DNA of 55,035 nucleotides, taken from an uncultured Ruminococcus sp. Its GTDB lineage: Bacteria; Bacillota; Clostridia; Oscillospirales; Ruminococcaceae. The stretch's first letter is position 1, and each line of letters begins with the position of its first letter. Shown in pieces: positions 1 to 55,035 of this stretch. Location of the stretch: assembly GCA_902780505.1 (NCBI GenBank), contig CACZFN010000025.1, forward strand, positions 36,903 through 91,937. The letters run 5' to 3'. Below the pieces are notes generated by a model. The model searched no databases, was not told the DNA's origin, and was given only the letters and a program-made list of their open reading frames with translations. The translations under genes were made by a program, and so were the position numbers.

Positions 1-100
1 TATGAAAAAATAAATTAGAAGTCTTTGGAAGGGGGTTCGGGGGAGAACCTTTCTTCAGAAAGGTTTCCCCCGATAAAACACATAAGCTTCTTTAAACCCG
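1..100. repeat. Partial copy of a hairpin-bearing dispersed element
   Basis: Bases 1-86 are nearly identical to the reverse complement of about 32635-32724. Both share a GAAGGGGGTTCGGGGG block and a long stem (GAACCTTTCT / AGAAAGGTTT, flanked by G5 and C5 runs). The copy is cut by the window edge, so its far end is unknown. It lies just downstream of the GH5 gene and may also act as a transcription-ending hairpin, though I see no clean T-tract. Confidence 0.75.
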
Positions 101-121
101 CCGCCCATATGCGAAGGCTTT

Positions 122-2395
122 TTATTTTCCTGTTCTCTTTCTGTAAAGCGAACGAATAAGCTTACCGCTTTCTGTCAGCTGGCTCGTACCGCTTTTTATC
201 GCCGCAAGGTTTGTTCCGCTCTTGAAAGCCGAAGCCGTTTCCGCCTTACCGCAGGCACTCCAGTTGCAGTAGCCTATCATATACTTGTCAAGCAATGTCA
301 GCCATGTCTTTGTCTGCGAAGCATTGTAGCCGCCGTTGCCCGAAGCATCACAAGTACCAAATTCGGTAACAAGAATCGGCAGCCCCTTTGAATAGCAGTT
401 TGTCACCCTGTTTCTCAGCCAGTCAGTGTGGGTATTTGCGTAGAAATGCAGCGTGTAGACGCAGTTTGCATCGCTTAATCTGCTGTTTACTACCTTGTCT
501 ATATCCTGGCTCCATGTACCCGTACCGCATACGATAATAGCGTTCTTGTCGTACTTTCTTATAGCATTTACTACTGCCTGGCAGTAAGGCTTTATGTTTG
601 CCGCCCAGGTAACGCCGCCGTTCGGCTCGTTGCATATCTCGTAGATAATGTTGTTGTACCCCTTGTACTTCTTCGCCATCTCCGTGAAGAACGCCACTGC
701 TTCCTTCTGGTGCTTCTGCGGGTTTCCGTCTTTGAGTATGTGCCAGTCGATTATAGCATACATTCCGAGGTCAGTGGCGTTTTTAACGCCTGTTTCTACC
801 TTTTTCTTAGCTGCCGCCGCATTTGATGAGCTCGTGGTGTAGCCTGCATATTCTTCGGTGTACATAGCAAGCCTTATCGTGTTCACGCCCCAGTCATCAC
901 GCAATACTTTGAGAGAGGCCTTGCTTGTTATGTCCGAAAAATCCTCCCACATAAGCCCGTGGGTAGACATTCCTATTATCTGGAACTTCCTGCCGTTCTT
1001 GTCAACTATGTTTGCGCCGCTGACTTTAAGCCGCCCGTGGTTTGCAACAGGTGTGCCCTTTTCGGGTGATGTCACCTTTAATGTGTCGCTTATCACACCG
1101 TAATATGTCTTTGTGCCTATCTTCTTGAAAGCCCTTATCTTGTAATAATACGTGCCGCCCGTTTTAAGCCCGCTTACTGTGTAGGCAGTGGTTGCGTTTG
1201 TGGTTATGTCTTTGAGTATGTCATAGCCTTTTGTCGAAGAATTGTATTTATATATCCTGTACCCGTTTCCCGTAGTATTCTTTGTCCATGTAAGCTTGAC
1301 AGATGTCCCCGCAGCATTTAGCGTGCCCTTGACACCTGTCTGCTTCTTTGGTATTATCATAAAGCTTACATTCTTGCTTCCCGTGTACCTGCCCTTGCCC
1401 TTTACCGTTACAGTCGCCTTGCCTACAGCTGTGTTGTTTTTGTATGTAAGGGTATAGTCAGTCCCCTTCACAAGCTTTGTGCCGCCGACTTTCATCACTA
1501 CGTCAGGCTTTATTGCCTTGCCTGTGTATGCATATCTGTCCGAAGCTGTCGCAGGTTTCAGTGACGGTATCGTCGGCGCTGTTATCTTGAATGCCGCCGT
1601 AAGCTTTCCCTTGTAATTGCCCTTGCCCGTTACTGTCACCTTTGCAGTACCTATAGCTTTGTTGGCACTGTAAGCAACCGTATAATCCCTGTCCTTTACA
1701 AGAGTTTTGCCGCTTACCTTTACTGTCGGTACGGGCTTTATGGCGCTGCCCGTGTACGGGTAGCTTGTCTTTGGCAGAGTGATGATGTCGTTTGCTATGC
1801 TGTTTTGTACTATATTAAATGTCGTCTGCGCCGTGCCCTCGTAATTGCCTTTTCCCGTGACGGTTATCGTGGGCGTGCCAAGGTTTATATTGTTTTGATA
1901 TGTTACAGTAAAATCAACACCCTTTGTAAGCTTTCTCCCGCCGCATATTACAGTCGGGTTCGGGGTTATAGCACTGCCCGTGTAGCCAAAACTCTGCGCC
2001 GAGGGCGTTACTGTCGTGTCCTTGTAAAACGGGTATTTGCCTATGTCAAACTCTATCACCTTCTGCCCCTGATACACACCCATGCCTTTTGCCGTTATCT
2101 TTGCCCTGCCCGCATTTGTGTTGTTTTCAAAGCTCAGGGTATAATCTGTCCCTTCCACAAGAACATATCCCCTGCTGTAATCGTGTAAAACCACTTCAGG
2201 CTCTATCGCTTTACCGGTATAAAAAATATTGCCTATCCAGTCATTCTGTGTGGACGTGATATCCCTTATCTCCTGCTGCACCGCACTCTCACCGCTGTTT
2301 GAAGCACAGGCCTTCGGTATACTTGCGATAAACCCGAATGATGCGCACATCACCGCCGAAAGCACCGCCGCAGCAGCTTTTTTCTTGAATCCCAT
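122..2395 (-). CDS. Secreted multi-domain GH5 glycoside hydrolase (endoglucanase-type)
   Basis: This 757-residue secreted enzyme probably cleaves beta-1,4-glucan or a related plant polysaccharide outside the cell. Residues 1-31 are a signal peptide. Four MBG-like beta-sandwich repeats follow (about 55-118, 128-195, 205-272, 283-349), each with YTGxAIxP and GTDYTxxYxNN-like signatures. A fibronectin type III-like domain lies at about 355-445 and the GH5 domain at about 455-757. The acid/base Glu590 is in IIYEICNEPNGG and the nucleophile Glu678 in LVTEFGTCDASG. Unlike two neighbouring secreted proteins it has no dockerin, so it is probably free or held by its own repeats. The start has a good GGAGG site. 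Substrate is inferred from the family only. Confidence 0.93.
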   Translation of the reverse strand: MGFKKKAAAAVLSAVMCASFGFIASIPKACASNSGESAVQQEIRDITSTQNDWIGNIFYTGKAIEPEVVLHDYSRGYVLVEGTDYTLSFENNTNAGRAKITAKGMGVYQGQKVIEFDIGKYPFYKDTTVTPSAQSFGYTGSAITPNPTVICGGRKLTKGVDFTVTYQNNINLGTPTITVTGKGNYEGTAQTTFNIVQNSIANDIITLPKTSYPYTGSAIKPVPTVKVSGKTLVKDRDYTVAYSANKAIGTAKVTVTGKGNYKGKLTAAFKITAPTIPSLKPATASDRYAYTGKAIKPDVVMKVGGTKLVKGTDYTLTYKNNTAVGKATVTVKGKGRYTGSKNVSFMIIPKKQTGVKGTLNAAGTSVKLTWTKNTTGNGYRIYKYNSSTKGYDILKDITTNATTAYTVSGLKTGGTYYYKIRAFKKIGTKTYYGVISDTLKVTSPEKGTPVANHGRLKVSGANIVDKNGRKFQIIGMSTHGLMWEDFSDITSKASLKVLRDDWGVNTIRLAMYTEEYAGYTTSSSNAAAAKKKVETGVKNATDLGMYAIIDWHILKDGNPQKHQKEAVAFFTEMAKKYKGYNNIIYEICNEPNGGVTWAANIKPYCQAVVNAIRKYDKNAIIVCGTGTWSQDIDKVVNSRLSDANCVYTLHFYANTHTDWLRNRVTNCYSKGLPILVTEFGTCDASGNGGYNASQTKTWLTLLDKYMIGYCNWSACGKAETASAFKSGTNLAAIKSGTSQLTESGKLIRSLYRKRTGK

Positions 2396-2535
2396 AGGTC
2401 AAAACCTCCATATCAGTTTTTCAAAAACACATCATATTGTGTAAAAATTCGTCCTCTTGGCACAACATTTGCCAATAGTCAAGCTTGTAACAAAGGTTAC
2501 AAAACGGTACACTTTTGGGGCTTTTTTTGGACGAT

Positions 2536-2616
2536 TGTTGAAAAGTTTAAACCTTTTCTGTGGTTTCACAGGGTTTTACAACCGAGTTTTAAACACTTTC
2601 AACAGAGTTTTCAACA
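2536..2616. promoter_or_regulatory. Cluster of TTTTAAACA / TTTTCAACA motifs in the GH5 leader
   Basis: The 411-bp gap 2396-2806 has no gene. Within it are TTTTAAACA (2587-2595), TTTCAACA (2597-2604), TTTTCAACA (2608-2616), the reverse complement TGTTGAAAA (2536-2544) and GTTTAAACC (2545-2553). The same 9-mers recur in the dnaA-dnaN gap, where I interpret them as DnaA boxes. This could be a DnaA-binding cluster or simply part of the roughly 290-nt leader of the GH5 mRNA. Confidence 0.35.
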
Positions 2617-2695
2617 ATTTTAAATCCTGTTTTGAAACCTTTTGGTGTCCATTTTTATAACCAAAACATTTGTGTACACATTTACTTACATATAA

Positions 2696-2724
2696 ATGAT
2701 ACCATAACCCTTCACTTAAATCAA
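2696..2724 (-). promoter_or_regulatory. Putative sigma-A promoter for the GH5 gene
   Basis: On the minus strand TTGATT (2719-2724) and TATCAT (2696-2701) are separated by 17 bp, with a TG just before the -10. It would give a leader of about 290 nt before the GH5 start. Confidence 0.5.
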
Positions 2725-2769
2725 TACGCAAATGACACAAATTTTAACTGGTTTTTGCATAAAAAGCAC

Positions 2770-2795
2770 AAAGGGCGGAAGAACCGCCCTTTTTC
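2770..2795. terminator. Hairpin terminator between GH5 leader and Nudix gene
   Basis: A GGGCGG/CCGCCC hairpin is flanked by AAA and a T run (TTTTT on plus). It lies directly after the Nudix stop on the minus strand and could work in both directions. Confidence 0.7.
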
Positions 2796-2806
2796 AAGAT
2801 GTAATA

Positions 2807-3211
2807 TCAGCGTATGAATTTCTTGGCTTTGTTTACGATACTTCTGTCATTGTCGTATGCTAAAACACTGCCTGCGCGGTCTATCTCCACCCATTTTATC
2901 TCGGCTATCTCATCCTCCTGCGGGACATAGTCGGTATTCTTGGCTTTTGCTATAAAATAGACCACTATTTTCTGCGTATCCTTTTTCGGCGAATAGCTCA
3001 CCGTTTCGCGGAAAGTCGGATCAAGATTAACATCTATCCCCGTTTCCTCGAGTATCTCACGCTTTGCCGTTTCAACCTCAGTTTCATCACCCTCGACATG
3101 GCCTTTCGGGAAAGACCAGTGTCCGCTGTTTACATGCTTGATCAGTAAAATTTCCGTGTTGCCATGGTACTTTCTGTACACAATAGCGCCACAGGATTTT
3201 TCATGCAGCAT
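2807..3211 (-). CDS. Nudix hydrolase, bis(5'-nucleosyl)-tetraphosphatase-like
   Basis: A 134-residue single-domain Nudix protein, cytosolic, expected to hydrolyse a nucleoside diphosphate linked to another group. A complete Nudix box is present: GHVEGDE followed after seven residues by REILEETG, with the metal-binding glutamates intact. The N-terminal SCGAIVYR and the SFPKGH motif resemble the Ap4A-hydrolase subgroup. It is a single-gene unit with its own promoter (3248-3276) and a terminator after it. The Ap4A assignment is family inference; another nucleotide substrate is possible. Confidence 0.88.
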   Translation of the reverse strand: MLHEKSCGAIVYRKYHGNTEILLIKHVNSGHWSFPKGHVEGDETEVETAKREILEETGIDVNLDPTFRETVSYSPKKDTQKIVVYFIAKAKNTDYVPQEDEIAEIKWVEIDRAGSVLAYDNDRSIVNKAKKFIR

Positions 3212-3247
3212 ATAAAAGTTCCTTTCCTTATTAGTAACATTAAGTAT

Positions 3248-3276
3248 ATTATATCATACTTTTCAGCATTTGTCTA
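3248..3276 (-). promoter_or_regulatory. Putative promoter for the Nudix gene
   Basis: TAGACA (minus strand, 3271-3276) and TATAAT (3248-3253) are spaced 17 bp, with a TGA extension before the -10. A good AAGGAA ribosome site precedes the ATG. Confidence 0.6.
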
Positions 3277-3280
3277 TAGT

Positions 3281-3483
3281 CTGAAAGAAACTAAGGCCAA
3301 TTTTGTTTACTCTGCACAAAAAAAGATCTATCCGAGCGTGACCTCCCACTTTGCAAGGTACTGCTGTAAACGTGTCAGGTCTTTCATGTCAACTTTTTTA
3401 TCGCCCGTAACATCGGCGGCGTTTTCGTTTACGTATACCTCCCACTCGGCAAGGTACTGCTGTAAACGTGTAAGATCTTTCAT
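3281..3483 (-). repeat. Duplicated dockerin 3' end plus downstream flank, copy 1
   Basis: About 200 bp covering most of the dockerin code and the bases after the stop codon are almost identical to 5552-5753. The differences are a 1-nt change in an A run and a few substitutions. Identity continues past the stop into non-coding DNA, which points to recent duplication or gene conversion rather than protein-level selection. Confidence 0.9.
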
Positions 3484-5292
3484 ATTTATATCGGTATCGT
3501 TATTTACGTCACCTTTTTTGATTTCATCAAGGTCAACAAAGTCAAAACCGTTATCGTTGGCGTAGGTTTCGGCGGCGGTGCCGGAGTAGCCGTAGATTGT
3601 GAAGCCGTCGATTTTATTCTCTTTTGAATCATAGCCAAGTGCACGATCGCCAATGCTTGTAACACTGTTTGGTATTGTTATGCTTTTAAGGCTTGTGCAG
3701 TCCTCAAATGCGATTTCGTCAATGCTTGTAACGCTGTCTGGGATTGTTACACTTTTAAGGTTGGTGCAATTCCAAAATGCGCTAACACCAATGCTTGTAA
3801 TGCTGTCTGGGATTGTTATGCTTTTAAGGCTTTTGCAGCCCCCAAATGCGCCTTCACCAATGCTTGTAACGCTGTTTGGGATTGTTATGCTTTTAAGGTT
3901 TGTGCAGTCCCCAAATGCGCTAACACCAATGGTTGTAACGCTGTCTGGGATTGTTATGCTTGTAAGGCTTGTGCAATTGTAAAATGCACCTTCGTTAATG
4001 TTTGTAACGCTGTTTGGTATTGATATGCTTGTAAGGCTTGTGCAGAGCCCAAATGCGCCTTCACCAATGCTTGTAACGCTGTTTGGGATTGTTATGCTTG
4101 TAAGGCTTGTGCATTTCCAAAATGTATAGTCACCAATGCTTGTAACCTTTTTGCCGTCTATTTCCGCAGGAATGGTCACTTTTGTGTCGCTGCCCTTATA
4201 TTCTTCTATTACAGCGGTTCCGTCTGCAAGCATTTTATATGTCCAGTCGCCGTAAGTGTATTCCATGCCTAAATCAACAAAGTCAAAATATTCGTCTTTT
4301 GCGTAGGTTTCAGCGGCGGTGCCGGAGTAGCCGTAGATTGTGAAGTCGTCGATTTTCGTATGTGAAACACTCCCAAATGCGTAAAAACCAATGCTTGTAA
4401 CGCTGTTTGGTATTGTTACGCTTTTAAGGCTTGTGCAGCCAAAAAATGCGCGATAACCAATGCTTGTGACGCTGTCTGGTATTGTTACGCTTGCAAGACT
4501 TGTGCAGCTATCAAATGCATACTTACCAATCCTCGTAACCTTTTTCCCGTCTATTGTTGAGGGTATTGTAACCTCGGTATCACTGCCTGTATACTCGTTT
4601 ATTTCCACAGTACCGTCATCAAGCTTGCTGTAATTCCAGTCACCGCTGGTGCATAAATTAAAGATAATCCCATTGTCTTTAGCATAGGTCTCGGCAGCTG
4701 TGCCGTAATCGCCATAGATAACAAAGTTTTTAATTGGAGCATCATTATCGTAGACATAATTAGTATACCCAAATGCGTAAGAACCAATACTTGTAACACT
4801 GTTTGGTATTGTTACGCTTTTAAGGCTGTCACAAAGGTCAAATGCTCTATCACCAATGCTTGTAACGCTGTCCGGGATTGTTATGCTTGTAAGGCTTGTG
4901 CAGTTGTAAAAGGCTTCATCACCAATGCTTTTAACACCGTCCGATATCGTTACGCTTTCAAGGCTTGTGCAATCATGAAATGCGCCATTCCAAATGCTTG
5001 TAACGCTGCCTGGTATTGTTACTCTTGTAAGGCTTGTACAGTTAGCAAATGCACCATCATCAATGAACATACGCTCTATCCCGTCTATTGTTGACGGTAT
5101 TGTAACCTCGGTATCACTGCCGGTGTATTTTGTTATGTCCACTACCCCATTCCATATGGTATACTCAAAATCGCCATATTTCTCCGCACTGGCTGAAATG
5201 TCGGTGTCAAGCTTTAGAGCACCTTCGGGAAGTGCTGAACCTGCGCCGAAAACAAGGGTAAGTGCTGTTAAAAATGATAGTATCTTCTTCAT
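3328..5292 (-). CDS. Secreted BspA-type leucine-rich-repeat protein with C-terminal dockerin
   Basis: A 654-residue exported protein. An N-terminal signal peptide (MKKILSFLTALTLVFGAGSA) is followed by many 23-residue LRR_5 (BspA) units with the pattern SLTSITIPDSVTSIGDRAF. These are grouped in three blocks separated by linkers containing GSDTEVTIPSTIDG and YGYSGTAAETYA. Residues about 593-654 form a type I dockerin with two calcium loops, DVNNDTDINMKD and DVTGDKKVDMKD. The dockerin should attach it to a scaffoldin, which is not in this window. BspA repeats usually mediate adhesion or protein binding, and I see no catalytic domain. Promoter at 5322-5350; strong AGGAGGAAAG ribosome site. Confidence 0.92.
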   Translation of the reverse strand: MKKILSFLTALTLVFGAGSALPEGALKLDTDISASAEKYGDFEYTIWNGVVDITKYTGSDTEVTIPSTIDGIERMFIDDGAFANCTSLTRVTIPGSVTSIWNGAFHDCTSLESVTISDGVKSIGDEAFYNCTSLTSITIPDSVTSIGDRAFDLCDSLKSVTIPNSVTSIGSYAFGYTNYVYDNDAPIKNFVIYGDYGTAAETYAKDNGIIFNLCTSGDWNYSKLDDGTVEINEYTGSDTEVTIPSTIDGKKVTRIGKYAFDSCTSLASVTIPDSVTSIGYRAFFGCTSLKSVTIPNSVTSIGFYAFGSVSHTKIDDFTIYGYSGTAAETYAKDEYFDFVDLGMEYTYGDWTYKMLADGTAVIEEYKGSDTKVTIPAEIDGKKVTSIGDYTFWKCTSLTSITIPNSVTSIGEGAFGLCTSLTSISIPNSVTNINEGAFYNCTSLTSITIPDSVTTIGVSAFGDCTNLKSITIPNSVTSIGEGAFGGCKSLKSITIPDSITSIGVSAFWNCTNLKSVTIPDSVTSIDEIAFEDCTSLKSITIPNSVTSIGDRALGYDSKENKIDGFTIYGYSGTAAETYANDNGFDFVDLDEIKKGDVNNDTDINMKDLTRLQQYLAEWEVYVNENAADVTGDKKVDMKDLTRLQQYLAKWEVTLG

Positions 5293-5321
5293 AAGCTTTC
5301 CTCCTAAAAAATGTCATTGAT

Positions 5322-5350
5322 ATTATACTACATTTTTAATATTTTGTCAA
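5322..5350 (-). promoter_or_regulatory. Consensus sigma-A promoter for the LRR-dockerin gene
   Basis: TTGACA (minus, 5345-5350), a 17-bp spacer and TATAAT (5322-5327): a perfect hexamer pair about 30 bp before the start codon. Confidence 0.85.
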
Positions 5351-5351
5351 T

Positions 5352-5380
5352 AAAAACCCCGCCATATGACGGGGTTTTTT
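5352..5380. terminator. Bidirectional hairpin terminator
   Basis: CCCCG and CGGGG arms around CCATATGA, with A5 before and T6 after. It separates the LRR-dockerin promoter from the araC fragment to its right. Confidence 0.75.
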
Positions 5381-5381
5381 A

Positions 5382-5523
5382 TCATTTAATATTCCAGTTT
5401 GCGCGGAAATACTGCTCTCTGTACTGCTTCGGGGTAAAGCCCGTGTGCTTGTTTTTCCTGCGCATACGCCTGATGAGCTCGATTTCTTCCTCAGTATGCT
5501 GGTTCGCTATCTTTTTTTCTTAA
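5382..5523 (-). pseudogene. Chimeric remnant: transposase-like fragment joined to a copied araC 3' end
   Basis: Bases 5382-5450 copy 7168-7236 (69 bp, one mismatch), the last codons and stop of the AraC gene. Read on minus, the preceding codons give IANQHTEEEIELIRRMRRKN, which resembles the N-terminal helix of integrase-type transposases seen in Bacillota. An in-frame stop lies just upstream, so no complete gene exists here. The transposase match is from memory and tentative; the araC copy is certain. Confidence 0.7.
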
Positions 5524-5551
5524 TATGTTTCACATCTATTGTAAACCTGCA

Positions 5552-5753
5552 CTGAAAGAAACTAAGGCCAATTTTGTTTACTCTGCACAAAAAAGATCTA
5601 TCCGAGCGTGACCTCCCACTTTGCAAGGTACTGCTGTAAACGTGTCAGGTCTTTCATGTCAACTTTTTTATCGCCCGTAACATCAGCTGCATTTTCGTTT
5701 ATGTATACCTCCCACTCGGCAAGGTACTGCTGTAAACGTGTAAGGTCCTTCAT
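5552..5753 (-). repeat. Duplicated dockerin 3' end plus downstream flank, copy 2
   Basis: Partner of 3281-3483. It covers the dockerin code and the 3' flank of the ricin-lectin-like gene, and matches copy 1 beyond the stop codon. Confidence 0.9.
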
Positions 5754-6938
5754 ATCGACGTTCCCGTCGTCATTTACATCACCGGGTGTGAACTTCACCG
5801 GCACAATGTACCATTTCTGACTTACAGATCCGTCCCTTATCCTTGCGGTTATGTTATAGTTGTCTTCAACCGTCAGTGCATAGCCGTTTGCCTGGTTCAC
5901 AAATGTATAGGTGCCGTCACTGTTCTTTATCGGCATCCACAGCTGAGCCTCCGTTTTGATATCGCCGTATCTGTCTTTATTCTCGTAAAGCTCTACATTT
6001 CTCGCCCCTTGGGCATATTCAGACGAAGTATCATATTGTGTCTGATAGAAATCTTTATTATATTCACCCAGGTCTATACCTAATTTCAGCTTTTCATGGG
6101 AATAGTCTTTATAGTATTCATCATAGCTCGACTTTTCGATAATATCATAATACCCGGAAATATGAACACCTATATTAAAGCTGTCATCATTCTTGGTATA
6201 TGCCTCGATATTTGTTCCCTCGGCAAATAAAGGATAGCCTGCCGCATCTACCCATACCTTTTCTTTTGCAGAGCGTATATTATACTCATTAAAGTTTATC
6301 AGGCGATCATAATCACTGCCTTCGGGTATATACGGAATAAACGTAAACGCCTGATCCTTCCTGTCGTCCTGCGGGTATAAGCCGATATCCGATCCGCCGC
6401 CTAAAGCATCCCAAACCTTGATGATCTGCATACACTTTGAGCAGTATCTCGACCTTATCCTGTAGCCCAGCTCTGTCGGCTCTATCGACCACTGCTGGTT
6501 CGTTGACGGCACAGCCCCCTTCATATAGAATTCGACCTTCTTGCCGTCCTCAACGCCATTACTGCTCGTAGGCACATCAAAGCACATATTTGAGCCTGTC
6601 TGAGTTATCGAATAATAGCCGTTGTTGAGATATGTCAGCCTGAACGAATGAACTCCCCACGAGAGATCCAGATTACTTGTATGAACGGGCGTGTGCTTGT
6701 CCTCCTCTGTATATACCTTTTCGTCGGTGGTTATATAGGTAACATAGCTCAGCGAGCTTTTTATCATATAATCGCCGTCAGGCAATACCTGTCCTGCTCC
6801 CTTTGTCATCTCAACACGCACGTTGTCCTCTGCCGCCGCTGTCATAAAGGGCTGTGCATTATCCTCGCCGACAGGTGCCGCAAGTACACCAAAAGCCATT
6901 ATTGCCGCCGAAAGTAAAGCCGTTATTCTTCTTATCAT
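5598..6938 (-). CDS. Secreted ricin-type-lectin-like protein with C-terminal dockerin
   Basis: A 446-residue exported protein with signal peptide MIRRITALLSAAIMAFGVLA. Two beta-trefoil-like segments carry QxW motifs: QQWSIEP near residue 150 and SQKWYIVP near residue 378. The intervening Tyr/Asp-rich part (about 210-320) is unrecognised. The last 60 residues are a type I dockerin almost identical to that of the LRR protein. Ricin-type modules bind sugars, so it is probably a substrate-binding component docked on a scaffoldin. No catalytic residues were recognised; the central region could hide an unfamiliar enzyme. It has its own promoter at 6981-7010. Confidence 0.82.
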   Translation of the reverse strand: MIRRITALLSAAIMAFGVLAAPVGEDNAQPFMTAAAEDNVRVEMTKGAGQVLPDGDYMIKSSLSYVTYITTDEKVYTEEDKHTPVHTSNLDLSWGVHSFRLTYLNNGYYSITQTGSNMCFDVPTSSNGVEDGKKVEFYMKGAVPSTNQQWSIEPTELGYRIRSRYCSKCMQIIKVWDALGGGSDIGLYPQDDRKDQAFTFIPYIPEGSDYDRLINFNEYNIRSAKEKVWVDAAGYPLFAEGTNIEAYTKNDDSFNIGVHISGYYDIIEKSSYDEYYKDYSHEKLKLGIDLGEYNKDFYQTQYDTSSEYAQGARNVELYENKDRYGDIKTEAQLWMPIKNSDGTYTFVNQANGYALTVEDNYNITARIRDGSVSQKWYIVPVKFTPGDVNDDGNVDMKDLTRLQQYLAEWEVYINENAADVTGDKKVDMKDLTRLQQYLAKWEVTLG

Positions 6939-6980
6939 ATCATTGACTCCCCCTTAATCGTTTGAAACTTCTCCATGCCA

Positions 6981-7010
6981 ATTATACCATATCTTATGTG
7001 CAATTGTCAA
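6981..7010 (-). promoter_or_regulatory. Consensus promoter for the ricin-lectin-dockerin gene
   Basis: TTGACA (minus, 7005-7010), an 18-bp spacer and TATAAT (6981-6986), with TGG extending the -10. Confidence 0.8.
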
Positions 7011-7087
7011 TAAAAAAGCCCCGTAAGCACAGCGGCGATAAGAGTTATTTGAAGTTTTCAGCTTTATATGCGCCTCCGTTAAATGCA

Positions 7088-7122
7088 AAGACACTTCCGC
7101 CGTGATACAGCAAAAGTGTCTT
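7088..7122 (-). terminator. Possible terminator after the araC gene
   Basis: AAGACACTT (7088-7096) pairs with AAGTGTCTT (7114-7122) around a 17-nt loop; the T run after it on minus is weak. Confidence 0.45.
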
Positions 7123-7167
7123 GATAAAGCTTTTTTGCCGCGCCTGCGCGTATCGCGTGGGCAGCTG

Positions 7168-7908
7168 TCATTTAATATTCCAATTTGCGCGGAAATACTG
7201 CTCTCTGTACTGCTTCGGGGTAAAGCCCGTGTGCTTTCTGAATGCCGAGATAAAGTGGCTGTGCGAGCTGAAGTTCAGGTAATTGCCTATGTCGATAGAC
7301 GAATAATCACTGTACTTTAACATATTTTCCGCCGCCTGTATCCTGCGTGACATAATGTATTCCGATACAGTTATCCCCACTTCGGATTTAAACAGCTTCG
7401 ATAAATACTGCGCCGAAAGCCCGAGAGCCTCCGCAAGCTCCTGCACCCGTATACCGCTGTAAATGTTGTCATAGATAAGGTCAAGGCACATAAGCACGTG
7501 CTTTGAATACGCCTCCCCCGAATTTACCGCCTGCATACGCTTGGCATACTCTATAAATACCTCCCTGTGTATATCCCTTAACTGCTGCTCGGCAGTTGCA
7601 ACATCAAGCTTGTTGATGTATATGTCACTTATGGTGTATGATGTTTCCGTCGGCATACCCGCTTCAATGCAAAAGCGTGCAATAAGTGCGATAGTGATAA
7701 CAAGGTGGTATTTTATGTTCCTTAACGGATCTTCACTGAGCTTTCCGTAGCCTTCAACAGCAAGGGGCGTATACAGCTCCTTTACCCTTTCAATATTGCC
7801 TGAGCTTACCGCCGAGTAAAACTCAAGCTCTTTTTCATATGGAGAGTGGAGCTTGCCGTATTCGCGCTGAATAAATTCTCTGTGAGTCAGTTCTTTGTTA
7901 ATACTCAT
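7168..7908 (-). CDS. AraC-family transcriptional regulator
   Basis: A 246-residue DNA-binding regulator. The N-terminal 140 residues are an unrecognised, mostly helical sensor or dimer domain with no membrane segment. The C-terminal 100 residues hold both AraC helix-turn-helix motifs: VQELAEALGLSAQYLSKLFK and the second with FSSHSHFISAFRKHTGFTPKQYR. Regulators of this layout usually control carbohydrate genes. The neighbouring dockerin and sugar-binding genes fit that, but the target is inference. Its last 20 codons are copied at 5382-5450. A hairpin-flanked element sits directly upstream at 7970-8168. Ribosome site AAAAAGGAGGG. Confidence 0.9.
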   Translation of the reverse strand: MSINKELTHREFIQREYGKLHSPYEKELEFYSAVSSGNIERVKELYTPLAVEGYGKLSEDPLRNIKYHLVITIALIARFCIEAGMPTETSYTISDIYINKLDVATAEQQLRDIHREVFIEYAKRMQAVNSGEAYSKHVLMCLDLIYDNIYSGIRVQELAEALGLSAQYLSKLFKSEVGITVSEYIMSRRIQAAENMLKYSDYSSIDIGNYLNFSSHSHFISAFRKHTGFTPKQYREQYFRANWNIK

Positions 7909-7969
7909 AACAAGCCCTCCTTTTTAAGAGTTATGTTGTGACGTTCCTGATCGTTTATACTATAAAAAC

Positions 7970-8168
7970 AATGAATGCTTTACATTTATTACAGTCTGTT
8001 GATAAAGTAGTCTTTTGGGGTGAATGCATATCCGAAGGGGGTGCGGGGGGCGACCGGAAAGCCCCCCGAAATAGGGCGCGGACAGCCTTTGAGTTATCAC
8101 TTCATTTTGCGTGAATCACAAAAAACAAAGTTTTGCGACAAGCTGTAATGAATGCTCTACATTCATTA
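7970..8168. mobile_element. MITE-like element with palindromic 22-bp flanking duplication
   Basis: The core 7992-8145 (154 bp) begins CAGTCTGTTGATAAAG and ends TTTTGCGACAAGCTG, which are imperfect terminal inverted repeats (11 of 15). Inside is a GGGGGGC/GCCCCCC stem after CGAAGGGGGTGCG. The flanks 7970-7991 and 8147-8168 are direct repeats (20 of 22), each itself an AATGAATG/CATTCATT dyad. There is no coding capacity. It lies in the 435-bp gap between the solute-binding gene and araC. Confidence 0.8.
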
Positions 8169-8267
8169 TACCATAATTTCCCTCGATTGTAAATAGCATA
8201 ATTTTCTTTAAAATGTTATCTTTATAAACAAAATAGAAAATTTGTTTATCCTGCCTTAATAACGGGC

Positions 8268-8301
8268 AATACCGCATGAAGAAAAATCTCCATGCGGTAT
8301 C
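8268..8301 (-). terminator. Hairpin after the solute-binding protein gene
   Basis: TACCGCATG (8270-8278) pairs with CATGCGGTA (8291-8299). There is no strong T run on minus. The sequence GGCAATACCGCA recurs in a hairpin at 32526-32566. Confidence 0.5.
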
Positions 8302-8343
8302 ACACAAAATCGGCATAATTGAAGGAAAAGCTTAAATTAGTTA

Positions 8344-9765
8344 TCAGGAAATATTATTCTGTTCCTTCTCGATATAGTAATCAAGTGCCTTGCTGTTTTC
8401 TTCCACAAGCTCTGTCCATGTGTGTGTGCCTGCGGGGTTCATTGTGCCCTTGATTATGTTATCGGTCAGGTTTGAAATATCCTGTGATACACCCTGTGCA
8501 AACTCAAATACCGGGTGCTGTTCTGCGAGGTCATAGATATGATCGCGCATTTCTATCATTTCATCTGTCCAGCCGTAGTCTTCCTGTAACTGGTCAAGCG
8601 TTATCTGATGTGCTGCTTCATCTGTTTCAGCGTATCTTGTACAGTCAAGCCATGCTGCAACGCCCATAGGGTTGGAAGCGTTCTTGACTATGCAGAAAGC
8701 GTGTACTCTTGAAGGGATGTACTCAGTGTCGCCGTCCTTGTCGCAGGGAACAGGAACGAACATTACTTCACCGTCAGCTATGTTTCCGTAAGGCGCTGTG
8801 GAGGACGGTGCATTTTCAATGCCCCAGAAGCCTATCGGGTAGAACAGTGTAAGACCTGATGCCAGACCTGTCCCTAATACGTCGCCCCTTACCTTCCAGT
8901 CGTGCTGATCCTTAGGATATACTACCTCGTTTTTCTGCAAGTCATACATCATGGTCTCTGCCTTTGCAAGCAGCGGATCATTGATGTGTGAAACGATCTT
9001 GCCGTCAACCATGTCTATAAGCGGCAGACCTGTTGATTCAAGCAGTGCATTCTCGTAATACCACCCGTCAAGTGCATACTTGTCTTCTTCGGCATTTGTG
9101 AAATCAATGCACATCTCGCTCATGGTATCCCAGTTCCACTCGCCTTTTTCATAAAGCTCAGCGGGATCGTCCATACCAATGTCTTCTATTATCTTCTTGT
9201 TGTATACCCAGATGTAGCTCGGATCAACCCTTACAACGGCAACATAATGCTTGCCGCCGAACATAAACTTGTCAGATGCCGTCTTCATATCAGCCCAGAG
9301 CGGATCGGAAAAATCAATGTAATCGTCTATAGGATCGATCATTGATTTCATAGCGCACTTAGGGAATACGTTCATATCATCAGCGCCTATAAAGTCAGGT
9401 GAACTCTTAGCCATTACAAGCTTTGCAAGGTCATCAAAATAATTTTCCCAGGTCGTCTGTACCCAGTCGATCTTTCCGCCATACTTTGTCTTGAAAAGCG
9501 CAAGGTCAACACCTATATCCTTGTCAGCACTCTCTGTGGGGTTGATGTCCCAGTGAGAGAACCACTTTATAGTTTTATTCTCAAGTTCCCTCGGTTTCTC
9601 AATAGAATCCGAAAGACGCTGAACTATCTGCTGCTGGTCTTCCTTCAGCACCTTTTCAGGCATGGAAGAACTGCTTGATGAACCTGACTTTCCGCAGGCT
9701 GCTATACTAAGGCTTGTGCAAAGCGCCGTAACGCCTGCAAGCGTTCTTTTAATTTTCTTATTCAT
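8344..9765 (-). CDS. Extracellular sugar-type solute-binding lipoprotein (family 1)
   Basis: A 473-residue lipoprotein with lipobox SIAAC (Cys24) and a Ser-rich linker, followed by a family 1 ABC solute-binding fold (NKKIIEDIGMDDPAELYEKG, WNWDTMSEMC and the C-terminal GTMNPAGTHTW helix). Family members capture oligosaccharides and hand them to ABC permeases. No permease or ATPase for it is adjacent, so it may share a distant transporter or act as a sensor. It follows the 9790-10581 gene by 24 bp and is probably cotranscribed from the promoter at 10648. AGGAGG ribosome site. Confidence 0.88.
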   Translation of the reverse strand: MNKKIKRTLAGVTALCTSLSIAACGKSGSSSSSSMPEKVLKEDQQQIVQRLSDSIEKPRELENKTIKWFSHWDINPTESADKDIGVDLALFKTKYGGKIDWVQTTWENYFDDLAKLVMAKSSPDFIGADDMNVFPKCAMKSMIDPIDDYIDFSDPLWADMKTASDKFMFGGKHYVAVVRVDPSYIWVYNKKIIEDIGMDDPAELYEKGEWNWDTMSEMCIDFTNAEEDKYALDGWYYENALLESTGLPLIDMVDGKIVSHINDPLLAKAETMMYDLQKNEVVYPKDQHDWKVRGDVLGTGLASGLTLFYPIGFWGIENAPSSTAPYGNIADGEVMFVPVPCDKDGDTEYIPSRVHAFCIVKNASNPMGVAAWLDCTRYAETDEAAHQITLDQLQEDYGWTDEMIEMRDHIYDLAEQHPVFEFAQGVSQDISNLTDNIIKGTMNPAGTHTWTELVEENSKALDYYIEKEQNNIS

Positions 9766-9789
9766 GATCTACGCCTCCTGTAATGTGTC

Positions 9790-10581
9790 TCAGTTTTTCT
9801 TCTTGGAAGCTATAATGCCTGCGCCTGCAATCGCCATGCCTGCAAGCATCAGGTCAGCCGCAACACCTGTCTTCTGGCTGTCGGGTGTCTTCTCGGGCTG
9901 TTTTTCGGGCTCCTTTTCGGGTTCCTTCTCAGGCTCTTTCTCAGGCTCTTTCTCAGGTTCCTTTTCAGGCTCCGCCGCTGCGGGCTTGGCGTCCTTGAAG
10001 TTTATTGTCATAGAAAGTACGCCGCCGTTGAATTTGCCTTCTTCTTCCCAGCCTGCAACTTCAGGGCAAGCCTTCTTCTTTACGTCGCCTGTTGCTTCGT
10101 CTACCTCGTCAGTAGGACGGATATGTATTCTGAAACCGCCCTCGGGATCTTCTGTTGCAGATGTAATGCCGTTTACAGAGGGAAGCTCTGTTACAGTGCC
10201 GTCCTCTGCCACAAACTTGGCATCTGTGATAAGTACATCATAAGGGTAGTTGTCCTTAGGCATATTAAGTACCATAACACCCATGTCGCCGAGTGTGCCC
10301 TTGCCCGAAAGTGTCGTATCAGCCATAGGCTCACCAATGCTGTATTCGATCTTTATAACGCCTTCGTCATTGATGCCTGCCCATTCGCCCTGATTCCATG
10401 CCCACTTCTGTGACATAAAGAAAGGCATAGCACCGATACCGTAATAAGCATCGTTCATAGTCTTGTCATTTTCATCAGGGTGAACAACGTCTAAAAGGTT
10501 CACAGCCGATGCATTCATTATCATGCACGAAGCCATAACAGCCGCTGTTGTCATGCCAACAAAGAATTTCTTCAGTTTCAT
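9790..10581 (-). CDS. Secreted protein with PEKE repeat spacer and wall-anchor-like tail
   Basis: A 263-residue exported protein of unknown function. A signal peptide (to about residue 26) is followed by a beta-rich domain of about 170 residues with conserved Trp/Gly (QKWAWNQGEWAGI). A tandem Pro-Glu-Lys-Glu spacer comes next, then SQKTG, a hydrophobic stretch (LMLAGMAIAGAGII) and a SKKKN tail. The tail has the layout of a sortase signal, but SQKTG departs from LPxTG, so wall linkage is inferred. The N-terminal domain could bind carbohydrate. It is first gene of a probable two-gene unit with the solute-binding protein and has a catabolite-operator-like promoter. Confidence 0.75.
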   Translation of the reverse strand: MKLKKFFVGMTTAAVMASCMIMNASAVNLLDVVHPDENDKTMNDAYYGIGAMPFFMSQKWAWNQGEWAGINDEGVIKIEYSIGEPMADTTLSGKGTLGDMGVMVLNMPKDNYPYDVLITDAKFVAEDGTVTELPSVNGITSATEDPEGGFRIHIRPTDEVDEATGDVKKKACPEVAGWEEEGKFNGGVLSMTINFKDAKPAAAEPEKEPEKEPEKEPEKEPEKEPEKQPEKTPDSQKTGVAADLMLAGMAIAGAGIIASKKKN

Positions 10582-10647
10582 AATAATTCCTCCGATTTTG
10601 TGGATTTCCCGTCCGCAGGCGGGATCGTTCGTTTTGTGTGTATCTAC

Positions 10648-10663
10648 ATTATAATCGTTTACA
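10648..10663 (-). promoter_or_regulatory. -10 element overlapping a cre-like operator
   Basis: On minus, TGTAAACGATTATA (10650-10663) matches the catabolite-responsive consensus TGWAANCGNTNWCA at 13 of 14 positions. It overlaps a TATAAT hexamer (10648-10653). I did not find a convincing -35. CcpA or another LacI-family regulator would be the expected binder. Confidence 0.55.
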
Positions 10664-10770
10664 TTTCAAATTAATATAAAAAATCTCGCTTTGATATCAA
10701 CTTTTTATACTATAACAATTTTATCGTATAGAATAATATTATCTCCCTTATTTTCTGTATTTTGATACAA

Positions 10771-10804
10771 AAAAAGCGCCAGGCACTTTTCATGCCGGGC
10801 GCTT
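10771..10804 (-). terminator. Terminator of the ABC-2 operon
   Basis: AAGCGCC-GGCA arms pair with TGCC-GGGCGCTT. On minus the hairpin is followed by seven T. Confidence 0.85.
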
Positions 10805-10834
10805 GATACAATATTCAGTTGTGCGATGACGCCT

Positions 10835-12229
10835 TTATACGTCCCTTCTTACAAATCCGTCCCATGCAGTAAGCAGGAACACCGCCATGTGAATAACTAT
10901 CACCGCTATCGCAAAGCCTATTGTCTGTCCGGGGAAGATCGTCTGCCCCATTGCGATAGTCTGTAGGTTCGAGTTTGCAAATATCGTGTATCTGCCCGCA
11001 TCAACATTGAATGCCTTTTTGAGTATCTGTACAGCATTCTCGCCCATAGACATTGCAAATATGCCAAGACCGATAGCCAGTGACGAACTCTTTACTACCG
11101 ACGATATCGCAAACGCAAACGTCGCCATTACAACAACATATACACTTGAAAGCAGGTATTGTTCAAATATGTATGTAAAGCCCGAAACGTGCTTTGTAAC
11201 GCCCGCTGATGTCTGAACATACATAGCCCCCATGTCCGACGTTCCAAAGAATATCACCGAGGATATCAGCGAAATTATGTAGCAAAGTATTATCATTATA
11301 TACCCTATCGTTATAACGGTAAAATACTTCGCAAACAGTATCTTGCCCCTTGTTCGCGGGTTTATAAGCAAAAACTTTATCGTTCCGTTTGAAAATTCTG
11401 ATGCGATTATGCCGCCCGCAATAACTATTATAAGCAAACCTATAAAGGATACTACCGAAGTGCTCGTTGAAAAAGATGACCACATGGTCTGCTTTTCAAT
11501 CCCGCCCGATTCGTAAGGGCTGTCCTGACCGCTCTCCATTTCAGCAAGCGAACTCCCCGCTATATTTACAGAAACATCATTTTCAAGCCTGTATTTGGCA
11601 GTCAGTGCCATGTCCTTGCATTTCTGCTTCTGCTTGTCATTGCCTGCCATTTCTGCCATAAATGTGTTTTCCGTGTAGGTGTTTGCCACTGCATTTCTCC
11701 AGTCGGCATCGTCCGCAAAGCTGTTCTCCTCGGGTGCGATATCGTGGTCTAAAAGGAACTGGTATCCCCATTTTACCTCGCTGTCGCCGACGCTTTTTAT
11801 AAGGAATTCGTAATAGCCCTTCCAGTCGCTGTTCTTTATAAACCCGTCATACAGCGTGTAAATATCGCCGTCATATGTAAGTGCCGCGACAGTTGCGGTA
11901 TCATACATATCGCCCATGCCGAACATTGCCTGTGCAAGCGGCTTCTTCCAGTTTGTGGGGTTTATCTTGTTGTCCTGAAGATATGTATGGTAATTCAGCC
12001 CTTTCTCGTCCTTTTCTTCCTTTGCTGTCGCTATCTCGTCACTGTAATCGTAGGAAACCATTTCTTCCTTGACATCTGCAAGGCCGTCCTCATCAAAATA
12101 CATCACGATCTTCATAAGCCCTGCCATACCGAAAGCAAATACTGCGACCAGAATGAATATAAACAGTGTCGATTTTTTCTTCAGTATCTTTATATACTCG
12201 TTTTTAACAAGCGAAAAAAACTTATTCAA
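10835..12229 (-). CDS. ABC-2 type transporter permease
   Basis: A membrane subunit of about 464 residues. One transmembrane helix near the N-terminus (LFIFILVAVFAFGMAGLMKI) is followed by a large extracytoplasmic loop (about 45-250) and five to six helices, as in ABC-2 permeases such as the NatB/YhaP types. The frame is open to a GTG at 12238, but that codon lies inside the GGAGGTG ribosome site. A TTG at 12229 with 8-nt spacing (MNKFFSLVKNEY) is the likelier start. It overlaps the ATPase gene and works with it, exporting or extruding an unknown substrate. Confidence 0.88.
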   Translation of the reverse strand: MNKFFSLVKNEYIKILKKKSTLFIFILVAVFAFGMAGLMKIVMYFDEDGLADVKEEMVSYDYSDEIATAKEEKDEKGLNYHTYLQDNKINPTNWKKPLAQAMFGMGDMYDTATVAALTYDGDIYTLYDGFIKNSDWKGYYEFLIKSVGDSEVKWGYQFLLDHDIAPEENSFADDADWRNAVANTYTENTFMAEMAGNDKQKQKCKDMALTAKYRLENDVSVNIAGSSLAEMESGQDSPYESGGIEKQTMWSSFSTSTSVVSFIGLLIIVIAGGIIASEFSNGTIKFLLINPRTRGKILFAKYFTVITIGYIMIILCYIISLISSVIFFGTSDMGAMYVQTSAGVTKHVSGFTYIFEQYLLSSVYVVVMATFAFAISSVVKSSSLAIGLGIFAMSMGENAVQILKKAFNVDAGRYTIFANSNLQTIAMGQTIFPGQTIGFAIAVIVIHMAVFLLTAWDGFVRRDV

Positions 12230-13178
12230 TCTGATCACCTCCGTTTGCTGTCATCTCGATAAATACTTCTTCAAGCTTCTTCTTCTCTCTCTTTGTAACT
12301 TCATAAAGCCCTATATCCGCAAGTATTATCTTCCTGTTTACCGCCGAGATTATCTCGTGTGCATTTTCATTCGGCGCTACGATCTCAAGCTCCTCATTGA
12401 CTATCTTCTTTTCATACCCTTCGTCGTTCTCAAGCAGCTCGTAAGCGCGGTTCACATCACTGCACTTTATAAGGTAATCGGTAGTAGCGCCGTTTGAAGA
12501 ACTTATCATTTCTTCAAGCGTGTAAACGCCAAGCATACTGCCGTTTGCAATAATGCCGACACGGTCACACATAAGCTCCATCTCACTCATCAGGTGGGAT
12601 GATACTATAACGCATACCCCCTCCTCATGTGCAAGGTGCTTCAGGATATCCCTGAGTTCCTTTATACCCGCAGGATCAAGGCCGTTTGTCGGCTCGTCAA
12701 GTATCAGAAGCTTCGGCTTGTGCAGTATAGCCTGCGCCACACCTATCCTCTGGCGCATACCAAGCGAATACTTGCCCACCTTTTCATCTATCCTGTTTGA
12801 AAGGCCGACTATCTTCGCTACTTCCTCTATCCTTTCAGGTGTAACGCCGTCACGCATACGTGCATACTGCTCTAAGTTCTGCCTTGCTGTCAGGTACTTG
12901 TACATTTCGGGGTTTTCGACTATTCCCCCGACATTTGCCATAGCACCTTCAAAGTCCTTGTTTACGTCCTTGCCCTCTATCTCTATCTTTCCGCTGTCCA
13001 TTGAAATAAGTCCGACAGCACACTTGATAGTCGTCGTCTTTCCTGCGCCGTTCGGCCCAAGGAAGCCGAATACCTCCCCTTCATACGCTTCAAAGGCAAT
13101 GTCGTGAAGTATATGCCTTTTGCCAAGCGTCTTGTTAAGCCCCTCTATTTTAAGGGCAACCTTTTTGTTTTCAGGCAT
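12222..13178 (-). CDS. ABC transporter ATP-binding protein
   Basis: A 318-residue ATPase with Walker A FLGPNGAGKTTTIK, a signature variant KYSLGMRQR, Walker B LLILDEPTNGLDP and switch His in VSSHLMSEME. The roughly 80-residue C-terminal extension is typical of drug, sodium or peptide exporters. The ATG at 13178 has GGAGGTG at the right distance and overlaps the upstream stop by 8 bp, so I prefer it to an upstream ATG at 13205. It powers the permease encoded next. Confidence 0.93.
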   Translation of the reverse strand: MPENKKVALKIEGLNKTLGKRHILHDIAFEAYEGEVFGFLGPNGAGKTTTIKCAVGLISMDSGKIEIEGKDVNKDFEGAMANVGGIVENPEMYKYLTARQNLEQYARMRDGVTPERIEEVAKIVGLSNRIDEKVGKYSLGMRQRIGVAQAILHKPKLLILDEPTNGLDPAGIKELRDILKHLAHEEGVCVIVSSHLMSEMELMCDRVGIIANGSMLGVYTLEEMISSSNGATTDYLIKCSDVNRAYELLENDEGYEKKIVNEELEIVAPNENAHEIISAVNRKIILADIGLYEVTKREKKKLEEVFIEMTANGGDQIE

Positions 13179-14100
13179 CTGCTTCACCTCCCGCTTTGCT
13201 TTCATCAGGTGCGGGCATCTTATCGTCGCCGGTCTTTATCTGCGCTTCTGGCATATCCTGCGCGTCCGAAATACTCTCGCCTGCCTGTGAGCTGTCATCC
13301 GTTTTGCTGTCAGGGGCCTGTGCATCACCGCTGTCGCCGTCCTGACTGCTGCTGTCATCATCAGCAGCATTGTCATCTTCTTTGTCGCTTTCGTTTTCGC
13401 CGTTTATGATCCTGTCAATGTTTATTTCCCCGCCGTTTTCGTCATACAGGTTGAAGGAATCATGGTACCCGTCCTCACCGACTATCTTCCACTTGCCGCC
13501 TTCAAGTTCCAGGTACAGCACATTTTCGTCGTTATATTCCATTTTTCCTGTGTATTCAATGTCTTTTAGCTTTTCACGGTTCTTGTCAAAATTAAAGCCC
13601 TCTGAACTTTCTACATTGAAGCTGTCCGTAATGCTGCCGTACACATAATTTGACCAGACCAGCGCCGCATCACCCTTGCCTTTGAAGGTGACAACATATG
13701 AAACCTCCGCCTGTGCAAGGTTCGGCCCCGCTTTTGATACCTTTATTTCATCAATATCCACCCTGCATTCGGTAATGGTGCCGTTTTTGAAACCATCTTC
13801 CTTTAAGTTGTCGATGTTTTCCTTTATATCTGATGCCGTAGTGTAGTTAAAAAGAAAGTTGTCCTCAAAAAACCTGTTGTAGCCCCAGCTGTCATCGATC
13901 AGCTTTTTGAATTCTTCCTTTTTGCTCTCGTCAAGCCCCACATTTTCATTTGCCATGCCAGTAAGGTAATCCCTGACGGCATTTTCAATGTCCGTCTTGT
14001 TGCTTTTAAAACTTACCCTGTCAAAAACTATGTACCCTGCAAGCCCTACGATAAGCACCCCGCCGAGCAGCAGCCCGCGGTTGAGTTTCTTAGTCTTCAT
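13171..14100 (-). CDS. Membrane-anchored protein with acidic disordered tail, ABC-operon partner
   Basis: A 309-residue protein I do not recognise. One N-terminal membrane helix (LLLGGVLIVGLAGYIVF) is followed by a folded extracytoplasmic part of about 200 residues ending near residue 220. The Asp/Ser/Glu-rich, low-complexity tail of about 85 residues looks disordered. Its overlap with the ATPase gene makes it the first gene of a three-gene operon. It may be an accessory or substrate-recognition subunit of the exporter, or its immunity partner; both are guesses. Confidence 0.7.
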   Translation of the reverse strand: MKTKKLNRGLLLGGVLIVGLAGYIVFDRVSFKSNKTDIENAVRDYLTGMANENVGLDESKKEEFKKLIDDSWGYNRFFEDNFLFNYTTASDIKENIDNLKEDGFKNGTITECRVDIDEIKVSKAGPNLAQAEVSYVVTFKGKGDAALVWSNYVYGSITDSFNVESSEGFNFDKNREKLKDIEYTGKMEYNDENVLYLELEGGKWKIVGEDGYHDSFNLYDENGGEINIDRIINGENESDKEDDNAADDDSSSQDGDSGDAQAPDSKTDDSSQAGESISDAQDMPEAQIKTGDDKMPAPDESKAGGEADA

Positions 14101-14412
14101 AAGCCTTTTCCTTTCTTCTTTTTTTCTATCATAACATATCAGACAAAGCCTGTCGTTTGTTTAATATTAAAAAACCTTACAGTTTTGTAATATTGCCATA
14201 TATTTCTGCCTGACAAATGGTATTATATCACAAAAAATTAATAATTTCAAGAGCTTTTTAGCTTTTTAAGAAATTTTTAAGCTTCGTATCTGCGCAGTTT
14301 CAAACGTTTTAGCTGTGTTTTGTAAAAAGTTATAAAAATCTCCGAAGCTCTTGAAAAAGTTTTGGATATATGGTATAATGTTTTAGTATGACAACAATAT
14401 CGGGGTGATAAA
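14101..14412. other. Divergent intergenic region with inverted repeat
   Basis: This 312-bp AT-rich gap separates the minus-strand ABC operon from the plus-strand sensor gene. TTCAAGAGCT near 14248 and AGCTCTTGAA near 14347 form a long-range inverted repeat ending at the -35 of the sensor promoter. No gene is visible. Confidence 0.5.
14351..14379 (+). promoter_or_regulatory. Sigma-A promoter of the sensor-GGDEF gene
   Basis: TTGAAA (14351-14356), a 17-bp spacer and TATAAT (14374-14379), with an upstream TGG. The -35 overlaps one arm of an inverted repeat, a possible operator. Confidence 0.8.
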
Positions 14413-16305
14413 ATGCTTAAAGGCAAAAAAGTAATATCCTTCTGCCTTACAAGAATACAGGACAGTTTTACCAAAGATATAATCGAACAACTCCACAGAA
14501 TAGTCAAAGAGCGCGGGCATATCCTCCTTGTCTATGCAACAAGCTCCAATCTTTACTGGAACAGCGATACCGAAAAGGGCGAAGCCTCTGTCTATGACCT
14601 TGTGGATATGTCTGTTACCGACCTTCTTATAGTATTCAGCGAAAAGATAGATACAAAATTCTTTGCACAAAGGGTGACAGAGCGCGCAAAGAAAGCAGGC
14701 GTCCCGGTCATCATACTCGGCGAACCGACTGAGGGCTGTGCAAATGTCAGGTATGACTATGTCGAAGGCTTCAAGGACGTCGTGCGCCACGTAATAGGCG
14801 GCCACGGTATAAGGGACGTTCACCTTATGGGCGGTGTAAAGGATAACCCGTTTTCAAAAGAGCGCGTCGATGCCTTCGGTGATGTGCTTGCGGAATACGG
14901 CATTGAATTTGACCGCGATAAGATGGTCAGCTACGGCGAGTTCTGGAGTATGCCCACAGAAGCCGCCTGTGAGGAACTTTTAAAGCGTGATAAACTCCCC
15001 CGTGCACTTGTCTGCTGTAACGATACTATGGGCATAACTGCTGTCAATTTCTTCAAGCGCCGCGGAATAAAAGTCCCCGATGATATAGTGGTCACAGGCT
15101 TTGACGGTATAAAGGAGATTAACTTCTGTGATCCCAAGCTCACATCAAGTATGTGTTCACCCGCCGAGCTTGCAAAGGCAGTGGATTCACTTGCCGAGGA
15201 TATCTTTGGCGGCAGGGACTGTAAGGGTACCGAAGTGCTCGTGCGCCCGACGCTTTTAACGAGCGAATCCTGCGGCTGTGAATATAAAGGCGGAATAGTC
15301 CTTACCGATTATATCAATGACCTTGATAATACCTTCTACCGCTTTCAGGAAGAATACCGCGGTCTTAACGAAATAACCACAAGGATCCTCAAATGTGCGG
15401 ATTTTGACGAAGCTTCCGCCCTTATCCTTAAATATAATGACGCTATATATGATGTTGACTGTATCCTTAATAAAAGCTGCTTTGATGAATCGGCTGACCA
15501 GATGCGCTATGTCAGCGAAAAGCCCTTTGATGATGAACGTACCTGCTTTTTCAGTACAGACTATAACCATAAAAAGCCCTTTGTCCTGCAAAACGGCGAG
15601 TATGCCCCCGGTTTTGAAAAGCTGATAGAAGGCGGTATGCCTGTTATATTCATAGCGCTTCACCTTCTTTCAAGGCCGCTTGGCTATCTGTGCTTTCATT
15701 ACTGGAATTACGATATCCAGAACTATATCAAGATCCCTCAGCTGAAAAGCTGTATATCAAACGCCGTTGCAAGCTTTATAAATATGCGCTATCAGCACTA
15801 TATCAGCCTGCGTATCGAGGAGATCTACAAGACCGATACCCTTACAGGTCTGCTTAACAGAAACGGCTTTTTCAGGGAATATACAACGCTCGTCGCAGGC
15901 AGAAAAAAAGACGAAAGGATAAGCCTTGCCATAGCTGACCTTGACGGGCTTAAATATATAAACGACAACTACGGCCACGACGAAGGCGATTACGCTATCC
16001 ATGCCGCAGCACAGGCTCTTAAAAAGGCTGTCCCGAAAGACGCTGTGTGTGCACGCTTCGGCGGTGACGAAATAATCGCCGTGTATACCGAAAATGTCAG
16101 CGAAATGTCAGTAAGCGAACGGTTTGAACATATAATAGAGAATATAAACTCCGCCTCTATGAAGCCTTACAGGATCTCCGCAAGTATCGGTATACATACT
16201 GATTCGACCACCGCCATAAGCCGCTTTGAGGAACTGCTCAAAAAGGCAGATAAGCTTATGTATGCCCAAAAGAAATTACACCACGAAAAGATGAATAATA
16301 ACTGA
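14413..16305 (+). CDS. LacI-type ligand-binding sensor fused to a GGDEF diguanylate cyclase
   Basis: A 630-residue soluble protein with no signal peptide or membrane helix. Residues about 1-290 form a periplasmic-binding-protein fold of the LacI/GalR type (VPVIILGEP, CNDTMGITAVNFFKRRG, DIVVTGFDG) without the helix-turn-helix. A GAF-like or unclassified middle follows (about 300-460). Residues about 470-630 are a GGDEF domain with TDTLTGLLNR, ADLDGLKYINDNYGHDEGD and active site RFGGDEI (550-554). The RxxD inhibitory site is absent (PKDA). It should make cyclic di-GMP in response to a cytosolic sugar-like ligand. Single-gene promoter at 14351-14379. Confidence 0.88.
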   Translation: MLKGKKVISFCLTRIQDSFTKDIIEQLHRIVKERGHILLVYATSSNLYWNSDTEKGEASVYDLVDMSVTDLLIVFSEKIDTKFFAQRVTERAKKAGVPVIILGEPTEGCANVRYDYVEGFKDVVRHVIGGHGIRDVHLMGGVKDNPFSKERVDAFGDVLAEYGIEFDRDKMVSYGEFWSMPTEAACEELLKRDKLPRALVCCNDTMGITAVNFFKRRGIKVPDDIVVTGFDGIKEINFCDPKLTSSMCSPAELAKAVDSLAEDIFGGRDCKGTEVLVRPTLLTSESCGCEYKGGIVLTDYINDLDNTFYRFQEEYRGLNEITTRILKCADFDEASALILKYNDAIYDVDCILNKSCFDESADQMRYVSEKPFDDERTCFFSTDYNHKKPFVLQNGEYAPGFEKLIEGGMPVIFIALHLLSRPLGYLCFHYWNYDIQNYIKIPQLKSCISNAVASFINMRYQHYISLRIEEIYKTDTLTGLLNRNGFFREYTTLVAGRKKDERISLAIADLDGLKYINDNYGHDEGDYAIHAAAQALKKAVPKDAVCARFGGDEIIAVYTENVSEMSVSERFEHIIENINSASMKPYRISASIGIHTDSTTAISRFEELLKKADKLMYAQKKLHHEKMNNN

Positions 16306-16326
16306 TATTTACAGGGGGAAAAACAA

Positions 16327-16971
16327 ATGGCTAAAAAATGTATCTATTGCGGTGCAGAGCTTTCGGACGACACCGCCTTCTGCGGCAGCTGCGGCAAGGC
16401 CGTTTCACTGCTGACACCCACACCCGAAGAACCCGCCGCTACAAGCGGCGATATGCCCGCTGCCGAAACGTTTGCTGCGCAAAGTAGTGCCGCTTCTCCT
16501 TATAACGGCATACCCGGACAGGGCGCAGGGCAGCCCTATGGCAATTACAGCAGCCCTCAGCAGGGCTACGGCTACCCTGTGCAGAATATGAACGCAGGCT
16601 ATTATTATCAGAACCAAAACGCCTATGACCAGAGCATGAACGTTTATAACCAGAGTCAGTATATGGGAATGGGCAGCAACGTGTTCTCGCCCTATTCACG
16701 TACCGACGAGCCTGTCACTGTGGGTAAGTGGATCGTGACTATGATACTTCTCTATATCCCTATAGTCAATATTATCTACTTTATCATGCTCCTCGTCGGC
16801 GGAAGCTCTACCCCGAAAAGCCTCACAAACTTTGCCCGCGCATCAGCTGTTATCGCACTTGCCTTGTTCGCTCTGTGGGTTATATGTATGCTGCTTTTCG
16901 GCTTTACTTTGGAAAATATATTCAAAGAGCTCAGCAGCTCAGTCAGATTTTTTATTCAGAGAGGTGTGTAA
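16327..16971 (+). CDS. Zinc-ribbon membrane protein
   Basis: A 214-residue protein. An N-terminal zinc ribbon (CIYCGAELSDDTAFCGSCG, four Cys) is followed by a Gly/Gln/Tyr/Asn-rich disordered stretch (about 55-130) and two membrane helices (IVTMILLYIPIVNIIYFIML and ASAVIALALFALWVICMLLF). The function is unknown; such proteins are common in Bacillota. It is followed immediately by rmuC, whose ATG abuts its stop, so the two are translationally linked. GGGGG ribosome site. Confidence 0.85.
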   Translation: MAKKCIYCGAELSDDTAFCGSCGKAVSLLTPTPEEPAATSGDMPAAETFAAQSSAASPYNGIPGQGAGQPYGNYSSPQQGYGYPVQNMNAGYYYQNQNAYDQSMNVYNQSQYMGMGSNVFSPYSRTDEPVTVGKWIVTMILLYIPIVNIIYFIMLLVGGSSTPKSLTNFARASAVIALALFALWVICMLLFGFTLENIFKELSSSVRFFIQRGV

Positions 16972-18486
16972 ATGGAAACTCTTATTCTTGTTCTTCTTAT
17001 AATATGTATACTTCTGCTCGTTTTGGTGCTTGTAAAGCTGCTCACATTCAGAAACAGCGGGACAGATACCTCGCAGTTATCCGAGATCATCGGTCAGAAG
17101 CTTAACGATACAGGTATGTCACTGCGGCAGGAGATCGGCCAGAATGTCCAGTCAAGCGTCAAAAACCTCGGTGAGATGCTCTCCTCCTCACAGTCGGCAG
17201 GTCAGCGTGAACAGAACACAAAGATAGAAACGCTTGAACGGAATATGGATTCAAAGCTTAAAATGCTCGAAACCCGCTTCGCTACCCTTGAACAGAATAA
17301 CGAACAGAAGCTTGACGCTATGCGAAGTTCCATGACAACACAGCTCACGCAGATACGTGAGGATAACAGCAAGAAGATAGACGATATGCGTACCGCCGTT
17401 GACAATAAGCTTGACTCTAAACTCAAAGAATCCTCCGATACCCTCGGCAAGGGACTTGATGACCTTAATAAAAACACCGACTCCAAGCTTAAACTCCTCG
17501 AAACCCGCTTCGCTACCCTTGAACAGAATAACGAACAGAAACTTGACGCTATGCGAAGCTCCATGTCAAACCACCTGACAAATATGCGTGAGGATAATAA
17601 TAAAAAGCTTGAAGAAATACAAAAGACAGTTGACGAAAAGCTTGAAAACAAAATGAACGAATCCTTCAAGCTTGTAAGCGAGCGACTCGAACAGGTCTAT
17701 AAAGGGCTTGGCGAAATGCAGAGTATCGCCGCAGGTGTGGGCGATCTCAAAAAGGTGCTTTCAAATGTCAAGAACCGCGGTATTCTCGGTGAGATACAGC
17801 TTGGTGCTATTCTGAGCGAGATACTTGCCCCCGAACAGTATGAAACGGATATCGCCGTTGTCCCGAAAAGCACAAACCGTGTGGAGTTTGCAGTCAAACT
17901 CCCCGGCGGCGACGAGGACAGCGTGGTGTACCTGCCGATAGACTCAAAATTCCCCGGCGATACCTTCTCGGCATTGCAGGACGCTTACGATACAGCTTCC
18001 CCCGAAGTTATCGCAGCAGCTAAAAAACAGCTGTTTGATGTCATAAGAAAATGTGCTAAAGATATCAGGGATAAGTATATCTCCCCGCCCTATACCACTA
18101 ATTTCGGTATAATGTTCCTCCCCTTTGAGGGCTTGTATGCCGAGGTGGTAAACAGCGGCCTTGTAGAAATCCTTCAGCGTGACTACAGCGTAAACGTCGC
18201 AGGCCCCTCAACTATGGCGGCACTGCTCAATTCGCTTCAGATGGGATTTAAAACTCTTGCGATACAAAAACGCTCAAATGAAGTCTGGGAACTTCTCGGT
18301 GCAGTCAAAACCGAGTTCGGCACTTTCGCAAAAGCCCTTGAAGAAACACAGAAGCATATCAGAAAGGTCGATGATGACCTTGATAAACTCGTTGGTGTCC
18401 GTACAAGACAGATAAACAGAAAACTCAGCCGCGTTGAAGCCCTCCCCGAGGAAAGCTCGGTAAAGCTTCTTGATACACAGGATTAA
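16972..18486 (+). CDS. rmuC: RmuC-family DNA recombination protein
   Basis: A 504-residue protein with an N-terminal membrane anchor (LILVLLIICILLLVLVLVKLL), a long coiled coil (about 45-240) and a C-terminal RmuC nuclease-like domain (about 260-480: NRGILGEIQLGAILSEIL, LPIDSKFPGD, IMFLPFEGLYAE, GPSTMAALLNS). RmuC proteins limit DNA inversions at repeats. The coiled coil contains an in-frame 231-bp duplication (copies start near 17271 and 17502), with ETRFATLEQNNEQKLDAMRS identical in both. This lengthens the stalk by 77 residues. Confidence 0.92.
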   Translation: METLILVLLIICILLLVLVLVKLLTFRNSGTDTSQLSEIIGQKLNDTGMSLRQEIGQNVQSSVKNLGEMLSSSQSAGQREQNTKIETLERNMDSKLKMLETRFATLEQNNEQKLDAMRSSMTTQLTQIREDNSKKIDDMRTAVDNKLDSKLKESSDTLGKGLDDLNKNTDSKLKLLETRFATLEQNNEQKLDAMRSSMSNHLTNMREDNNKKLEEIQKTVDEKLENKMNESFKLVSERLEQVYKGLGEMQSIAAGVGDLKKVLSNVKNRGILGEIQLGAILSEILAPEQYETDIAVVPKSTNRVEFAVKLPGGDEDSVVYLPIDSKFPGDTFSALQDAYDTASPEVIAAAKKQLFDVIRKCAKDIRDKYISPPYTTNFGIMFLPFEGLYAEVVNSGLVEILQRDYSVNVAGPSTMAALLNSLQMGFKTLAIQKRSNEVWELLGAVKTEFGTFAKALEETQKHIRKVDDDLDKLVGVRTRQINRKLSRVEALPEESSVKLLDTQD

Positions 18487-18522
18487 ATCCCCCCTCTTTA
18501 CTCTTGCATTACTAAATAAATA

Positions 18523-18657
18523 GGAATTTGTGGGGCAAAGGCAGCAGATTTAAAATACAGTTTTGTGTAAAATGCATATGCGAAGGGGGTTTGGGGGGCA
18601 CTTGTCTACTGCGTAGACAGGCAAAGCCCCCCAATGCTGCCGCAGGCAGCAAATTCC
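18523..18657. repeat. Hairpin repeat related to the terminator-nested elements
   Basis: Inverted ends GGAATTTG (18523-18530) and CAAATTCC (18650-18657) enclose a core, 18580-18632. That core reads CGAAGGGGGTTTGGGGGGC, an internal TGTCTAC/GTAGACA hairpin, then GCCCCCC. The core is almost the same as in the element at 24457-24622, but the outer ends differ and no flanking duplication is visible. It fills the gap between rmuC and the MFS gene. Confidence 0.7.
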
Positions 18658-18693
18658 AGTTTGCCTTAGATACACATTTGAAAATGCCAAACA

Positions 18694-18719
18694 AAAAAGA
18701 CCGGAACCCCGGTCTTTTA
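18694..18719. terminator. Bidirectional terminator between rmuC and the MFS gene
   Basis: AAAGACCGG pairs with CCGGTCTTT, with A and T runs on either side. It overlaps the MFS stop codon. Confidence 0.8.
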
Positions 18720-19907
18720 TTTTTCTGTCTTTGCCGTATATGCCACACATATAAGCATTATTACCGGGAATATCACAGCAGTAAGCAGCCCCTTGTGCAT
18801 ATCTCCGTCAAAAAGTAAACTCAGCCTCCCCGAAAGTGTCGGCCCGCTGCCGCAGCCGAGATCACCCGCAAGCGCAAGAACCGCAAACATAAGCGTCCCG
18901 CCGTTTTTTATACTCCTGCCCGCAAGGCTGAATGTCCCCGGCCAGAATATCCCGACAGACAGCCCGCACAGCATACACCCTATAAGCCCGGGTACAGGAC
19001 TTCGGCTTAATCCTATAAGCATATATGATATCACACAAAGCCCCGCACTTGCCGCCATAAATTTGCGAAGCGATATCCTGTCACTATATCGCCCGTATAC
19101 CGCCCTTGATGTCCCCATAAACAGCGCAAACCCCATGGTCCCGAGAAGATCTCCCGCTGATTTGCTGACTTTAAGCCCCGCCTCCGCAAAGCTTGATGCC
19201 CATTGGCTGACAGTCAGCTCGCACGCTCCCGCACAAAGCATCATAACACAAAAAAGTAAAAACGCCTTGTCCCTTATAAGTGAACCGGGCGCTCTACCCT
19301 TTTCTCCCTCTTTGATAAGCGGGGCAACAGGTACTTTTAAAAACATTATAAGGTCAAGTATCGGCACTATAACCCATATAAGCGCCATAATACGCCAGTT
19401 CTCTATGCCGCATACAGCAAAGAATACCGTGGATATAAGTACCGTCCCCGCCTGCCCCCAACAGTAAAAGGAATGTAAAAGCGCCATTGCCGACGCCTTG
19501 TTGTCTGTCGGGCAGGCTTCAACTATCGGGCTCACCACGACTTCAAGCAGCCCGCCGCCAACTGCATAAAAACATACAGGTACCATAAACCCTGCAAGCC
19601 CTCCCCCCGTGATATCGGGCAGGAAGGAAAGCAGCGCAAAACCCAAGCCACAAAAAATATCCGCGATTATCATAGACGCGCGGTACCCTATCCTGTCTGC
19701 AAACACGGGTGCCAGCGCATCGACCGTCAGCTGTACCCCGAAATTTACTGTTATAAGCCATGTCACCGTCGAAAGCGGTATGCCGTATTCCCGCCTGAAG
19801 GTTATGAATAAAAGCGGCAGAAAGTTGTTGACGATCGCCTGAACTATATATCCGAGAAAACAGGCATATATCGTCATGTTGTAATTCTTGCTCTTTGTCA
19901 TTGTCAT
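18717..19907 (-). CDS. Major facilitator superfamily transporter
   Basis: A 396-residue integral membrane protein with about 12 predicted helices and MFS features: the loop after helix 2 is ADRIGYRASMI and a related RYSDRISLRKFM loop lies in the second half. The general layout resembles the FucP/sugar or drug permease groups, but the substrate cannot be read from sequence. Its start overlaps the acetyltransferase stop (TGA/ATG), indicating one operon read from the promoter at 20490-20518. Confidence 0.87.
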   Translation of the reverse strand: MTMTKSKNYNMTIYACFLGYIVQAIVNNFLPLLFITFRREYGIPLSTVTWLITVNFGVQLTVDALAPVFADRIGYRASMIIADIFCGLGFALLSFLPDITGGGLAGFMVPVCFYAVGGGLLEVVVSPIVEACPTDNKASAMALLHSFYCWGQAGTVLISTVFFAVCGIENWRIMALIWVIVPILDLIMFLKVPVAPLIKEGEKGRAPGSLIRDKAFLLFCVMMLCAGACELTVSQWASSFAEAGLKVSKSAGDLLGTMGFALFMGTSRAVYGRYSDRISLRKFMAASAGLCVISYMLIGLSRSPVPGLIGCMLCGLSVGIFWPGTFSLAGRSIKNGGTLMFAVLALAGDLGCGSGPTLSGRLSLLFDGDMHKGLLTAVIFPVIMLICVAYTAKTEK

Positions 19908-20452
19908 TCCTCTGTAAGCTTCATAGTGAAAATGTATGGTAAAAGCGGCGAAAAACTCCTTATAAGCGCCCGGTACTCTTTGTTTGTCACCTTGCCGCCT
20001 GTTCCCATGACATCAAACATCACTGCCCCCTCCTGCGCCTTTATGCCCATAAGCTCAAAGCCCGCTTTTTTGTAAAACCGCTGCCTTGCAAGCTGCTGCT
20101 GATAGTTGTCAGCAGCAGTGTCCGGCACCTCTGCCGCAAGGAACAGCCGCCTGCCTTTGTATTTTTTCATAAGCGCTTTCAGCACCGCCGTCCCATACCC
20201 GCGCCCGCGCAGCTTTTCATCGATCGCAAGGTAAAAAATGTATGACATATCCCTGTAGTTCACAACATATACAAACCCTGCCCATATATCCCCGTCAAGG
20301 CAGGCAAAAAAGCTTACATTCGGCTTCTTTGCCCGCCTTAAAAGCTTCCCGAACGGCGCACGCTCGCTTTCGGGAAAAGCTTCAAGGTAAAGCGCTGAAA
20401 TGGCAGGTATGTATTGCCTGTGGGTGTTTATGTTTTTAAGCTTTATGTTCAT
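19904..20452 (-). CDS. GNAT-family N-acetyltransferase
   Basis: A 182-residue acetyltransferase with the acetyl-CoA-binding signature RGRGYG (LAIDEKLRGRGYGTAVL) and a C-terminal RFYKKAGFE typical of GNAT folds. The substrate is unknown. The open frame reaches 20518, but the ATG at 20452 is preceded by AAAGGTG at proper spacing, and the upstream codons overlap the promoter. It is coupled to the MFS transporter; acetylation and export of a compound is possible but unproven. Confidence 0.86.
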   Translation of the reverse strand: MNIKLKNINTHRQYIPAISALYLEAFPESERAPFGKLLRRAKKPNVSFFACLDGDIWAGFVYVVNYRDMSYIFYLAIDEKLRGRGYGTAVLKALMKKYKGRRLFLAAEVPDTAADNYQQQLARQRFYKKAGFELMGIKAQEGAVMFDVMGTGGKVTNKEYRALIRSFSPLLPYIFTMKLTEE

Positions 20453-20489
20453 ATTATCACCTTTGTGTAAAATTTTGCCTTTACTATGC

Positions 20490-20518
20490 ATTATATATTC
20501 AAAACTCTGTAAAATCAA
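20490..20518 (-). promoter_or_regulatory. Promoter for the acetyltransferase-MFS unit
   Basis: TTGATT (minus, 20513-20518), a 17-bp spacer and TATAAT (20490-20495). Confidence 0.65.
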
Positions 20519-20560
20519 GGGCGTATAAAAATATTAACGGTAAAAAAAGTGTTAATCCGC

Positions 20561-20589
20561 TTGACAAACTGTGTGTGTTGTGCTATAAT
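20561..20589 (+). promoter_or_regulatory. Consensus promoter of the zinc operon
   Basis: TTGACA (20561-20566), a 17-bp spacer and TATAAT (20584-20589): both hexamers are perfect. The operator at 20592-20616 begins directly after the -10. Confidence 0.9.
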
Positions 20590-20591
20590 TC

Positions 20592-20616
20592 CAAATTGAG
20601 AGTTATTTTCAATTTG
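20592..20616 (+). promoter_or_regulatory. Fur/Zur-type operator
   Basis: CAAATTGA and TCAATTTG form an inverted repeat. Its centre TGAGAGTTATTTTCA (20597-20611) fits the 7-1-7 Fur-family box TGATAATNATTATCA at 12 of 14 fixed positions. It covers the expected transcription start, so binding by the downstream Fur-family protein would repress its own operon. Confidence 0.8.
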
Positions 20617-20630
20617 AGAGAGGGGTATGT

Positions 20631-21035
20631 ATGGCAAAGTATATCACCGCACAAAAGGAGGAACTTAAAGGCTTTCTTTCACGGCATAAGTCAGAAGGCC
20701 TTACCGCAAAACAGATAGCCGATATGATGAAGGCTGATCCCGCTGTAACAAAAGCCCCCGGCGAGAGCACTGTTTACAGGCTTATAAAAGAGCTTGTCGA
20801 AGCAGGTGAGATAAAACGTACAGTCAAGGGCAACAGCAGAAGCTTTCTGTATCAGCTTACCGAGGGTGAAAGCTGCCACCACCACCTGCATATGAAATGT
20901 ATAAGCTGCGGCAGGCTTATACATATGAATAATGATGAAAGCCGTGAACTTGTCGAAAAGATATTCAAGGAAGAAAACTTTGAGCTTGACCAGGGTGCCG
21001 TATTGCCGGGCAAATGTGCAGGCTGTAAAAAATAA
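20631..21035 (+). CDS. zur: Fur-family metal regulator, probably the zinc regulator Zur
   Basis: A 134-residue winged-helix repressor. The DNA-binding half holds LTAKQIADMMKA and ESTVYRLIKELVEAGEI. The metal-binding half has the HHHLH cluster (His83-87), C90xxC93 and C129xxC132, the two Cys pairs of the structural zinc site. It is first in a zinc ABC-uptake operon and directly follows a Fur-type operator, so autoregulated zinc control is the natural reading. Assignment as Zur rather than Fur or PerR rests on this context. Confidence 0.87.
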   Translation: MAKYITAQKEELKGFLSRHKSEGLTAKQIADMMKADPAVTKAPGESTVYRLIKELVEAGEIKRTVKGNSRSFLYQLTEGESCHHHLHMKCISCGRLIHMNNDESRELVEKIFKEENFELDQGAVLPGKCAGCKK

Positions 21036-21054
21036 CCGGGAGAATATAAGTATT

Positions 21055-22032
21055 ATGTTTAAAAAGATATTAAGTGTGATAATAGCTGCGGCAGCTTTTG
21101 CCGCCCTGCCCTCCTGCGGCAGTAACGGCAGCAGTAAAAAGGAAGGGGAAATAAGCGTTGTGTGTACGATATTCCCCGAATATGACTGGGTGAAAAACAT
21201 CACCAAAGATGTTAAGGGCGTTAAAATAACATACCTGCTTGAAAACGGCGCAGACCTTCACAGCTATCAGCCAAGCGCTGAGGATATGCTCGCTATTTCA
21301 GACTGTGACCTGTTTATATATGCAGGCGGCGAATCTGATAACTGGGTGGATGATGCCCTTGAAAATAAACAGAATGATGATATGAAGATAATAAATATGC
21401 TTCAGACACTTTCAAAAGTTGACAGAATAAAGGAAGAAGAAGTAAAAGAGGGTATGCAGCCGGAGGAGGAAGAACATGAAGCTGCCGGCGAAAAGGAATA
21501 TGACGAGCATACATGGCTCAGTGTCACAAACGCAAAGCTTATATGCAGCGAGATAAACAACGCCCTGTGCGATATCGATAAGGATAATAAAGAAAAGTAC
21601 AAAAGCAATTATTCAGATTATCTTAACGAACTTAACGCCCTTGATGATGATTTTAAAAAGCTTTCATCTGATGCAAAGCAAAAAACACTTATTTTCGGCG
21701 ACAGGTTCCCTTTCAGGTATTTTACTGATGAATACGGGTTTGATTACTACGCCGCTTTTGTCGGCTGTTCGGCTGAGACCGAAGCAAGCTTTCAGACTAT
21801 CGCTTTTTTAGCCGGAAAAGCTGATGAACTTAATGCCTCAACTGTCTTCACTATAGAAAATTCAGACGGTAAGATAGCTCAGGCAATAATAGACAATACC
21901 ACCGCCAGGTCTGCAAAGACCGAAACGCTTTACTCACTGCAATCAGTCACAAAACAGCAGCTTGATGACGGTGTGACTTATATTTCACTTATGAGAAAAA
22001 ATCTTGAAACACTGCGTAAAGCCCTGTGCTGA
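21055..22032 (+). CDS. znuA: Zinc/manganese ABC transporter substrate-binding lipoprotein
   Basis: A 325-residue lipoprotein (lipobox LPSC, Cys21) of the cluster A-I metal-binding family. Putative ligands are His69 in ENGADLHSYQPS and a second His in EYDEHTWLS. An acidic/His loop (EEEEHEAAGEKEYDEH) lies between. The usual third His region reads FGDRFPFRYF, the variant found in a Bacillota subgroup with YYAAFVGCSAETE. The ATG at 21055 starts the signal peptide; the longer open frame from 20932 overlaps zur and lacks one. It delivers metal to ZnuB. Confidence 0.9.
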   Translation: MFKKILSVIIAAAAFAALPSCGSNGSSKKEGEISVVCTIFPEYDWVKNITKDVKGVKITYLLENGADLHSYQPSAEDMLAISDCDLFIYAGGESDNWVDDALENKQNDDMKIINMLQTLSKVDRIKEEEVKEGMQPEEEEHEAAGEKEYDEHTWLSVTNAKLICSEINNALCDIDKDNKEKYKSNYSDYLNELNALDDDFKKLSSDAKQKTLIFGDRFPFRYFTDEYGFDYYAAFVGCSAETEASFQTIAFLAGKADELNASTVFTIENSDGKIAQAIIDNTTARSAKTETLYSLQSVTKQQLDDGVTYISLMRKNLETLRKALC

Positions 22033-22049
22033 GCGTAACGGAGGAAAAT

Positions 22050-22913
22050 ATGAAAGAGCAGATAATATGCCGTGATGCATCTCTCGGGTATGAAAATATG
22101 ACCGTTGCAAGCGGTATTGATTTTACCGTCAAAGAGGGTGACTACCTGTGTATCCTCGGCGAAAACGGTTCGGGCAAGAGTACACTTATAAAAACGATAC
22201 TCGGCCTGAAATCAGTCGAAAGCGGCAGTATAGAATGGTGCGGCGGGCTTACCCCCGATAAAATAGGCTACCTCCCCCAGCAGACAGTCGTTCAGCGCGA
22301 CTTCCCCGCAAGCGTTATGGAAATAGTGCTTTCGGGCTGCCTTACAATGGGCGGGCTGAGGCCTTTCTATTCAAGCGGGCAAAAACAGCTTGCACAGGAA
22401 AATATAGAGCGTTTAGGCATTGAAAACCTTTCAAAACGCTGCTATAGAGAACTTTCCGGCGGCCAGCAGCAGCGTGTGCTGCTTGCAAGGGCTTTGTGTG
22501 CGGCAAGTAAGGCACTTCTGCTCGATGAACCCGTTACAGGCCTTGATCCTAAAGCGCAGACAGACCTTTACGAGCTTATTAAAGACCTTAATAAAAGCGG
22601 TATAACTATAATAATGGTTTCCCACGATGTCAATGCAGCAGTGAAGTACGCAAGCCATATCCTGCATATGGGGCATAAGTCGCAGCTGTTTTTCGGCAGC
22701 TGTGATGAATATGTTCAAAGCGATATCGGCGCAAGCTTTATAGCAAGCGAAAGCCTTATTGACTCTGCCCCCGAAAAGCCAAAGCCCGTCAGCGGCGAAG
22801 GCTTCGGCGCAGTGCTCGCACCTTGCGTCCCGCTTGCGGCAGCTGCGGCGGCAAGCGCCATTATATCGGGTATACTTAGATCAAAGGGGAGGAAAAATAA
22901 ATGGGCGAGATAA
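22050..22913 (+). CDS. znuC: Zinc ABC transporter ATPase with unusual hydrophobic C-terminus
   Basis: A 287-residue ATPase with Walker A LGENGSGKSTL, signature LSGGQQQR, Walker B ALLLDEPVTGLDP and VSHD. The ATG at 22050 follows GGAGGAAAAT. About 30 extra C-terminal residues are Ala-rich and hydrophobic (VLAPCVPLAAAAAASAIISG), ending in a basic tail (RSKGRKNK). This is not usual for ZnuC and could be a membrane contact. The gene overlaps znuB by 13 bp. Confidence 0.92.
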   Translation: MKEQIICRDASLGYENMTVASGIDFTVKEGDYLCILGENGSGKSTLIKTILGLKSVESGSIEWCGGLTPDKIGYLPQQTVVQRDFPASVMEIVLSGCLTMGGLRPFYSSGQKQLAQENIERLGIENLSKRCYRELSGGQQQRVLLARALCAASKALLLDEPVTGLDPKAQTDLYELIKDLNKSGITIIMVSHDVNAAVKYASHILHMGHKSQLFFGSCDEYVQSDIGASFIASESLIDSAPEKPKPVSGEGFGAVLAPCVPLAAAAAASAIISGILRSKGRKNKWAR

Positions 22914-23833
22914 TAGACAAGCTCAGTCTGTACTTTTCATACCCTTTTGTAAGGTATGCGCTTATCGTTGGGCTGATGATAGCCCTCTGCTCGTCGCTTT
23001 TAGGCGTAACACTTGTGCTCAAACGCTTTTCCTTTATCGGTGACGGCCTTTCGCACGTGGCATTCGGTGCTATAAGTATAGCATCAGTTCTGCCTGTTAT
23101 GATAAAGGATATCGCGGCAGGTGTCAGTACCTCGGGTGAAGTCCCCCAAAGCATAAAAAAATTAGCCGATCTCATAGCAGATGCAAATAATAACTATATA
23201 GTCCTGCCGATAACGCTTTTAGCGGCTGTTCTTCTTCTGCGCCCCGGCAAAAATGCCAGGATAAAAGGTGATGCCGCTGTTGCTATGATATCAGTCGGCT
23301 CTCTTGCAGTGGGCTATATGCTTATGAACCGCTTCCCGAGTTCTTCAAATATCTCCGGCGATGTATGCTCAACGCTCTTTGGTTCCACCTCCATACTTAC
23401 ACTGAAACGGGAAGACGTAAGGCTCTGTCTTGTAATGGCAATAGCCGTCATACTTATCTTCCTGCTGTTTTATCATAAGATCTTCGCAGTCACCTTTGAT
23501 GAAAACTTCGCTAAGGCCACAGGTGTCAGGGCAGACGGCTATAATCTCCTTATTGCAGTTATCACAGCACTTATCATTGTCCTTGCTATGAACCTCGTCG
23601 GCTCGCTTCTTATATCGGCACTTATAATTTTCCCGTCACTTTCGGCAATGCGGCTGTTCAAAAGCTTCCGCGGGGTGATACTCTGCTCGGCAGTGATCTC
23701 TGTTATCTGCGCGGGCTTCGGTATAATAGCATCTATCCTTCTCTCAACACCTGTCGGTTCAACTATAGTTATTGCGGATATGACCGTATTCTTCCTTTTC
23801 TGTATCGCAGGAAAGGTCACAAAGAGGGCTTGA
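22901..23833 (+). CDS. znuB: Zinc ABC transporter permease
   Basis: A 310-residue polytopic membrane protein of the ABC-3 family. The family motif region LKRFSFIGDGLSHVAFGAI near residue 40 and MNLVGSLLISALIIFPSLSA are clear, and about eight to nine helices are predicted. It forms the channel for ZnuA-delivered metal. It is slightly longer than usual because of a loop at about 75-95 (TSGEVPQSIKKL). Start overlaps znuC. Confidence 0.92.
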   Translation: MGEIIDKLSLYFSYPFVRYALIVGLMIALCSSLLGVTLVLKRFSFIGDGLSHVAFGAISIASVLPVMIKDIAAGVSTSGEVPQSIKKLADLIADANNNYIVLPITLLAAVLLLRPGKNARIKGDAAVAMISVGSLAVGYMLMNRFPSSSNISGDVCSTLFGSTSILTLKREDVRLCLVMAIAVILIFLLFYHKIFAVTFDENFAKATGVRADGYNLLIAVITALIIVLAMNLVGSLLISALIIFPSLSAMRLFKSFRGVILCSAVISVICAGFGIIASILLSTPVGSTIVIADMTVFFLFCIAGKVTKRA

Positions 23834-23836
23834 AAT

Positions 23837-24424
23837 ATGATAATTAAAAGATCACTTCCTGTATCTGTACTGATGTGTACCCTGCTTGCCGCCTGCGGCG
23901 ATACCTCTGCGGTGGACAGCATCATTTCAAACCAACAGACACAAAACGTGTCATCATCAGACGAAACCTCCCTTTCCCCTGATGATATCGCAGCTCAGTA
24001 TTGGTCAGATAAACAGACCTCCCCCGTTCCCGATCAGGTGGATCTCAGCTCGCTTGATACCTCAAACGGTGATATTGATGTCGACCTTACCGTCCTTGAC
24101 GCAAATATAGTTTACGCACAGGTCTTTGATATGCTCACCTACCCCGAAAACTATGTCGGCAAGACCGTTAAGGCATCAGGAACGTTTGCCTATACCACCG
24201 ATCCTTCAACGGGCGGCGAATACTTTGCGGTGTTTATAAAAGATGCCGCCGCCTGCTGTGCACAGGGGCTTGAATTTACCCGTAAGGGCGATTTCTCCTT
24301 CCCCGACGATTACCCCGAAGCAGATGCCCCGATAACCGTCGTGGGAACATTTGATACCTATACCGAAGGTTCCTATACCTACCCACAGCTTAAAGATGCC
24401 GAAATGACCATTGATCAAAACTGA
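23837..24424 (+). CDS. Zinc-operon lipoprotein with CC motif
   Basis: A 195-residue lipoprotein (lipobox LAAC, Cys18). A Ser/Asp-rich linker precedes a compact domain (about 85-190) with YPENYVGKTVKASGTFAY and a DAAACCAQGLEF segment. The Cys pair and OB-like beta pattern recall DUF1980/YcgQ-type proteins linked to zinc control, but I cannot confirm that. It starts 3 bp after znuB and should share Zur regulation, so an accessory role in metal capture or sensing is plausible. Confidence 0.75.
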   Translation: MIIKRSLPVSVLMCTLLAACGDTSAVDSIISNQQTQNVSSSDETSLSPDDIAAQYWSDKQTSPVPDQVDLSSLDTSNGDIDVDLTVLDANIVYAQVFDMLTYPENYVGKTVKASGTFAYTTDPSTGGEYFAVFIKDAAACCAQGLEFTRKGDFSFPDDYPEADAPITVVGTFDTYTEGSYTYPQLKDAEMTIDQN

Positions 24425-24430
24425 TATCAT

Positions 24431-24648
24431 AAAAAGGGAACATCACGTTCCCTTTTAGTATGTTGATAAAGCCAAATCTTTTGGTTGATGCATCCGAAGG
24501 GGGTGCGGGGGGCACTTGTCTACTGCGTAGACAGGGAAAGCCCCCCGAAATAGGGCGCAGACAGCCTATGGATCCGCACATCTTCCTAATGCGTATAAAT
24601 AAAACAAGGTTTTGCGACAAACAAAAAGGGAACATCACGTTCCCTTTT
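24431..24648. mobile_element. MITE-like element inserted in a duplicated terminator
   Basis: A perfect 26-bp direct repeat (24431-24456 and 24623-24648), itself a GGGAACATCACGTTCCC terminator hairpin with A and T runs, flanks a 166-bp core. The core begins TATGTTGATAAAG and ends TTTTGCGACAA. It contains CGAAGGGGGTGCGGGGGGC, an internal TGTCTAC/GTAGACA hairpin, GCCCCCC and a GGGCGCAGACAGCC tail. There is no gene inside. It ends the zinc operon with two terminators. Confidence 0.88.
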
Positions 24649-24717
24649 TGTTTTCATTTCCGAAAAATGCATTTGTATAAAACTTAATAATTGATTTATA
24701 TAAATTTAGTAAGTGTG

Positions 24718-24726
24718 TGATATAAT
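24718..24726 (+). promoter_or_regulatory. Extended -10 promoter of the MATE gene
   Basis: TGATATAAT: a TG extension plus TATAAT (24721-24726). There is no good -35 at 17 bp. The gap 24649-24767 otherwise shows nothing. Confidence 0.55.
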
Positions 24727-24767
24727 ACTTCTTGGATTGCTAATTCTTGGATATAACAGGTGTTTGT

Positions 24768-26123
24768 ATGCGTAATAAAGATATGGATATGCTGGGCGGC
24801 TCTGTCGGTGATAAGACTCTGCGCTTCGCTCTGCCGCTTGCGGCTACGGGTATATTGCAGCAGCTTTTCAATGCTGCGGATATCGCAGTAGTCGGGCAGT
24901 TTGTCGGCAAGAACGCTATGGCTGCTGTGGGCAGCAATGCGCCGCTTGTAAACCTTATACTAAGCCTTTTTATCGGCGTTTCGATAGGCGCAAATGTCAT
25001 TATCGCCCGCTTTACAGGGCAAAAAAATGATAAGGGCGTTTCCCGCGCTGTCCATACGGCACTCGCCGTTGCGTTTTTAAGCGGTGTCATTCTCTGCCTT
25101 TTGTGTGAGGCTTTTGCACTGCCTATCCTTAAAGCTATGTCTATCCCCGAAAATGTCTTCGATATGTCACTGCTCTATTTCAGGGTGTACCTTCTCGGGC
25201 TTCCCGTAATACTGCTCTATGACTTTGCCTCCGCCGTTTTCCGTGCGCGCGGCAATACAAAAACGCCCCTTGTCTGCCTTACAGTTTCGGGCGTGATAAA
25301 TGTGATTCTCAACCTCTTTTTCGTGATCGTTTTAAAAAGGACTGTCGACGGCGTGGCTATGGCTACGGCAATATCAAACCTTATAAGCTCGGCTCTGCTT
25401 ATTTACTTTCTTGTGAGGGATGAAGGCGCTATGCATTTTTCATTCAGAAAACTCGGCATTGATAAAAAGATACTTTCACAGATGATAAGCATAGGCCTGC
25501 CTGCGGGCTTTCAGGGTATGGTTTTCTCACTTTCAAACCTTATACTGCAATCAGCAATAAACGGCCTCGGTGAAGACGTTATGGCGGGCTCGTCGGCGGC
25601 TTTCAATATCGAAATATTCGTCTACTACGTGCTAAATGCCTTCGGGCAGGCGTGTACGACCTTCGTCGGGCAGAACTACGGCGCACAAAAACCCGAAAGA
25701 TGCAGGCGTGTCCTTAAAATAACCTTTTTGCAGGATATGGTCTTTACTGTTATTATAGCAATAGTTATACTTGTATCCGGCAGGTATCTGCTCAGGTTTT
25801 TCAATTCTGATCCTGACGTTATAGCAGTCGGCATCACAAGGCTTGAATTCATACTCACCGCAGAATTTATAAATGTCATTATCGAAATACTCTCGGGCTA
25901 TATGCGCGGCTTCGGGTTTTCGCTCGTGCCTGCACTTGTCTGTATGCTCGGTATCTGCGGTGTCAGGATAACCTGGCGCTATACCGTCTTTGCACATTAT
26001 AAGACCTTTGATGTCCTTATGATGACCTACCCGATAAGCTGGGCTGTCACTGCGGCGGCACTTATCGTGGCATTTGTATACGTAAATAAAAAACGACTTT
26101 ACAGCTTTTATAAAGGAGAATGA
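24768..26123 (+). CDS. MATE-family efflux transporter
   Basis: A 451-residue membrane protein of the multidrug and toxin extrusion family with about 12 helices. The MATE signatures LPLAATGILQQLFNAADIAVVG and GLPAGFQGMVFSLSNLILQS are present, one per half. Such pumps export cationic compounds in exchange for Na+ or H+. The ATG at 24768 follows AGGTG at proper distance; a TTG at 24747 is an alternative. It is coupled to the DUF3737 gene. Confidence 0.9.
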   Translation: MRNKDMDMLGGSVGDKTLRFALPLAATGILQQLFNAADIAVVGQFVGKNAMAAVGSNAPLVNLILSLFIGVSIGANVIIARFTGQKNDKGVSRAVHTALAVAFLSGVILCLLCEAFALPILKAMSIPENVFDMSLLYFRVYLLGLPVILLYDFASAVFRARGNTKTPLVCLTVSGVINVILNLFFVIVLKRTVDGVAMATAISNLISSALLIYFLVRDEGAMHFSFRKLGIDKKILSQMISIGLPAGFQGMVFSLSNLILQSAINGLGEDVMAGSSAAFNIEIFVYYVLNAFGQACTTFVGQNYGAQKPERCRRVLKITFLQDMVFTVIIAIVILVSGRYLLRFFNSDPDVIAVGITRLEFILTAEFINVIIEILSGYMRGFGFSLVPALVCMLGICGVRITWRYTVFAHYKTFDVLMMTYPISWAVTAAALIVAFVYVNKKRLYSFYKGE

Positions 26124-26125
26124 CC

Positions 26126-26971
26126 TTGGCACAGCTTTTGACTTTGTCAGACGCCCGCCTGACCGGTGAGCGTGCAGAATTTTTTGCAAGTAATAAAAAA
26201 TATGTATCCTGCATATTTGACGACGGCGAATCCCCCCTTAAACATTCAAGCGGGATAGTCTGTGAAGATACCGTTTTCGGCTGGAAGTACCCGCTGTGGT
26301 ATAGCACTGCCATCACCGTGACGGGCGGCCGCTTTGAGGAAATGGCCCGTGCGGGTATATGGTATACAAAAGATATATCACTTAAAAACGTGCTCTATAT
26401 AGCCCCTAAGGGCTTTCGCAGAAGCAGCGGCATAACCCTTGAAAACGTCAGTTTTGAAAACGCACAGGAAACCCTCTGGCAGTGCGAAAATGTAAAAATG
26501 AAAAATATAAAGGCCAAAGGTGATTACTTTGCTATGAACTGCGAAAAAATGGATATCGACGGCCTTGACCTTGACGGTAATTACAGCTTTGACGGCGCTA
26601 AAAATGTCCATATAAAAAATTCCCGCCTTCTGAGTAAGGACGCATTCTGGAACAGCGAAAATATCACCGCCGAAAATAGCTTTATATCCGGTGAGTATCT
26701 CGGCTGGAACGCTAAAAACCTTACACTTATAAACTGTACGATAGAAAGCCTTCAGGGGCTTTGCTATATAGAAAACCTCTTTATGCGGGAATGTAAGACC
26801 GGCGCCACCACACTCGCTTTTGAATACTCTACTGTTGATGCCGAAATCATCGGCGATGTGGAAAGTGTCAAAAACCCCCTCTGCGGCAGGATAAAGGCCG
26901 ATAAGATAAACGAGCTGATCCTCGAACCCGAACGTGTAGATGTTGATAAAACACAGATAATTATAGGATAA
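26126..26971 (+). CDS. DUF3737 family protein (right-handed beta-helix-like)
   Basis: A 281-residue protein with the family's conserved blocks: GERAEFF, DDGESPLKHS, FGWKYPLWYS, ARAGIWYT, ETLWQC, LSKDAFWNSENI, GEYLGWNAKN and CTIESLQGLCYI. The repeated pattern suggests a beta-helix. No signal peptide; biochemical role unknown. An ATG at 26120 overlaps the MATE stop but sits against the GGAG site, while the TTG at 26126 has 7-nt spacing, so I prefer the TTG. A strong terminator follows. Confidence 0.88.
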   Translation: MAQLLTLSDARLTGERAEFFASNKKYVSCIFDDGESPLKHSSGIVCEDTVFGWKYPLWYSTAITVTGGRFEEMARAGIWYTKDISLKNVLYIAPKGFRRSSGITLENVSFENAQETLWQCENVKMKNIKAKGDYFAMNCEKMDIDGLDLDGNYSFDGAKNVHIKNSRLLSKDAFWNSENITAENSFISGEYLGWNAKNLTLINCTIESLQGLCYIENLFMRECKTGATTLAFEYSTVDAEIIGDVESVKNPLCGRIKADKINELILEPERVDVDKTQIIIG

Positions 26972-27015
26972 CAAAACGGCTGTAGGTCATAAGTGACTTG
27001 CAGCCGTTTTGTTAT
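26968..27015 (+). terminator. Terminator of the MATE-DUF3737 operon
   Basis: ATAACAAAACGGCTG (26968-26982) pairs with CAGCCGTTTTGTTAT (27001-27015), a 15-bp stem. The rest of the gap to 27172 holds a TGTCCGC/GCGGACA hairpin near 27077 and degenerate TATTCAC repeats near 27100-27135. Confidence 0.85.
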
Positions 27016-27172
27016 TGTACTCTCTTTTTACTTAGGCAAATACCGCTGTCTTTGTGCTGTGTTGCCTTAAAATCATGTCCGCAAAGCGGACACCTTTACT
27101 ATTCTCTATTCACTTTTCACTATTCATTATTCACTTAGCAGGCGCTAAAGCTAAGTGTCAGCTATAAAACTT

Positions 27173-28243
27173 CTATATTGCGCCTGCGCTTAATAAGCAT
27201 ACCATCTGCTCGTTTTTGTCGTAATCCCAGCTGTGGTATGATCCCCCTTCGCAGAAATCACGGTGCTCACAGCGCCGGCATTCTTCGTTTTTTGTGTAAA
27301 GCGGTGTGCGGTATATCTTAAACCCCTCCCGCCATACCTTTGTAAAATCATCACGCAAAATGTTCCCCTGTATCGTTTCACTGCGCCTTTCAATGTCAAG
27401 GCAGGCGGCAATGTCCCCGTTTGCCATAATGCTTGCAGTGTATACCCCCGCATTGCACAGGAAATACCAGTCCCTCACTTCACGCTCGTAATCAAGCCCT
27501 AAGTAGTGCGAACACCCGTATGTCACAGGGTAGCCCTCTCTGCGCTTGCGCTTTATAAAGTCAAGCATCTGAAACTGCTCGTCACGGCTTAAAAAAAGCT
27601 CTCCAAGCTCAAGCGCCCTGCCTATAGGCTCTATCCCTATCACCCGCCATGAATCCACATCAAGCTTACGGCATAACTCAAACAGGCTTTCAAGTTCAGG
27701 CAGGCTCTTTTTGGTCACGACTGTCGTTATCTGAACGTTCCCGAAGCCCCCCTGCATAAGGTTTTTTATCCCCTCGACCGCCCCCTTGAAACCGCCCCTT
27801 GTGCGCCGGAAGCTGTCGTGCGTTTCTTCAAGCCCGTCAAGGCTTACCGAGATAGTCGCCATGCCTGCCTCTTTCAGCTTTTTTGTGACCTCCCCCGTGA
27901 TAAGTGTTGCATTTGAAGTCATGCCCCACCTGAAGCCAAGCTTGTGAGCGTAAGTCACTATCTCAAAAAATTCCTTTCTTAACATAGGCTCTCCGCCCGT
28001 TATGCAGAGCATGGGGAGCCTGCCTGAAAAATCATGCTTTATCTTGTCAAGAAAACTATAGTATACATTCAAAGGCAGTTCTTCGCTCACCACATCATTG
28101 CACCTGCTCCCGCAATGCAGACAGTTTTCGTTGCACCGCAGCGTAAGCTCTAAAAATAACCTCCTCAGCTGCGGCGACTTCCTTAACTGCTGCTTGTATC
28201 CGTAAAGCTGTTTAAGCTGTGCGGTCTTTGTTTCGTTATTCAT
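27173..28243 (-). CDS. Radical SAM/SPASM peptide-modifying enzyme (putative)
   Basis: A 356-residue radical SAM enzyme. The [4Fe-4S] motif is C37-NENC41-LHC44, followed by ITGGEP and SVSLDGLEETHDSFR. The C-terminal SPASM region holds the extra cluster Cys (FLCNAG, ACLDIE, CRRCEHRDFCEGG, MVCLL). SPASM enzymes commonly modify peptides. Its start overlaps by 8 bp the stop of a gene for a repeat-bearing small lipoprotein-like peptide, the obvious substrate candidate. No leader-binding RRE domain was recognised, and no protease or exporter gene is adjacent. Substrate and reaction are inference. Confidence 0.88.
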   Translation of the reverse strand: MNNETKTAQLKQLYGYKQQLRKSPQLRRLFLELTLRCNENCLHCGSRCNDVVSEELPLNVYYSFLDKIKHDFSGRLPMLCITGGEPMLRKEFFEIVTYAHKLGFRWGMTSNATLITGEVTKKLKEAGMATISVSLDGLEETHDSFRRTRGGFKGAVEGIKNLMQGGFGNVQITTVVTKKSLPELESLFELCRKLDVDSWRVIGIEPIGRALELGELFLSRDEQFQMLDFIKRKRREGYPVTYGCSHYLGLDYEREVRDWYFLCNAGVYTASIMANGDIAACLDIERRSETIQGNILRDDFTKVWREGFKIYRTPLYTKNEECRRCEHRDFCEGGSYHSWDYDKNEQMVCLLSAGAI

Positions 28244-28583
28244 TCATGTCACCCTTGCCTTCAAACCACTCGGGCGGTCCGTATACACAGGCGTTTATGT
28301 TCTCATCAGGGTTAAAGCTGCTTTCTTCGGCGGTGCTTGTGTCCTCCTCGGGTTCTTCCTCCCTCTTTCCTTCAAACCACTCGGGCGGCCCGTATACCTC
28401 CTCGTTTTCGTTTAGTTCGGGGTTAAACGTTGTGCTTTCCGAAGGCGTTGAAAACTTTGATGTCTGTATCTCTGATGACGGCTCGATGGACTCGGGCGGC
28501 GGTCCGTATACACAGCCGTTCATATTTGCAGCCGCAGAAAATATAGTCCCCGCCAGAAGCCCCTTTTTCAGCTTTTTAAACAT
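28236..28583 (-). CDS. Putative rSAM substrate: small lipoprotein-like peptide with three VYGPP repeats
   Basis: A 115-residue protein. A basic N-terminus and short hydrophobic stretch (LLAGTIFSAAANMNGC) place Cys24 where a lipobox Cys would be, though NMNGC is not canonical. Three units follow: CVYGPPPES (24-32), VYGPPEWFEGK (63-73) and CVYGPPEWFEGK (99-110), spaced 37-38 residues. The later two are each preceded by (T/S)FNPxxNxN. The linkers are Glu/Ser/Thr-rich and look disordered. The overlap with the radical SAM gene suggests the repeats are the modified cores. Bacteroidota rSAM/lipoprotein pairs have, as I recall, a similar C-x-Y-G-x-P next to the lipid Cys. Confidence 0.8.
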   Translation of the reverse strand: MFKKLKKGLLAGTIFSAAANMNGCVYGPPPESIEPSSEIQTSKFSTPSESTTFNPELNENEEVYGPPEWFEGKREEEPEEDTSTAEESSFNPDENINACVYGPPEWFEGKGDMNE

Positions 28584-28738
28584 TCTAAGCCACTCCCTTT
28601 CTGTAAATAATGAATATGGTCATATACGTGACACACCACGACCTTGACTGCAAATAATGCTGAGGCAGCACCGCACAACTGCCGGCTGACGCCTCTGCAC
28701 GCCATCAGCACACGGGCTGTGGTGAGGTATATAATGCT

Positions 28739-30016
28739 TTATCCTCTCGGAGATCTTGCCTCCACCGCCGATACAAGGTAAAGACTCCCGCAGATAAGCC
28801 CCGCACTGTCCGATGAAAACAGAGCCGAAACCGCATTTTCAGTCTGCATAACAGGCATTACCTCGCCGCCGCAGCTTTTTATTATCTCCGAAAGCTCTTT
28901 TGCGTTCTTTGCCCTGTCCGAAAAATCATCAACAGGTATGAACCTCTCAATATATGGCATTACAGTGCGTATGTATTCTTTTATGTTCTTGTCCTCCGAC
29001 ATCCCTATAACAGCCGTAAAACGTTCGCCTTTTTTGTAAAACCCGCTCAGCACCTGCCTGAGCGCTTTTGCAGCGTCAGGGTTGTGCCCGCCGTCTGATA
29101 TGATAAGCGGCCTGCGTGATATTATCTCCGCCCTGCCATGCAGCCTTGCACTTTCTATGCCCGCTTTTACAGCCTCGGGCGGCAGTTCAAATCCCTTTCC
29201 CGCCGCCGTGCCTGCAACTATGCACGCACTTATCACAGCTGCGGCATTCCTTACCTGGTGCTCTCCCGCCATTGCAGGGGAATAATGCCCCCGGTATCTG
29301 TTTTTTGCAAGGTATTCAAAGCCCGTGTCCGTGATCTTTATCTCACGCATATCGGGTATTAAAAGCAAGGCATTTTTCTCCTTTGCCTGCCTTTTGAATA
29401 CCTTTACGGCGCTTTCGTCATTGCATGGGCTCAGTATGCATGGGCAGCCCTCTTTTATAATGCCCGCTTTCTGAAACGCTATCTGCTCCACGGTATCCCC
29501 GAGGATAGCCGTGTGGTCAAGCCCTATCGAACCTATCACAGAACATACATTGTCCTTTATTATGTTCGTGCAGTCTAAAAGCCCGCCAAGCCCCGCTTCA
29601 AGTATAACAATGTCACACCCGCATTTTTTAAAGTAAATAAGTCCCGCCGCCATTGTTATCTCAAACTGCGAAAAATCCCTGCCATAGCCGCTTTCTTCCG
29701 CCGCCGCCCTTATCCGGGGCAGAAGTGAATGCAGTTCGCCGTCTGATATGTTTGTGCCGTTTATGCGTATCCGGTCATTGTACTCTGTTATGTAAGGCGA
29801 GGTAAAAAGCCCTGTCCTGTACCCCGCAGCCGTAAATGCCCCGCTTAGCATCTCGCAGATCGAGCCTTTTCCGTTAGTCCCCGTTACGTGTATAAAGCGA
29901 AGACTGTCCTGCGGGCTGCCAAGCGCCTTCATCAGCGCCCTTGCCCGTTCAAGCCCCGCTACCCGCTTTCCAAGCCGTGAAAAGCGCTCAAGATATTCTT
30001 CAAATTCCCTGTCCAT
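28739..30016 (-). CDS. folC: Folylpolyglutamate synthase / dihydrofolate synthase
   Basis: A 425-residue Mur-ligase-type enzyme that adds glutamate to folates, or makes dihydrofolate from dihydropteroate. The ATP loop HVTGTNGKGSICEML, LFTSPYITEYNDRI, EAGLGGLLDCTNI, IGLDHTAILG and the C-terminal ISDGGHNPDAAKAL are all present. Length is usual. It begins 3 bp after the TatD-linked radical SAM stop, in an operon with uvrC. Its product sits cytosolically in one-carbon metabolism. Confidence 0.93.
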   Translation of the reverse strand: MDREFEEYLERFSRLGKRVAGLERARALMKALGSPQDSLRFIHVTGTNGKGSICEMLSGAFTAAGYRTGLFTSPYITEYNDRIRINGTNISDGELHSLLPRIRAAAEESGYGRDFSQFEITMAAGLIYFKKCGCDIVILEAGLGGLLDCTNIIKDNVCSVIGSIGLDHTAILGDTVEQIAFQKAGIIKEGCPCILSPCNDESAVKVFKRQAKEKNALLLIPDMREIKITDTGFEYLAKNRYRGHYSPAMAGEHQVRNAAAVISACIVAGTAAGKGFELPPEAVKAGIESARLHGRAEIISRRPLIISDGGHNPDAAKALRQVLSGFYKKGERFTAVIGMSEDKNIKEYIRTVMPYIERFIPVDDFSDRAKNAKELSEIIKSCGGEVMPVMQTENAVSALFSSDSAGLICGSLYLVSAVEARSPRG

Positions 30017-30019
30017 GCC

Positions 30020-30637
30020 TTACCCGCTTATATACTCCCTTACTCTCAGCTTTATGCCCGCCTTGTCAGCAAGCCTGCGTGAAAGCTCTATCTTTTCTTC
30101 CCCTATCACATCAACCACCGTGAACATTACTTCCCCGACATAGTTCTTTACGTTCTGTGCAAATTCAAACATTGCCGCAAAACAGTCTGTGTCCTTAAAT
30201 GACGGGCGTGTGACCTCGTCGTATTCTTCCTTTGTCGGCGCATTAAGACTTACCGATACCGTATCGAGCCTTCCCCTGAAGTCGGCTTCAATGCTTCTTT
30301 TGTTTATTATGTTTCCAAGCCCGTTTGTGTTGAGCCGTGTCTTTATGCTGCTTACACTCTTTATATAGTCGGCAACCGTAAGCAGTATGTCAAGCTCACA
30401 GGTAGGCTCGCCGTAACCGCAGAACACTACCTCGCTGTATTTTGACAGGTCGCGCTTTTTTATGTCGTTTATTATCTCCTCCGCCGTCGGCTGGTGTTCA
30501 AGCCATAACGGATCTGAACCGTAAGCACCGTCACCGTTGTTTCTTATGCAAAATGTGCAGTTGCACGGGCATTTGTTTGTTATGTTTATATAAAGCCCGC
30601 TGCCCACCTCGTAAGTCAGTGTCATTGATCTTTTCAT
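30020..30637 (-). CDS. TatD-associated radical SAM protein
   Basis: A 205-residue compact radical SAM protein with N-terminal ITNKCPCNCTFCIRN (CxxxCxxC), VFCGYGEPT and TRLNTNGLGN. It lacks a SPASM domain. Size and motifs match the TatD-linked rSAM family (TIGR04038 as I recall), whose reaction is unknown. A tatD gene is in the window but at a separate site (54076). Lies between uvrC and folC with gaps of 16 and 3 bp. Confidence 0.87.
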   Translation of the reverse strand: MKRSMTLTYEVGSGLYINITNKCPCNCTFCIRNNGDGAYGSDPLWLEHQPTAEEIINDIKKRDLSKYSEVVFCGYGEPTCELDILLTVADYIKSVSSIKTRLNTNGLGNIINKRSIEADFRGRLDTVSVSLNAPTKEEYDEVTRPSFKDTDCFAAMFEFAQNVKNYVGEVMFTVVDVIGEEKIELSRRLADKAGIKLRVREYISG

Positions 30638-30653
30638 CTGTATCGTTCCTTTC

Positions 30654-32501
30654 TTATAGCTCTTTTATTATCTCCATAAGCTGCTGTGCCGTTTCTTCGC
30701 TTACTCCTGCGGTCTTTCTTATCTCCTCTGTGCCTGCGGCCCTGAGCTTTTCTATTGTCTTGAATTCATTCATAAGCCTTGCCGCCTTCTTTGTGCCTAC
30801 TCCTTTTACCTCGGTGAGCCGTGAAGCAAACGTCGTCTTTTTGTGCCTCTTTGTCATAAAGGCAACACTGTATCTGTGAACCTCGTCCTGTATCGCAGTT
30901 ACAAGGTTAAAGGCCGCCCTTGACTTTGAAAGCGATATCTCCCCGCCGCTTGTCGCAACAGCTCTTGTGCGGTGCTTGTTGTCCTTGACAAGCCCGTATA
31001 TCGGGCATTCAACACCCATTTCCCTTACAACCGGCGTAACAGTGTTTACGTGCCCCTTTCCGCCGTCAAGGAAGATAAGGTCCGGCATTACGGAAAAGCT
31101 TTCGTCCTCCTGCTCAAAGTAGTTCTCAAACCTTCTTTTTAATACTTCCTGCATCGAAGCATAGTCGTTCTGCCCCTCAACGCCCTTTATCACAAAACGC
31201 CTGTAATGCTTTTTCAGCGGCCTGCCGTTTTCAAATACCACCATTCCCGCTACCATGTCACTTGATGCAAGGTTTGATATGTCGTAACACTCTATCGTCT
31301 TTGGTACCTTTTCCATTCCAAGCGCTTTTGCAAGCTCGTCAAGCGCCGCAGCCTCGCGCCCCGTCCTGCCCATTCTTATGGAAAGGTACTCCGAAGCATT
31401 TGATTTTGCAAGCGTTGTCAGCCTTAACATATTTCCCTTCTGCGGCACTGCTATGTGTATGGCGTGCCCTGACTTCTCCTTTAAAAACCGTGTGATGTTT
31501 TCCATGTCCTGCCCGTCAATGCCGTCAGCAAGGAAAATATTCCTCGGTATGTCGTCAGACGAGCTGTAATACTGCATAAGGAAACCCGTCAGCATGGCAG
31601 TCGGCTCGTCCGTCTGCTCCAAAAAGAAATCCGCCTTGTCGTAAAGCCTTCCGCCCCGGTATTTTATTACGCTCGCACAGGCATTCTCGCTGTTTGCAAC
31701 TATCGCCAAAAGGTCACAGTCCTTTACGTTTTCATCAATTATCTTCTGGCTCTCTGATGCCTTTTCTATCGCCCTTATGCGGTCACGCAACCGTGCCGCA
31801 AGCTCAAAATTGAGTTCTTCTGCGGCAGCCTGCATCTGACTTGTCAGCTTGTCAACGCTAAGTGAAGATCCTCCCCTTATGTATTCAAGGGCTTCCTCTA
31901 TTATCTTAGCGTATTCCTCACGGCTTATCTTCCCCTGACAAACACCCATGCACTGCTTTATGTGAAAGTTAAGACAAGGCCTCTCCCTGCAAAAATCCTG
32001 CGGGAACTTTCTGTGACAAGTCGGCAGCATGAATACCTTGTTTGCCTCCTCCACCGCCTGCCTTACAGCAAATGATGATGTATACGGTCCTATGTACTGT
32101 GCACCGTCGTCATATTTCTGTAACTCCCCCGAAAGCCTCGGGTAATCCTCGTCTGATATGCGTATGTAACTGTATCCCTTGTCATCTTTGAGTAAAATGT
32201 TGTACTTCGGCTTGTATTGCTTTATAAGTGAACATTCAAGCACAAGTGCTTCAAATTCCGAATCGGTGACTATGAAATCATAATCATTTACATGGCTTAC
32301 CATTCTTGCGACCTTCGGCAGGTGGTCAGCACTCTTGCGGAAATAACTCGTCACTCTCTTGCGTAAGCTTTTGGCTTTGCCTATGTATATTATCTTCCCC
32401 TGGGCGTTTTTCATTATGTAACACCCCGGGCGAAGCGTCAGCTTGCTCGTCTTGTCGCGTAAAAACGGCAGCCTCGGGTTGTCGGTATCGTAAACGTGCA
32501 T
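30654..32501 (-). CDS. uvrC: Excinuclease ABC subunit C
   Basis: A 615-residue nucleotide-excision-repair nuclease. An N-terminal GIY-YIG domain (PGCYIMKN...IIYIGKAKSLRKRV) makes the 3' cut. A Cys cluster region (HRKFPQDFCRERPCLNFHIKQCMG), a UVR motif (about 200-235), the RNase H-like nuclease (ECYDISN, FLDGGKGH, KDNKHRT) and C-terminal helix-hairpin-helix motifs (VKGVGTKKAARLM, AGVSEETAQQL) follow. Full length. First gene of an operon with the TatD-linked rSAM gene and folC; promoter at 32569-32597. Confidence 0.96.
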   Translation of the reverse strand: MHVYDTDNPRLPFLRDKTSKLTLRPGCYIMKNAQGKIIYIGKAKSLRKRVTSYFRKSADHLPKVARMVSHVNDYDFIVTDSEFEALVLECSLIKQYKPKYNILLKDDKGYSYIRISDEDYPRLSGELQKYDDGAQYIGPYTSSFAVRQAVEEANKVFMLPTCHRKFPQDFCRERPCLNFHIKQCMGVCQGKISREEYAKIIEEALEYIRGGSSLSVDKLTSQMQAAAEELNFELAARLRDRIRAIEKASESQKIIDENVKDCDLLAIVANSENACASVIKYRGGRLYDKADFFLEQTDEPTAMLTGFLMQYYSSSDDIPRNIFLADGIDGQDMENITRFLKEKSGHAIHIAVPQKGNMLRLTTLAKSNASEYLSIRMGRTGREAAALDELAKALGMEKVPKTIECYDISNLASSDMVAGMVVFENGRPLKKHYRRFVIKGVEGQNDYASMQEVLKRRFENYFEQEDESFSVMPDLIFLDGGKGHVNTVTPVVREMGVECPIYGLVKDNKHRTRAVATSGGEISLSKSRAAFNLVTAIQDEVHRYSVAFMTKRHKKTTFASRLTEVKGVGTKKAARLMNEFKTIEKLRAAGTEEIRKTAGVSEETAQQLMEIIKEL

Positions 32502-32525
32502 ATCTTCACCACACAGTTATGTTTT

Positions 32526-32566
32526 TTAAGGCAATACCGCACGACTATTGTGCGGTGTTCCCTTAA
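32526..32566. repeat. Palindromic hairpin in the uvrC leader
   Basis: TTAAGGCAATACCGCAC pairs with GTGCGGTGTTCCCTTAA around a 7-nt loop. It lies between the uvrC promoter and start, so it is transcribed in the leader. Similar GGCAATACCGCA sequence is at 8264-8275 and a weaker form near 27050. Confidence 0.65.
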
Positions 32567-32568
32567 TA

Positions 32569-32597
32569 ATTATACCACATAGTCCCCCGTATTTCAA
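32569..32597 (-). promoter_or_regulatory. Sigma-A promoter of the uvrC operon
   Basis: TTGAAA (minus, 32592-32597), a 17-bp spacer and TATAAT (32569-32574), with TGG extending the -10. Confidence 0.8.
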
Positions 32598-32607
32598 GTG
32601 CAAAAAA

Positions 32608-32813
32608 GCGTTTCATACAAACAGCTGCTGTTAAAATGCCTATGCGTTTTATCGGGGGAAACCTTTCTGAAGAAAGGTTCTCCCCCGAACCCCCTTCCAA
32701 AGACTTCTAATTTATTTTTTCATAAAGGGCAAGACGCCCTTTATCCTTTTTCAAAAGGGTTTCCCCCAGTAGAACACATAAGTATCTTAATAGTAACTGT
32801 TCGTATGAAACGC
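32608..32813. mobile_element. 206-bp near-palindromic element with 56-bp terminal inverted repeats
   Basis: The left arm 32608-32663 and the right arm 32758-32813 are inverted copies with 45 of 56 matches; all 11 differences are transitions. The interior holds a GAACCTTTCT-type stem and an AAGGGC/GCCCTT hairpin near 32724-32742. Its left half matches bases 1-86 in inverted orientation. No coding potential. It occupies most of the 324-bp gap between uvrC and the ExbD-like gene. Confidence 0.82.
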
Positions 32814-32825
32814 TGTTTGCATATA

Positions 32826-33248
32826 TCAGTTTTCCACAAGTGAAAGTCCTGCGTCCTTAACAGCCTGTTTTGCATCATTCATTGCGTTTTCAACAGCGCC
32901 GTCGTCTTTCAGTTCAATGCTTGTCTTATCCTTGTCATATTCTGCAAGTTTTGATTTCAACCCGTCAAGGTCAAGCTTTTCGTCGCCGATAACGTAGTCG
33001 CTTCCGCTTACTGTCACGGTAATGGTGGTCTTGGCGGTATCGCTGTTGCTGTCGCTTGCCGAAACAGCCGTGCTCTCATTGCCGTTGCCCGAACCTCCTT
33101 CACCCTTGCCTCCTCCGAAGCCAAGTCCGAGATAATTCATAAGAAGCAAAAGCGCAAGTATCAGCAGTAAAAGTATAATAAACAAAAGCGGTGCCTTGCT
33201 TTTCTTCTTTTTCTTGTTCTTTCTGTCATCCTGCGGTTTTTGTGCCAT
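32826..33248 (-). CDS. Membrane protein with ExbD/TolR-like extracytoplasmic domain
   Basis: A 140-residue protein with a very basic N-terminus (KNKKKKKSK), one membrane helix (LFIILLLLILALLLLMNYL), a Gly/Ser linker and a C-terminal domain (about 75-140). The pattern SGSDYVIGDEKLDLDGLKSK...IELKDDGAVENAMNDAKQAV resembles the ExbD/TolR periplasmic fold. It lacks the membrane aspartate. The ATG at 33248 has correct spacing from AGGAGG; the one at 33254 is too close. Third gene of the ExbB/ExbD-like unit. Confidence 0.75.
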   Translation of the reverse strand: MAQKPQDDRKNKKKKKSKAPLLFIILLLLILALLLLMNYLGLGFGGGKGEGGSGNGNESTAVSASDSNSDTAKTTITVTVSGSDYVIGDEKLDLDGLKSKLAEYDKDKTSIELKDDGAVENAMNDAKQAVKDAGLSLVEN

Positions 33249-33279
33249 TTTCATCTACCTCCTGTTTTGTGGTTTATTT

Positions 33280-33798
33280 TCAGTTTTTAATGCTTGTGTC
33301 AATGTATCCTATGTAGATATTGTCATTTTCCTTTGATAATTCGTCAAGTGCCGCCCTTATGCTCTGCATATCACGGTAAAGCACCTTGTTGCCGTCATAT
33401 ATCACCGCAGCTAAAACAGCTGCATCCTCAGGTATCTCTATGCTGTTTACCGCCTGCTTTATCGCCTCTGTCTGCTCAAAGCCAAGCCTGTCAAGTTCCT
33501 CCCCGCCAAAGGATAAAACAAGTACATCGGAATTTTCATCAAAGCTTATCTTCAGCTCGTAAAGCTGCCCGTCAGCAAACCCCGTAAGCGCTTTTGCAAG
33601 GGCTTCCTCCTTTTGCTTTTCTTCGTCAAGCTGCATCTGAACAAGCTTTGTCTGCTCTTTTGCGGCAGCTATTTCCTCATCAGCCTTTTCACGGTAGTTC
33701 TCACTCTGCTCACTTGAATTCATCATCACCCAGAAAAGCATTATAAGTATAACATCAAGCAGCGAGGTCAGCTCTATGATTATCCCCTTCTGCTTCAT
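33280..33798 (-). CDS. ExbD/TolR/MotB-like proton-channel subunit
   Basis: A 172-residue protein. A single N-terminal membrane helix contains Asp15 in ELTSLLDVILIMLFWVMM, the position of the proton-carrying Asp of ExbD, TolR and MotB. A Glu/Lys-rich coiled coil (about 33-68) and a folded domain (about 75-172, with VLYRDMQSIRAALDELSKEN) follow. No peptidoglycan-binding OmpA motif was seen. Its ATG overlaps the ExbB-like stop (ATGA), so the two are coupled. It should form the rotor or plug of the energised complex; the client is unknown. Confidence 0.82.
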   Translation of the reverse strand: MKQKGIIIELTSLLDVILIMLFWVMMNSSEQSENYREKADEEIAAAKEQTKLVQMQLDEEKQKEEALAKALTGFADGQLYELKISFDENSDVLVLSFGGEELDRLGFEQTEAIKQAVNSIEIPEDAAVLAAVIYDGNKVLYRDMQSIRAALDELSKENDNIYIGYIDTSIKN

Positions 33799-34325
33799 AC
33801 CGCCTGCTTGTCCTCCGCGCCTTTTTCTTTTCTTTCCGCCCAGTTTCTCTCTAAAAACAGTGCGACTGTCTTTTCATTGTCCTCTATCCTTGCAGATATC
33901 ACCCCGTCTAAAAGCTTGAATATTATCGCAAATACAAGCCCCCAGAAAGTCGAAGTAAGCGCCGCGTAAAAATTCCCCGTTATGTCCGCCGAATTGTCCA
34001 TAATGGATAAAAGTGAGGCAACTGTGCCGAGAATGCCAAGCAGCGGGAATATCCCCGTCAGGTTCATAAATACCGAATACAGCTTTGCACTTTTTGTGCG
34101 CATGGCAGTAAGCTCTGTTTCCGTCAGTTCTTTGACAGCAAGCTCAGCCTGTGCCTTTGAAAAATCATTGTCCGGCACAAAAACCGTCAGGTGCATTTTC
34201 TTGTAAAGATTATCCGCCGCCCCGTAAGCAAAATAAAATACTATGGCATTTGCTATCGCCACAAGAAAAATTATTGCATCAAACCCTGCTATATTTGAAA
34301 AAATGACTTTAAACATTTTTATCAC
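33795..34325 (-). CDS. MotA/TolQ/ExbB-like proton-channel protein
   Basis: A 176-residue membrane protein with three helices. One N-terminal helix (DAIIFLVAIANAIVFYFAYG), then the family core GIFPLLGILGTVASLLSI and FYAALTSTFWGLVFAIIFKLLDG, the helices that line the proton path in ExbB and TolQ. In diderms such complexes energise outer-membrane transport, which this organism should lack. It leads a three-gene unit from the promoter at 34363-34391. Confidence 0.85.
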   Translation of the reverse strand: MIKMFKVIFSNIAGFDAIIFLVAIANAIVFYFAYGAADNLYKKMHLTVFVPDNDFSKAQAELAVKELTETELTAMRTKSAKLYSVFMNLTGIFPLLGILGTVASLLSIMDNSADITGNFYAALTSTFWGLVFAIIFKLLDGVISARIEDNEKTVALFLERNWAERKEKGAEDKQAV

Positions 34326-34362
34326 CTTAGATTTGTCATAATGAATAAAAACCTACAAACAT

Positions 34363-34391
34363 ATAATAACATATTAATGCAAAAAATGCAA
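34363..34391 (-). promoter_or_regulatory. Promoter of the ExbB/ExbD-like unit
   Basis: TTGCAT (minus, 34386-34391), a 17-bp spacer and TATTAT (34363-34368). Confidence 0.6.
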
Positions 34392-34414
34392 GAGTTATAT
34401 TAAAAATATGCTGA

Positions 34415-34447
34415 CAAAAAAACGGAAAGCCTTTTTGTGCTTTCCGT
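34415..34447 (-). terminator. Terminator after the ECF S-component gene
   Basis: ACGGAAAGC (34422-34430) pairs with GCTTTCCGT (34439-34447); on minus a run of T follows. Confidence 0.8.
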
Positions 34448-34454
34448 CAAACCC

Positions 34455-34964
34455 CTATACTTTCAAGTGCTTTCCTGCCCGCGATCTGTCAAGTGCTGTG
34501 CCTGCCAGAATAAATACTATCCCGCTTGTTATCGTCTGTACAGCGTTTGCGGCAGCATCAGCAAACCCCGAAGCAAGATTTCCGTATATCACAGCCCCGC
34601 TGTATAACCCGTACCCGCCGACACAAAGGATAAGCGCAGGTATCAGCGCAAAAAGATTTCTGTAGCAGATAATGCGCCCGGCGCTGCTTTTGAAGAAAAC
34701 TGCTGTCAAAGCCTTGATGACAACTGTCGCAGGTATCCATATGAAGTACCCCGATAATGCATCGGAAAGTCCTGCGCCTATAGCGCCTGCCGCCGCCGCA
34801 TAAGGCATCGGCAGTACGCAGGCCGCAAGGAATACCGCAGCATCACCGATGTGGACATATCCTTTGATAGTCGGCACATGAAAAAAAGCGGTAAGCACAT
34901 AAATAAGGGCTGAAAATAATGCTGTGATAGTGATAAGTCGTAGTTTTTCATTTTGTTTTTTCAT
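34455..34964 (-). CDS. ECF transporter S component
   Basis: A 169-residue substrate-capture membrane protein of an energy-coupling-factor importer, with about five to six helices. The motif ALIYVLTAFFHVPTIKGYVHIGDAAVFLAA is characteristic of the HmpT/TIGR04002-like group, suggesting a thiamine-precursor or related vitamin, but the ligand is uncertain. No ECF ATPases or T component are nearby, so it probably uses a shared module. No riboswitch was recognised upstream. GGAGGG ribosome site. Confidence 0.83.
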   Translation of the reverse strand: MKKQNEKLRLITITALFSALIYVLTAFFHVPTIKGYVHIGDAAVFLAACVLPMPYAAAAGAIGAGLSDALSGYFIWIPATVVIKALTAVFFKSSAGRIICYRNLFALIPALILCVGGYGLYSGAVIYGNLASGFADAAANAVQTITSGIVFILAGTALDRSRAGKHLKV

Positions 34965-34995
34965 TGTAGTCGTGCCCTCCTTGCAGTATATTTAT

Positions 34996-35024
34996 ATTCT
35001 ATATTAAATCCTATGAAAAATCAA
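34996..35024 (-). promoter_or_regulatory. Putative promoter of the ECF S-component gene
   Basis: TTGATT (minus, 35019-35024), a 17-bp spacer and TAGAAT (34996-35001). Confidence 0.5.
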
Positions 35025-35278
35025 ATAGCGTAAAAACCAGTAAATCTATATGCTTTGCTGTGAAAATGTACTAAAATATCATCTTTTGTAAGCACAAAAT
35101 ATGACAGATTTTATAAATATAATAACCGCCCTTTTATAAAGCAAAAAAGCCCTCAGTCAAAATGATGAATAATTGTGTGTATCTGTATAAAATAAATTGT
35201 GCAAAGGGTAGAAAAACTTGTGCCGTCAGGCATACCAGAATTCTTGCTTCCTGCCTCTGGCTATCTTGCTTCACACGG

Positions 35279-35295
35279 AAATCAAAATTTGATTT
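35279..35295 (+). promoter_or_regulatory. Palindrome upstream of the pckA promoter
   Basis: AAATCAAAATTTGATTT is a perfect 8-1-8 palindrome ending 14 bp before the -35. It is a candidate operator for an unknown regulator. The remainder of the 433-bp gap 34965-35397 shows only the two divergent promoters and a weak CCAGA/TCTGG hairpin. Confidence 0.5.
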
Positions 35296-35309
35296 TCGTA
35301 GAGCAGGTC

Positions 35310-35338
35310 TTGACAAATCAACTGTATTCGGCTATAAT
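35310..35338 (+). promoter_or_regulatory. Consensus sigma-A promoter of pckA
   Basis: TTGACA (35310-35315), a 17-bp spacer and TATAAT (35333-35338): a perfect hexamer pair. Confidence 0.88.
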
Positions 35339-35397
35339 GTTATATAGGGAAATTTGTGAAAATTCTCGTACCAATCACCGAAAGGAGTTATTTTTTT

Positions 35398-37203
35398 ATG
35401 GCAAGTTTAACTAAAAACCCGAATGTCAACAAATGGGTAGACGAAATGATCGCTCTCACACAGCCCGATAAGGTTGTATGGATAGACGGATCTGACAAGC
35501 AGCTTCAGGCTCTCAGGGATGAAGCAGTAAGCACAGGCGAAATGATCCTTATGAATCAGGATGAATATCCGGGCTGCCTCTATCATAGAACAGCACCAAA
35601 CGACGTTGCCCGTGTTGAAGACAGAACATTTATCTGTACAAAGACAAAGGAAGGCGCAGGCCCTACAAATAACTGGATGGATCCCGATGAAATGTGGAAT
35701 ATGCTCGAACCTATGTATAACGGTGTTATGAAGGGAAGAACTATGTATGTAATCCCCTATTCAATGGGACCTATCGGCTCACCTCTTGCAAAAGTCGGCG
35801 TTGAGGTAACAGACTCTATCTATGTTGTACTTAATATGGATATAATGACAAGAATGGGCGCTAAGGCTTTTGATAACCTCGGCGATACATCAGATGACTT
35901 CGTAAGGGGCCTCCACTCTAAGGCTGACGTTGATCCTGAAAAGAGATATATCGTTCAGTTCCCCGAAAAGAATACTATCTGCTCAATAAACTCCGCATAC
36001 GGCGGCAACGTTCTGCTCGGCAAGAAGTGCTTCGCTCTCAGGATCGCTTCCTTCCAGGGCAAGAATGAAGGCTGGATGGCTGAACATATGCTTATCCTGG
36101 GCGTTGAGAAGCCTGACGGTGAGGTTACATATATCACAGCTGCATTCCCCTCTGCCTGCGGTAAGACAAACCTTGCAATGCTTATCCCGCCTAAGTTCTA
36201 TACAGAACAGGGCTATAAGGTATGGACAGTCGGCGACGATATCGCATGGATGAAGCCCGGTCCCGACGGCAGACTTTACGCTATCAACCCCGAAAACGGC
36301 TTCTTCGGCGTTGCCCCCGGTACAAACGCTAAGTCTAACTATAACGCACTTGCTTCCACTAAGAAGAATGCAATATTCACAAACGTTGCTATCAATAAGG
36401 ATACAATGACTCCCTGGTGGGAAGGTCTTGATAAGAACCCGCCTGTAAACGCTATTGAGTGGAAGGGTGCAGAGGTAAACGGTGTTGAGTATACAGCTTC
36501 GGGCGAAAAGCTCGCTCACCCCAATTCCAGGTTTACAGCTCCCGCTGAAAACTGCCCCTGCGTATCCCCTGAATTCAATAACCCCCAGGGCGTGCCTGTA
36601 ACAGCTATGATATTCGGCGGCAGACGTGAAAAGACAACTCCCCTCGTATATCAGTCATTTGACTGGACACACGGCACATATGTCGGCTCCGCTGTTTCTT
36701 CCGAAACAACAGCTGCCGCTACAGGTGCAGTAGGTGTTCTCCGTCACGATCCTATGGCTATGAAGCCTTTCATCGGCTATAATGTCGGCGATTACTGGGC
36801 ACACTGGCTCGAAATGGGTAAGATTCTCGGCGATAAGGCACCTAAGATCTTTAACGTAAACTGGTTCAAGAAGGACGAAAACGGTAACTTCATGTGGCCC
36901 GGCTTCGGCGATAATATGCGTGTTCTTGACTGGATCATCAAGAGATGTGAAGGTAAGGTAGACGCTGTTGAAACTCCTATCGGCTACCTGCCTAAGCCTG
37001 AGGATATCAACCTTACAGGTATCGAGGACGAAGTTACTCCCGAAACAATGAAAGCACTCCTTGCAGTTGATAAGGATCTCTGGAAGGCTGAGATCAAGGA
37101 AATGCGCCGTTACTATGATGAAGATATCAAGGCAAAGGGCGGCCATATCCCGCAGGAACTCTACGACGAACTTGATAAGATCGAAGCAAGACTCAATAAG
37201 TAA
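35398..37203 (+). CDS. pckA: Phosphoenolpyruvate carboxykinase (GTP)
   Basis: A 601-residue cytosolic enzyme interconverting oxaloacetate + GTP and PEP + GDP + CO2. In ruminococci it probably runs in the carboxylating direction toward succinate. The GTP-type signatures are clear: the kinase loop FPSACGKTNLAMLIPP with catalytic Cys, GDDIAWMKPG, FFGVAPGTNAKSNYNA and FGGRREKTTPLVYQSFDW. The ATG at 35398 after AAAGGAG is preferred to 35356. Codon use is more biased than in neighbours, fitting high expression. A perfect promoter precedes it and a strong terminator follows. Confidence 0.96.
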   Translation: MASLTKNPNVNKWVDEMIALTQPDKVVWIDGSDKQLQALRDEAVSTGEMILMNQDEYPGCLYHRTAPNDVARVEDRTFICTKTKEGAGPTNNWMDPDEMWNMLEPMYNGVMKGRTMYVIPYSMGPIGSPLAKVGVEVTDSIYVVLNMDIMTRMGAKAFDNLGDTSDDFVRGLHSKADVDPEKRYIVQFPEKNTICSINSAYGGNVLLGKKCFALRIASFQGKNEGWMAEHMLILGVEKPDGEVTYITAAFPSACGKTNLAMLIPPKFYTEQGYKVWTVGDDIAWMKPGPDGRLYAINPENGFFGVAPGTNAKSNYNALASTKKNAIFTNVAINKDTMTPWWEGLDKNPPVNAIEWKGAEVNGVEYTASGEKLAHPNSRFTAPAENCPCVSPEFNNPQGVPVTAMIFGGRREKTTPLVYQSFDWTHGTYVGSAVSSETTAAATGAVGVLRHDPMAMKPFIGYNVGDYWAHWLEMGKILGDKAPKIFNVNWFKKDENGNFMWPGFGDNMRVLDWIIKRCEGKVDAVETPIGYLPKPEDINLTGIEDEVTPETMKALLAVDKDLWKAEIKEMRRYYDEDIKAKGGHIPQELYDELDKIEARLNK

Positions 37204-37213
37204 TTGATTATTT

Positions 37214-37245
37214 AAAAGAGCACCGTCTTTTCGGTGCTCTTTTTT
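37214..37245 (+). terminator. pckA terminator
   Basis: AAAAGAGCACCG pairs with CGGTGCTCTTTT around TCTTTT, followed by T. Confidence 0.9.
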
Positions 37246-37253
37246 GCTGTAAA

Positions 37254-37286
37254 AAAGCGGGAGAGTTCATGATCCTCTCCCGCTTT
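37254..37286 (-). terminator. Terminator of the lipoprotein cluster
   Basis: AAAGCGGGAGAG (37254-37265) pairs with CTCTCCCGCTTT (37275-37286); T run on minus. Confidence 0.88.
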
Positions 37287-37293
37287 GTAATTT

Positions 37294-38040
37294 CTATCCC
37301 ATTATGCTTTCTATCTCCGTCAGCGCTTCTTCGTTATCATACGCAAATGTCATGAATAAAAGATCCTTGCTCTCACTGTCAGGGAAAATGTATTCGTAAA
37401 TGTATACATTCCCAACCCCCCTCTGTGTGTAGGATGTCAGGTGCTTTTTGCCCTTTACACCGTCTTTTTCCGCATCCTGGGTGTCAAATGTCAGGTTCTT
37501 CATGGCCATCGGATCTGCGGCATCTCCCTGGCTTAAAATGTCATTGTATGTTTTCTCTACATTAGCAATGTAATCATCTATCTTTATCGGCGTATCATAA
37601 CTTTCCCACTGAATGCTCAACGCTATCCCCGACTGCTGGTTTTCTACCGTGGCAATGCTGTTTTCCTCACTGCTCTCTTTTATACTCCACCCGTCCGGGA
37701 AGTCAATGTTCAGCCCGAAGTGCCTGAGTGCTATATTCTTCTCGCCTATCTCTATGTCCTTTTCCTGCTCTGCGCCGCTGCTCTCATCAGGTGCTTCGCT
37801 TGAATCTGTCGTCTGCTCAGTTGTGGTCTGTTGTGTAGTTGTCGTCGTTTCAGGCTCGCTTGTCTGTGGCGCTTCACTCACTGTTTCACTTGTTGTGGTT
37901 GTAGTTGCCTCCGCCTGTGAATCCGCTGTTGTGCCCTTGCTGTCCTGTGAGGAACCCCCGCTGCCGCAGGCAGCAAGCGCCGCTGATACCGCCATTGCAA
38001 GTGAGATCACAAGCGCCGTTTTGTTTTTTATATTTTTCAT
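37294..38040 (-). CDS. Lipoprotein with Thr/Ser/Glu-rich linker (hypothetical)
   Basis: A 248-residue lipoprotein with signal peptide and lipobox LAAC (MKNIKNKTALVISLAMAVSA start). A low-complexity Thr/Ser/Glu stretch (about 30-95) carries it through the wall. The C-terminal domain (about 100-248, with NIDFPDGWSIKESSEENS and YIYEYIFPDSESKDLLFMTFAYD) resembles PsbP/lipoprotein-LpqN-type folds. Function unknown. The ATG at 38040 follows GAGGAAAGG. It is last of three lipoprotein genes in a row. Confidence 0.82.
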   Translation of the reverse strand: MKNIKNKTALVISLAMAVSAALAACGSGGSSQDSKGTTADSQAEATTTTTSETVSEAPQTSEPETTTTTQQTTTEQTTDSSEAPDESSGAEQEKDIEIGEKNIALRHFGLNIDFPDGWSIKESSEENSIATVENQQSGIALSIQWESYDTPIKIDDYIANVEKTYNDILSQGDAADPMAMKNLTFDTQDAEKDGVKGKKHLTSYTQRGVGNVYIYEYIFPDSESKDLLFMTFAYDNEEALTEIESIMG

Positions 38041-38056
38041 GATCCTTTCCTCCTGT

Positions 38057-38905
38057 TCATGCAAACAAATTTAGTATTACCCATTTTCCCCCGACATTTC
38101 CTACCAAAACTTTGAACGTGTCGTCTTCCTTCCTGCTGTCTGAATTTATCGTTACGGCAGCAGTTACCATATATCCTTCGCTTATATCTGTTTTTACATT
38201 AAAATAATCTTTAAGCTTCTTCATCTCACTTTTCATATCATCAGTCATTGTTTCTTTTTCGGTTATTATAACATCAAAAGTGAAACCATCCCCGTAATCT
38301 TCAACAAGACTGTCCCTGAAACTGCTGAAAAGATAATCCTTCCCGCCGTTTTCCTCACCTAATTTCTCAACTAATCCGTCAGGAAAGATCTCCTCAAACA
38401 TCTTACTGTCATTTATCTCAAGCGCCTTGAAGAAGTTGTAAACAGGCTCTGCTTCCTCACCCGCAGCTATATCCTTTGCTTCCTTTTTGCTTGTTTTAGA
38501 TGTTGTTTTCTTCTCTGCGGCTGTAGTCGTGGTCTTGTCTGTATCAGTTGTTTTCTGTGCTGCTGCCGTAGTTGTCACCGCAGCGTCCTTGCCTGTTGCT
38601 GAAATCGTCGCATCATCAGTCTTATCTGTAGTTGATAATGCTGTGTCTGCTGTTCCTGCCTCAGAATCATCCGTCGTTGTGGTCACTGCCCCGCTGCTGC
38701 CGCCGCTGCTTTCGTCCCCGCTTTGTGAGCTGTTTCCCGAAGCCTCGCTGCCGTCCTTGCTATCACTGCCTGTCAGGCTTTCACTGCTGCTGTCTGAAAT
38801 GCTGCTGTCCGCCTTGCTTTTATCACTGCTGCTCTCACCATTGCCGCAGGCAGTAAATGCCATGATAACCGCCATTGCAGCTGCCATTATTATTGTCTTT
38901 TTCAT
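38057..38905 (-). CDS. Lipoprotein with long Ser/Thr-rich linker and NTF2-like domain (hypothetical)
   Basis: A 282-residue lipoprotein (lipobox FTAC). About 120 residues of Ser/Asp/Thr low complexity are followed by a domain (about 150-282) beginning VYNFFKALEINDSKMFEEIFP. That domain is related in pattern to the next gene upstream (IEDYFDAIESANAKKLKKCIP). This suggests duplication and divergence. The fold looks NTF2/DUF4878-like. No catalytic residues can be named. Confidence 0.8.
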   Translation of the reverse strand: MKKTIIMAAAMAVIMAFTACGNGESSSDKSKADSSISDSSSESLTGSDSKDGSEASGNSSQSGDESSGGSSGAVTTTTDDSEAGTADTALSTTDKTDDATISATGKDAAVTTTAAAQKTTDTDKTTTTAAEKKTTSKTSKKEAKDIAAGEEAEPVYNFFKALEINDSKMFEEIFPDGLVEKLGEENGGKDYLFSSFRDSLVEDYGDGFTFDVIITEKETMTDDMKSEMKKLKDYFNVKTDISEGYMVTAAVTINSDSRKEDDTFKVLVGNVGGKWVILNLFA

Positions 38906-38929
38906 CTCTTTTATCCTTATAGTCTGTTT

Positions 38930-39469
38930 TTATATAACGTTCATTCCGTCTGTAACATACCATACGCCGTCAAATTTAGCTACAGTTATCGTCATATCTT
39001 CCTTCTCGCCGTCGTCGTCACCCTTGATACCTACTTCTATCTTTATCTTATACCCGTCTGTTACATTGACTTCAGCTCTATACCATTCCTCAAATCTTTT
39101 GTCAATTTCCTCTATTTTTTCATCAGAAAGCTTTTCCTTTTCCTTTACAGTATAATCTATCCTGTAATTCTTTCCGTATTTGTCTTCCATTTCTTCTTTT
39201 ATATCTTGTGCCACATCCTCAAAATATTTGTCTATATCGTCAGTATTTTTTTCCATGTATTCAATCCGAGCATTCGGAATACACTTTTTAAGCTTTTTTG
39301 CGTTGGCACTTTCAATTGCATCAAAATAATCCTCTATCGGCTGTTCATATTTCGGTATTTTGTCCTCGTCCTCGTCGTCATCATCATCATCACTGTCCCC
39401 GCAAGCCGTCATACCCATAGATACTGCCATTACAAGCGAAAGTACAAGCGCAAATCTTTTCTTTTTCAT
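38930..39469 (-). CDS. Lipoprotein with Asp-rich linker (hypothetical)
   Basis: A 179-residue lipoprotein (lipobox MTAC, then a run of Asp). The compact domain (about 40-179) starts PIEDYFDAIESANAKKLKKC and ends with VTVAKFDGVWYVTDG-like sequence, matching the C-terminus of the neighbouring lipoprotein (VGGKWVILN). First of the three-gene lipoprotein cluster. No strong promoter was found in 39470-39547. Function unknown; the Asp run could bind cations. Confidence 0.8.
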   Translation of the reverse strand: MKKKRFALVLSLVMAVSMGMTACGDSDDDDDDEDEDKIPKYEQPIEDYFDAIESANAKKLKKCIPNARIEYMEKNTDDIDKYFEDVAQDIKEEMEDKYGKNYRIDYTVKEKEKLSDEKIEEIDKRFEEWYRAEVNVTDGYKIKIEVGIKGDDDGEKEDMTITVAKFDGVWYVTDGMNVI

Positions 39470-39547
39470 AGTTTTCTTCTCCTTTTTTAATTAATTCTTA
39501 AAATTATTTTTCCTAAGATATCTTTGAACCCATGCACCCTGCATATT

Positions 39548-39597
39548 AAAAAGCGTTTTCCCTTGACCTATTATGTTTTTGGGAAAACGCCTTTTTT
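39548..39597. terminator. Bidirectional terminator after glyS
   Basis: AAGCGTTTTCCC pairs with GGGAAAACGC(C)TT around an 18-nt loop, with A and T runs on both sides. Confidence 0.85.
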
Positions 39598-39599
39598 CT

Positions 39600-40985
39600 T
39601 TAAAATTCTATTTTCTTTTCAATGTACGCTGTAAGGTCTTCTATCTTTATTCTTTCCTGCTCCATAGTATCTCTGTCACGTACAGTTACACACCCGTCCT
39701 CTACAGACTCAAAATCATATGTCACACAGAAAGGCGTGCCGATCTCGTCCTGCCTTCTGTATCTCTTGCCTATAGAACCCGCAACGTCATAATCAACATT
39801 GAACTTCTTTGAAAGTTCCTCGTAAACCTTGCCCGCCTGCTCGTCAAGCTTCTTTGAAAGCGGCAGAACACAGGCCTTGAAAGGCGCTAAATATGGGTGG
39901 AAGTGCATTACAGTCCTTATGTCGGGCTTTTCATCTGTGCCTATGTTTTCCTCGTCGTAAGCTTCTGTAACTATCGTCAGGAATAACCTCTCCACACCAA
40001 GCGACGGTTCTATAACATAAGGAATGTACCTTTCCCCTGTTTCGTCATCAAGGTAATCAAGCTTCTTTCCGCTTGTGTTTATGTGCTGTGTAAGGTCATA
40101 GTCAGTCCTGTCAGCTATTCCCCATAATTCGCCCCAGCCAAACGGGAACAGGTATTCAAAGTCCGTCGTCGCCTTTGAATAGAACGAAAGCTCCTCCTTC
40201 TCGTGATCCCTCAGCCTTAAATTTTCCTCCCTGATGTTTAAGGATAACAGCCAGTCACGGCAGAAACTCCTCCAGTAATCAAACCATTCAAGGTCAGTTC
40301 CCGGCTTGCAGAAGAATTCAAGCTCCATCTGCTCAAACTCCCTTACCCTGAATATGAAGTTTCCGGGTGTTATCTCGTTTCTGAAACTCTTGCCCACCTG
40401 TGCAACACCAAAAGGTATCTTCTTTCTTGAAGTCCTCTGAATGTTTGCAAAGTTTACAAATATGCCCTGCGCCGTTTCGGGGCGAAGGTACAGTTCATTC
40501 TTTGTGTCCTCCGTTACACCCTGAAATGTCTTGAACATAAGGTTGAACTGCCTTATATCCGTGAAATTGTGCTTTCCGCAGTTGGGGCAGGGTATGTTCT
40601 TCTCCTTTATGTAATCCATAAGCTGTGTATTGGACCACCCCGCAACATTCGTCCCGTCAAAGTCCTCAATAAGGTTGTCCGCCCTGTGCCTTGTCTTGCA
40701 CTCCTTGCAGTCCATAAGCGGATCAGAAAATCCGCCGAGGTGCCCTGAAGCCACCCATGTCTGCGGGTTCATAAGTATGGCCGAATCAAGCCCTACATTG
40801 AGTTTGTTTTCCTGTATGAATTTCTTTCTCCATGCAGTCTTTATGTTGTTTTTAAGCTCTACACCAAGCGGTCCGTAATCCCATGTGTTAGCAAGCCCGC
40901 CGTATATCTCGCTTCCCGGGTAAACAAACCCCCTGCCCTTGCAAAGGGCAACTATTTTATCCATTGTCTTTTCGGTATTTTTCAT
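39600..40985 (-). CDS. glyS: Glycyl-tRNA synthetase (alpha2 type)
   Basis: A 461-residue class II aminoacyl-tRNA synthetase of the single-chain dimeric type. Motifs: [23 protein letters not shown], motif 2 region [21 protein letters not shown], motif 3 [11 protein letters not shown] and the C-terminal anticodon domain (about 365-461). A CxxC pair in the insertion ([10 protein letters not shown] and CPNCGKH) suggests a zinc site. Charges tRNA-Gly. Perfect promoter at 41020-41048 and AAGGAG ribosome site. Confidence 0.96.
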
Positions 40986-41019
40986 ATATATTTCTCCTTA
41001 AAATAATAATCTACCCTCC

Positions 41020-41048
41020 ATTATATAATAATTACCCGCTTTTGTCAA
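41020..41048 (-). promoter_or_regulatory. Consensus promoter of glyS
   Basis: TTGACA (minus, 41043-41048), a 17-bp spacer and TATAAT (41020-41025). It overlaps the end of the next gene. No T-box leader fits in the short 5' region. Confidence 0.88.
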
Positions 41049-41847
41049 GATTTTTAAATATCATTTCAAGCCTTTCTCCAAGCTTTTCAAAGCTTTTTCT
41101 GTCCTTTTCGTTTATTTTTTCTGCCTTTATGATGTCTTCTGTAAACTCACAAAGCACCTGCACCCTTATCTTTTCTTCTTTACTTTCTTTATCCTTCAAA
41201 AGCTCAAAATATACCCATTCAAGCCCGTCGGTATATATCACCCTTCTGTATCCCTTTATTTCCTTTACTATCTGTTTTAAAAGCTTTTCTTCCTTTTCCT
41301 GCCCGTTTATTACTTTGTATTCTGCATCTGATGTTAATTTTTTATCTTTGCTCAGCCTTATTTTTCGTATTCTTTTAATGGAAAAGTCTGTTTTAAAAGC
41401 TGTCTCTCCGCTTTTTATGCTTTCCGTTACAGCTTTCTTTAATTTCCTGCTTTTTATGGGTAATAATACATCTGAATGATTTATAAACTTTTCCGTATTC
41501 TCTTTTATTTTATTGATAATTATTATTCTTTTGCCATTGCACTCGGCCTTTATAAAATTTTTTATCTCAACACACCCGTAAACATATTTTTCCTGCCCGC
41601 TTTCCTTTGTCTGGTCAAATTCCTTATCAAGTATCACAAGGTCGGGTGCCTGCCCGTATTTCCTAAAGTGCTCTCTTGCAGGAAAAGCCGTGTTATCTGC
41701 TTTCTGTGCATTATGTATATCCCTTACTGTCATATGCTTCGGCAGTCTCTGCCTGATAAGTGCATTTATTATAAAGTACAGATCCTCCTCCTGCCCGTAC
41801 TGCTTTTTTATCAGCCTTAGCTCGTCAGCGTATTCTTCTATATTCAT
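41032..41847 (-). CDS. PD-(D/E)xK nuclease-like protein (hypothetical)
   Basis: A 271-residue soluble protein, unusually Lys/Glu-rich. Residues about 60-100 contain APDLVILDKEFD followed by YVYGCVEIKNF, which fits a PD...ExK metal-nuclease core. A charged helical C-terminal half follows. Similar N-terminal domains occur in restriction subunits and in orphan genes. I chose ATG 41847 over 41880 because the longer frame starts inside the promoter. Lies divergently next to dnaA. Function not established. Confidence 0.65.
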   Translation of the reverse strand: MNIEEYADELRLIKKQYGQEEDLYFIINALIRQRLPKHMTVRDIHNAQKADNTAFPAREHFRKYGQAPDLVILDKEFDQTKESGQEKYVYGCVEIKNFIKAECNGKRIIIINKIKENTEKFINHSDVLLPIKSRKLKKAVTESIKSGETAFKTDFSIKRIRKIRLSKDKKLTSDAEYKVINGQEKEEKLLKQIVKEIKGYRRVIYTDGLEWVYFELLKDKESKEEKIRVQVLCEFTEDIIKAEKINEKDRKSFEKLGERLEMIFKNLDKSG

Positions 41848-41871
41848 CTTTTCACCAACCTTTCCCCATAT

Positions 41872-41901
41872 ATAATACAATATTATTCATACTCCTGTCA
41901 A
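41872..41901 (-). promoter_or_regulatory. Promoter of the PD-(D/E)xK-like gene
   Basis: TTGACA (minus, 41896-41901), an 18-bp spacer and TATTAT (41872-41877), divergent from the dnaA promoter. Confidence 0.7.
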
Positions 41902-41946
41902 GCTAAAAAAGTTTTCAAAAATTATACTATTTATAATATATAGCCC

Positions 41947-41975
41947 TTGAAATTTTTTTCCTTTTGTGATATAAT
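41947..41975 (+). promoter_or_regulatory. Promoter of dnaA
   Basis: TTGAAA (41947-41952), a 17-bp spacer and TATAAT (41970-41975), with TGA extending the -10. Only one weak box-like TTTTCAAAA lies upstream, so autoregulation is not obvious. Confidence 0.85.
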
Positions 41976-42046
41976 AGATAAGTAAACTGGCTTAATATTT
42001 GTTAAAATAAAAATATGTAAATCAATGTAAATTTTGGAGGTATAAA

Positions 42047-43396
42047 ATGGAATCATTCGGTGATGTTTTTGAACTTGTAAAAAACTTCTGCCGTAACTAT
42101 CCGTCAATAAGCGATATAGGCTTTAATAAATGGATAAACGTGCTTGAACCGGTCAAACTTGAAAATAATATTGCTACCCTTTACGCCGAAAATGAATTTG
42201 CAAGGAAGACAGTCCTTGATAATTACGGCGAGATCCTTAAAGAAGCTTTCTATAATACCTTAGGCTTTGATGTTGATGTCGTTATCCTTGTAAAGGACGA
42301 ACAGCTGAAGGAAGAAGATGAAGCAAGAAGCCGTATCTCACAGATGTATAATACAGATTCTTCAGATCAGCTCACCTTTGAAACTTTCGTAAAGGGCAAA
42401 TCAAATGAACTCGCCCTTGCATTTTCAATAGCTGTGGCAGATAAGTATAATAAAAATAAAAAAGTTGATGCGGGTACTATCTTCAATCCTCTCTTTATCT
42501 ACGGCGATTCGGGGCTTGGGAAGACTCACCTTATGAAAGCGATCGTCCACGAGGTAAGGAAGAATAACCCCGATATGAATATAATCTATACCACAGGCGA
42601 AAGCTTCACAAATGAAATCGTCAAGGCAATACAGAACGGCACTACAATTGAATTTCACGAAAAATACCGCGGTGCTGATATCCTCCTTGTTGATGACGTC
42701 CAGTTTATCGCCGGTAAGGAAGCTACACAGGAAGAATTTTTCCATACCTTCAACGATATCTATAACGCAGGAAATCAGATAGTTCTTACCTCCGATATCG
42801 CCCCTTCAAGAATGTCAAGGCTTGAAGAACGTATCCGTTCCCGCTTCCTTAAAGGTGTGCCTGTTGATATCCAGTCGCCCGATTTTGAAACAAGAATGGC
42901 AATAGTCAAGAGAAAGGCTGAAATAATCGGCCTCCCCCTTACCGACTCTATCGCAAGGCTCATCGCGGAAAAAATAAAGACAAATATCCGTCAGCTTGAA
43001 GGTACAGTAAATAAAATAAAGGCAATATCCGCCTATACTAACGAACAGCCCACAATGGCTATGACACAGCGCGTTATCCGCGAAATGCTCGTGGAAAATC
43101 AGCCCGCCGAAATAACCGTTGACAGGATAATAAGCGACGTTGCAGCAATGTTCAAAGTATCCCCCGAGGATATAAGGTCAGCTAACCGCCGCGCAAATGT
43201 CTCCCTTGCAAGAAAGATAACTATATATGTCTTAAAACAGGTAAAGGGTATGACATATCAGGATATCGGCAGCGAACTCGGTAAAAACCACTCCACTATG
43301 ACACTCCATTATCAGGACGCCTGCAATATGCTCAAAGAAAATGCAAACCTCAAAGAAAATGTCGAGGAGATCATCAATAACCTCCGTGAAAAGTAA
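42047..43396 (+). CDS. dnaA: Chromosomal replication initiator DnaA with altered DNA-recognition motif
   Basis: A 449-residue AAA+ initiator. Domain I is about 1-85 and the linker is short. Domain III has Walker A YGDSGLGKTHL, Walker B ILLVDDVQFIAGK and the EEFFHTFNDIYNAG segment. Domain IV is the DNA-binding part. In nearly all bacteria its signature reads GGRDHTTV; here residues 412-418 read GKNHSTM, so the Arg and Asp are missing and the spacing is one residue shorter. These residues contact the DnaA box, so its recognition sequence is predicted to differ. The boxes in the following gap agree. GGAGG ribosome site. Confidence 0.96.
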   Translation: MESFGDVFELVKNFCRNYPSISDIGFNKWINVLEPVKLENNIATLYAENEFARKTVLDNYGEILKEAFYNTLGFDVDVVILVKDEQLKEEDEARSRISQMYNTDSSDQLTFETFVKGKSNELALAFSIAVADKYNKNKKVDAGTIFNPLFIYGDSGLGKTHLMKAIVHEVRKNNPDMNIIYTTGESFTNEIVKAIQNGTTIEFHEKYRGADILLVDDVQFIAGKEATQEEFFHTFNDIYNAGNQIVLTSDIAPSRMSRLEERIRSRFLKGVPVDIQSPDFETRMAIVKRKAEIIGLPLTDSIARLIAEKIKTNIRQLEGTVNKIKAISAYTNEQPTMAMTQRVIREMLVENQPAEITVDRIISDVAAMFKVSPEDIRSANRRANVSLARKITIYVLKQVKGMTYQDIGSELGKNHSTMTLHYQDACNMLKENANLKENVEEIINNLREK

Positions 43397-43785
43397 AAGT
43401 CGCATTTTTATCCCTTTAAACAATTGTTAAAACCACTTTAAACTTTCACTTTTCCGCTTTTCAGCGCCTCTTACCACATATGCTTAACTTCTTTTAAACA
43501 TTCATTCTTGAAAAGTCCCACATTTTCAACATTTTTTGTCTCTTTAAACAAACACTTTTCAAACATTTAAACACCCCTCTCCTGATCTGACATTTTTTAA
43601 ACATTCAGCAAACAATCTCTCCCCTCCGCTTTATATCGATTTAACTGACCTTATCTCACATTATAAACACTTTAAACACCTCTACTAATAATACTAACAA
43701 TAAATAATATTATTTTCTTTTAAAATCACTCTTTTCTCCCCTCTGTTTTTTCCTCTGTCAACAAAACTAAGAAAGGAACCTTCTT
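43397..43785 (+). other. Putative chromosomal origin oriC with non-canonical DnaA boxes
   Basis: This 389-bp AT-rich dnaA-dnaN gap has no open frame. Same-strand boxes: CTTTAAACA (43414-43422), TTTTAAACA (43492-43500), TTTTCAACA (43523-43531), CTTTAAACA (43542-43550), ATTTAAACA (43565-43573), TTTTAAACA (43595-43603), TTATAAACA (43661-43669), CTTTAAACA (43670-43678). No TTATCCACA is present. Directly after the last box, 43683-43703 reads as TAC/TAA triplets like a DnaA-trio, followed by an AT-rich stretch to about 43730, the likely unwinding site. Confidence 0.8.
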
Positions 43786-44892
43786 ATGAAATTTATCTGC
43801 AAAAAGCAAACCCTTTATGATGCAGTCATCAACACCTCAAAAGCTGTTTCCGACAGAAGTTCAAATCCACTTCTGGAAGGAATACGTTTCCATCTCGACG
43901 GCAGCTTGCTCGAACTCACAGGCTATGACCTTGAAATAGGTATCCGTACATCAGTCCTTGTTAATTCCGAAGACGAGTGTACCTTTATCGCCGATCCCCG
44001 CCTTTTCTCCGAAATGGTAAAGAAAATGCCGGAGGAGGATATAATGGTGGAAATAAGCGAATCCTTCCATATAACTATTTCGGGCGGTCTTACGACCTAT
44101 AACCTCTCCGCTGTTGACGGTACCGAATACCCCGAACTCCCCGAAAAGGAAACTAAAGAGGTCATGACGATATCACAGCCTGTTCTTAAAAATATGATCA
44201 ATCAGTCAATATTCGCAACAGCTGTAACTGATTCAAAGCCTATACTTAAAGGTGAACTCTTTGAAATACAAAACAGCGTCCTTACAATGGTCGCTATCGA
44301 CGGCTATAGGCTCGCAGTAAGAAAGGAACCTATAAAGTTTGATGATGTCGCACAGTTTGTTGTCCCTGCCAAGAGTCTTGCAGAGCTTGCAAAGCTTTTG
44401 AGTGATGATGAAAATGATTTCTGCCAGATGTACCTTTCCGAAAAGCATATGATCTTTGAAATAGGTGCATACCTTGTTTATTCAAGACTTCTTGAAGGTG
44501 AATTCCACCCCTATAGAAGCGCTATCCCCGAAAACTTCACAACAGAAGTCATAGTCGATAGAAAAGAACTTATGACAAGTCTTGAACGTGCTGCACTTAT
44601 CATTGACGATAAAGTCCCAACTCCCCTCAGATGTCACTTTGAAAACGGTCAGATAAAATTTGACTGTACTACAAAGCTCGGTAAGATACAGGACGAGATA
44701 TCAGCAGATATCGCAGGCCCCGTTATCGAAATTGGCTTTAAGTGTAAGTATCTTATAGATCCCCTGAAGGTAATAAATGATGATAAGGTAAAGCTTCAGA
44801 TGTCAGGCAGCCTTCTCCCTATGAAGATAGTGCCTCTGAACGGTGACAGCTATACATATCTGGTGCTGCCTGTAAGACTGAAAACAAAGTGA
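43786..44892 (+). CDS. dnaN: DNA polymerase III beta sliding clamp
   Basis: A 368-residue clamp with three repeated domains. MKFICKKQTLYDAVINTSKAVSDRSSNP is the usual N-terminus, with VVPAKSLAELAKLL mid-protein and the C-terminal VLPVRLK, the canonical end that forms part of the partner-binding pocket. Rings DNA and tethers polymerase. Ribosome site GAAAGGA. The next gene overlaps its stop codon. Confidence 0.97.
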   Translation: MKFICKKQTLYDAVINTSKAVSDRSSNPLLEGIRFHLDGSLLELTGYDLEIGIRTSVLVNSEDECTFIADPRLFSEMVKKMPEEDIMVEISESFHITISGGLTTYNLSAVDGTEYPELPEKETKEVMTISQPVLKNMINQSIFATAVTDSKPILKGELFEIQNSVLTMVAIDGYRLAVRKEPIKFDDVAQFVVPAKSLAELAKLLSDDENDFCQMYLSEKHMIFEIGAYLVYSRLLEGEFHPYRSAIPENFTTEVIVDRKELMTSLERAALIIDDKVPTPLRCHFENGQIKFDCTTKLGKIQDEISADIAGPVIEIGFKCKYLIDPLKVINDDKVKLQMSGSLLPMKIVPLNGDSYTYLVLPVRLKTK

Positions 44893-44894
44893 TC

Positions 44895-45116
44895 ATGAAA
44901 AATATAGAAGTAAAAATAAAAACGGAATTTATAAAGCTTGACTCTCTCCTTAAATTTGCAGGCCTTGTGAAAAGCGGTGCCGACGGTAAACTTATAATAC
45001 AAGAGGGAAGAATAAAAGTAAACGGCGAGATCTGCTTTATGCGGGGTAAAAAGATAAGAGAGGGCGATAAGGTGCAGATAGATGAAATAAATTCCGAAAT
45101 AACAGTTAAAAGATGA
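44895..45116 (+). CDS. yaaA: S4-domain RNA-binding protein (YaaA-like)
   Basis: A 73-residue protein consisting of one S4 domain (LDSLLKFAGLVKSGADGKLIIQEGRIKVNG). This small gene is conserved between dnaN and recF in Bacillota and may take part in ribosome biogenesis. A GTG at 44889 overlaps the dnaN stop; the ATG at 44895 is the more usual choice, but neither has a strong ribosome site, so translational coupling is likely. Its stop overlaps recF. Confidence 0.9.
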   Translation: MKNIEVKIKTEFIKLDSLLKFAGLVKSGADGKLIIQEGRIKVNGEICFMRGKKIREGDKVQIDEINSEITVKR

Positions 45117-46232
45117 TAATAACGTCATTTTCCTGTAACGGTTTTAAAAATCTTAAAGATGTTTCAATAAAGCCGCATAAGGATATAAATGTGTTCATGG
45201 GCGAAAATGCACAGGGCAAAACAAACCTTATCGAAGCTATATGGCTATGTACGGGTGTAAGAAGCTTTCGTAATACAAAAGATAAGGATATGATAGCCCT
45301 CGAAGGTGACCGTGCGGATATTTCCCTTGAATTTAAAAATAATTTCCGTGAGCAGAAAATAGATTATTCCGTTATAAGACAAGATTTAAAAAATAAATGT
45401 GTCTTTTTAAACGGCGTTAAACTCCCCCTTGCATCAAAACTTTTCGGAAATCTCGGTTGTGTTGTCTTTACTCCGGAGGATCTCAGCCTTTCAAAAGGCT
45501 CCCCAGATAACAGAAGACAGTTTCTTGACCTCTCTGTTTCACAGATAAAATCTGCCTATTCATCTGTAGTAGTCAGGTATAATAATATCCTTGAACAGCG
45601 TAATATGCTGCTTAAAAATATATCCTTCGGCAAAAGCTCCCCTGATGAACTTGATGTGTGGGATTATCAGCTTGCCAAACTCGGCTCCTATATATCAATG
45701 CTCAGGTTTAATTATACAAAAAAACTTGATACCTATGCTTCCTCCCTTTTTTCCGATATCTCAAAGGGGCGTGAACATCTGGAACTTTTCTATCAGTCAA
45801 CTGTCTTTGATAACCTGGAAGGCAGAACTGATTATCTCGGTGATCTCAGTCAGGAATATCTTTTTAAACTCCAAAAAACAAGAAGTGAAGATATAAAACT
45901 CGGCTTTACTTCAAAGGGTGTCCACCGTGATGATCTGAGTGGTAATATAAACGGCAGAAGCCTGCGTGATTTCGCATCACAAGGTCAGCATAGATCGGCA
46001 GCACTTGTTCTTAAACTCTCTCAGGCGTATATCCTTACAGATGAAACGGACGATCCCCCCGTTATCCTCCTTGATGACGTCATGAGTGAACTTGACCGTT
46101 CAAGGCAGGAATTTGTCATAAATAAGATCGGCAGAATGCAGGTTTTTATAACCTGCTGCGATATGAATGACGTGATAACTTCTTCCCGGGGAAAGCTCTA
46201 TATCATAGAAAACGGAAGGGTGAAAAAACAAA

Positions 46233-46252
<20 letters not shown>
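45113..46252 (+). CDS. recF: DNA replication and repair protein RecF
   Basis: A 379-residue SMC-like ATPase. Walker A GENAQGKTNLIEAIWL, signature region FASQGQHRSAALVLKLSQA and Walker B VILLDDVMSELD are intact. It loads RecA at single-stranded gaps. ATG overlaps the S4-gene stop by 4 bp and its own 3' end overlaps remB by 20 bp, so the block is one tight operon. Confidence 0.96.
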
Positions 46253-48492
<2,240 letters not shown>

Positions 48493-48512
48493 AAAGGCAG
48501 GTGAACAATACA

Positions 48513-49100
48513 TTGCTTGATAAGGAAAATGCTGCTGATGAAAAAGTCCTCTCCTTTGAATATGATGTAAAGAATAAAGAAGAAGAAGAAGCCTTCATCA
48601 CCTTCCAGAAAAAGTATGTATATAAAAGCAATATCATAAAAACAGTTATTTTCGGTATCCTTGCAGTTTTGTTCCTCATATCTTTTATCAGAGATCCGAA
48701 AGAATACTTAAACCCTGTTCTGATGGTGATATGCCTTACAGTTATATTCGTGGTGTGGTTCAATACAAAAAAAATACGCTCGTCGCTTATGCAGGCACTT
48801 AAAGTGCTTGAAAACGATAAGTATATCTTTACCCTCTATGATGACCGCTTCACTATCGAAACAGAAGTTGACGAATCTGAATTTGAGGAGGACGAGGAGA
48901 TTCCCGTTATCCCCCCGAGAGTTGTGTATTTTAAGGATATATCTCTGAGTGTCATAGAAAAACTCGATATGTTTGTGCTTATACTTAAAAAAGATACTAT
49001 CTATGTTCTTCCTAAAAGATGCTTTGATGAAAATGTTTCAGGTGAACTTCATGATAGATTTTCTTCACTTCTCGGTGAGGATTATGAAACAGAACTGTGA
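48513..49100 (+). CDS. YcxB-like membrane protein between gyrB and gyrA (hypothetical)
   Basis: A protein of about 195 residues with two adjacent membrane helices (IIKTVIFGILAVLFLISFI and YLNPVLMVICLTVIFVVWF) and a cytosolic C-terminal domain. There, FTLYDDRFTIE...VYFKDISLSVIE...TIYVLPKRCF resembles the YcxB-like fold. Function unknown. The frame reaches a GTG at 48501, but AGGTG then serves better as ribosome site for the TTG at 48513. It interrupts the usual direct gyrB-gyrA adjacency. Confidence 0.8.
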   Translation: MLDKENAADEKVLSFEYDVKNKEEEEAFITFQKKYVYKSNIIKTVIFGILAVLFLISFIRDPKEYLNPVLMVICLTVIFVVWFNTKKIRSSLMQALKVLENDKYIFTLYDDRFTIETEVDESEFEEDEEIPVIPPRVVYFKDISLSVIEKLDMFVLILKKDTIYVLPKRCFDENVSGELHDRFSSLLGEDYETEL

Positions 49101-49139
49101 TATGCTCTGTGAAATCAAAAATTAAGGAGTGAAAATCAA

Positions 49140-51665
49140 GTGTTTGATGAAAATTCAACTGTAATTGATACCGATATAGAAGGCCTTATGAAGGAATCCT
49201 TCCTCCAGTATTCAATGGCAGTTATCGTGTCCCGCGCACTCCCTGATGTCAGGGACGGCCTTAAACCCGTTCACCGCAGGATACTCTATACACTTCACGA
49301 AAACGGTATAACCCCCGAAAAGCCGTATAGAAAATGCGCCGATACAGTTGGCTCTGTTCTCGGCCGTTATCACCCCCACGGTGATACATCAGTATATGAT
49401 GCTCTGGTAAGGCTTGCACAGAAGTTCTCAATGCGCTATCCCCTTGTCGACGGCCACGGTAACTTCGGCTCTATCGACGGCGATCCGCCTGCTGCATACC
49501 GTTATACTGAAGCAAAAATGGCAAAGATGTCCCTTAATATGCTTACCGATATCGGTAAGGAAACTGTTGACTTCCAGCCAAACTATGATGACAGATTAAA
49601 AGAACCTGTTGTCCTCCCCTCCCGCTTCCCGAACCTCCTCTGTAACGGTTCTACGGGTATTGCAGTCGGTATGGCAACAAATATTCCCCCGCATAACCTT
49701 AATGAAATAGTAGATGCCTTAAAACTCTTGGTCGATAACCCCGATGCTACCCTTGATGAACTTATGACCTGCGTAAAAGGCCCCGATTTCCCTACAGGCG
49801 GTATTATTATGGGCAGGGCAGGTATCAGGGCGGCTTATGCTACAGGCAGGGGTAAGATCACTTTAAGGTCAGTTACCAGTATCGAGGAAATAAAGGGCAG
49901 AGAGTGTATAGTCATCACCGAGATCCCCTATATGGTGAATAAAGCCCGCCTTGTGGAAACTATCGCAGGCCTTGTAAAGGATAAGCGTATCGAGGGTATC
50001 CATGACCTCCGTGATGAATCCGATAAGGAAGTCGGTATCCGTATAGTTATCGAACTTAAAAGGGATGCTATCGCTCAGGTGGTGCTCAATAAGCTTTTCA
50101 GCTTCACTCAGCTTCAGGATACCGTCGGCGTGATAATGCTCGCCCTCGTAAACGGCGTTCCTAAGATACTTACACTTAAACAGTGCCTCGAACAGTACCT
50201 CGATTTCCAGGTGGACGTTATCACAAGGCGTACAAAGTTTGACCTCAGAAAGGCTAAGGAACGTGAACATATCGTCGAAGGCCTTGTTATCGCCCTTGAT
50301 AATATCGACAGAGTAGTTGAGATACTTAAAACATCAAAGTCTATCCCCGAAGGTAAACAGCGCCTTTGTAATGAATTCAGCCTTTCCGATATCCAGTCTG
50401 AACATATCGTCCAGATGACTCTCGGTAAGCTTACAGGTATGGAACGTCAGAAGCTTATCGACGAACTCGCTGAACTCAGGGCAAAGATCGCAGACCTTGA
50501 AGATATACTTGCACATCATGACAGAATTCTCCATATTATCCTTGATGAACTTCAGGTCATAAAGGATAAATTCGGTGATGCCAGAAGAACATCAATAGAA
50601 AATGTCAGCGGCGAAGTCGATATCGAAGACCTTATCCCCGTTGAAGAAAGTATAGTTACCTATACCCATAACGGCTATATCAAACGTACCGCAATAAGCG
50701 CATATAAGGCTCAGAACCGCGGCGGTAAGGGTGTGCAGGGTATGAAACAGCGTGAAGACGATTTTGTTGAGGAAATGTTTGTCTGCTCAACACACGATAA
50801 TATACTCTTTATCACTAATAAAGGCCTTATGTATCGCCTTAAATGCTATGAAGTCCCCGAAGGCTCCAAAAATTCAAAGGGTAATAATATAATAAATATG
50901 CTTCCCCTCTCCGAGGGTGAAAAGATAGCCCAGATGATAAAGACAGAGGATTTTGCCGAAGGCAAATACCTCGTTATGGTCACAAAATCCGGTAAGATCA
51001 AGCGTACTCCCCTTTCTGCATATAAGAATGTCAGAAAGAACGGCCTTATCGCGATAGGCCTTGATGAAAATGATGAAATAATGGGCGCACGCCTTACCTT
51101 CGGTGAAAACCAGCTTATCATCGCTACCCGTAACGGTATGGCAATAAGAATAAATGAAACCGCTGTCAGAACAATGTCCCGTCAGGCACACGGCGTCAAG
51201 GCAATTAAGCTCAGAAGCGGCGACTATGTCGTTTCAATGGCAAGGGTAAGGGAAGGCGCTGCCGTCCTTACCGTTTCCGAAAAAGGTCTTGGCAGAAGAT
51301 GTGCCCTTGAAAGCTATAGGATCCAGAACCGCGGCGGCTACGGTATGCTTAATTATAAGGTCTCAGATGAAAAGGGCTATGTCTGCGGTATCAAGGTAGT
51401 TGATGATACCGACGATATCATAATGATCTCCTCTGACGGTATCATTATAAGACTGCGTGCTTCCGATATCCGTGTAATGGGCAGGTATGCAACAGGTGTC
51501 CGCCTTATGCGTGTGGCAGAAAACGAAAAGGTGGTAGCCTTCACCCGTGCCGAGCATGAAGATGATGCCGAAATAAGCACAGTCGAAGATAACGGCGAAG
51601 AAGATGTTTCCGATCCCGAAAATGAAGACACAGGTGAGGTTTCCGAAACAGACGACGAAAACTGA
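49140..51665 (+). CDS. gyrA: DNA gyrase subunit A
   Basis: An 841-residue DNA-cleaving subunit. Catalytic Tyr122 in AAYRYTEAKM aligns with E. coli numbering. The quinolone region reads HPHGDTSVYD, so Thr83 and Asp87; Thr83 is natural in several species and does not show resistance. The GyrA box QNRGGKG in the C-terminal pinwheel marks gyrase rather than topoisomerase IV. The C-terminus is acidic (about 800-841). GTG start after AAGGAG. Followed by a terminator split by a repeat element. Confidence 0.97.
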   Translation: MFDENSTVIDTDIEGLMKESFLQYSMAVIVSRALPDVRDGLKPVHRRILYTLHENGITPEKPYRKCADTVGSVLGRYHPHGDTSVYDALVRLAQKFSMRYPLVDGHGNFGSIDGDPPAAYRYTEAKMAKMSLNMLTDIGKETVDFQPNYDDRLKEPVVLPSRFPNLLCNGSTGIAVGMATNIPPHNLNEIVDALKLLVDNPDATLDELMTCVKGPDFPTGGIIMGRAGIRAAYATGRGKITLRSVTSIEEIKGRECIVITEIPYMVNKARLVETIAGLVKDKRIEGIHDLRDESDKEVGIRIVIELKRDAIAQVVLNKLFSFTQLQDTVGVIMLALVNGVPKILTLKQCLEQYLDFQVDVITRRTKFDLRKAKEREHIVEGLVIALDNIDRVVEILKTSKSIPEGKQRLCNEFSLSDIQSEHIVQMTLGKLTGMERQKLIDELAELRAKIADLEDILAHHDRILHIILDELQVIKDKFGDARRTSIENVSGEVDIEDLIPVEESIVTYTHNGYIKRTAISAYKAQNRGGKGVQGMKQREDDFVEEMFVCSTHDNILFITNKGLMYRLKCYEVPEGSKNSKGNNIINMLPLSEGEKIAQMIKTEDFAEGKYLVMVTKSGKIKRTPLSAYKNVRKNGLIAIGLDENDEIMGARLTFGENQLIIATRNGMAIRINETAVRTMSRQAHGVKAIKLRSGDYVVSMARVREGAAVLTVSEKGLGRRCALESYRIQNRGGYGMLNYKVSDEKGYVCGIKVVDDTDDIIMISSDGIIIRLRASDIRVMGRYATGVRLMRVAENEKVVAFTRAEHEDDAEISTVEDNGEEDVSDPENEDTGEVSETDDEN

Positions 51666-51672
51666 AATAAAT

Positions 51673-51868
51673 CCCCCCGAAAGCTTTTCGGGAACCAGAC
51701 TGTTGATAAAGCATGGACTGTATGGAAATAAATTTCCGAAGGGGTTTGGGGGCGACCGGAAAGCCCCCAAAAACAGGGCGTGGACAGCCTTTGAGTTTTC
51801 AATTCATTTCGCACGTATCACTAAAATAAGGTTTTGCGACAAGCTGCCCCCGAAAGCTTTTCGGGGGC
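51673..51868. mobile_element. MITE-like element splitting the gyrA terminator
   Basis: The terminator palindrome CCCCCGAAAGCTTTTCGGG occurs at 51674-51692 without a T run and again at 51847-51865 followed by GGC and T5. Between them, 51696-51846 is a 151-bp core with ends CAGACTGTTGATAAAG and TTTTGCGACAAGCTG, and a CGAAGGGGTTTGGGGGC/GCCCCC stem. It is the same family as 7992-8145 and 24457-24622. Confidence 0.87.
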
Positions 51869-51888
51869 TTTTTCTAAGGGGTGACTGT

Positions 51889-52476
51889 ATGAACGAATTT
51901 CTTATGAAGTATAGCCTGTCCTTCCTTCTTGCGGCAATCGGCACATTCTTTGTTTTTTTTAATTACTTTGCCATATATGCAAGCAAAAAAAGCGGCCATT
52001 ATGTTTCGGGTATTCCTTTTATAGGCGGTGTCCTGTTGTTTTTTGCCTTTATCATAACCCCGCTTAAACTGTTAAGCCTTGCCTGCCTGCTCGATTATTC
52101 CATACCGATGTTTTTTGTGTCCTTTGTCCCTGAAATGATAGTCTATTATAAGGAAAGCCGCTGCTTTCTGCCTGTTTTCAGAAAGTATAAGTATAAGGGA
52201 GAGTATGAAACACGCTCTGTGGTCATTACATTCGGCGATACGTCCTACGAGAGCAGGCTTCTTTATAATTTTATTTATACAAATGTCGATACCCCTCTTA
52301 AATTTGCCATATGTAAAAACAAAAACGAACCTGCCGTTATCGCCCTTATCCGTGATAAGACAGTTTCCTCTGCCCCTGAGATACTCCCCTTTTCAGACGG
52401 TTACTTCACCCTTGATGATGTCCCCTATAAAGATACCCGCGTCAAACTCACCGTTTCAGTTAAAAACCCCCGATAA
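51889..52476 (+). CDS. Membrane protein (hypothetical)
   Basis: A 195-residue protein with three N-terminal membrane helices (FLLAAIGTFFVFFNYFAIY, GIPFIGGVLLFFAFIIT, LDYSIPMFFVSFVPEMIVY). A cytosolic C-terminal part of about 100 residues begins ETRSVVITFGDTSYESRLLYNFIYT. I recognise no family. The ATG at 51889 follows AAGGGGTG; upstream codons of the open frame belong to the repeat element. A shared terminator follows at 52514. Confidence 0.75.
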   Translation: MNEFLMKYSLSFLLAAIGTFFVFFNYFAIYASKKSGHYVSGIPFIGGVLLFFAFIITPLKLLSLACLLDYSIPMFFVSFVPEMIVYYKESRCFLPVFRKYKYKGEYETRSVVITFGDTSYESRLLYNFIYTNVDTPLKFAICKNKNEPAVIALIRDKTVSSAPEILPFSDGYFTLDDVPYKDTRVKLTVSVKNPR

Positions 52477-52513
52477 TAACCCTTTTCATTGAAAAGCACT
52501 GTGCATAAAAAAC

Positions 52514-52549
52514 TCCGCACCTCACATTCCCGTGAAGTGCGGATATTTT
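52514..52549. terminator. Convergent-gene terminator
   Basis: CCGCAC-TCAC arms pair with GTGA-GTGCGG; a T run follows on plus and a T run lies on the other side on minus. Serves both converging genes. Confidence 0.8.
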
Positions 52550-52566
52550 TTCTTTCAAGTCAGCTC

Positions 52567-53082
52567 TTACTGCTGGATATTTTCGTCAGCTTTCTCGGCA
52601 TTCATTTCATTTCTTCTCTTTATAAGTACCTTCTTTATGTTTTCAAGCATCTCTCTTGTAAAGGGAAGATTGTGTGACATAGGGTTTATCACAAATCCCT
52701 TTATCGAAGGCACCTGCTCAACAAGTGTCGCAAGGTCGCCAAAACGCATCTTTACCCTCTGGTAAGGCTCGCTTGCCTTGAACTTTGCAAGCTCGTCAGC
52801 GTCCGTAAATGCAGGGAAGAAAGTTTCCCCGTCAGGCTTCTTTATAAGCAGGAACCTTGCCTTAGGCTTCTCCTCAAACTTTACCTCGTTGTTTGCATTC
52901 GCAACGATCTCCTTCTTGCGCTCAATAACTGCCGGTACATAGAATGTGCCCCTGAGCGCTGCGTTTATCGTTACATTCTGTGTGTCGGGTGTAAAATTCT
53001 CCCGCATTGCCTGTATAGCTTCAATAAGTTTGGGGTTTGTTACTGCCTGATCCTGATTGGGTGTCTGGTTCTGTTCTGCCAT
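52567..53082 (-). CDS. SseB-family protein
   Basis: A 171-residue soluble protein with an SseB N-terminal-type domain: LRGTFYVPAVIER, FLLIKKPDGETFFPAFTDADELAKF and IKGFVINPMSHNLPFTREML. Such domains are widespread in Bacillota with no settled function; secretion-related roles known in enteric bacteria should not be assumed. It is last in an operon with tatD and a glycosyltransferase, 14 bp after the latter. Confidence 0.85.
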   Translation of the reverse strand: MAEQNQTPNQDQAVTNPKLIEAIQAMRENFTPDTQNVTINAALRGTFYVPAVIERKKEIVANANNEVKFEEKPKARFLLIKKPDGETFFPAFTDADELAKFKASEPYQRVKMRFGDLATLVEQVPSIKGFVINPMSHNLPFTREMLENIKKVLIKRRNEMNAEKADENIQQ

Positions 53083-53096
53083 TTTTAATATCTCCT

Positions 53097-54062
53097 TTAC
53101 TGTTTTTTGTCATTTAAGTCGGTTTCTATAATGTATCTCGGGCGATTTTTTGTTTCAAGGTATATCTTCCCGATATACTCCCCTATTATTCCAATAGCTA
53201 AAAGCTGTAACCCGCCTATACCCCATATGGATATTACTATCGTCGCCCAGCCTTCAACTGTCTTTCCCATGCACCATACCGCAAAAAACCTTATAAGCAG
53301 TATAATGCTCACTAAAAATACAAATATCCCGATAAATGTGATAAACCTTATCGGCTTTATCGAAAGTGATGTTATTCCCTCTATTGCAAAGGCTGCCATT
53401 TTTTTAAGCGGGTATTTTGATTCGCCCTTTTCACGTTCATTTCTGACATATTTTACCACATCAGACCTGAACCCTACTAACGGCACAAGTCCCCTGAGAA
53501 ACAGGTTTACTTCCCTGAACTGTTCAAGCGCATCTAATGCCCGCCTGCTTAAAAGCCTGTAATCCGCATGGTCATAGGTTATCTCAACGCCCATTTTTTC
53601 GAGCAACTTGTAGTAAGCCCTTGCAGTGTTTCTCTTGAACGCCGTGTCCGTCTTTCGTGAAGACCTTACCCCGTATACTATGTCGCACCCGCCGTAATAC
53701 TTGTCTAAAAAGCTGTCAATGGCATTTACGTCGTCCTGTAGGTCAGCGTCCATTGAAATAGTTACATCTGCGTATTTTTTTGCTGTCATCAGCCCCGCTA
53801 AAAGTGCATTCTGGTGCCCGCGGTTCCTTGAAAGCTTTATTCCCGTAAAATCGGAAGATATCAGATTCAGCTTTTCAATGCCTTCCCATGTCTTGTCCTT
53901 TGAACCGTCATCAATAAACATTACCTTGCTTTTTTCCGATATCCTCCCCGCCTGTTTCAGCGCTGAAAGCTTCTTCGCCAGTGCTTTTGCAGTTATCGGC
54001 AGCATTTCTTCTTCATTGTAGCAAGGAACTACTATATAAAGTATATCTCCTTCGTTTTCCAT
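53097..54062 (-). CDS. Family 2 glycosyltransferase (DPM1/GtrB type)
   Basis: A 321-residue membrane-bound glycosyltransferase. The GT-A domain has VVPCYNEEEMLP, VMFIDDGSKDKTWE, SRNRGHQNALLAG and the metal-binding DADLQDD. Two C-terminal helices (FITFIGIFVFLVSIILLIRF and WATIVISIWGIGGLQLLAIG) follow, as in enzymes that load a sugar onto polyprenyl phosphate. Sugar unknown. The ATG at 54062 follows AAGGAAAAGG; the frame to 54107 would overlap tatD. Confidence 0.9.
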   Translation of the reverse strand: MENEGDILYIVVPCYNEEEMLPITAKALAKKLSALKQAGRISEKSKVMFIDDGSKDKTWEGIEKLNLISSDFTGIKLSRNRGHQNALLAGLMTAKKYADVTISMDADLQDDVNAIDSFLDKYYGGCDIVYGVRSSRKTDTAFKRNTARAYYKLLEKMGVEITYDHADYRLLSRRALDALEQFREVNLFLRGLVPLVGFRSDVVKYVRNEREKGESKYPLKKMAAFAIEGITSLSIKPIRFITFIGIFVFLVSIILLIRFFAVWCMGKTVEGWATIVISIWGIGGLQLLAIGIIGEYIGKIYLETKNRPRYIIETDLNDKKQ

Positions 54063-54075
54063 TGCCTTTTCCTTA

Positions 54076-54840
54076 TTATATATTAAATAGCCTTTTCGCA
54101 TTCTCACTCGTTAAGCGGATAGCTTCTTCGGGGCTTATCCCGAATATCTCCCCTATCGCCGCAGCAGTTTTGTCGCACATCCTGCTGTCACTTCTCTGCC
54201 CGCGGTAAGGCTCAGGTGCCATGTAAGGGCAGTCGGTCTCAAGTAAAACCCTGTCCTTCCCTGCCGCGGCGCAGGCTTTTTTCGCTTTCTTTGAGTTTTT
54301 GAAGGTTATTACCCCCGTAAACCCGACATACATTCCAAGCGAAATAACCTCTTTCGCCGTTTCCGCCGAACCCGAAAAGCAGTGCATAACGCCCTTTGGC
54401 CTGTGTCGGTTCAGTATCTCCATAGTGTCCTCAGTGGCATTCCTGCTGTGAACTATCACGGGTAAGCTGTGCCTGTTTGCAAATTCTACCTGCTGCTCAA
54501 AAATGTATATCTGCTTCTGCCTGTCATAACCTTCATAGTGGTAATCAAGACCGATCTCCCCGACCGCTTTTATCTTGTCACTCAAAGGCAGAAGTGCTTC
54601 AAGCCTTTTTATAAAATCGTCGGGCGTGTCACCGCAGTTTTCAGGGTGGAAGCCTATCGAAGTGTAATAATTTTCATATTTCTTTGAAACATCAATACCG
54701 TAAAGTGCACTTTTTTCATCTACACTTGCGTGCATTAGAAAACCCACTTTGCCGTCAAACATCTCATCAAGCAGTGCAAACCTGTCATCATCAAAAGCGC
54801 TGTCATCATAATGGCAGTGTGAATCAAATATCAAAGCCAT
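54076..54840 (-). CDS. tatD: TatD-family metal-dependent DNase
   Basis: A 254-residue TIM-barrel hydrolase with DSHCHYDD (metal HxH), VGEIGLDYHY, PVIVHSRNA, MHCFSGSAE and LLETDCPYMAPEPYRG. The family has 3'-5' exonuclease activity on DNA. The ATG at 54840 after AAAGGG fits the family N-terminus; the longer frame to 54963 crosses the promoter. First gene of the tatD-glycosyltransferase-sseB operon. Confidence 0.94.
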   Translation of the reverse strand: MALIFDSHCHYDDSAFDDDRFALLDEMFDGKVGFLMHASVDEKSALYGIDVSKKYENYYTSIGFHPENCGDTPDDFIKRLEALLPLSDKIKAVGEIGLDYHYEGYDRQKQIYIFEQQVEFANRHSLPVIVHSRNATEDTMEILNRHRPKGVMHCFSGSAETAKEVISLGMYVGFTGVITFKNSKKAKKACAAAGKDRVLLETDCPYMAPEPYRGQRSDSRMCDKTAAAIGEIFGISPEEAIRLTSENAKRLFNI

Positions 54841-54877
54841 GAACAGCACCCTTTCACACAGAAACTTATACACATAA

Positions 54878-54906
54878 ATTATACCATATCCCATCCGCTT
54901 TGTCAA
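54878..54906 (-). promoter_or_regulatory. Consensus promoter of the tatD operon
   Basis: TTGACA (minus, 54901-54906), a 17-bp spacer and TATAAT (54878-54883), with TGG extending the -10. Nothing is recognisable from 54964 to the window end. Confidence 0.88.
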
Positions 54907-55035
54907 GCAGAAAACCTTTTTTTGCGGCCGCATTGGTGTGCAGTTGTCAATGATCTTGGACACTCTCCCTCAAAAAAATATGACATTAAGTAAAAAATTG
55001 CAAATCTCCCTCTTGGAGGAGCCGTAGGCGACGGA

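Follow-up and report, generated by a model that had tools for sequence, protein, structure and literature searches.

We report that a small gene for a predicted lipoprotein with three VYGPP repeats, found in the 55,035-nucleotide stretch of Ruminococcus DNA analysed here (the window), is one half of a gene pair whose other half encodes a radical SAM/SPASM enzyme, and that the coupling of such enzymes with such peptides is real, widespread and well supported. The two genes are paired in related genomes, the repeats lie in a conserved module with Tyr-Gly as its core, and the enzyme belongs to a sister family of TIGR04133 with the predicted fold of a SPASM peptide maturase. We put at about even the chance that the pair is a two-gene protein-editing system, in which the enzyme would act on the pre-protein, splice the backbone at X-Tyr-Gly and thus give a product for display on the cell surface. 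The features of the pair, all on the minus strand, are as follows.

28236..28583 (-): precursor, a 115-aa predicted lipoprotein with three F-x-[PA]-x-x-N-x-N-x-x-V-Y-G-P-P units (from the ORF list and homologous units in relatives)
28515..28583 (-): predicted signal peptide, residues 1-23, up to the lipobox MNG-C24; it holds F15, N20 and N22 of the module (read from sequence)
28497..28541 (-): unit 1, residues 15-29, F15...N20-x-N22-x-C24-V-Y-G-P-P
28383..28427 (-): unit 2, residues 53-67, FNPELNENEEVYGPP
28272..28316 (-): unit 3, residues 90-104, FNPDENINACVYGPP; a site matched by the VYGPPE DNA pattern
27173..28243 (-): radical SAM/SPASM enzyme, 356 aa, of the sister family of TIGR04133
28236..28243 (-): 8-bp overlap between the precursor stop and the enzyme start (ORF coordinates)
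28593..28600 (-): AAAGGGAG, Shine-Dalgarno-like, ahead of the precursor start (read from sequence)
28252..28256 (-): AAGGG, Shine-Dalgarno-like, within the precursor gene, 8 nt ahead of the enzyme start (read from sequence)

The gene pair in the window

VYGPP occurs at Val25, Val63 and Val100 of the 115-aa peptide (spacings of 38 and 37 residues), Cys24 follows MNG and the first VYGPP starts right after this Cys. This confirms the coordinates and residues of the preliminary description, which had given a 115-residue peptide with Cys24 at a lipobox-like position and three VYGPP units 37-38 residues apart. The units align at F15/F53/F90, N20/N58/N95, N22/N60/N97, V25/V63/V100 and Y26/Y64/Y101, with Cys preceding Val in units 1 (C24) and 3 (C99). 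The YGPP repeats are not due to chance, since shuffling the peptide 20,000 times never produced two or more YGPP (54 shuffles produced one) and none of the 123 other window frames of at least 100 codons contained YGPP, the looser YG.P being present in 3 of the 123. From the lipobox and the hydrophobic stretch, both read by eye, the peptide is a predicted lipoprotein; it matched no Pfam or NCBIfam family at E values up to 1. The 8-bp overlap of its stop with the start of the SPASM radical SAM gene, also described earlier, was found again at 28236-28243, and translational coupling of precursor and enzyme through this overlap is likely. The promoter and terminator scan gave no excess over shuffles, and the leader RNA fold was near the shuffled expectation (z -0.40).

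Two other parts of the window may be noted. A TIGR04100 (rSAM_pair_X) radical SAM protein is encoded beyond folC at 30020-30637 on the minus strand (296.6 bits against a cut-off of 262), with no sign of belonging to the enzyme-peptide pair. Our own reading of the ORF list places a MotA/ExbB-like ORF and, after it, an ExbD-like ORF within 33280-34325 (minus strand) of this Clostridia genome.

Pairing of enzyme and peptide across genomes

Bacterial and archaeal species genomes were scanned for relatives of the enzyme and the best 80 of 125 were retained. Judged by title, nearly all of these best 80 are from Clostridia, many of them from ruminants (Ruminococcus, Lachnospiraceae, Oscillospiraceae), and they include one titled Coriobacteriaceae and one titled Alistipes. 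Together with the window and other relatives, and after removal of five duplicates and one unrelated enzyme, they make 82 distinct loci. That peptide and SPASM enzyme belong together, as had been proposed, is borne out by a motif ORF near the enzyme in 75 of the 82 loci (from the best 80 of the 125 relatives). An ORF with X-YG-[PSG]-[PG] is present in 73 of these 82, at most 2 kb upstream or 4.5 kb downstream from where the enzyme gene starts, upstream in 67 cases and only downstream in 6; also counted among the 75 are L024, with a CAYGPGP lipoprotein downstream, and L076, in which a cut ORF has VYGPPEDMP. Three of the 82 (L041, L047 and L068) have the enzyme at a contig edge and are therefore unjudgeable. 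The genomes of L065, L069, L080 and L087 have VYGPP lipoproteins elsewhere, with 1, 1, 5 and 4 units respectively. No third gene recurs beside the pair, the commonest neighbour cluster being present in only 6 loci, which agrees with the earlier remark that neither a protease nor an exporter is adjacent.

The VYGPPE DNA pattern was found in 7 of 61 related genomes, twice in each and next to the enzyme in every case. The enzyme has at least 58 % identity in these 7 and in no other genome of the set, and the remaining 54 lack the pattern; one of the 54 (G029) has an enzyme of 36 % identity that lies in the tree beside a NirJ1-like one. The reversed control pattern gave 10 matches in 6 of the 61 genomes. 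A class-wide draw of 391 genomes contained the enzyme in 15. All 12 enzymes of at least 48 % identity in this draw had an adjoining motif ORF (one cut by a contig edge), and all 3 enzymes of 41-43 % had an adjacent ORF with LYGVP, MYGSP or AYGID and a hydrophobic N-terminal stretch. Exact VYGPPE was present in 12 of the 391 genomes, namely 3 of the 15 with the enzyme and 9 without it, while the other enzyme genomes have VYGPPP, VYGPPS and the like. On inspection by eye, the 10 matches in the 9 enzyme-less genomes are in frames that do not resemble precursors, one of the matches being in a long aminotransferase-like ORF. The preliminary description was to be given up if the peptide proved common without the enzyme or the repeats unconserved in relatives, and it survived on both counts: no precursor-like frame of the enzyme-less genomes examined has VYGPPE, and the repeats recur in relatives as detailed below.

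A phage origin was considered and rejected, single queries having given no relative in the viral contigs collection. An alignment query of the viral contigs gave 6 loci, one on an IMG/VR contig (L192) at 59 % and the other five at 26-31 %; the L192 enzyme adjoins an ORF, zinc-ribbon-like by eye, with IYGSP and LYGSP. In the phages collection there were 6 matches, all weak (21-30.3 % identity).

The repeated unit and its scaffolds

The recurring module is F-x-P-x-x-N-x-N-x-x-[VA]-Y-G-P-P, which is found in varied scaffolds, even within signal peptides, and in 1-7 units per precursor. Frequencies were calculated relative to Tyr over 212 units from 73 loci and weighted by locus. Upstream of Tyr they are F 49 % and Y 24 % at -11, P 48 % at -9, N 71 % at -6, N 38 % and P 20 % at -4, C 36 % and D 21 % at -2, and V 71 %, A 15 % and L 6 % at -1. 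Downstream they are P 96 % at +2, E 43 % at +4, D 28 %, Y 14 %, E 12 % and W 10 % at +5, and F 35 % at +6, the frequencies of Tyr, Gly and the last Pro being partly built in as these residues are partly required by the search pattern. When the same precursor ORFs were searched with [FY]xPxxN alone, 74 of 80 matches had YG at the expected position; in 4 of the remaining 6 the expression had simply hit a Tyr-Gly-Pro stretch. Degenerate units keep Tyr-Gly and vary in Pro (YGPS, YGPE, YGAP, YGVP, AYGID), and Tyr-Gly is the core of the unit. The Trp-Phe-Glu-Gly-Lys tail is not conserved, 52 of the 90 precursor ORFs being without any Trp.

Among 25 distinct stretches with C-X-Y-G at the end of the signal peptide, 23 carry F at C-9 and 24 carry N at C-4; when seven stretches that are internal or doubtful are included, the counts are 26 and 29 of 32. 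Of 28 other lipoprotein-like ORFs from the loci analysed here, which served as control, 2 and 1 do. Because the module sits inside signal peptides, the simplest reading is that the enzyme would meet the pre-protein in the cytosol while its signal peptide is still attached.

The bodies that carry the module differ widely. A regular expression found a lipobox-like site with a hydrophobic stretch in 75 of the 90 precursor ORFs, the lipidation being a prediction. Dockerin type I scored above the Pfam cut-off in all 4 YGPP proteins tested (L048, L051, L054 and L058), and these fusions perhaps link YGPP repeats to cellulosome-like complexes. The precursor of L063 is a Big_2 protein by Pfam, zinc-ribbon-like proteins with YGSP are present in L070 (below the Pfam cut-off) and L192 (by eye), and small precursors with no obvious signal are found in L037, L062, L088 and L160. 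At L014, a prolipoprotein diacylglyceryl transferase gene (3515-4564; LGT, 258.6 bits), the product of which has a C-terminal NPTVYGPPEMMNPV tail, immediately precedes the genes for a YGPP lipoprotein and the enzyme, and the lipidating enzyme may here itself be a substrate of the radical SAM enzyme. As one motif occurs in so many protein bodies, we picture it as a portable modification site.

By eye, YGPP repeats are also fused to dockerin-like domains in L045, L060 and L061. Downstream of the enzyme, L031, L032 and L036 have tandem lipoproteins with YGPP/YG[VA]P at the N-terminus followed by about 200 residues; those of L031 (3334-4104) and L032 (6869-7594) matched no Pfam family at E 0.01.

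The enzyme family

The earlier identification as a SPASM radical SAM protein holds, both Pfam domains being above their cut-offs (radical SAM 75.2 bits, SPASM 27.8 bits). The enzyme has 11 conserved Cys (37, 41, 44, 48, 244, 263, 281, 322, 325, 331 and 349), and CX3CX2C, the SPASM Cys set and the predicted fold are those of SPASM peptide maturases in general. Among the NCBIfam models it matches TIGR04133 best, with 276.2 bits where the cut-off is 425 (253-281 bits for the enzymes of three relatives). On the splicease family model TIGR04103 it scores 118.2 bits against a cut-off of 725, less than on AhbD (153.6 bits), NirJ2 (142.2) and TIGR04053 (128.3), with MftC at 115.6. By the cut-offs the enzyme is thus outside TIGR04133 and TIGR04103, and it may work like them.

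The tree, which is sparsely sampled and midpoint-rooted, joins the family with TIGR04133 (support 99/98) and these two with TIGR04103 and TIGR03913-type enzymes (94/92, a moderate support). NirJ-like, MftC and TIGR04053 rows fall apart from this group of the family and the splicease-type enzymes. In the alignment G45-S46, H142 and W199 are shared, which we count in favour of splicing chemistry. Cys48 and Cys244 are conserved in the VYGPP family and TIGR04133 and not in the splicease-type rows, so the active sites may differ from those of spliceases. Structure comparison ranked SuiB, SkfB and anSME highest in a library that lists no splicease, which makes the ranking uninformative on that point.

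Proposed mechanism and alternative readings

In the editing system that we propose, the small gene would encode a preprolipoprotein in which the unit F-x-x-x-x-N-x-x-x-x-X-Tyr-Gly-Pro-Pro occurs several times. The SPASM enzyme would bind each unit in the cytosol, ahead of signal-peptide cleavage, and act at X-Tyr-Gly, where tyramine would be excised and an alpha-ketoamide left in the backbone. The edited protein would then be exported, lipidated at Cys24 and displayed on the cell surface, and this surface, or perhaps the cellulosome for the dockerin versions, would carry several ketoamides. Tethered in this way, the ketoamides could inhibit, covalently and reversibly, proteases that favour a small aliphatic P1, with X as P1; such surface protease inhibition is speculative. 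We infer the excision of tyramine at Tyr-Gly by analogy, and we favour splicing over side-chain crosslinks because the kin systems carry X-Tyr-Gly and spliceases act there.

It is possible, though we hold it rather unlikely, that the same Tyr-Gly of the same pre-lipoproteins undergoes another radical chemistry with no loss of tyramine, such as mycofactocin-like oxidation with an X-Tyr C-C bond, a Tyr-Asn(-6) linkage, epimerisation or desaturation. The family's own conserved Cys48 and Cys244, the lack of a recurrent partner gene, and the conservation of Asn at -6 (71 %) and Val at -1 (71 %) besides Tyr would fit such a chemistry, and MftC, which acts on a Val-Tyr pair according to PMC8326336, is a relative at 115.6 bits. 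However, the MftC rows lie apart from the family in the tree, and the Gly after Tyr is kept where Pro is lost, which fits X-Tyr-Gly splicing and would serve no evident purpose in bonding X to Tyr.

A side-chain crosslink (cyclophane or thioether) in each unit through Tyr, Trp, Phe, Glu, Lys or Cys, which would make the peptide a multi-core RiPP, appears improbable. No conserved aromatic, Lys or Cys partner was found in the core over the 212 units: the residues at +5 and +6 differ between units, only 36 % have Cys at -2, and more than half of the precursor ORFs (52 of 90) do without Trp. Since no partner residue is conserved, we dropped crosslinking as first choice, and with it the suggestion in the preliminary description that Trp-Phe-Glu-Gly-Lys is crosslinked. 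Its suggestion that Tyr-Gly-Pro-Pro is modified stands as to the place, X-Tyr-Gly being constant, and not as to the side-chain crosslink, to which we prefer backbone splicing, a chemistry not raised there. A sactipeptide or ranthipeptide reading was likewise rejected on the 36 % of Cys at -2.

We give very little credence to YGPP being a docking or structural motif with another protein or a small molecule as the real substrate, a reading that nothing favours directly, though the enzyme also resembles AhbD and NirJ2 of the heme pathway, and against which stand the 1-7 units per precursor, the motif protein elsewhere in the four genomes with no adjacent ORF, and the neighbourhood of the enzyme, in which any other gene cluster is shared by 6 loci at most.

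If tyramine is indeed excised at X-Tyr-Gly, ketoamide splicing would extend beyond leader-bearing RiPPs to lipoproteins on the surface of many Clostridia, and what the orphan TIGR04133/TIGR04134 pair does would become directly testable. The module, of about 15 residues, borne by many scaffolds and with no partner gene seen, is also a candidate tag for making ketoamide proteins. VYGPP was not found in the open-access PMC papers examined, and TIGR04133, TIGR04134 and the term 'radical SAM-associated putative lipoprotein' occur in none of the open-access PMC papers searched. These papers gave no functional reading of the pair; the 2022 splicease survey (Scott et al.), which is outside that scope, may include part of it.

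Comparison with known systems

A comparison with TIGR04133/TIGR04134 had been suggested earlier, and this is the nearest named system, though enzyme and peptide fall outside both families. Like the window pair, it has adjacent genes for a SPASM enzyme of similar size and a predicted lipoprotein. The three TIGR04134 lipoproteins compared, which come from plasmid records and to which a further search added none, have CEYGSP (Parabacteroides), CEYGTP (Phocaeicola) and CYGMP (Treponema) near the N-terminus. They have one YGxP each, whereas the precursors here have 1-7 units in mostly unstructured-looking linkers, and the one tested with Pfam has a carboxypeptidase-regulatory-like body. The window peptide and the precursors of four relatives gave no TIGR04134 match at E up to 1 and no Nif11/NHLP match in NCBIfam. 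As the upstream F..N module is absent from the three TIGR04134 lipoproteins and from the Nostoc precursor described below, only X-Tyr-Gly(-x-Pro) is common to all.

We take PlpX to belong to TIGR04103, and IPR026482 to be equal to TIGR04103. PMC11002830 assigns PlpX to IPR026482 and has it characterised together with PlpY, an RRE protein. According to PMC10533398, PlpXY cuts tyramine out at X-Tyr-Gly, its natural sites being MYG and LYG, and the loss is 135.0757 Da. These two papers (PMC10533398, PMC11002830) define the splicease motif as X-Tyr-Gly. Known spliceases leave an alpha-ketoamide when they excise tyramine, the net loss being C8H9NO. Spliceotides are protease inhibitors as described in PMC11117315. 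The one TIGR04103 cluster that we compared is from Nostoc; its enzyme (853 bits against a cut-off of 725), taken to be a splicease, adjoins a Nif11 precursor with the motif LYGLPP that ends in GGRGSIALYGLPPELF, and X-Tyr-Gly is missing from two other precursor-like genes of the locus. Beside TIGR03913-type enzymes (Azospirillum above the cut-off, Aureibacter below), 2 of 4 DUF1843 proteins have an N-terminal PYGPAM or PYGAGI and the other 2 have no X-Tyr-Gly at the N-terminus. The loci of this DUF1843/splicease type are:

L106, 3141-3854
L121, 2287-2742
L105, 3698-3910

In Agathobacter rectalis, an unannotated 35-aa ORF ending in GPVMYGTGVRM adjoins a splicease-like enzyme; X-Tyr-Gly also arises by chance in frames near unrelated SPASM genes.

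Spliceases and TIGR03913-type enzymes resemble the window pair in having X-Tyr-Gly in an adjacent small protein, and the VYGPP family has such an X-Tyr-Gly substrate beside its enzyme. Unlike PlpX-type spliceotides, most substrates in the VYGPP family are secreted scaffolds or predicted lipoproteins. The search for an RRE/PlpY-like partner gave no recurrent third gene and no convincing match of the Nostoc 72-aa downstream protein, which as one short query, and only putatively PlpY, makes a weak test. SuiB (streptide) and SkfB (sactipeptide) have 20-22 % identity to the enzyme and a different substrate motif, and the first ~98 residues of SuiB are without counterpart (model 18-351 aligned to SuiB 99-439).

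Tentatively, and with doubts of our own, we suggest that TIGR04133/TIGR04134, the VYGPP family, the Nif11/TIGR04103 spliceases and DUF1843/TIGR03913 may form one superfamily of X-Tyr-Gly backbone editing, whose main use in gut anaerobes would be the display of ketoamides on the surface. If so, one to many ketoamides would be placed on surface lipoproteins, dockerin scaffolds and membrane proteins and not on a secreted peptide, giving genetically portable electrophilic protein surfaces that could act as multi-headed covalent protease inhibitors or as crosslinkers.
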